Shown here piece by piece: positions 1 through 27,313 of a stretch of DNA of 27,313 bases. Position numbers and translations under genes: made by a program. How positions within the stretch are numbered: the stretch's first letter is position 1; the number at the start of each line of letters is the position of its first letter. Below the pieces are notes generated by a model. It did not search any database. It was not told the origin of the DNA and saw only the letters and a program-made list of their open reading frames with translations. Location of the stretch: the IMG/VR virus record IMGVR_UViG_3300028283_000501, positions 1 through 27,313 of that record; one strand, written 5' to 3'. This DNA is from a virus.

Positions 1-546
1 TTAATCTAATTTTTCTAACAACTTATATAAGAATATTTTAACTTTTTCTATTGTTGTTAATTTTCTATGTTTAGATAGTGTTTGGTAATATAATTTACCT
101 ATATTTATTTTATAAACATATCCAGTTGGATCGTCCATTACTGTAAGAACAGATGTAAAATCAATACATTTACCTACCTGTCTTGATGCCATTAAAATAC
201 TATATCTATTTTCTGTGTATAGTTTAATAATATCTTTCTGGTAATCTCTGAGTTTCATTTGTCCAACAGTACCATCTTCCAACTTAATTTTACAATAGTG
301 TTCGGCGAAATAATATACTGATAATTTACATTTAATATATTCTTCCAACTCCTCGGGAGTCATAGCGAATTTAATACCTTTTCTACGTACTCCTTCCAGG
401 TTGTTAAACCATAGTTTTTCTGTTCTTTTTAATTGTAGAGCTAGTTTTTCTTTTTCTAAAATCTCACGAACCTTTATCGTTGTTATGATATTGGTTTCGC
501 CACGTTTAGCGTCAGCTCTAATTGTATCTTCTTTTTTCTTTGCCAT
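1..546 (-). CDS. Terminase large subunit (gp17-like), N-terminal piece ending in an intein N-half
   Basis: This gene encodes the N-terminal part of the DNA-packaging ATPase. After a charged N-terminus, residues 100-126 read RDYQKDII...SRQVGK. This matches the T4 gp17 ATPase region, where RDYQ and SRQLGKT (Walker A) occur. After the lysine of Walker A the protein continues with C127 IDFTSVLTV, an intein block A pattern (Cys1 followed by a T-x-L-T strand), and stops 55 residues into the intein. The continuation of the ATPase (Thr/Ser of Walker A, Walker B, nuclease domain) is therefore absent here and must be encoded further left, outside the window. The start is ATG in an AT-rich leader without a Shine-Dalgarno sequence. 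The terminase identity is a family match by eye; the split state is inferred from the stop codon. A truncated or decayed intein is the alternative. Confidence 0.75.
   Translation of the reverse strand: MAKKKEDTIRADAKRGETNIITTIKVREILEKEKLALQLKRTEKLWFNNLEGVRRKGIKFAMTPEELEEYIKCKLSVYYFAEHYCKIKLEDGTVGQMKLRDYQKDIIKLYTENRYSILMASRQVGKCIDFTSVLTVMDDPTGYVYKINIGKLYYQTLSKHRKLTTIEKVKIFLYKLLEKLD
4..168 (-). other. Intein N-terminal fragment inside terminase Walker A
   Basis: These are 55 codons from Cys127 of the terminase piece to its stop codon. The fragment has block A and following strands (VYKINIGKLYYQTL) but no block B (TxxH). A normal intein would not be complete for another 80 or more residues. The junction lies exactly between GK and the expected Thr/Ser of the P-loop. 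Known precedents are atypical split inteins with short N-halves in phage terminase genes, such as AceL-TerL. The C-half would have to be encoded outside the window. Confidence 0.65.
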
Positions 547-589
547 AATTCAAAATTTTTGTCTAAAAAACTAGTTTCCAGAATTTTTT

Positions 590-606
590 TTTAATATATA
601 TAAAAT
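590..606 (+). promoter_or_regulatory. Late-promoter-like motif TTTAATATATATAAAAT
   Basis: This lies in the 200-bp divergent gap between the terminase gene and the acidic protein gene. It resembles the TTTAATATATAAAA motif found just before several plus-strand genes but has one extra TA. Its core is nearly palindromic, so it could also act on the minus strand. It sits about 140 bp from the next plus-strand start, farther than the other copies. Confidence 0.35.
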
Positions 607-682
607 ACTTTATGACCAAATTTATTAGACAAACAACATCATTTCTATTATTTTTTAAAAATTATTAAACCTTATATTGAGA

Positions 683-697
683 TTAGTATATAAAATC
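683..697 (+). promoter_or_regulatory. Promoter-like motif TTAGTATATAAAATC
   Basis: This is a TATATAAAA core close upstream of the acidic protein gene at 746. A related string, TTAGTATAAAAAGTC, occurs on the minus strand upstream of the UvsX gene (around 12070). The two may be a second phage promoter class. The evidence is only sequence similarity and position. Confidence 0.35.
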
Positions 698-719
698 AAT
701 ATGAAGTGGAGGTATTGGT

Positions 720-743
720 ATGCCGCGAAAAAAGAATAATTAA
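720..743 (+). CDS. Possible 7-codon leader peptide (MPRKKNN)
   Basis: A tiny open frame starts with ATG seven bases after a GGAGG sequence (708-712) and stops two bases before the ATG of the acidic protein gene. The strong Shine-Dalgarno-like GGAGG stands out because the other genes in the window have AT-rich leaders without one. It could serve translational coupling, or be a remnant of a longer gene with a basic N-terminus. An overlapping 12-codon frame starts at 701. No function can be assigned. Confidence 0.2.
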   Translation: MPRKKNN

Positions 744-745
744 AC

Positions 746-1489
746 ATGACAGAAGATTTAGAACCAAAAGATGACGAACTAGAAAACCTAAATGAAGATG
801 AAATAAAAGACGAACTACTCGAAGCTGATCTTCTTATGCAAGAAGAACTTGACTACGAAGAATTTGAAGAAAAATTAGAAGCGTTAGTTGATGATGATGT
901 TGAAGATGTGGATGACGAAGATGAGAAAGAAAGTATTAATAATAGTATTAATTATGATGAGGCTGAAAGTGAATTAGATGTTTATTTTAAATACGGAACA
1001 AATAACCATAAACTTGATGGTAAACATAGTTTAAAGCGAGATACTATTTTAAATGGAAAATTGACGGAAGGAAATGATATTGACGATACTACCCAAATGC
1101 ACGAATTCGAACTACACGATACAGGTGATATTCCAATAGAAAGAGGTAGTATGTTTGAAGAGGAAAGTAAACACGCTGAAGATGTTCAAGTTAAAAGAAA
1201 ATTAGCTGAAGATGTTTATTATCTTTTGAAAAACAATACAGAATTAGATTTTAGATCCAATAGAAGAAAACCAAATAAAGCAACGTTTAATAATTATTAC
1301 AAAATGCTCTTAGCTAATATTGATAAACAATATACTAAGAGTGAAATATTCGTTGAACTGGCTTACTACTTCACAGATAATATATTCAATATGTACAAAT
1401 TATTGGATAAAAAATACGCCACAACAATTATCATGGAACTACGTGAAAAAGGGTTCTTAAATAATTTGAATTCTATCAATTTCATGTAA
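746..1489 (+). CDS. Acidic phage protein of unknown function
   Basis: This 247-residue protein has a strikingly acidic N-terminal third (residues 1-65 are mostly D, E, L and N), which is probably disordered or helical. A linker follows, then a C-terminal helical region (about residues 150-247) rich in K, Y and L, containing RSNRRKPNKATFNNYYKMLL and YTKSEIFVELAYYFTDNIFN. I do not recognise the family. The position between divergent terminase and nrdJ, the DNA-mimic-like acidic tail and the helical C-terminus would fit a small regulator, an RNA-polymerase-associated factor or a packaging accessory protein. None of these can be chosen from sequence alone. It is probably transcribed from the TATATAAAA motifs upstream and lies 63 bp before nrdJ in the same direction. 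Confidence 0.7.
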   Translation: MTEDLEPKDDELENLNEDEIKDELLEADLLMQEELDYEEFEEKLEALVDDDVEDVDDEDEKESINNSINYDEAESELDVYFKYGTNNHKLDGKHSLKRDTILNGKLTEGNDIDDTTQMHEFELHDTGDIPIERGSMFEEESKHAEDVQVKRKLAEDVYYLLKNNTELDFRSNRRKPNKATFNNYYKMLLANIDKQYTKSEIFVELAYYFTDNIFNMYKLLDKKYATTIIMELREKGFLNNLNSINFM

Positions 1490-1493
1490 ACTT

Positions 1494-1509
1494 CATGCTT
1501 GTTAGCATG
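1494..1509. repeat. Small hairpin between the acidic protein gene and nrdJ
   Basis: CATGCT-tgtt-AGCATG forms a perfect 6-bp stem with a 4-base loop, five bases after the stop codon of the upstream gene. It has no T-run, so it is not a classical terminator. It may be an mRNA-stabilising or processing element, or chance. Confidence 0.35.
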
Positions 1510-1552
1510 TATAATCAAAGCTTTCTAGCAATTAAAAAATTAATATTAGAAT

Positions 1553-4500
1553 ATGAAAGGTAATCAATTTACAGACGAACTAAGTCGCGAAATATACGAA
1601 CAAACATATAAATACGGCGATGAAACAATAGACACTACACAAGAAAGAATAGCCAGAGATATCGCTTCTAACGAAGTAGATACTGAAAAATGGACCAAAG
1701 AATTTCTTTCAGTATTAGAAGATTTTAAATTCGTTCCAGGTGGTAGAATTATATCTAACGCTGGAACACAAATCAGAGGAACGACCTACATCAATTGCCT
1801 CACTTCTGATGCTAAAGTTTTAACTAAATTTGGATATAAGAATATATCTAATGTTGAAATAGGAGATGAGGTTTTAACTCATCTTGGTAGATTTAGAAAA
1901 GTAATTAATACTATGGAAAGATTTTACGAAGGTAAAATAAATGTATATAATTCGTCTAATTTAACTTCTGATATAAAAGTCACACTAGAACATCCATTTT
2001 ATCAAGGAAAAAATGAATGGGTTATTTCAAATAAAAATGAAAAGTTGGTTCTTTTTAATTATAAAGAAGAATGGAAGTGGAAAAATGGTAAGGACACAAT
2101 AAACTTATACGATTATGTTAAGGACATAAAAAGAAAAGGCATATCTAAGAACTCTGTTATTAAAGACGATAAGAGCATATATACAACTACTGATTTCATA
2201 GGCGGGAACGGTAGCAGAGTAACAAAAAAAGGGGAACCTTTAAAAAATATTATACAAATAGATGAAGATTTCGCTTATTTCATCGGAAGATTTATTGGTG
2301 ACGGTTCAACTTTTTGTGTTAATAATTCATATGAAGTAGATGGATTTAATTTAGTCTTTAATAATAAAGAAAAAAAATCAGTCGAAAGAATTAAAAATAT
2401 TTTAGAAAAAAAGGTTGGCATTTCAATGAATGAAAATAAAGGGGATTTTGACGGATTTTATTTAAGAAAAAATTCTCCGCTTTTCTCATATTTTTTAATG
2501 AAAACATGTGGAAGATATTCCGATACTAAAATGGTACCAGATTATATATGGAAATCTGACAATAAGATAAAAATGTCATTTTTATTGGGATTATTTGATG
2601 CCGATGGAACAATAACAGATAGAGATATTAGAATAACGTTAAATAACGAAAATCTGATTTCAGATATACAAGCTATGTTATTGCAAGTTGGAATACCATC
2701 TACGAAAAATTCAGTTTACATTAAAGAATATCCAGATAAAGTTTATTATCAACTATCTTTAACTACATTATATTCTAAAGAATTCGTAAAATTATTAAGT
2801 AAAATTTATGATGATAATAGAATTTCTGAATTCTTATTGAAAAATATTTCAGATGATAGCAAAGGACAGTTTCAATATTCTGTAAAAGAGGAAGAAAATG
2901 ATGTAGACGGTAAAATTTTCGTAGTAAATAAGTTTAATAAAACAGAAGAAGATCTATCTGATTTTGTTTATAATATTTCAGTTGAAGAAGATGAAAGTTA
3001 TGTTATTAATAACGTTGTCGTTCATAACTGTTTTGTTGACGGATTCGTTGGTAAAGACCAAGATTCAATAGGTGGAATACTCGAGGCTCTAAAAAGACAA
3101 GCCTTTATCCTTAAATCAGAAGGAGGTTACGGATTTTGCGCAGACGTTATGCGTCCTAGAGGTGGTTATATCGAAGGTATAGCTAATGATACACCAGGAG
3201 CTGTTAAATGGCTTGATAACTGGAACACTCAATCAGACGTTATCACCGCAGGAAGTGGTAGAAAATCTGGTAACAAAAAGGCTAAACAGAAAATTCGTAA
3301 AGGCGCTCAAATGGTCACCATGTCTTGCTGGCATCCTGATATTGAAGAATTTATTACCGCTAAACAAACATCGGGTAGATTAGATAAATTCAATATGAGT
3401 TTACTTATTACTGACGATTTTATGGACGCTGTTATGAACAACAAAAAATGGGATCTAATTTTCCCAGATTTCGATAAAGTAAAACAATACTACAACAATA
3501 ACTGGGACGGTAATATAGGTAAATGGATTCTGGATGGAAATCCAGTTAAAGTCTACAAGACATTCAAAGACGCTAACGAACTATGGGATCTTATTATGAA
3601 ATCTACATATAATAGAAACGAACCCGGTGTTCTTTTTGTTGATACAATGAATAGATTAAATAACCTAGCATATTGTGAATATATCAGTGCCACCAACCCG
3701 TGTCTCGCTGGGAGTTCCATGATAGAAACTCAGCTTATCTCATTAACAATAAAGCAATTGTGGGAAGAATGGAACAGAGGAGTTAAACCATCAATTTTGG
3801 TTCATGATTTTACAAAAAAAACGGATACTTATGTGGTTCCTTCCGATGTTATTTTAACTAAACATAAAGCTTCAACAATAAAAATAGTGTTAGACAGAAC
3901 ACCAACTGGTTTAAAACATTCACATGAAATAATATGCACCCCAGAACATAAAATTTTTGTTACCTCAGAAATCGATTTTAAAGAAATAGGATATATAGAA
4001 GCAAAAGATATAAAAATAGGTTATGAATTAAAAACCCCGTATGGAACATCACCTGAAGTTATTAGTATTGTGGAAAATTATTCCGATGAGGATGTATATG
4101 ATATTGTTGTATCGGGACATAATAATTTTTATGCTAATGGTTATCTAGTTCATAATTGCGGAGAACAGATTCTGCCTATTGGTGGCGTTTGTCTTTTAGG
4201 AAATCTAAATTTAACTCAATTTATTAAAGAAGATTTAACTGGTTGGGATTACGAAAAATTAAGTAAAGTTATTCCTGTAGCTGTTAGGTTTATGGATAAC
4301 GTTAATGATTTAACTTACGTTCCTCTTGAAGATCAGAAAGATAACTTGATGAATAAGAGAAGAATTGGTCTGGGTATTCTTGGTTACGGTAGTGCTCTTC
4401 TTATAATGAAGAAAAGATATGGTAGTCCCGAGGCTATTCAACAAACAGAAGAACTTATGAGTTTTATTGCTAACACAGCTTACCAATCATCTGCACTTTT

Positions 4501-4999
4501 AGCTAAAGAAAAAGGTCCATTCTTACTTTACGATGAAGAAAAATATTTAAAGAGCGAATACCTGAAAAACCTTTCACAAGAAACTAGAGATTTAATTAAG
4601 AAATATGGAATTAGAAACTCACATTTACTTAGTATTCAACCAACTGGAAATTGTGTAAGGAAGAATACAATAATTAAAACAGATAGAGGCGAAATATCTA
4701 TTGATGATATATTTAAATTGAATAAAATTGATATTAATAAATCAATTAAGAATAAATGGTATATTCCAATATTAGATATAAAAGCCAAAACTATTAATGG
4801 ATATGGAAGAATAACAGGATTGTATATCAATGATAAAAAAAATATTTTATCAATAAAAACAAAAAACAACAATCTAATTGAAGGCACATTAGAGCATAAA
4901 GTTTTGGTTAAAATAAACGATAAAGAAGCTATTTGGAAAAAATTAGATGATTTAAAAGTTGGTGACAAAATACTAAAAGAGAAAATACGACCTGTTTAA
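1553..4999 (+). CDS. nrdJ: Class II ribonucleotide reductase, N-terminal precursor with two full inteins and a third intein's N-half
   Basis: This encodes the N-terminal 1148-residue precursor of a probably cobalamin-dependent ribonucleotide reductase, which makes deoxyribonucleotides for phage replication. Extein segments are residues 1-81 (FVPGGRIISNAG), 493-716 (CFVDG, GGYGF, ending SATNP) and 869-1033 (CGEQILPIGG to SIQPTGN). Joined, they give the usual reductase motifs FVPGGR, NCFV and NPCGEQ, ending at PTGN just before the C-terminal part encoded at 6341-7477. The whole spliced protein would be 849 residues. Inteins occupy residues 82-492, 717-868 and 1034-1148. The class II call rests on NrdJ-like motifs, the Cys-rich C-terminus of the partner piece and the absence of a nearby nrdB; a class I enzyme is less likely. 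The gene starts at ATG 1553 without a Shine-Dalgarno sequence, 63 bp after the acidic protein gene. Confidence 0.85.
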   Translation: MKGNQFTDELSREIYEQTYKYGDETIDTTQERIARDIASNEVDTEKWTKEFLSVLEDFKFVPGGRIISNAGTQIRGTTYINCLTSDAKVLTKFGYKNISNVEIGDEVLTHLGRFRKVINTMERFYEGKINVYNSSNLTSDIKVTLEHPFYQGKNEWVISNKNEKLVLFNYKEEWKWKNGKDTINLYDYVKDIKRKGISKNSVIKDDKSIYTTTDFIGGNGSRVTKKGEPLKNIIQIDEDFAYFIGRFIGDGSTFCVNNSYEVDGFNLVFNNKEKKSVERIKNILEKKVGISMNENKGDFDGFYLRKNSPLFSYFLMKTCGRYSDTKMVPDYIWKSDNKIKMSFLLGLFDADGTITDRDIRITLNNENLISDIQAMLLQVGIPSTKNSVYIKEYPDKVYYQLSLTTLYSKEFVKLLSKIYDDNRISEFLLKNISDDSKGQFQYSVKEEENDVDGKIFVVNKFNKTEEDLSDFVYNISVEEDESYVINNVVVHNCFVDGFVGKDQDSIGGILEALKRQAFILKSEGGYGFCADVMRPRGGYIEGIANDTPGAVKWLDNWNTQSDVITAGSGRKSGNKKAKQKIRKGAQMVTMSCWHPDIEEFITAKQTSGRLDKFNMSLLITDDFMDAVMNNKKWDLIFPDFDKVKQYYNNNWDGNIGKWILDGNPVKVYKTFKDANELWDLIMKSTYNRNEPGVLFVDTMNRLNNLAYCEYISATNPCLAGSSMIETQLISLTIKQLWEEWNRGVKPSILVHDFTKKTDTYVVPSDVILTKHKASTIKIVLDRTPTGLKHSHEIICTPEHKIFVTSEIDFKEIGYIEAKDIKIGYELKTPYGTSPEVISIVENYSDEDVYDIVVSGHNNFYANGYLVHNCGEQILPIGGVCLLGNLNLTQFIKEDLTGWDYEKLSKVIPVAVRFMDNVNDLTYVPLEDQKDNLMNKRRIGLGILGYGSALLIMKKRYGSPEAIQQTEELMSFIANTAYQSSALLAKEKGPFLLYDEEKYLKSEYLKNLSQETRDLIKKYGIRNSHLLSIQPTGNCVRKNTIIKTDRGEISIDDIFKLNKIDINKSIKNKWYIPILDIKAKTINGYGRITGLYINDKKNILSIKTKNNNLIEGTLEHKVLVKINDKEAIWKKLDDLKVGDKILKEKIRPV
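1796..3028 (+). other. NrdJ intein 1, with LAGLIDADG endonuclease domain
   Basis: This 411-residue in-frame intein is inserted between YIN and CFVDG. It starts with Cys82 (CLTSDAKVLTKFG, block A), has block B TLEHPF, and ends ...YVINNVVVHN before the extein Cys, as required for splicing. Two LAGLIDADG-type motifs are visible: FAYFIGRFIGDGS (residues 240-252) and FLLGLFDADGT (residues 343-353), each with the acidic Asp that binds metal. Splicing residues (Cys1, TxxH, terminal His-Asn, +1 Cys) and both endonuclease motifs are present, so it looks functional both for splicing and for homing. Confidence 0.9.
3701..4156 (+). other. NrdJ intein 2, mini-intein without endonuclease
   Basis: This 152-residue intein is inserted directly before the conserved NP-CGEQ cysteine of the reductase. 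It begins CLAGSSMIETQLISL, has block B CTPEHKIFV and ends VYDIVVSGHNNFYANGYLVHN, followed by the extein Cys. There is no room for an endonuclease domain. The start CLAGSS and the end HNNFYANGYLVHN resemble the known split NrdJ-1 intein (CLVGSS..., HNFFANDILVHN), but here the two halves are continuous. Confidence 0.9.
4652..4996 (+). other. NrdJ intein 3, N-terminal half of a split intein
   Basis: These 115 codons run from Cys1034 (CVRKNTIIKTDRG, block A) after the extein PTGN, through block B IEGTLEHKVLV, to DDLKVGDKIL and a stop codon. The size and content match a canonical split-intein N-half. The matching C-half begins 1.2 kb downstream at 6194. A TTTAATATATAAAA promoter motif follows directly after the stop codon. 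Confidence 0.85.
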
Positions 5000-5000
5000 T

Positions 5001-5016
5001 TTTAATATATAAAATA
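5001..5016 (+). promoter_or_regulatory. Late-promoter-like motif before the homing endonuclease gene
   Basis: TTTAATATATAAAATA lies in the 34-bp gap between the stop codon of the NrdJ N-part and the ATG of the endonuclease. The endonuclease, and the downstream NrdJ C-part, could therefore be transcribed on their own. The same motif occurs before the genes at 12623, 16192 and 22758. Confidence 0.55.
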
Positions 5017-5033
5017 AAAAATAAGTTGGTTGT

Positions 5034-6197
5034 ATGAGTAAATTAAATTTGAGTTGGTATATAAAAAAGTATGGGGAAGAAGAAGGGAAAAAAAGATTTG
5101 ATAATAGAAAAAACACAGTAAATACATTAGAGTGGTACGTTAATAATTTTGGAGAAGAAGAAGGGAAGAGGAGATATGATGATAAAAATAAAAATATTGG
5201 GAAATCTTCGGTTGGAAAAAACAGTTTAGAAGGATTTATTAAGAGATATGGAGAGATAGATGGTAAAATAAAATATGAAGAATTTGTTAATAAATCTAAA
5301 CACACAAAAGAGAAATATATAAAAGAATTTGGAGAAAATATAGGAAAAGATAAATGGGAAAATTATGTAGATAAAAAGAAATCAACATCAAAAAGATCAA
5401 TTGATTATTGGTTAAACGTCTTCGATGGCGATTACGATCTAGCTCTTAGGAATCAAAAATCTTATCAATCAAGAGGCGAAGATTTTTATGTGAATTTGTA
5501 TGGTGAAGACAAAGGGAAACAGAAATGGGATGATAGAAAATCCGATCAAAGTGATAAGATATCTAAGTTAATGTTAGATAAAGATAATAGAGATAAACAT
5601 ATATTATCGAGAGATAATTTTATTATTAAATATGGTGAAGATGTTGGAAATAAAAAATGGGAGGAACATTTAAAAAATAGAAAAAATTTTAGAACCACTT
5701 ATAATGATTTTATACTTAAATATGGGGAAGATGAAGGAAAACAAAAATGGAAAGAGCATATATTTAAAATAATTAAAATAGATCCGACATATTCAAAAGT
5801 TTCTCAATTATTATTCGATGATATATATAATTTATTAGATGATAATATGAAAAATAATATTTATTACGGTTCCTTAAATAAAGAATATTTTATATATAAT
5901 AAAGATAGTAAAAAAATATTCTATTATGATTATGTGATGAATGATATAAAATTGATAATTGAATTTAATGGCGATTATTGGCACGCTAATCCTACTATTT
6001 ATGTAGATGATTTTTATCATACAATAAGAAAAATGACAGCGAAAGACATATGGGAGGCTCAGAAATATAAAAACAAATTGGCTGAAAATAAAGGTTATCA
6101 AGTTATAGAAATATGGGAAAGTGATTATAGGAAAGATAAAAATTCTGTTAAAAATCTTTGCTTAGATATAATTAAAAATAAATATAAAAAAACATGA
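5034..6197 (+). CDS. Vsr-like homing endonuclease lying between split-intein halves
   Basis: This 387-residue protein probably cuts intein-less nrdJ alleles to spread the interruption. The N-terminal two thirds hold seven copies of a module with core [FY]xxxYGExxGKxKW, for example WYIKKYGEEEGKKRF, FIIKYGEDVGNKKW and FILKYGEDEGKQKW, presumably DNA-binding. The C-terminal about 130 residues contain FYYDYVMNDIKLIIEFNGDYWHANP followed by a KNKLAENKGYQVIEIWESDYRKD tail. This is the pattern of the Vsr-like (EDxHD) nuclease family known from fractured phage genes and I-Bth0305I. The stop codon overlaps the ATG of the NrdJ C-part (ATGA), so translation is probably coupled. It is more AT-rich than the neighbouring reductase exteins. 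The nuclease class is a family judgement by eye; activity is inferred. Confidence 0.75.
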   Translation: MSKLNLSWYIKKYGEEEGKKRFDNRKNTVNTLEWYVNNFGEEEGKRRYDDKNKNIGKSSVGKNSLEGFIKRYGEIDGKIKYEEFVNKSKHTKEKYIKEFGENIGKDKWENYVDKKKSTSKRSIDYWLNVFDGDYDLALRNQKSYQSRGEDFYVNLYGEDKGKQKWDDRKSDQSDKISKLMLDKDNRDKHILSRDNFIIKYGEDVGNKKWEEHLKNRKNFRTTYNDFILKYGEDEGKQKWKEHIFKIIKIDPTYSKVSQLLFDDIYNLLDDNMKNNIYYGSLNKEYFIYNKDSKKIFYYDYVMNDIKLIIEFNGDYWHANPTIYVDDFYHTIRKMTAKDIWEAQKYKNKLAENKGYQVIEIWESDYRKDKNSVKNLCLDIIKNKYKKT

Positions 6198-6340
6198 AAG
6201 AAGATATAATTGATATAGAAAAATTGGAATTAGAAGAAGAAATAATATCGTCCATAAATTTAATAAATGATTATACTGTCGATATAGAAGTTGAAAACGA
6301 TCATCATTATATATTAAAAAATGGTATAATATCTCATAAT
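6194..6340 (+). other. NrdJ intein 3, C-terminal half of the split intein
   Basis: Its 49 residues end in block F/G YTVDIEVENDHHYILKNGIISHN with the extein Ser as +1 residue. Together with the N-half at 4652-4996 it contains every splicing block: Cys1, TxxH, the penultimate His and the terminal Asn. The acidic, helical first 25 residues may help the two halves associate. Confidence 0.85.
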
Positions 6341-7480
6341 TCGAGCATATTAGCGAATGTCGCTTCAGGTGGACTTGAACCAGTATTTTTATTTGAATAC
6401 GTGAGAACTGTTATTCAACCATATGCACCTGAAGGTCTTGAATTACCACAGAGTGTAGATTGGGTTGGATTATCATTTGGAATGTCAGGTAAAGATGGTA
6501 AACCAAACCAAGAATGGAAATGGGTTAAAGAAGGTGATGAGAACATGTTAAAAACAGAATTTAACGGTATTATCTTTAAATATGATAGAGGTCGTGGTAT
6601 TCTTAAAGAATCTGTTGTTAAAGATTACGGTGTTAGATTCTTAGAGTCTAGAGGTGAGTGGGATCCTAACGCAAATTGGGCAGCCAATATTAATAACTTA
6701 AAAATAGAAGAACATATTAATTCAATGAAAGTAATTTCGAAGTATATTGATTCTTCTATGTCTAAGACTATCAATCTTCCAAGTGATTATAAATTTGAAG
6801 ATTTCAAACACGTTTATATTGATCTTTATAAGAGTGGAACTATCAAAGGTGGAACTACTTATAGGGCGGGAACAATGGCTACTGTTATTAAGAAAAAAGA
6901 TGAAGAAGAAGTTCAACAAGCAACACAAGAAAATAATGTACCAAAACGTCCAAAAGTTTTAGAATGTGACGTAGTAAGATTTACCAATAAAGGCGAAAAA
7001 TGGATTGGTTTTATTGGGTTGAAAAATGCTTCACCTTACGAAATATTCACTGGTCTTGCTGAATCTTTTGTTGTACCTGGTTGGGTAGAAAAAGGATTTA
7101 TAAGAAAAGAGAAAGTAAAGAATAAAGAAGGTGTTCTAGTGTCAAGGTACGATTTTGTATATAAAGATAAAGAAGATTACGAAGTTATAATGACTGGATT
7201 AAATAGAGCTTTCCAACGTGAATATTGGAACATCGGTAAAATGACCAGTGCTCTTTTAAGACACCATATTCATCTTCCATCAGTAATTGAGATTGTAGAA
7301 TCTTTAAATCTTGACGGAGACGTAATGGGAACATGGAAGAAAGGTATGACCAGAATGTTAAAGAAGTATGTAAAACCAGAAGACGGTGGAGATACTTGTC
7401 CAGTTTGTGGATCTAGTAATCTGGTATATAAGGAAAATTGTATATCTTGTTTAGATTGTTCTTGGAGTAAATGTGAATAA
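6194..7480 (+). CDS. nrdJ: Class II ribonucleotide reductase, C-terminal part preceded by a split-intein C-half
   Basis: This 428-residue precursor has a 49-residue intein C-half (6194-6340) followed by 379 residues of reductase. The first extein residues are SSILANVASGGLEPVFLFEYVRT, the continuation of the PTG(N/T)SS..A..SGG.EP.F motif that closes the nucleotide-phosphate site. Near the end, TCPVCGSSNLVYKENCISCLDC gives two paired cysteine sets. These are typical of NrdJ C-termini, where a mobile tail re-reduces the active site. Trans-splicing with the upstream precursor would give the complete enzyme. It is followed after 3 bp by a strong bidirectional terminator. The start ATG overlaps the endonuclease stop codon. 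Confidence 0.85.
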   Translation: MKEDIIDIEKLELEEEIISSINLINDYTVDIEVENDHHYILKNGIISHNSSILANVASGGLEPVFLFEYVRTVIQPYAPEGLELPQSVDWVGLSFGMSGKDGKPNQEWKWVKEGDENMLKTEFNGIIFKYDRGRGILKESVVKDYGVRFLESRGEWDPNANWAANINNLKIEEHINSMKVISKYIDSSMSKTINLPSDYKFEDFKHVYIDLYKSGTIKGGTTYRAGTMATVIKKKDEEEVQQATQENNVPKRPKVLECDVVRFTNKGEKWIGFIGLKNASPYEIFTGLAESFVVPGWVEKGFIRKEKVKNKEGVLVSRYDFVYKDKEDYEVIMTGLNRAFQREYWNIGKMTSALLRHHIHLPSVIEIVESLNLDGDVMGTWKKGMTRMLKKYVKPEDGGDTCPVCGSSNLVYKENCISCLDCSWSKCE

Positions 7481-7483
7481 ACA

Positions 7484-7513
7484 AAAAACCCAGTCAAATG
7501 ACTGGGTTTTTCT
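7484..7513. terminator. Bidirectional rho-independent terminator after nrdJ
   Basis: AAAAACCCAGTCA-aa-TGACTGGGTTTTT is a perfect 13-bp inverted repeat with a 2-base spacer and T-runs on both strands. It separates nrdJ (stop 7480) from the convergent minus-strand gene that ends at 7515, and so serves both. Confidence 0.9.
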
Positions 7514-7514
7514 T

Positions 7515-8012
7515 TTATACCTTTAAACCTAACGATTTTAAGAAATCCACATTGATAATTTTTTCACCAGATTTCTTTATATCATTGATTGCTTTCTGAA
7601 TGACCTCCTTGCCTTTTGGAGTATCAGCGAGTAACTGCAAATTCCTATATCCCTTCCAGTGCATGATTTCAAACTTGTTTTTGTTTTCACCAATACAAAT
7701 ACCTTTCTTGTAGTCATTTTCAAGTTTCTTACTCACTTTAGCGTTCAGAGCATCGTTGATAAGATTATCTACAAACTCATCAAAATTAATACCGTGAGTT
7801 TTCTTAACAAACGCTTCTACTTTGGTGAGAATTTCTTTATTTGTCTGGTAATTATCGTGGTCTGTACCAGTAGCGCGAATAAATAATCCACCACCCCAAC
7901 CGTCGTCATTTGCTGCTGCGAAGGTTTTACCATTCAAACAAACATCACAGTCACATGCTACTCCACCGTCGTGGCTACGCATAGTTTTCAATTTCTTAAT
8001 TGTAATTTTCAT
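7515..8012 (-). CDS. Unknown phage protein (165 aa)
   Basis: This 165-residue soluble protein starts MKITIKKLKTMRSHDGG. The N-terminal part looks like a small beta domain (CDVCLNGKTFAAANDDGWGGGLFIRA, with a DGxGG turn and C-D-C-D-V-C cysteines). The rest is helical and lysine-rich. A short gene with an N-terminal pattern of this kind (xxLKxMxSxxG...DGxGG) seems to recur in phages, but I cannot name a function. It is the last gene of a minus-strand group with 8032-8391 and 8405-8845 (gaps of 13-19 bp), and ends at the bidirectional terminator. Confidence 0.7.
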   Translation of the reverse strand: MKITIKKLKTMRSHDGGVACDCDVCLNGKTFAAANDDGWGGGLFIRATGTDHDNYQTNKEILTKVEAFVKKTHGINFDEFVDNLINDALNAKVSKKLENDYKKGICIGENKNKFEIMHWKGYRNLQLLADTPKGKEVIQKAINDIKKSGEKIINVDFLKSLGLKV

Positions 8013-8031
8013 ATCTTAGTAGTTTTTAAAA

Positions 8032-8391
8032 TTATATTTTTGAAATTTTATCAGATACTTCTTTAGGATCAAAAACACCCCAAGTGTAACCCAAACCATA
8101 CCATGTACAACCTTCGGCATCATCAGTACCTAAACCAAGTTCAGGGGAATCTTCAATTTTCTGCAGAACTACATCTGGTCCACCCATATGATAAACAGCG
8201 AGAACAGTTGTAAGGTGTTTATACTCATCTTTCAGTACTGGTTTTTCATCTAATGGATCTGCAACATCGTCAGATACAGGTACAAGAATACCATTAAGAC
8301 CTTTGAAAACATTACCATCGAAATCAGGAAGATTTAAAATCTTTGAGTCACTGTTTTCGAAATCCTTTAAAATCTTAGCGAAATCTTTCAT
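8032..8391 (-). CDS. Unknown phage protein (119 aa)
   Basis: This 119-residue acidic protein (KDFENSDSKILNLPDFDGNVF...GCTWYGLGYTWGVFDPKEVSDKI) has no recognised domain, signal peptide or membrane segment. The aromatic, glycine-rich stretch EGCTWYGLGYTWGVFD near the C-terminus is its most distinctive part. It lies in a tightly spaced minus-strand group between the membrane-anchored protein and the 165-aa protein, so the three are probably co-transcribed. Confidence 0.65.
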   Translation of the reverse strand: MKDFAKILKDFENSDSKILNLPDFDGNVFKGLNGILVPVSDDVADPLDEKPVLKDEYKHLTTVLAVYHMGGPDVVLQKIEDSPELGLGTDDAEGCTWYGLGYTWGVFDPKEVSDKISKI

Positions 8392-8404
8392 CTTTCTTTA
8401 GGGA

Positions 8405-8845
8405 TTAGTCATTGATTTTACCATATACTGTAACATCCCCACCTGATACTGATAATGAAGTTGTGCTTGTGAAAAAATCAAAAGCCTTTTTATTAACAAC
8501 AATATTAGTGATGGTGTAATCTCCTTTTGCTGTAAGGTGGTTTCTTAAACCATTGAAAAGAGTGGAGCTAATATCAAATAAAATGTTTCTCTTTTTGTCC
8601 TTTGAAATAACGTGAGTGCAAACTAATACCACACTAACTCCATCAGATGTTCTGCAAAATGTGGTGTCGTAAGTATCAGTCGAAGTATTCATTGAACTTG
8701 TGGTTTCAGGTGAAGAATTTGGTTTACCTGAAACGAATTCCGAAACGGAAGAAGTAGCCATTTTACCATACTTGGTTGATGCAAAAATAAGTCCTACAAG
8801 GAAAATACCGAGGACAATGCAAAAAATTCTCTGTGTTTTAGACAT
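8405..8845 (-). CDS. Single-pass membrane-anchored phage protein
   Basis: This 146-residue protein has one N-terminal hydrophobic helix (about residues 6-23, RIFCIVLGIFLVGLIFAST). A Ser/Thr-rich linker follows (residues 30-60), then a small beta-rich domain (DGVSVVLVCTHVI ... GDVTVYGKIND). The layout suggests inner-membrane anchoring with the domain outside the cytoplasm, perhaps for superinfection exclusion or lysis control, but this is inference and no family was recognised. It is the first gene of the 8845 to 7515 group and has a host-type TATCTTTG box about 32 bp upstream. Confidence 0.65.
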   Translation of the reverse strand: MSKTQRIFCIVLGIFLVGLIFASTKYGKMATSSVSEFVSGKPNSSPETTSSMNTSTDTYDTTFCRTSDGVSVVLVCTHVISKDKKRNILFDISSTLFNGLRNHLTAKGDYTITNIVVNKKAFDFFTSTTSLSVSGGDVTVYGKIND

Positions 8846-8876
8846 AATTTGAATTTTTAATTATTGTTTGACTTTA

Positions 8877-8884
8877 CAAAGATA
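8877..8884 (-). promoter_or_regulatory. Bacteroidota-type -7 box TATCTTTG
   Basis: It is a perfect TAnnTTTG on the minus strand, 32 bp before the start codon at 8845. A TTTG (8909-8912) lies upstream with a 24-base spacer, longer than the usual 19-21, so the -33 element is uncertain. It suggests early expression by host RNA polymerase. Confidence 0.5.
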
Positions 8885-8930
8885 CGTAAATTTATATAAA
8901 TAAAAAAACAAAAGATTTCGTCTGATTGGC

Positions 8931-8963
8931 AAAAAAAAATCTGGATTTTTCAACCCAGATTTT
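8931..8963 (-). terminator. Rho-independent terminator after the DUF4186 gene
   Basis: On the minus strand AAAATCTGG pairs with CCAGATTTT, followed by a run of T. The hairpin overlaps the last codons of the DUF4186 gene (stop at 8950-8952). It closes the helicase-DUF4186 transcription unit. Confidence 0.75.
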
Positions 8964-9303
8964 CTTTCTTTATGAATGCCATAATCACTTTTACAACATA
9001 TGAAATCAAACGCTCATCTAATTCCACTTCTGGCGGAATCTTATGCCATTTATGTAAACACTCTCTACAACAAGTTGCAGTAGCGTGTTGTGCTATAAAA
9101 ACAGGATGACCTCTGTAAGGAGTTTGTTTACCATCCTTTTCTGTTTTTACTTTGAGTTTCTTTGTTACGAAATCATTTGCGTGTTTTTCTATAACATCAA
9201 TTCCCTTTTCATTCACGTATTGTTTATCTTTATCTTTCAGATGAAAGCTTGCTCTAAATTTAGAGTTAGATAATTTTTGCAATATTTTTTCTACGTCATT
9301 CAT
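8950..9303 (-). CDS. DUF4186 family protein
   Basis: This 117-residue protein closely follows the DUF4186 pattern: SKFRASFHLKDKDKQYV near the N-terminus, then TPYRGHPVFIAQHATATCCRECLHKWH, then a C-terminal YVVKVIMAFIKK helix. The conserved His and Cys residues (GHPVF, QHATATCCR.C..KWH) suggest a metal-binding or catalytic centre. The biochemical role of the family is not known to me. It overlaps the helicase gene by 8 bp and is therefore co-transcribed and probably translationally coupled with it. The length is normal for the family. Confidence 0.85.
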   Translation of the reverse strand: MNDVEKILQKLSNSKFRASFHLKDKDKQYVNEKGIDVIEKHANDFVTKKLKVKTEKDGKQTPYRGHPVFIAQHATATCCRECLHKWHKIPPEVELDERLISYVVKVIMAFIKKENLG

Positions 9304-10648
9304 TACTTACTCTCACCATTATGTCGTTCTCAATCACTAAGAATTTAGGATGGAAATCGAACAAAATAGTTTCTTCTTTGTGATCTCCATCTCTTAATTT
9401 AAGAACCTTCAATCTGTACTTATTATGCTTCTTCATTTCTGTATTACGAATAATAGCCCAGAAAGTATCAGCAGTCTCAGCAACAGCTTTAGACTCAGGT
9501 ACGTCTTGCAACTTAATATCATTTGCTCCCCATACACTTCTATCTACCTGTGTTGCAGTAATAAGTGCGATATTGAATTTATCTGCTATATATCTCAATC
9601 CTTCAGCCAAATGTTTTCCCTTCATATAAAGGTTATTGGATATTTCCTTATTGAGTTTATTAACAGACATAAGGTTGATATAGTCAATTACAACTATGTC
9701 TAGATCAATGCCACGGGCTTCTTCTAGTTTAGTAATATAATTATCTATATCTGTAACAGAGCAATCACCAGTGTTAAACTTCTTAACAAAGATCTTTCCA
9801 GGTGCGTCTGTATTGAATAAACCGTTGCCTTGATTTTTCAAAGCGTTTATTCTGTTCTTTATGAAAGTAGAATCTTTACTAACCTCATCGTAAGTATCAA
9901 CGTCAATTTTCAATCTCATTGCCCCAAGACGTTTCATAACTTTTCTTTGGGACATTTCAACTGTAATTACAGCGACATTTTTTCCTTGGTTAGCTGCGTT
10001 ACAAGCTATATTGTAGAGCCACATTGACTTTCCAACATTTGTCTCCCCCATGAGTACGTTAAAAGTACCTTTATCCCAACCACCGTGTAATATCAAATCG
10101 ACATTTCCCCAGCCTGTGGAGATTTTATTTTTGGAGGTATCTTGTTTGTGCATTTCGGGATCGTCAAAGTCAGCACCTAAATCCTGATCATCGTCTTCAA
10201 TGAGAGATAAGTTTTGATAAACGGCTTTGATTTCTGATGCTATGCTTGATACACTATCGTAATCGATCTCTTTAAGATTCCTAATTTTCTCAATGCTTTC
10301 GTAAACATTGTTCTTGAGTAAGTTTGATAATCTCCACGCTTTGAATTTCTTTTCAAGCCATTCTTGTTCGTGTACTGTATTATCGTTTTTTAGTATTGCT
10401 TTTATTACATTATTAGACACTTTCTCCTGTGGGTCGTGAAGTTTAATCATCGCGACTATTTGTTGAGGAGTAGGTGTTTTCTTTGATTTAGAAACTAAAA
10501 ATTCGTCTCTAACCACTTTATAGATAAATTGAATATCTTCGTTCTTAAAGAACTCTGACTCAACTTTGTAAAACTGTGTAGGATGCTCTAATACCCAAGT
10601 GAAGAAAAATTTCTCCATCTGTGCATTCATTACTTCTTTTTCATTCAT
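9296..10648 (-). CDS. Replicative DNA helicase, DnaB/gp41-like
   Basis: This 450-residue protein is a hexameric helicase that unwinds DNA at the phage replication fork. Residues 1-150 form the helical N-terminal domain that binds primase. The RecA-type motor follows, with Walker A GETNVGKS (201-208), the motif VAVITVEMSQ in which the catalytic Glu sits, and Walker B LDIVVIDYINLM (about 316-327). ATATQVDRS corresponds to helicase motif H3, and KLRDGD near residue 425 is the usual C-terminal Arg-finger region. It lies downstream of uvsX on the same strand, separated by a tandem 48-bp duplication that may carry its promoter, and overlaps DUF4186 at its 3' end. The length matches T4 gp41 (about 475 residues). 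Confidence 0.9.
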   Translation of the reverse strand: MNEKEVMNAQMEKFFFTWVLEHPTQFYKVESEFFKNEDIQFIYKVVRDEFLVSKSKKTPTPQQIVAMIKLHDPQEKVSNNVIKAILKNDNTVHEQEWLEKKFKAWRLSNLLKNNVYESIEKIRNLKEIDYDSVSSIASEIKAVYQNLSLIEDDDQDLGADFDDPEMHKQDTSKNKISTGWGNVDLILHGGWDKGTFNVLMGETNVGKSMWLYNIACNAANQGKNVAVITVEMSQRKVMKRLGAMRLKIDVDTYDEVSKDSTFIKNRINALKNQGNGLFNTDAPGKIFVKKFNTGDCSVTDIDNYITKLEEARGIDLDIVVIDYINLMSVNKLNKEISNNLYMKGKHLAEGLRYIADKFNIALITATQVDRSVWGANDIKLQDVPESKAVAETADTFWAIIRNTEMKKHNKYRLKVLKLRDGDHKEETILFDFHPKFLVIENDIMVRVSNE

Positions 10649-10682
10649 AATTGTTGTTATTCTTTTTTAGTCCTGAATGAGG

Positions 10683-10778
10683 ACAGCATTCCCACATCAA
10701 TGCTATTGATATTATATTAAAATATAATCAACAGCATTCCCACATCAATGCTATTGATATTATATTAAAATATAATCA
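10683..10778. repeat. Exact 48-bp tandem duplication between uvsX and the helicase gene
   Basis: Two adjacent identical copies (10683-10730 and 10731-10778) fill most of the 141-bp gap. Each copy contains AGCATT-cccacatc-AATGCT, a 6-bp hairpin, and ATTATATT-aa-AATATAAT, an 8-bp inverted repeat. On the minus strand each copy gives TTTTAATATAATATC, close to the TTTAATATATAAAA motif, so the unit may be a doubled promoter or operator for the helicase. Confidence 0.9.
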
Positions 10779-10789
10779 ATAAGATTAAA

Positions 10790-12022
10790 TTAATCAAACA
10801 ATTTCTCGTCGCTCACTTCATCGATTTCAAAATCAACGTCTTGCTCGAATTCTGCGTATTGTTCGTCTAAGGCTTCCATTTCTGTTTGATATTCTTCGTA
10901 AGAAGCGTACCTGAAATATTCATACACTATTGGTTCTAGTGCCTCTAAAACTTCTTTTGTAAAGACTTTACCGTTATATAATTGGCTGTCGAATAATGTT
11001 TTATCTAAATGTTTCACGTACCATTTGGAACCTGGATCGTAGGTTATTTCACCTGTTTTCTTATCAACGACTGGTTTAACCTTTGCTATACCTGTCTTTT
11101 CGAAATTTTCTATTGTGCAGAAAAACTCAAGACCTTTATAAGCGTTACATCCTTTGGAATGATCTATTTCGAACTTCACTTTCTTTGGTTTTGCAAGTCT
11201 GTTTTTTCTTGCCATTGCTGTGATAGTCGACCCGATTGCCCCAGTGGATAATTCGTCTTTGTCTTTATCTTCGAGTTTTGCTTTTGATAAGAGGATAATA
11301 ATAGATGCTAAGTAATTCAAACCTTCACCACCTGTTTGTACTGTTTGTGGAAATAAATCCTGTGTGAGATAAGTGTGATTAGTAGCAAGTAATGGTATTC
11401 CTAAATAACCAAGATCATCAATAATAATTCTAAGCATTGATTTAGTGGCCTTTGCGCGGCTCATATCTTGTTTATCGTTGCCTTTGATCGCGTCTTCAAT
11501 TTCTTTCTTTGATGCAAGTGCTCCAAGGCTATCAATTACGAAAATGGTTTTGCTAACATCTTCGCCTTTTTCTTTCTGTTTCTTTAATTCGTCTAATAAT
11601 TGTGCTAAGAACATTTTAAGGTTCTCTACTTTATTACTTCTAATGAGAACAAATTTATTTGGATCTGAAGTATCAATTCCAAACATATCAAAATCGTTGT
11701 TCTCAATAGCAAATTCTGTATCGATATAAATTACACTATATCCGTCTTTCTGTGCGTTTCTTACTGTGTTTAAACAAATATAAGATTTACCCGTCTGGTA
11801 AGGTCCTGCAAAAATTGTGAATCTGTTTGTTGGAATACCACCTTTAAGAATACTTTTTGATAATAAGGCGTTAAGAATGTAAATGCCTGTGCTGATATAT
11901 TTTCTTTCTGCTTTTAAATTGTCTATCGTAATCATTGATTTCTTCGACAAATTCTCTATAACACTAGATACTTTTCCTAAATTAAATCCACTGTCCTTTG
12001 CTTTTGATACTGTTTTAGCCAT
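10790..12022 (-). CDS. uvsX: UvsX/RecA-like recombinase
   Basis: This 410-residue strand-exchange ATPase acts in recombination-dependent replication and repair. The N-terminal region carries the LSTG-like segment KYISTGIYILNALL, followed by Walker A GPYQTGKS (73-80), the motif VIYIDTE (97-103) and Walker B KTIFVIDSLGAL. The NHTYLTQD segment sits where the DNA-binding loop L2 region of RecA proteins begins. The C-terminus is strongly acidic (last 30 residues), as in UvsX and RecA, where it tunes DNA binding. It is the first gene of the minus-strand replication group. The upstream region has TTAGTATAAAAAGTC, similar to the string before the gene at 746. The start codon lies in an A-rich leader without a Shine-Dalgarno sequence. 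Confidence 0.85.
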   Translation of the reverse strand: MAKTVSKAKDSGFNLGKVSSVIENLSKKSMITIDNLKAERKYISTGIYILNALLSKSILKGGIPTNRFTIFAGPYQTGKSYICLNTVRNAQKDGYSVIYIDTEFAIENNDFDMFGIDTSDPNKFVLIRSNKVENLKMFLAQLLDELKKQKEKGEDVSKTIFVIDSLGALASKKEIEDAIKGNDKQDMSRAKATKSMLRIIIDDLGYLGIPLLATNHTYLTQDLFPQTVQTGGEGLNYLASIIILLSKAKLEDKDKDELSTGAIGSTITAMARKNRLAKPKKVKFEIDHSKGCNAYKGLEFFCTIENFEKTGIAKVKPVVDKKTGEITYDPGSKWYVKHLDKTLFDSQLYNGKVFTKEVLEALEPIVYEYFRYASYEEYQTEMEALDEQYAEFEQDVDFEIDEVSDEKLFD

Positions 12023-12122
12023 TTTTAATTGCTTATTTTTTTATGACCTTTTAAAGGTACATATTGACTTTTTATACTAATAAACCTGAAAAGTTTAAAT
12101 TAAATATCATTCAGACCAATTG

Positions 12123-12140
12123 TTAAATATATATATTAAA
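12123..12140 (+). promoter_or_regulatory. Promoter-like palindromic motif before the 131-aa gene
   Basis: TTAAATATATATATTAAA is nearly palindromic and lies 18 bp before the ATG at 12159. It is a looser version of the late-promoter motif. It lies in the 136-bp divergent gap between uvsX and the tail gene cluster, which otherwise holds only AT-rich leader sequence. Confidence 0.4.
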
Positions 12141-12158
12141 AAATAAGAACATATACCT

Positions 12159-12554
12159 ATGAACTTCTACCTAACACTTTGCAAAAATCGTAAAAAATTT
12201 GATAAGTATGTGAAAGTCAATAGAATAAAGAACAAAGTAATAATTGATATTAAGAGTGCTCTAGAGGAGAACGAAATTTACGACGATAAGTATAATGATT
12301 ATTTCAATTTAATGATATACACTAGAATAATACAAAGTTTAAATAAGGGTAAAGATATTTATTATATTCCAAATTTCACAAATGAAAAATTGGACATTTA
12401 TGAAGTGTTAAAAATCAAAAAGATATTGAAGGACGGTACTTATTTTAATGTTCTTATGTTTTTTGATGAATTCAAAGATGATACAAGAATTCAGAACGAT
12501 GTGTTAACTAACATCGGTTTATTCGATAATTCCCAGTTATTGAAAGATTATTAA
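12159..12554 (+). CDS. Unknown phage protein (131 aa)
   Basis: This small protein begins MNFYLTLCKNRKKFDKYVKVNR and has alternating beta and helical segments (KVIIDIKSALEE, DIYYIPNF, YFNVLMFFDEFKDD). I do not recognise a family. No signal peptide or membrane helix is seen. It stands alone, with its own AT-rich promoter-like sequence upstream and a new promoter motif before the next gene, so it is probably a separate short transcript at the start of the structural gene region. Confidence 0.65.
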   Translation: MNFYLTLCKNRKKFDKYVKVNRIKNKVIIDIKSALEENEIYDDKYNDYFNLMIYTRIIQSLNKGKDIYYIPNFTNEKLDIYEVLKIKKILKDGTYFNVLMFFDEFKDDTRIQNDVLTNIGLFDNSQLLKDY

Positions 12555-12560
12555 TTTACA

Positions 12561-12616
12561 GAGTCTTTTTTTCAATTTGTAATGTCGCGTTTTTAATATA
12601 TAAAAGAAAAAGACTC
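12561..12616. repeat. 10-bp inverted repeat bracketing a late-promoter motif
   Basis: GAGTCTTTTT (12561-12570) and AAAAAGACTC (12607-12616) are perfect complements with 36 bases between them. The interval contains the promoter motif at 12591-12606. The left arm, with its T-run, could end the upstream transcript when it reads through, while transcripts starting at the internal motif would contain at most part of the right arm. Confidence 0.6.
12591..12606 (+). promoter_or_regulatory. Late-promoter-like motif before the tail/baseplate operon
   Basis: TTTTAATATATAAAAG lies 17 bp before the ATG at 12623. The core is identical to the copies at 5001 and 16165, which supports a shared promoter class. 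Confidence 0.6.
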
Positions 12617-12622
12617 AAATTA

Positions 12623-14272
12623 ATGTACTCCGAAATTGGATTTATATTCAACCCAGCACTTGGTAGTTATGGAAATAGTGATAACGAAGGTAATATTTAT
12701 CAAAGACATATAAGACTCGCTCCGTCAAAACCAAATAATAATACTAGTCAAGGACAACCTACACAGGGAAATTCTGGAAGTGGATCACAAAATCCTAACC
12801 CCACTGATCCAAATAAAGGACCTGCTGCTGAAGACGGTGTACTAGTATATAAAAATCCAAACGAATTTACTGGAACAGCAGGAGTCAGAAATTATTTAAG
12901 ATTGAACGTTTATAAATACGATGATATTAACGAAGACCCTTATATATCATTACTCAGATACTTTGGAGATAAGAAAACAAAAGCATTAACTCTTAGAGCT
13001 GCAGACTTTGTTTATCTTAAAGATTTAGGAGTTTATCCTATAAATAGATTGTGGATATTAAGAAGATTTCCAGATAACTGTATAGTACCTAATAACTTAT
13101 TGGCTTGGGGTAAAGCTGTAGAACCAGTTTCTACTGTTGTTGGATGGATAAAAGATAAAGAGGATACACCACTTTTATCTTTGAATTTCAACGAGGTATG
13201 GACTGATCAAAATGAAATGATTGATAAAATTATGACTCAAATATTAAGTGATAATTTTAATTATAAAATGCCAATGACGATCCCCGTGCCAGGTTGGTCA
13301 CAAGGTTTATTATTTGGTATGTTAAATGCTATGGGTTTTACAGACGATTACAACGCAATGAACGTACCAACTGGTGATCCTAACGTTTTAAGAGTCGGTA
13401 AAATGAGAGATGCAAGTGGTGCTCAAGGATTACAATCAAGAATGAACCTTTCATTGGAAACAACCTACGAACAAAAATATATCAACGGTGTTGATCCAGG
13501 ACTGGCAATGATGGATGTTCTATCTAATTTGTTTAAAATGGGAACATCAGATCAAAAATTTATATTAAGTAATAGCCCAATGTTACAACAATTAATAGGA
13601 AATATAAATGGTAAAAAGAACGTAAACGCCTGGTTAGACTTTATTAAAAATTTAATAGGGGCTTTTGTGAAAGGTGTGGCGACATTTATAAGTGCTATGG
13701 GGACAGGAGAATCTTTTGTTACATCGGCAAACGCGGGTGGTTCTGATCAATCAACTGGCTCAGAATCCCCAGATAAAAATTCAATCGGTACTACTGGCGG
13801 TTTAGTATCAAATGTTGCTAATTCTATTTTAGCTGGTACAATAGCAAAATATAGATGGCCCCTAAAAGGTTCTATTGCCTTAATGAGCGGTATTAATACA
13901 ACCCCTTGGCACTTAACAATAGGCAACCCTTATTCCCCTATTATTAATATAGGTAACGTTTATGTTAGTAACGTTGAAGTTAAATTGAGTAACGATTTGG
14001 GTTTCAATGATATGCCAGCAAGGATAGATGTTAATATAAGTGCTGATTTTGGAAGACCGCTTGGTAAGCAGGAGTTAGAGAAGATGTTTAATAATGGGTA
14101 TAAGAGGGTATATTCGAAGAAGTCACCGGGTAGTGTAACCGAAACAACACCAGTATCGAGTAATGTAACGGCGAGTGGACAACCAGCGAGTGTAAATGTG
14201 TTGGGAAATGAAAATCAACCAGCCAATACAAAGTCTATGATTAACAAAGATGTTTATTCACCGTATCCTTAA
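12623..14272 (+). CDS. Tail/baseplate structural protein, possibly tail-tube-cap (gp48-like)
   Basis: This 549-residue protein is probably part of the baseplate. Residues 1-20 are followed by a low-complexity N/Q/S/G/P linker (about 35-75). A globular region with RLNVYKYDDINEDPYISLLRYFGDK and a helical stretch (KNLIGAFVKGVATFISAMGTG, about 345-365) follow. A C-terminal domain, PWHLTIGNPYSPIINIGNVYVSNVEVKLSNDLG...FGRPLGKQELEKMFNNGY, resembles the sheath-proximal domain of phage tube-cap proteins. The gp48-like assignment is a judgement from that C-terminus and from the position directly before gp53- and gp27-like genes. Another tail-completion role is possible. Confidence 0.55.
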   Translation: MYSEIGFIFNPALGSYGNSDNEGNIYQRHIRLAPSKPNNNTSQGQPTQGNSGSGSQNPNPTDPNKGPAAEDGVLVYKNPNEFTGTAGVRNYLRLNVYKYDDINEDPYISLLRYFGDKKTKALTLRAADFVYLKDLGVYPINRLWILRRFPDNCIVPNNLLAWGKAVEPVSTVVGWIKDKEDTPLLSLNFNEVWTDQNEMIDKIMTQILSDNFNYKMPMTIPVPGWSQGLLFGMLNAMGFTDDYNAMNVPTGDPNVLRVGKMRDASGAQGLQSRMNLSLETTYEQKYINGVDPGLAMMDVLSNLFKMGTSDQKFILSNSPMLQQLIGNINGKKNVNAWLDFIKNLIGAFVKGVATFISAMGTGESFVTSANAGGSDQSTGSESPDKNSIGTTGGLVSNVANSILAGTIAKYRWPLKGSIALMSGINTTPWHLTIGNPYSPIINIGNVYVSNVEVKLSNDLGFNDMPARIDVNISADFGRPLGKQELEKMFNNGYKRVYSKKSPGSVTETTPVSSNVTASGQPASVNVLGNENQPANTKSMINKDVYSPYP

Positions 14273-14287
14273 AAATAATATAATTAA

Positions 14288-14758
14288 ATGAGTTATTTAT
14301 ATACAAATGAGATTGCAGTCAGAGATTTAAAACAGGGAAACCTTGTAGATATTATTGATCCAGTTATTATATGGGACGATACTCTGAATTATTTGCCTTA
14401 CGTGGTATCACGCGAAGAGGCTATGAGACCTGATTTAATATGTTTTAATATATATGGAAATTTTAATTATATAGATGAGATGTTGACTTGGAATAATATA
14501 TTATTGCCTTGGAGTATTAAAGAAGGACAAATAATATATTTTCTTGAAGAAGATGATATTACCGCTTTACAATTACAGGCTAAAGCAGATGATCAAGAAA
14601 TTGTCGCACAACTTGTTAATCCTGATAAGGATACGAAGAAAGATCCTAATAGAGATACAGGCACTGGATTACCACCAACTATTAAACCTGCTGGGTTAAA
14701 AGAGGTGGAAGTAGATTTTAATAATAAGACAATAAAAATAATGGATAGATTTAAATGA
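14288..14758 (+). CDS. Baseplate wedge protein, gp53-like with LysM-type fold
   Basis: This 156-residue protein contains YVVSREEAMRPDLICFNIYGNFNYIDEMLTWNNILLPWSIKEGQIIYF. It matches the LysM-like pattern of T4 gp53-type wedge proteins: RPDxIAxxxYGxxxxxxxLxxxNxIxxPxxxxxGxxIxx. The C-terminal 50 residues are a charged linker with PDKDTKKDPNRDTGTG and a short beta tail. It follows the 12623 gene by 15 bp and is in the same unit. The insertion element begins within a few bases of its stop codon, leaving the reading frame intact. Confidence 0.65.
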   Translation: MSYLYTNEIAVRDLKQGNLVDIIDPVIIWDDTLNYLPYVVSREEAMRPDLICFNIYGNFNYIDEMLTWNNILLPWSIKEGQIIYFLEEDDITALQLQAKADDQEIVAQLVNPDKDTKKDPNRDTGTGLPPTIKPAGLKEVEVDFNNKTIKIMDRFK

Positions 14759-14763
14759 TGAAC

Positions 14764-14790
14764 TACTACTACACTGAAAGTGTAGTAGTT
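14764..14790 (-). repeat. Right-end hairpin of the TnpB element
   Basis: ACTACTACAC-tgaaa-GTGTAGTAGT (from about 14765) is a perfect 10-bp stem with a 5-base loop, directly after the tnpB stop codon. Subterminal hairpins here are typical of IS605-family right ends. In TnpB systems the 3' end of tnpB plus this end forms the guide RNA (omega/reRNA) scaffold, with the guide taken from flanking DNA. That would be the phage sequence below 14760 on the minus strand. Confidence 0.65.
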
Positions 14791-16041
14791 TCAGGAAATT
14801 GATTCCTTCTCTTTAAGCGTTTCGTTGCTTGTGCCTAATTTCTTGGGTCTTATTTTTGCTCCACGCTCGTAATCAGTCGTTCCAACTGATATATTTTTCC
14901 TATATCCTTCGTTGAGGATATTAGTTGCCGCGTTAAAATCTCTATCGTGCTTCTCACCACATTTAGGACAAATCCAAGTTCTGTCTTTTAGTGTTAAACC
15001 ATTATTGATCCAACCACATTTAGAACAGGTTTTAGATGATGGAAAAAACCTATCAATATGGATTACTTGCTTGTCGTTCCACCCTGCTTTGTATTCTAAA
15101 ACATCTATGAAAGTTCCCCACGCAACATCAAGGATAGATTTATTTAATCCTGATTTTGCTGATTGACCGTTAGGTAAGTATTTTCCATTTTCGTTCTGTT
15201 TTGGCTTACACCTGTGAGACATTCCTTTTATATTAAGGTCTTCTAGATATATTATATCAAAGTTCTTGATTAAATTAGTGGTTGTTTTTTGTATTAAATC
15301 CTGTCTTGAATTAGTAATCTTTTCGTAAATTCTAGCAACTTTTATTCTTTGTTGCTCATAACGATTTGATTGATTGGTCTTTCTTGATAGATATTGTTGA
15401 TTTAATTTTAATTGATGTTGATAGTGTCTTAAAAATCTATGGTTCTTGATTTTCGTTCCATTAGACAACACTAAAAAATCTTTTATTCCTAAATCTATTC
15501 CTACTGATAGTCCTGTTTTACTAACAGGTATATATTCTTGTTCTGTTAGAATTGAAACAAAGTATTTTCCGGTAGGAGTTTTTGATATATTTGCTCTTTT
15601 GATTGTTCCTTTAATTTTTCTTTCCATTATCATTTTTATGCCTTCAATGAATTTTGGAATAATTAATTTAGTTCCATCATATCTTACATTTTGTGGCACA
15701 GTAAATGAGTTTTTTGATTTCCTTGATTTAAATTTAGGAAATTTTGCTCTTCCAGCAAAAAATCCAGCATATGCTGTTTCTAAACATTTTAAAGAAAATT
15801 GTAATGTCTGGGCGTTTATTTCTTTCAGCCATTGTTTATCATTGTTTTTTTTCAATTGAGTTAAATAACCAGACTGTTTATTATATGTTAGTGATGCTTT
15901 ATTATTCAAGTATTCCTCTTTTCTTTGATTTAAAAAATAATTATAAGTCCATCTAACAGAACCAAAATGCTTGGCTAAAAGAATTGATTGTTCCTTTGTT
16001 GGTTCTATCCTGAATTTATATGTATATTTAATTACTTTCAA
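14791..16041 (-). CDS. tnpB: TnpB RNA-guided nuclease of an IS200/IS605-type element
   Basis: This 416-residue protein, read from a TTG start at 16041 (MKVIKYTYKFRIEPTKEQ), has the usual TnpB N-terminus and length. The frame stays open to 16140, but that extension has no family similarity. The RuvC catalytic residues are all present: GIDLGIKDF (Asp), DIIYLEDLNIKGM (Glu) and HDRDFNAATNI (Asp). A zinc ribbon CSKCGW...CPKCGE lies between the last two. It looks intact, so it can probably make an RNA-guided double-strand cut that preserves the element at its site. It is oriented against the surrounding baseplate genes and has no recognisable promoter of its own. Confidence 0.85.
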   Translation of the reverse strand: MKVIKYTYKFRIEPTKEQSILLAKHFGSVRWTYNYFLNQRKEEYLNNKASLTYNKQSGYLTQLKKNNDKQWLKEINAQTLQFSLKCLETAYAGFFAGRAKFPKFKSRKSKNSFTVPQNVRYDGTKLIIPKFIEGIKMIMERKIKGTIKRANISKTPTGKYFVSILTEQEYIPVSKTGLSVGIDLGIKDFLVLSNGTKIKNHRFLRHYQHQLKLNQQYLSRKTNQSNRYEQQRIKVARIYEKITNSRQDLIQKTTTNLIKNFDIIYLEDLNIKGMSHRCKPKQNENGKYLPNGQSAKSGLNKSILDVAWGTFIDVLEYKAGWNDKQVIHIDRFFPSSKTCSKCGWINNGLTLKDRTWICPKCGEKHDRDFNAATNILNEGYRKNISVGTTDYERGAKIRPKKLGTSNETLKEKESIS

Positions 16042-16123
16042 TTTTATACCATTTATTTTTCTGGTATAAGTATATATTAAATGAAAAAAGTCATTTTTTT
16101 CTAAAATAGAAAAATATTTTACC

Positions 16124-16156
16124 TGTCGATAAATTTCCAATTATAAAATTTCGACA
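16124..16156 (-). repeat. Left-end imperfect hairpin of the TnpB element
   Basis: TGTCGATAAATTT and AAATTTCGACA pair apart from a two-base bulge, around the sequence ccaattata. It lies upstream of tnpB and 9 bp before the phage promoter motif, where the element's left end is expected. The assignment is inferred from position and symmetry. Confidence 0.45.
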
Positions 16157-16164
16157 AGACTAAA

Positions 16165-16180
16165 TTTAATATATAAAAGA
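16165..16180 (+). promoter_or_regulatory. Late-promoter-like motif before the baseplate hub gene
   Basis: TTTAATATATAAAAGA lies 13 bp before the GTG start at 16192. It is identical over 14 bases to the copy at 12592-12607. It lies outside the TnpB element, so the insertion left this promoter intact. Confidence 0.6.
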
Positions 16181-16191
16181 AAAACTATTTC

Positions 16192-17571
16192 GTGATAGAA
16201 GTAATAACCAGATCAGGTAAAAAACTGGTACCTCTAAAATTTGATTACAAAGAAGGGGTTAAAGATAAAGACGCTAAAAGTTACGCTGAAGACATCGGTA
16301 AGATGCCGTATATTGTTATGAACGGTGTTACAATTGAAAGTAAAGATATAACTTATTTTAAATTACACAATGATAGATATTTACCTGAAATAGAAATGAC
16401 TTTTTCTGATCCAACAAATAAAATATTCGATTCAAAATATCCTTTAGATCAACAAAAGATAAGTTTACTAATAAAGGCCAATGAAACATTACTTATGCCA
16501 ATAAGAATGGATTTCTGGATAACAGAATTTGGTTCAGCAAAAAGTAAAGGTGGAGATTCAGATAGTAAAGTCTACGATTTAGTGGCAAAATTAGATGTCC
16601 CTCTTATTATTAAGAACTCAAGTTTTAAAGGAACAAGTTACGAAGTTCTAAAGAAAATTGCAGAACAAACTGAAATGGGATTTGCTTCAAATATAGAGAA
16701 CGATACAAATGATAGTATGACTTGGATTAATTGTGGAATCGACTACGTTAGAGAACAAATACCAGAAATTGTAAAACGTTCTTATATAAGCGATAATACT
16801 TTTTTATGGGCTTACGTTGATTTTTGGTACAATCTTAATTACATTGATATTGAAAAACAACTAAGTTTAAGTACTAAAGACGATAAAGGTTTACCTGGAT
16901 GTGAAAGATTAAGTGGTGAGCAGAAAACCATACCTCTTATTTTATCTAATCATCCTAACTATAATCAAACAAATCAGTATATTGATAAATTTAATTTATT
17001 GAATAATTCTACTGATGTTAATTTTAAATTGGGTTATAATCCTCATATTTATTACTACATGACTAAAGAGAAGAATGTATCTAATGTTTTATTAGATACA
17101 ATATCTACTAAGGGTGATAAAAGTGATAAAATAGTTATGAAAGGACAACCAACTGATAATAATTACGGATTAGATCAACAGAAGAACTATTTTATTGGTA
17201 AAAATGATACTGATAATTCACATAAAAATTACTTATACGCTGAGCAATTGAATCTTCATAATATTGATTTCTTACAAAAAATCAGAATGGTTATAGTTCT
17301 AGGTACTATTAATTTTGGATTATATAGATTTCAACCTGTTAATATTCAGTTATATAAAACTAAAGAATTAGATGATAATCCAAATCCAGTGACAGTTGAT
17401 GACGTTAAAACTTCTAAGGACGTTGATAAATATAAATTGAATGAAAGGTTGAGCGGGGACTGGCTTATAATAGGAATAAATTATTCTTTTACTAATGGTG
17501 GAAGTTTAACACAAGAAATAACAGTTATAAGAAGAGAACTAAGTGCAGCTAAAATAGCCAAAAATAGCTAA
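16192..17571 (+). CDS. Baseplate hub protein, gp27/gpD-like
   Basis: This 459-residue protein starts at GTG (MIEVITRSGKK), the first start after the promoter motif. The domain order suits a hub protein. An N-terminal beta domain (MNGVTIESKDITYFKLHNDRYLPEIEMTFSD) and a second one (LMPIRMDFWITEF) are followed by SSFKGTSYEVLKKIAEQTEMGFASN. That segment is the typical helix of gpD/gp27 folds, where the hub senses partner proteins. The C-terminus, LSGDWLIIGINYSFTNGGSLTQEITVIRREL, is a characteristic ending of this family. It forms the central trimer that holds the spike and the tube. It is followed by the large repeat-containing protein after 18 bp and by the gp5-like spike two genes on, as expected for a hub module. 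Confidence 0.65.
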   Translation: MIEVITRSGKKLVPLKFDYKEGVKDKDAKSYAEDIGKMPYIVMNGVTIESKDITYFKLHNDRYLPEIEMTFSDPTNKIFDSKYPLDQQKISLLIKANETLLMPIRMDFWITEFGSAKSKGGDSDSKVYDLVAKLDVPLIIKNSSFKGTSYEVLKKIAEQTEMGFASNIENDTNDSMTWINCGIDYVREQIPEIVKRSYISDNTFLWAYVDFWYNLNYIDIEKQLSLSTKDDKGLPGCERLSGEQKTIPLILSNHPNYNQTNQYIDKFNLLNNSTDVNFKLGYNPHIYYYMTKEKNVSNVLLDTISTKGDKSDKIVMKGQPTDNNYGLDQQKNYFIGKNDTDNSHKNYLYAEQLNLHNIDFLQKIRMVIVLGTINFGLYRFQPVNIQLYKTKELDDNPNPVTVDDVKTSKDVDKYKLNERLSGDWLIIGINYSFTNGGSLTQEITVIRRELSAAKIAKNS

Positions 17572-17589
17572 AAAATTAAAAGATAATTA

Positions 17590-20500
17590 ATGGAAGATAG
17601 TAACTTAATGACCGTTAACAAATATTTGAAAGGTTACAATAGTAACACAAGAGAGGTTATAGAACCAGGGTTTGTAGACGTGCAAACAACTGTCGACTAT
17701 GACTCTGGTAACTTTAAATACGGATCGGAATATATTGGTACGGATAGTTACCAAGATCCATTATTTTTCTTTCAAGATCCTCTTTTAACTACATTTGATA
17801 TTATTCTAGATACCACAAATTCACCACTTTTTATAAACGGCACTAATAGTTTAGACGGTTTCTTACAAGATTATAGTGAAATATATTCAATAAGAGCAAG
17901 ACAAAAAGTACATCAAGAATTTAAAAGAACTATATACAACCTATTCAACGCTGAATTTAAACCAATAGATAGAAACAAATCTTATTACATAAATAGTATA
18001 GCAGGACTAGATAAATTTACAGCAAGAATTGTTGACTTCGAAAAGGATAAAATTACTATTAACCTCAATGAAGACGTATCAATGATCGCAGGCTACCTCG
18101 CTCAATTGTATAACAACTTATCGTACTCTTACAGAGATCAAAGACAAATGATACCAGCTAACTTATTGAGATTCAATATGTACGTGAAAGTACATGATGT
18201 TAGGAATATGCCTTTTTACATACCAACAACAGGTGAGACTACAATAACCTCTTTTAATAAGTCATACCAGATATATTTGTTAAGAGATTGTACTTTTGAT
18301 TTTAGGAAGTCAAAGAATTTTGATGATTCTATAACTGTTGGTGGATTTGACGCTGGTGCTCCAACTAAACCTTCTACTATATCAATTGATGTTGTTTATA
18401 AGTCTATTGAGGTAGAATCTGAATATCCATTAATTATGGATAATTTCTCTAATCCTGAAAGTACAGCGTTGAAAATGAATAATAAAGATAAAGATATTCT
18501 AGCTTATATTGATGGATTAAATACTGTTTTCACAAATAACGCAAAATTACCAGAAGATTTTGCTGCTCAAATATCTTCTGATAGTGAATTAAATAACGAT
18601 GGTACATCGCCTTTATCAATCAATGCTACTAAAGAAGATAAAGATAAAGCTGCGAAAGATAATTATAAAGGTGGAGTAGTATCATCTGATAACGGAAGTA
18701 AGACAAGAGAAAGTGATATAAAGGGGTTTAATAGAGGTTGGGAACCAGCAGTTAAAAATAGTGACGTTACAACTGATGTTACTGTAACAACCAACGCTGA
18801 CGTATATAGTGCACATGCTTCTGATCTTGATAGTTCAAGAGGATGGCAGCCAGAAGTTCAAGGTGGTGACGTAACAACAGATACATCTGTAACAACATTC
18901 GCTGACGTACAATTTGCACACTCTTCTGATTTAGACGGAACAAGAGGTTGGACACCGGAAATTATTTCAAGTGATATAAACTCAGACACTTCTGTAACAA
19001 CATTCGCTGACGTACAATTTGCACACTCTTCTGATTTAGAAAGTGTACCATATATGTTTGATCCATCTGTTTTTGGAAGTGATTGGAATTACGGTTTTGG
19101 TTACGCTGGTCCCGAGATGGATTCTATAAGAATTAGTATAATGTCCCAATTGAATTTCAATTTAGCTGGACTTTTATTCAGTTTGCCTTTCAGAATAATA
19201 GGTGCTTTTTTTGGTGGTTATCACGGAATGCAAGAAATGTATATTGATACATATGCTCCAAATATTCCAGCAATGCCAGATATAAATGTGAATAAAACTT
19301 CTCCTCACATTCAAGAAGCATTAACTGGTAGTATAGATACTACTATTAAAACACAAGATCCTTTAACAGGATCAATAGATACAAATATTAAACCAATTGT
19401 ACCATTAACTGGTTCAATTGATACAACATTTAAACCGCAAGTGCCTTTAAATGTAAAAATTGATACGACTTTTGATACTAAAGAACCTTTAACTGGAACA
19501 ATTAACACTTCATTCGATCCTAAGAAACCTTTATCTGGATCAATTAATACAGCTTTTAAACCTAAACCATTATTGTTTGGTTATATAGGTACTTCATTTA
19601 CTCCACATCCACCAGTTAGTGGAACAATTGATACATCATTTAGACCACACCCACCTGTTAGCGGTGTAATAGACACGTCATTCAGACCACATCCACCAGT
19701 GAGTGGAACAATTGATACTACCGCAAATCCACACCCACCAGTAAGTGGAACAATTGATACATCATTTAAACCTCATCCACCAGTGAGTGGAACAATAGAC
19801 ACTTCATTTACTCCACATCCTCCTGTTAGTGGTGTTATAAGTACTTCATTTAAACAACAAGTGCCTTTAACTGGAACAATTGATACAACATCAAGGGCAC
19901 AAGGAGAAGTTATTCTTGGATCTTTATATACAAATGATTACAAGGAAAGAAATGTTAATTTAGGATTATTATATCTTGGTGTAACACACGAAAATATATT
20001 ACCTATAACTTATCTTTACGCTAAATCAGAGAAGTTCAATAGTTTAGCAAATTATTACGTATCTAATAACGCTGTAAGTGAAAATAAAAAACTTTTCAAT
20101 TTATCTATTGATCAGACAGTAAGAACTCTTACTCCATTCGAATTGATATATGAATATAATAATAACATAGATGTTAATAAAACATTGAATAATATCACAT
20201 TATATAATAATGAAATTAATAGAGTTAATAATATGGTAGCATTGAATGTTATAGATAGTATAAGAACAAAACCTGATTTCACAGAAGTAAAATTGTATAA
20301 CAATACTAATTTTGAAAAAACTTTGGCTTTAAGATATTTATATGATAAAGTTGAAGATAATAAAGTATTAGGTAGAGAATATTTATACGAAAAAGTTATC
20401 AATGATAAAAAATTGGATGGTCAATTGATTTCTTTAGAAAGTAATAATGACCTTACTACTGTATTGAATTTAGGTAATATAGTAACAACTAAACCAACCG

Positions 20501-20916
20501 AAAGAGGATCTGTAGAACTTGGTTTATTATACGAACCAAGTAAGATTAAAAAGATTTTAGAACCATATAGATTATTCGAGCCAAAAACCAAGAAAACTTT
20601 GGATCTTGGAAAAATATCTGGGGATTTTATTGAGAAGAATATTAACAGTTTAGTTGAAACAGAAAGCAAAAAACCATTTGGTTTAGTTGCGGAATACGAC
20701 GCTAAACCAATAGCTGTAGTAAATAAATTAGAAGAATCGAGAAAAGATTTTGAACAATCTAAAGCAGAACAAGTAATAATTGAGGATAAACCTTTAGTTA
20801 AGCAATATATAAGTGAGAAAGAAATAAAAGATAATTCACTTCACGGTGATACAATATTTGATACAGGTGATTATAAAAAAGAAAAACCAGGATTAGACAA
20901 TGAAAGACTTAGATAA
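17590..20916 (+). CDS. Large repeat-containing baseplate/tail protein
   Basis: This 1108-residue protein is in the hub operon. Residues 1-300 form a beta-rich globular domain with ANLLRFNMYVKVHDVRNMPFYIP and IYLLRDCTFDFRKSKNF, a pattern seen in tail-tube or tube-initiator-like phage proteins. An acidic linker is followed by three 35-residue repeats (382-486), then a hydrophobic stretch LAGLLFSLPFRIIGAFFGGYHG (about 524-545). Fourteen 14-residue repeats follow (578-773, consensus LTGTIDTSFKPHPP). A 330-residue region has loosely repeated LGLLY/LYEK/LYNN strands, and the tail is charged. The 3' end overlaps the gp5-like gene by 17 bp. The exact role is unknown; a fibrous extension of the baseplate is likely. 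T4 has no obvious equivalent of this size with such repeats. Confidence 0.6.
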   Translation: MEDSNLMTVNKYLKGYNSNTREVIEPGFVDVQTTVDYDSGNFKYGSEYIGTDSYQDPLFFFQDPLLTTFDIILDTTNSPLFINGTNSLDGFLQDYSEIYSIRARQKVHQEFKRTIYNLFNAEFKPIDRNKSYYINSIAGLDKFTARIVDFEKDKITINLNEDVSMIAGYLAQLYNNLSYSYRDQRQMIPANLLRFNMYVKVHDVRNMPFYIPTTGETTITSFNKSYQIYLLRDCTFDFRKSKNFDDSITVGGFDAGAPTKPSTISIDVVYKSIEVESEYPLIMDNFSNPESTALKMNNKDKDILAYIDGLNTVFTNNAKLPEDFAAQISSDSELNNDGTSPLSINATKEDKDKAAKDNYKGGVVSSDNGSKTRESDIKGFNRGWEPAVKNSDVTTDVTVTTNADVYSAHASDLDSSRGWQPEVQGGDVTTDTSVTTFADVQFAHSSDLDGTRGWTPEIISSDINSDTSVTTFADVQFAHSSDLESVPYMFDPSVFGSDWNYGFGYAGPEMDSIRISIMSQLNFNLAGLLFSLPFRIIGAFFGGYHGMQEMYIDTYAPNIPAMPDINVNKTSPHIQEALTGSIDTTIKTQDPLTGSIDTNIKPIVPLTGSIDTTFKPQVPLNVKIDTTFDTKEPLTGTINTSFDPKKPLSGSINTAFKPKPLLFGYIGTSFTPHPPVSGTIDTSFRPHPPVSGVIDTSFRPHPPVSGTIDTTANPHPPVSGTIDTSFKPHPPVSGTIDTSFTPHPPVSGVISTSFKQQVPLTGTIDTTSRAQGEVILGSLYTNDYKERNVNLGLLYLGVTHENILPITYLYAKSEKFNSLANYYVSNNAVSENKKLFNLSIDQTVRTLTPFELIYEYNNNIDVNKTLNNITLYNNEINRVNNMVALNVIDSIRTKPDFTEVKLYNNTNFEKTLALRYLYDKVEDNKVLGREYLYEKVINDKKLDGQLISLESNNDLTTVLNLGNIVTTKPTERGSVELGLLYEPSKIKKILEPYRLFEPKTKKTLDLGKISGDFIEKNINSLVETESKKPFGLVAEYDAKPIAVVNKLEESRKDFEQSKAEQVIIEDKPLVKQYISEKEIKDNSLHGDTIFDTGDYKKEKPGLDNERLR
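18733..19047 (+). repeat. Three 105-bp (35-codon) tandem repeats in the large baseplate gene
   Basis: Units begin RGWEPAV, RGWQPEV and RGWTPEI at 18733, 18838 and 18943, and end SDL(D/E). The core TSVTTFADVQFAHSSDL is identical in units 2 and 3. A stretch of about 50 bp (18886-18937 and 18991-19042) is nearly identical in DNA, which points to a recent duplication or gene conversion. Confidence 0.9.
19321..19908 (+). repeat. Fourteen 42-bp (14-codon) tandem repeats in the large baseplate gene
   Basis: The register is exact over 588 bp. The consensus protein unit is (L/V)(T/S)GTIDTSFKPHPP. Units 1-6 are divergent, while units 8-13 are close to identical with PHPPVSG junctions. Pro-rich turns with alternating beta residues would suit a stiff fibre or beta-solenoid. 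Confidence 0.9.
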
Positions 20917-21844
20917 ACTATGGGTAGGACTAGTTGAAGATAATAAAGATCCAGATAGAATTGGTAGAATCAAAGTGAGAGTTCAAAGTGTATATGATGA
21001 TATACCTCTTGAGGATATACCTTGGGCCAATTCAGTTAAATCTTTGAGTTGTAGATCTTATGAGGTTCCAGCTATAGGTAAAATTGTATCAGTAATATTT
21101 CCTAATGATAATATCTACGAACCTTATTATATGTTTGCTGATCATTATAATGTTAATTTACAAAAGAAATTAAAGGATTTGAGTGACGATGAATATGTTA
21201 ATTTTTTTGCTGCTCTTTTCGATCATAGAACAAAAGTATATTCAGATGATACTGAATTAACTATGGATTATTTATATAATAAAATAACTATTACAAACGA
21301 CGATATCAATTTAGAATTAAAAGATAATAGTAGAAAAGTAAATATTGGTTGCCAAACTGCTAGTCAACAAGCTGTACTCGGTAATCATTGGTTTGATTGG
21401 ATGGATAAGTTTGTTGAGGCTTTAGTGAAACCATCATCTTTAATTGGCAACTCTGGTGCCCCAGTATTAAAACCAGAAATTGATCAGTTACTAGTAGAAT
21501 ACAGAACACTTAGAGAAACATTTGTTTCAGATCACGTTTATATCGTAGATGATAATAAAGTTGATAAATTAGAAATGAAGTACAATTCTCCATTCTTAGA
21601 CGATGGTGTTAAAATAAATTCTACAAATGTAACAGATATTAAAAGTGTAACAGATGGTGCTCCACAATCTTTATCTGAAAAAATAAAAGATCAAAAAAAT
21701 AAAGAATTAGAAACTTTAAAAAACGCAGTCCCTAGTGACGCTACTAAAGAAGATAGAATGGTAGATTTACCCGAAGACGACGGTCCTGTACCAGATCCTA
21801 CCAAAGTGGGTGAAATAACAGTTTACTTCGAAATAAAACCTTAA
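20900..21844 (+). CDS. Baseplate central spike protein, gp5-like OB-fold (no lysozyme domain)
   Basis: This 314-residue protein begins MKDLDKLWVGLVEDNKDPDRIGRIKVRVQSVYDD. That is the OB-fold start of gp5/VgrG spike proteins, which fasten the spike to the gp27-like hub. PWANSVKSL and PAIGKIVSVIFPNDNIYEPYYMF continue the fold to about residue 90. Later segments (NKITITNDDINLELKDNSRKVNIG) resemble short beta-helix turns. Unlike T4 gp5 there is no lysozyme domain between them. Its start lies inside the 3' end of the large repeat gene, so translation is coupled. The separate peptidase gene directly downstream may supply the missing wall-degrading activity. Confidence 0.7.
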   Translation: MKDLDKLWVGLVEDNKDPDRIGRIKVRVQSVYDDIPLEDIPWANSVKSLSCRSYEVPAIGKIVSVIFPNDNIYEPYYMFADHYNVNLQKKLKDLSDDEYVNFFAALFDHRTKVYSDDTELTMDYLYNKITITNDDINLELKDNSRKVNIGCQTASQQAVLGNHWFDWMDKFVEALVKPSSLIGNSGAPVLKPEIDQLLVEYRTLRETFVSDHVYIVDDNKVDKLEMKYNSPFLDDGVKINSTNVTDIKSVTDGAPQSLSEKIKDQKNKELETLKNAVPSDATKEDRMVDLPEDDGPVPDPTKVGEITVYFEIKP

Positions 21845-21850
21845 TAAATT

Positions 21851-22726
21851 ATGCCAGATAAAGTAGAAATAACACAAAAAAGATACGACGAAATAAAAAA
21901 TAAAGATTTACAAGACAGTAATCTTGATGTGTATGAAACGGTTGATAATCAGCAGGACGCTGACGATATTATATCTTCTATGGATAACTATGTCGACGAA
22001 GATATAATGATGGAACAAGATACTGATCAGACAGCCTACGGTTACGATCCAAACGCTAACTATGTTTACAAATCACCAGATGACGGTTTATACGTTGATA
22101 AAAATGCACCAATCGCTAGTAGCACTACTAATGGTAAACCTTATACTGGATCTGGTGTTAGTGTTGGATGTAAAGATATAGTTAATAATTTTAGTAGGAG
22201 CTTGAAAATATCAAAACATTTTACTCTTTCTGATGTAGCTGTATATTTTAATAGATTAGAGGATAAGACTGTAAGCATTAAAAGAAATGGAAAAAGAGAA
22301 ACAGTAAATTTTAGTAAATATCAATTAGCTTGTAATCTAAAAGCTTTAGCTGTTAATGTGTTAGATAAAATTAAAGATCAATATCCCGATATGTCCATTA
22401 ATAGTTCTATAAGAAATTTGGGCACTGGATCAGAACACGAGACTGGACAGGCTGCGGATTTAAAGTTTCCAAAACACAAAAAGAAAGATTATTACCTAAT
22501 AGCAAATTGGATAATGCAGAATTGTCCTTATAATCAATTATTTTTAGAATACAGACCATCTGAAAATCCAAGAGGTGGATGGATTCACGTATCTTACGCT
22601 GATCCTAAAAATCTAATATTTGGTGCTTCCAAAGTAGTATCTTCTCTATATAATGATAAATCAGACGCTCCTGGCACAAGAGGAGGTCTATCAAATATAA
22701 TGTCCAATGGAGATTGGTATGGTTAA
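21851..22726 (+). CDS. M15-type peptidoglycan peptidase, probably baseplate-associated
   Basis: Residues 1-100 of this 291-residue protein are an acidic, low-complexity extension. Residues 110-255 are an M15-like (D-Ala-D-Ala carboxypeptidase/endolysin-type) domain. SINSSIRNLGTGSEHETGQAADLKF carries the SxHxxGxAxD zinc-ligand pattern (H196, D203). FLEYR (E233) and GGWIHVSY (H246) supply the catalytic Glu and third ligand. It probably cuts peptide cross-links in the cell wall during injection. It has no signal peptide and starts 6 bp after the gp5-like gene at the end of the baseplate operon. A role as a lysis endolysin is the alternative. The last 35 residues (SDAPGTRGGLSNIMSNGDWYG) look like a docking tail. 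Confidence 0.8.
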   Translation: MPDKVEITQKRYDEIKNKDLQDSNLDVYETVDNQQDADDIISSMDNYVDEDIMMEQDTDQTAYGYDPNANYVYKSPDDGLYVDKNAPIASSTTNGKPYTGSGVSVGCKDIVNNFSRSLKISKHFTLSDVAVYFNRLEDKTVSIKRNGKRETVNFSKYQLACNLKALAVNVLDKIKDQYPDMSINSSIRNLGTGSEHETGQAADLKFPKHKKKDYYLIANWIMQNCPYNQLFLEYRPSENPRGGWIHVSYADPKNLIFGASKVVSSLYNDKSDAPGTRGGLSNIMSNGDWYG

Positions 22727-22740
22727 TATTTAAAATTTCT

Positions 22741-22755
22741 TTTTAATATATAGAT
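22741..22755 (+). promoter_or_regulatory. Late-promoter-like motif almost touching its gene
   Basis: TTTTAATATATAGAT ends only 2 bp before the ATG at 22758. If it works like the other copies, transcription would start at or next to the start codon, giving a leaderless mRNA. Confidence 0.5.
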
Positions 22756-22757
22756 AC

Positions 22758-23546
22758 ATGAGTTTTGTTAAAACATACGAAGAGTGGAAATTTGGTGACG
22801 CTAATAATGAAGATTTACCAGCAGAAAATGTTGATAAATTTGCTAGACACAACCCCATTAAAGTACACCCAGAAGCAGAAAAAACTTTAATCTTCACACC
22901 CGAAGACGAAGAAGGATACCCATTTAAAATAGACGATAGGACACACGGTATCGAAAGTCACGCTATCAAACATCTATACGAGTTCAAACCAAAATTATTC
23001 TCAGAATATATAGAAAAATCTAGAGACATTCTAATGCCTTATATAGATGAACAAATGAAGATTCTGGATAATAGAGGATATATAATTGACGACATTACTG
23101 AATACGAAGATATAGAAGAAATGAACCCTTATTATATAATAAATGCTTTAGACTTCATCAACGATAAAACATATAAGAACGAAGAACTTACAGAAGTAGA
23201 AGAAAAACTTATAAAATTAGTTATATCACCAATCACAGATGAGTACTGGAGATTAATAAACTGGATATTTAAAAACGCTGTTAGAGTTCAAGATTATAGA
23301 AAAGATATGGGTAATAAACCAGTATATTATACAGTATCATGGAAAGCTGGTAATCAGATGCTTAACTATTACGATCCAAATACAAAAGGGTTAATGGGAA
23401 TTACAACAGATAAGTTAAGAGTGAACACTTTATTTAAGATCACAAATAATACTATTTATGAGTATTATAGAAATTTAAAAGAGGGTAGTAAGAAGCCAAT
23501 ACCAAATTCAGAAATTTTAGGTTTTCTCAGAACATACGGTAAATAA
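22758..23546 (+). CDS. Unknown phage protein (262 aa)
   Basis: This 262-residue protein opens with MSFVKTYEEWKFGDANNEDLP. It has a charged middle part with DDRTHGIESHAIKHLYEFKPKLF, a long helical region rich in E, D and I, and a C-terminal segment VYYTVSWKAGNQMLNYYDPNTKGLMGITTDKLRVNTLFKI. The combination of a His-containing helix (HGIESHAIKH) and a late beta region with W-x-x-G and TLFK is reminiscent of small phage RNase-like folds, but this is weak and I do not assign a function. It has its own promoter motif and lies 50 bp before the clamp loader gene. Confidence 0.6.
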   Translation: MSFVKTYEEWKFGDANNEDLPAENVDKFARHNPIKVHPEAEKTLIFTPEDEEGYPFKIDDRTHGIESHAIKHLYEFKPKLFSEYIEKSRDILMPYIDEQMKILDNRGYIIDDITEYEDIEEMNPYYIINALDFINDKTYKNEELTEVEEKLIKLVISPITDEYWRLINWIFKNAVRVQDYRKDMGNKPVYYTVSWKAGNQMLNYYDPNTKGLMGITTDKLRVNTLFKITNNTIYEYYRNLKEGSKKPIPNSEILGFLRTYGK

Positions 23547-23596
23547 TTAAACCTTTCACTATTTTTTTGATAAAATATAAAAAATAATGAACTGTT

Positions 23597-24544
23597 ATGT
23601 CTGTTAAAAATCAATTATTTTGGAGAAAATATCGTCCAAAGACCTTAAATAATTTAGTCTTATTACCTAGAATTAGAAAAGTAATAGAAAATGGAATTCA
23701 ACAAGACCTCATCCTACATGGTCATCCAGGTACTGGTAAATCTACTTTAGCTGAAATTTTACTTAAAGATAAGCATTTTATAAAGATTAATGCTTCTATG
23801 GAAAATGGTATTGATACTCTTAGAGATAAGATATTAGATTTCTGTGAAACAATGCCTAGTCCTTTTGTTAAATCAACTGATAAAATGAAATACGTTTATC
23901 TTGAAGAGTTTGATAAAGTCACAAACAATTTCCAAGACGGTTTTAAAGCGTTCGTTGAAAACTACGACGAAAGAGTTAGATTCATTATATCTATGAACGA
24001 TATAACAAACGTCATACCAGCTTTGATATCAAGGTTTACAAGAATATCTTTTAATCCTTCCAACGATGAAGAAAAGAATTATCTATTAAGTAACTATCAC
24101 AAGTACCTATTAAGTGTATCTAAACATTCTAAAATGGATGTGGATGATACTGTATTAAAGAGAATAATAAGTACAAATTTTCCAGATCTTAGGGCTTCAG
24201 TTCAACAGTTACAAACAATGCAAATAACTGGCAGTGAGGACGAAATGGCTAGTGGTGATTATAGTGACGTCATAGGATATATGATGAATGGTGATAATAA
24301 CTTCTCAGATAATTTTTATTTTGTAATGGATAATTGGGTTAATCAACCAAAAGATTTACTTGATATTCTTGGAAGACCTTTATATTATCATTTACTTAGA
24401 AACAATCAAAGTATAATCGACGAGAAAGGTTTTATGTTGTTAGAACTAACAAAGAAATATAACGCTGAATTTGAGATAACTACTGACCCACCTCTTCATG
24501 TATTCTCACTTATTTGTGATATGAAAGCAATTTTAAACGGATGA
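23597..24544 (+). CDS. Sliding clamp loader large subunit, gp44-like
   Basis: This 315-residue AAA+ ATPase opens the sliding clamp for the phage DNA polymerase. It starts FWRKYRPKTLNNLV, the usual beginning of clamp loaders. Walker A is HGHPGTGKST (41-50) and Walker B is YLEEFD (101-106, with E in place of the classical DE box order). Sensor 1 is FIISMND and the Arg-finger region is ALISRF. The C-terminal collar (about 220-315) is helical. The start at 23597 was chosen over the ATG at 23587, which gives only six codons. The last codon overlaps the next gene (ATGA). Confidence 0.85.
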   Translation: MSVKNQLFWRKYRPKTLNNLVLLPRIRKVIENGIQQDLILHGHPGTGKSTLAEILLKDKHFIKINASMENGIDTLRDKILDFCETMPSPFVKSTDKMKYVYLEEFDKVTNNFQDGFKAFVENYDERVRFIISMNDITNVIPALISRFTRISFNPSNDEEKNYLLSNYHKYLLSVSKHSKMDVDDTVLKRIISTNFPDLRASVQQLQTMQITGSEDEMASGDYSDVIGYMMNGDNNFSDNFYFVMDNWVNQPKDLLDILGRPLYYHLLRNNQSIIDEKGFMLLELTKKYNAEFEITTDPPLHVFSLICDMKAILNG

Positions 24545-24837
24545 AAGAAGTATATTATAAAATGGGAGAGTTCTCAGTTGACGTAATGCCAGACGCTACA
24601 CCAATTGAACATTTATTGAAATTAAAACACGAAGCCCAAGAAGCAATTGATGAACCAGGTGATATCGTAGAATACGCAGATTGTCTATTGGCTTTATACG
24701 CAGCGGCTTATAAATCAGGATTTACTTACGAAGAATTAAGAAAGGCTGGTGAAGAAAAGATAGAAGTTTTAAAGACACGAAAGTGGAGACGAATAGAAGA
24801 CGGTACTTATCAGCACATAAAAAAAGAGGACTTATAG
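24541..24837 (+). CDS. MazG-like / DUF550-type nucleotide pyrophosphohydrolase
   Basis: This 98-residue all-helical protein has HEAQEAIDEPGDIVEYADCLLALYAAAYKSG. The ExxE...ExxD metal-binding pattern is that of the MazG-like NTP pyrophosphohydrolases. KAGEEKIEVLKTRKW at the C-terminus is typical of the DUF550 subgroup. It would hydrolyse (d)NTPs, changing the nucleotide pool or countering (p)ppGpp-type signals. It starts at the ATGA overlap with the clamp loader, so they are translated together. A strong terminator overlaps its stop codon. Confidence 0.75.
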   Translation: MKEVYYKMGEFSVDVMPDATPIEHLLKLKHEAQEAIDEPGDIVEYADCLLALYAAAYKSGFTYEELRKAGEEKIEVLKTRKWRRIEDGTYQHIKKEDL

Positions 24838-24849
24838 TCCTCTTTTTTT
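24821..24849. terminator. Bidirectional rho-independent terminator
   Basis: AAAAAGAGGAC-ttata-GTCCTCTTTTTTT forms an 11-bp stem ending in a T-run on both strands. It includes the stop codon of the MazG-like gene and ends 19 bp before the convergent minus-strand gene at 24868. Confidence 0.9.
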
Positions 24850-24867
24850 ATTTTAATCTAAATGTCT

Positions 24868-25314
24868 TTAGAAATTAATAGCTATTCCAACATTTTGTTT
24901 AGATGGAGTTAGGGTGATGTTTTTGCTTCGATTCACTAAAACTGCAGCTTTACCGAAGTTAACACCAGCTAGAATGAATTCAATTCCACCTAATACAACA
25001 CAAGTTACACCAGTATAAAATCTCCAAGTGTTTGGATAATTAACGTAGGGGCTTGGTTGATAAGCCAAGAACAAAGCTCCTGTGCCACCTAACAAAAACC
25101 CCCAAGCTAAATCTAGACCACCTTGTTTCCTAAGTTTACGTGCTTGTTCATTCAAGTCGTAATAACTTTGAGAATGTTGCTGCTGTTGAGGAGGATTACT
25201 TCTCAAATCAAGATTTTGACTTGGTTGAGTTGGATTAATAGGATCGTTAACACCTTGAGTGAATCCTATTAAACTTGTTAAAAATAACGCGATAATCAAT
25301 AATAATTTTTTCAT
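24868..25314 (-). CDS. Secreted/outer-membrane-type protein with signal peptide
   Basis: The 148-residue precursor starts MKKLLLIIALFLTSLIGFTQG, a clear Bacteroidota-style signal peptide cut after about residue 19. A Q/P-rich segment follows (PTQPSQNLDLRSNPPQQQQHS). Then come a helix with LNEQARKLRKQGG, two hydrophobic segments (LAWGFLLGGTGALFLAY and FYTGVTCVVLGGIEFILAGVNFGKAAVLV) and an ending VGIAINF. The two long hydrophobic stretches could be membrane helices. Small proteins of this kind are common in Bacteroidota cells and their phages. A role in altering the host envelope is plausible but not shown. It lies 15 bp downstream of the 25330-25794 gene and shares its promoter. Confidence 0.7.
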   Translation of the reverse strand: MKKLLLIIALFLTSLIGFTQGVNDPINPTQPSQNLDLRSNPPQQQQHSQSYYDLNEQARKLRKQGGLDLAWGFLLGGTGALFLAYQPSPYVNYPNTWRFYTGVTCVVLGGIEFILAGVNFGKAAVLVNRSKNITLTPSKQNVGIAINF

Positions 25315-25329
25315 AATTTTTAATTTTTT

Positions 25330-25794
25330 TTATTCATGAAGTATCATAAGACCCCAATGACAACCAGACCAACCAGGTGCAAATTTGTAACATTTAACAA
25401 TGAATTTATACCAACCAGACGATGTTGGTTGGAAATCAACTATTGCTGTGGATTCAGTTTTAGTGTCTTTAATTACAAGTTGATAGGTGCCATCAGACAT
25501 TCTTTTCCATACTTCAATATCCATATCTTCAGCTTTACCACTTTCACCGATAAGATAAGCTCTATAAGTATAACCATAAGTTAATACTCTAAAACATTCT
25601 TTTGGCTCAGATTTAATAATATCAAATTCAAGATGAACTATCTCATACCCTTTTGTGGTTTCAACTAAATCAATAGCTTCCCACATAGTTTTAACGATTG
25701 GTTTCATACTCTTGGAATCGTATTCATTAAACCCCTGTGAATAAGAGACTAAAGACGCGAATAAGATTGCAATAACACATAATAATTTTTTCAT
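25330..25794 (-). CDS. Secreted protein with signal peptide (154 aa)
   Basis: The precursor starts MKKLLCVIAILFASLVSYSQG, a signal peptide nearly matching that of its downstream neighbour; the first codons are also almost identical in DNA. The mature part is beta-rich with IVHLEFDIIKSEPKECFRVLTYGYTYRAYLIGES, then TAIVDFQPTSSGWYKFIVKCYKF, a pattern like small immunoglobulin-like or periplasmic beta sandwiches (compare SGWYKFxVxxxxF). Two cysteines remain near the end (KCYKFAPGWSGCHW) and might form a disulfide. No function is known to me. A complete host-type promoter lies just upstream. Confidence 0.7.
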   Translation of the reverse strand: MKKLLCVIAILFASLVSYSQGFNEYDSKSMKPIVKTMWEAIDLVETTKGYEIVHLEFDIIKSEPKECFRVLTYGYTYRAYLIGESGKAEDMDIEVWKRMSDGTYQLVIKDTKTESTAIVDFQPTSSGWYKFIVKCYKFAPGWSGCHWGLMILHE

Positions 25795-25824
25795 AAGCGT
25801 TTTTCTTTTCTTTTTTATATGTTA

Positions 25825-25856
25825 CAAAAATAATTTTGTTTAATTTTTAGCACAAA
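25825..25856 (-). promoter_or_regulatory. Bacteroidota-type promoter TTTG-N20-TATTTTTG
   Basis: On the minus strand a TTTG (25853-25856) and a perfect TAnnTTTG box (TATTTTTG, 25825-25832) are spaced by exactly 20 bases, the usual spacing of Bacteroidota primary-sigma promoters. It is about 30 bp upstream of the secreted protein gene. The -33 box overlaps the terminator hairpin of the upstream gene remnant. Confidence 0.7.
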
Positions 25857-25880
25857 AAAGGGGTAAATAACCCCTTTTCT
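25854..25880 (-). terminator. Rho-independent terminator of the broken gene
   Basis: AAAAGGGGT-aaata-ACCCCTTTT with T-runs on both strands lies directly after the stop codon (25881-25883) of the gene remnant. It separates that remnant from the secreted protein promoter. Confidence 0.8.
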
Positions 25881-25958
25881 TTATTTCTTTATCAACTGTG
25901 CGTCAATGAAATCTAAATCCACTAATACTCTTTTAGTTTCCACTTTCTTATCTTTGTA
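25881..25958 (-). pseudogene. 3' end of a broken minus-strand gene
   Basis: The frame reads YKDKKVETKRVLVDLDFIDAQLIKK and then a stop codon directly before a terminator, so it looks like a genuine gene end. There is no start codon, and a stop codon (25959-25961) sits immediately upstream. In another frame, an open stretch without a start codon (25922-26044) reads RETYYLPPKKTIPEPDRLLTKLLKERDT and would join the remnant after a one-base shift near 25956. Either this is one frameshifted gene or two unrelated sequences are fused here. Confidence 0.5.
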
Positions 25959-25995
25959 TCACGTTCTTTGAGTAATTTTGTCAGTAGCCGATCCG

Positions 25996-26017
25996 GTTCC
26001 GGGATCGTCTTTTTAGG
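25996..26017 (+). terminator. GC-rich hairpin followed by T-run
   Basis: CGATCC-ggttccg-GGATCG (near 25990-26008) followed by TCTTTTT resembles a rho-independent terminator on the plus strand. It is much more GC-rich than the phage sequence to the left. Coordinates are approximate. Confidence 0.4.
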
Positions 26018-26104
26018 CGGGAGATAATAAGTTTCGCGGACTAATTATAAAATACTGATTCACAGTAATTTGTTAGAATTTAACATTTTTTAACAATTTA
26101 GTTC

Positions 26105-26134
26105 TTGACATTTGGTTTTTTTGCCTTATCTTAG
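26105..26134 (+). promoter_or_regulatory. Bacteroidota-type promoter upstream of the cassettes
   Basis: TTGACA (26105-26110) and TATCTTAG (26127-26134, one mismatch to TAnnTTTG) are spaced as TTG-N19-box. It points towards the cassette genes and could be the cassette promoter (Pc) of an integron. The remaining 130 bp up to the cassette start hold only a short reading frame. Confidence 0.5.
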
Positions 26135-26151
26135 CAGAAAAATTAAAGGCT

Positions 26152-26184
26152 ATGAAAATATTTAACATCATGTATGGGATTTAA
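26152..26184 (+). CDS. Possible 10-codon leader peptide (MKIFNIMYGI)
   Basis: A short frame starts 18 bp after the promoter box, in the context aaaggctATGAAAAT. It may be a leader peptide between promoter and first cassette, or the start of a gene broken by cassette insertion. It is too short to judge by sequence. Confidence 0.2.
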   Translation: MKIFNIMYGI

Positions 26185-26271
26185 AAGCAGTAACCTATCC
26201 ACATACATTGAACTAAATTAAAGGTACAACTGCACAATTTGGCACAAACACCCATATATTTTTTATTGTGT

Positions 26272-26280
26272 GTTATGCGC
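26272..26280 (+). other. Integron-like recombination core site at the start of cassette 1
   Basis: GTTATGCGC at the start of the cassette is the exact reverse complement of GCGCATAAC at 26532-26540. With flanks, TTGT(CA/TT)GCGCATAAC matches at 13 of 15 positions. In integrons the first bases of a cassette and the left end of its own attC are complementary, because they pair in the circular cassette. Cleavage would fall between G26272 and T26273. Confidence 0.6.
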
Positions 26281-26296
26281 TGACAATTATTGAATT

Positions 26297-26539
26297 ATGA
26301 AAGAAACACAATTTAAAGTATTAATGCACACAGGACAGTATGTAGATACTAATTTACTTGAAAAGGGTATTTATTCAACATCTCGACCAACATTATACGG
26401 CAAGGATGCAACGATTGAACTATTAGAACAACAAGGCAAAACAATGAAGGATATGACAGGTGAATTATTCATATCTGAAAAATGGTTTGAAAATTTACGA
26501 CTATGTAAATTAGTGGACGTTTCCCTTGTTTGCGCATAA
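26297..26539 (+). CDS. Cassette-borne protein of unknown function (80 aa)
   Basis: This 80-residue protein, MKETQFKVLMHTGQYVDTNLL...SEKWFENLRLCKLVDVSLVCA, has no recognised family. It fills the cassette from 17 bp after the core site, and its stop codon (TAA) lies inside the left end of the attC-like site (GCGCATAAC), as is common for integron cassettes. There is no Shine-Dalgarno sequence. It was probably expressed from the promoter at 26105 or from within the cassette. Confidence 0.6.
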   Translation: MKETQFKVLMHTGQYVDTNLLEKGIYSTSRPTLYGKDATIELLEQQGKTMKDMTGELFISEKWFENLRLCKLVDVSLVCA

Positions 26540-26626
26540 CGAGATGCAGCTACCCGAAGGCTGCCAGACAAATGACCGATTGAAACAAATAATTAGCAGC
26601 AGCTTGCGGGTAGGTGCTGTTAGCAA
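26532..26626 (+). other. attC-like site of integron cassette 1
   Basis: The site is a 95-bp imperfect inverted repeat. The left arm TAAC...CTACCCGAAGGCTGC (26537 onward) pairs with the right arm GCAGCTTGCGGGTAGG...GTTA (to 26622), leaving a few unpaired bases, and the middle forms a variable loop. It ends GTTAGCAA, the expected cut-and-join position (G26619/T26620) at which the next cassette begins. The terminal core boxes deviate slightly from the RYYYAAC/GTTRRRY consensus. Confidence 0.6.
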
Positions 26627-26663
26627 ATCGTTTAAAAATAATGCTTATAAACTCAAAAACAAA

Positions 26664-26915
26664 ATGAGTTGCTACAATAAAAGGACATGGATAAATAAAG
26701 TCACATCACCATCGACAGGGAGCGTGGTAGCATTTAATGGTGATGTTAAGTATAGCGACGGAAATGAGCGTACTACCTTTTTAGAAATATCAGATTGCTA
26801 CCATACAGTACGGATCATTAGGAATACCGAAAACATAGATGATTTTATAGATAAAATGAAATTATTGAAATCTGAAATAGAATTGTTTATTAATCATTTA
26901 GAAAAAACAAAATGA
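26664..26915 (+). CDS. Cassette-borne protein of unknown function (83 aa)
   Basis: The frame is open from 26526, but the part before 26664 lies within the attC-like site, so ATG 26664 (MSCYNKRTWINKV) is the better start. The protein has a beta-rich N-terminal half (GSVVAFNGDVKYSDGNERTTFLEISD, YHTVRIIR) and a C-terminal helix (DDFIDKMKLLKSEIELFINHLEK). I do not recognise it. Its stop codon overlaps the start of the next gene (ATGA), so the two are translated together in one cassette. Confidence 0.6.
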   Translation: MSCYNKRTWINKVTSPSTGSVVAFNGDVKYSDGNERTTFLEISDCYHTVRIIRNTENIDDFIDKMKLLKSEIELFINHLEKTK

Positions 26916-27313
26916 TAAACGTATTAAGTATTAAAGAAATAAAAGCAGGGAGTATTGTTACACGGGTATGCCCTGCCAATGGTTATTCCGGGGATGGGTC
27001 TTATGTCGGAATGAAATTGGAGCTGATTGGGATAAATAAAACTAAAATTATCCTAAAGAGTTTAGAAGATAAAGATCGGAGAGTAATCCGTCTCTCTCTG
27101 AAAGATTTACAATACGGATGGAGAAAATACGAATTAGCTGGTGACAAAAAATATGATATTACTCCCCATAATGGACGGAAAGGACAATTAAGAGTCCAAT
27201 ATGTTTATTTAGGAATTGAATTGGATAATCTAAGGGGAGGCGATCTTGATGATAAGTTTGGCGATTACCTAACTATATGCCGTTATCTTGAGAGTATTAA
27301 CTGTAATGTATAG
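26912..27313 (+). CDS. Cassette-borne protein of unknown function (133 aa)
   Basis: This 133-residue protein (MINVLSIKEIKAGSIVTRVCPANGYSGDGSYVGMKLELIGINKTKIILKS...) looks like a small beta-barrel domain followed by a mixed region, with GWRKYELAGDKKYDITPHNG and a final helix. It starts within the stop codon of the 83-aa gene. The pair could be a two-gene functional unit such as toxin-antitoxin or defence, but neither partner shows a diagnostic motif. Sequence use is less AT-rich than in the phage part. Confidence 0.55.
   Translation: MINVLSIKEIKAGSIVTRVCPANGYSGDGSYVGMKLELIGINKTKIILKSLEDKDRRVIRLSLKDLQYGWRKYELAGDKKYDITPHNGRKGQLRVQYVYLGIELDNLRGGDLDDKFGDYLTICRYLESINCNV

Follow-up and report, generated by a model that had tools for sequence, protein, structure and literature searches.

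The DNA analysed here is a linear IMG/VR record of 27,313 bases, which is probably a fragment and the whole of which constitutes the window. Most of it is similar to a megaphage genome, while its end comprises two small gene modules separated by an attC-like site. The features considered in this study are the following:

1 to 25,955 (no strand): megaphage part, colinear with LR756501 at around 623.9-646.6 kb, with about 90% identity (87-93% by segment); its genes include a TerL-like start, an intein-bearing ribonucleotide reductase, a DnaB-like helicase, a UvsX-like recombinase, and baseplate and clamp-loader genes
25,887 to 25,955 (minus): 3' remnant of a broken phage gene, the counterpart of which in LR756501 is a 174-aa lipoprotein-like ORF
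25,954 to 25,955 (no strand): junction at which the megaphage similarity stops
25,989 to 26,007 (plus): terminator-like stem-loop followed by a T run
26,105 to 26,132 (plus): promoter-like TTGACA-16-TATCTT directed toward the cassettes, a candidate cassette promoter by consensus match only
26,224 to 26,280 (plus): left boundary of cassette 1, a candidate attI or degenerate attC (GTACAAC...GTTATGC; about 5 bits, not significant)
26,273 to 26,619 (plus): cassette 1, which spans 347 bp from TTATGCGC through the G of GTTAGC and was delimited by direct reading, shuffles and left core
26,297 to 26,539 (plus): ORF1, 80 aa, predicted to form a small, well-folded domain (pLDDT 89.6) of unknown function
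26,532 to 26,624 (plus): attC-like site with R'' GCGCATAAC, arms CTACCCG/CGGGTAG and R' GTTAGC
26,620 to 27,313 (plus): start of cassette 2, the own attC of which would fall beyond the window
26,664 to 26,915 (plus): ORF2, 83 aa, 57-61% identity to proteins in the phage contigs L006, L007, L011, L012 and L039
26,912 to 27,313 (plus): ORF3, 133 aa, 50-71% identity to proteins in L006, L007, L011 and L012

LR756501 is 735,411 bp in size, and we take it to be the 735-kb Lac Pavin phage genome. This phage, described as the largest phage genome reconstructed, belongs to the Mahaphage clade and is predicted to infect Bacteroidetes (PMC7162821, PMC9875498). The match of the phage part to it agrees with the Bacteroidota-type phage context proposed in the preliminary description. 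The neighboring genes, described there as T4-like, do lie on phage DNA, but on that of a relative of a 735-kb megaphage, which is not simply T4-like.

With respect to LR756501, the record contains insertions, namely an element of the TnpB type and inteins that interrupt the ribonucleotide reductase. The TnpB-type element (14,769-16,192, with OrfB_IS605 and Cas12f1-like_TNB domains) is found amid phage genes that are contiguous in LR756501 and is apparently a precise insertion. The gene of the ribonucleotide reductase large subunit (1553-7480) is split by inteins, with three Intein_splicing matches and one LAGLIDADG match, and its inserts at approximately 1799-3024 and 4651-6345 are not present in LR756501, which carries a different insert nearby. 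Besides, a terminase-like ORF start on the minus strand (1-546) was seen by eye to run into an intein-like stretch (ASRQVGK/CIDFTSVLTV) with no Pfam match, and positions 17,590-20,916 encode a 1,108-aa protein with a long repeat array of the type GTIDTSFxPHPPVS.

Beyond the megaphage part, the tail consists, in this order, of the terminator-like stem-loop, the promoter-like pair, the box GTTATGCGC, ORF1, the attC-like site and the ORF2-ORF3 pair. Promoter-like consensus matches numbered 8 versus 4.5 expected, and Rfam returned sub-threshold chance matches only. The preliminary description had a cassette opening with GTTATGCGC and ending in an attC-like site that opens with the exact complement GCGCATAAC, with the gene stop inside that box. 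By direct reading, we found the left-core box at 26,272-26,280, the GCGCATAAC box at 26,532-26,540 and the ORF1 stop TAA at 26,537-26,539, that is, inside R'', and likewise recovered the arms CTACCCG (26,550-26,556) and CGGGTAG (26,607-26,613) and the terminal GTTAGC (26,619-26,624), all as that description had them. The R'' (xxxxAAC) and R' (GTTxxxx) boxes thus bound a hairpin with L''/L' arms, as in an attC, and the arm repeat extends to 15 nt with 87% complementarity (GTTATGCGCTGACAA / TTGTTTGCGCATAAC). R'' is complementary to the left core of its own cassette at 9/9 nt, the two being 262 bp apart.

As in a gene cassette, cassette 1 holds a single compact gene in attC orientation, the stop of which is in R''. 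The genes of both cassettes follow this orientation, with an ATG approximately 25 bp past the start of cassette 1 and approximately 45 bp past that of cassette 2. The final two residues of ORF1 are encoded by the attC end, and its relatives have other C-termini. Searches of PDB and BFVD with its predicted fold, which is good, gave no significant structural match. In cassette 2, the start of ORF2 is most likely at 26,664, a correction of the preliminary description. ORF3 overlaps ORF2 (ATGA), and its stop is the final codon of the record; as the record ends at 27,313, the predicted downstream CGATTTGCTAAC would fall past its end. The structure prediction of ORF3 (pLDDT 39.5) was unusable, and its match to the DrmC profile (19 bits) is weak and was not counted as evidence of function.

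The DNA fold of 26,532-26,628 (plus strand) reached -16.7 kcal/mol, with none of 200 shuffles as good. A structural finder that evaluates the AAC and GTT boxes, their complementarity, the pairing of the arms and the DNA fold gave -17.0 kcal/mol for the site, with 24 as the arm-pairing count. In dinucleotide shuffles of 25,954-27,313 on both strands, with thresholds matched to the observed site, a comparable hairpin appeared in 1 of 1,500 shuffles, and one accompanied by a 9-nt left core in none (0/1,500). Weaker hairpins, none with a left core, were found elsewhere in the window and in five phage stretches that were either related or served as controls, and among the 498 AAC trinucleotides of the phage part only 3 are accompanied by a 9-nt left core at a distance of up to 500 bp. 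A left core one cassette length away is a requirement of a circular cassette. A left core of 7-9 nt was present upstream of 26 of 28 attC sites of known arrays, nearly always one cassette length away, a fraction that is not an independent estimate, since the finder and the R1 model served to pick these sites, in part with an eye to the left core. The finder also recovers attC sites in class 1 arrays and in the phages TJE1, P12002L, M16-3 and MW202573. In MW202573 (L019), a phage with a published attC cluster, four attC-like sites at 2069-3738 (minus strand) were scored by an in-house model.

On the other hand, pairing between R'' and R' covers only 4 of 7 positions, the two spacers differ in length (9 and 5 nt, or 5 and 1), and the mismatches G.G and A.G occur in the arms instead of clean extrahelical bases or bulges. 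With such spacers and arms, the site is structurally atypical. The in-house attC covariance models R1 and R2 left it unscored; neither recovers the dfrA1 and P12002L sites, and several sites of Shewanella are missed as well. The missing score and the unequal spacers would fit a chance inverted repeat, that of an ordinary hairpin or terminator in the intergenic space of phage genes. The shuffle and left-core statistics argue against such a chance structure, as do the lack of a T run behind the hairpin, a terminator scan that left it uncalled, and the coincidence of the hairpin with the boundary between two gene modules, and we regard this explanation as improbable.

This boundary is defined by the relatives of the cargo genes. 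ORF1 has relatives with 49-56% identity in three uncultured phage contigs (L004, L005, L010), while the overlapping ORF2-ORF3 pair is shared with four uncultured phage contigs, a fifth having only ORF2. The two modules occur together in no record examined, and the DNA similarity to the phage relatives (26,283-26,515 and 26,649-27,312) is confined within the predicted cassette limits; judging from these distributions, the attC therefore lies precisely at the meeting point of two modules that differ in origin. No attC of comparable quality was present in any examined record with either module, and no exact attC core was found in viral contigs. Searches with tblastn revealed no relatives of ORF1-3 among annotated phages, nor of ORF1 and ORF3 among plasmids. 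In bacterial genome contigs, no relatives of ORF1 or ORF3 were confirmed, although the search by short peptide patterns used for these contigs provides weak evidence of absence.

Considering the left core, the attC geometry, the stop codon inside R'' and the position of the attC between two unrelated gene modules, the integron-type cassette proposed earlier is supported, and we conclude, with a probability of roughly 80%, that the last kilobase represents part of an integron cassette array, with the complete cassette 1 and the beginning of cassette 2. In established integron biology, an integrase acts on the folded attC and a promoter to the left of the cassettes drives their expression. Applied to this array, an integrase supplied in trans would recognize the bottom strand of the attC in its folded form and cut between the G and the TTAGC of GTTAGC, cassette 1 would be excised as a circle and inserted at an attI or a different attC, and its expression would come from a promoter on the left side, for which the pair at 26,105 is a candidate. 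Since each module is otherwise known only from uncultured phage contigs, either phage genes may have been packaged as cassettes, or cassettes may have given genes to phages that are now without attC.

A different question is how this array fragment came to lie beside megaphage genes. Colinearity with LR756501 is lost within a phage gene, 318 bp ahead of the first cassette. The last 1,358 bases gave only chance-level matches to LR756501, and the tail had no match in the plasmid collection. In LR756501 (L003:34538-38769), the genes that come after the broken gene are those of an ABC transporter (ATPase, permease and substrate-binding-like), all absent from the window. The broken gene has one distant relative, in a different neighborhood, and no other contig carries the 154-aa gene flanking the junction. 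A minus-strand peptide at 25,952-26,044 was considered as a possible intI start and rejected, as it is without a start codon and is preceded by a stop.

One explanation is an assembly or library chimera, in which a real array fragment, originating from a different phage or from a bacterium, became attached to the terminus of a megaphage contig, so that the megaphage itself is without a cassette. This is compatible with the array fragment as interpreted above, and we consider its chances to be slightly short of even. The abrupt end, within a gene, of a colinearity of about 90%, the absence of a counterpart of the next 1.36 kb in the 735-kb relative, and the short (1.36 kb) and terminal nature of the foreign stretch all point to such an artifact. 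The codon usage of ORF1-3, which is slightly closer to that of other phages than to that of this one, leans in the same direction but does not decide between insertion and chimera. Against a chimera, the join (25,954/25,955) shows no N and no obvious shared repeat that could drive graph misassembly, the tail is phage-gene DNA with a G+C content similar to that of the phage part, and the other insertions with respect to LR756501 (TnpB element, inteins) indicate that real insertions are frequent in this record.

The alternative to a chimera is a true insertion, by which an integron fragment (promoter, left boundary and cassettes) would have become accessory cargo of the megaphage in place of the lipoprotein/ABC transporter region of LR756501. 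The phage-type gene content of the cassettes and the insertion-rich genome are consistent with this, and the attC clusters of virulent phages provide a precedent (PMC9892861). However, the junction lies at neither an attC nor an attI core, so that the integron integrase did not make this end; the join was seen in no second contig; and LR756501 is without the tail sequence, ORF1, ORF3 or any attC scored by model R2. We give the true insertion the same, nearly balanced weight as the chimera, and the odds that the cassette array fragment is genuinely within the megaphage are about even. The broader proposal, that a Bacteroidota megaphage carries an array of phage-gene cassettes and that phages exchange accessory genes as integron cassettes, appears rather unlikely at present.

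If the join is real, the megaphage would be a vehicle for cassettes, and its cargo would show phage genes packaged as cassettes, thus linking two gene-exchange systems. Even if it is chimeric, the tail documents cassettes with genes of phage families. Phage-borne attC sites are few. The preliminary description considered cassettes in such a setting very unusual, which overstates the case, as integron pieces have already been detected in phages, including the Bacteroidota phage Polaribacter P12002L, and phage-borne attC clusters are already known (PMC9892861). Complete integrons are rare in Bacteroidota, with Salinibacter ruber being the one found in Bacteroidetes with IntegronFinder 2.0 (PMC9024848).

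Within the window, there is no other attC, no intI and no proven attI. The intI profile (TIGR02249) matched neither the record, which is a fragment, nor LR756501, nor three related records. A CALIN is defined by two or more consecutive attC sites in the absence of an integrase; the window holds one attC, and the record ends before the next could be seen. CALINs have been described in the virulent phages TJE1, P12002L, PH101 and MW202573 (Qi et al. 2023, PMC9892861). Unlike these, the tail has one visible attC, small phage genes of unknown function and a position in a fragment of a megaphage relative across an unverified join. It also differs from class 1 plasmid arrays and from the integron of Shewanella phage M16-3 in the lack of intI and of a proven attI, and in its attC spacers and mismatches. 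With these arrays it shares the R' start, the early ATG, the stop at or in R'', the hairpin and the next R'. As in the phage CALINs, attC-like sites are combined with cassettes and no integrase (PMC9892861), and in TJE1, P12002L and MW202573 left cores and attC geometry were found with the same finder as applied here.
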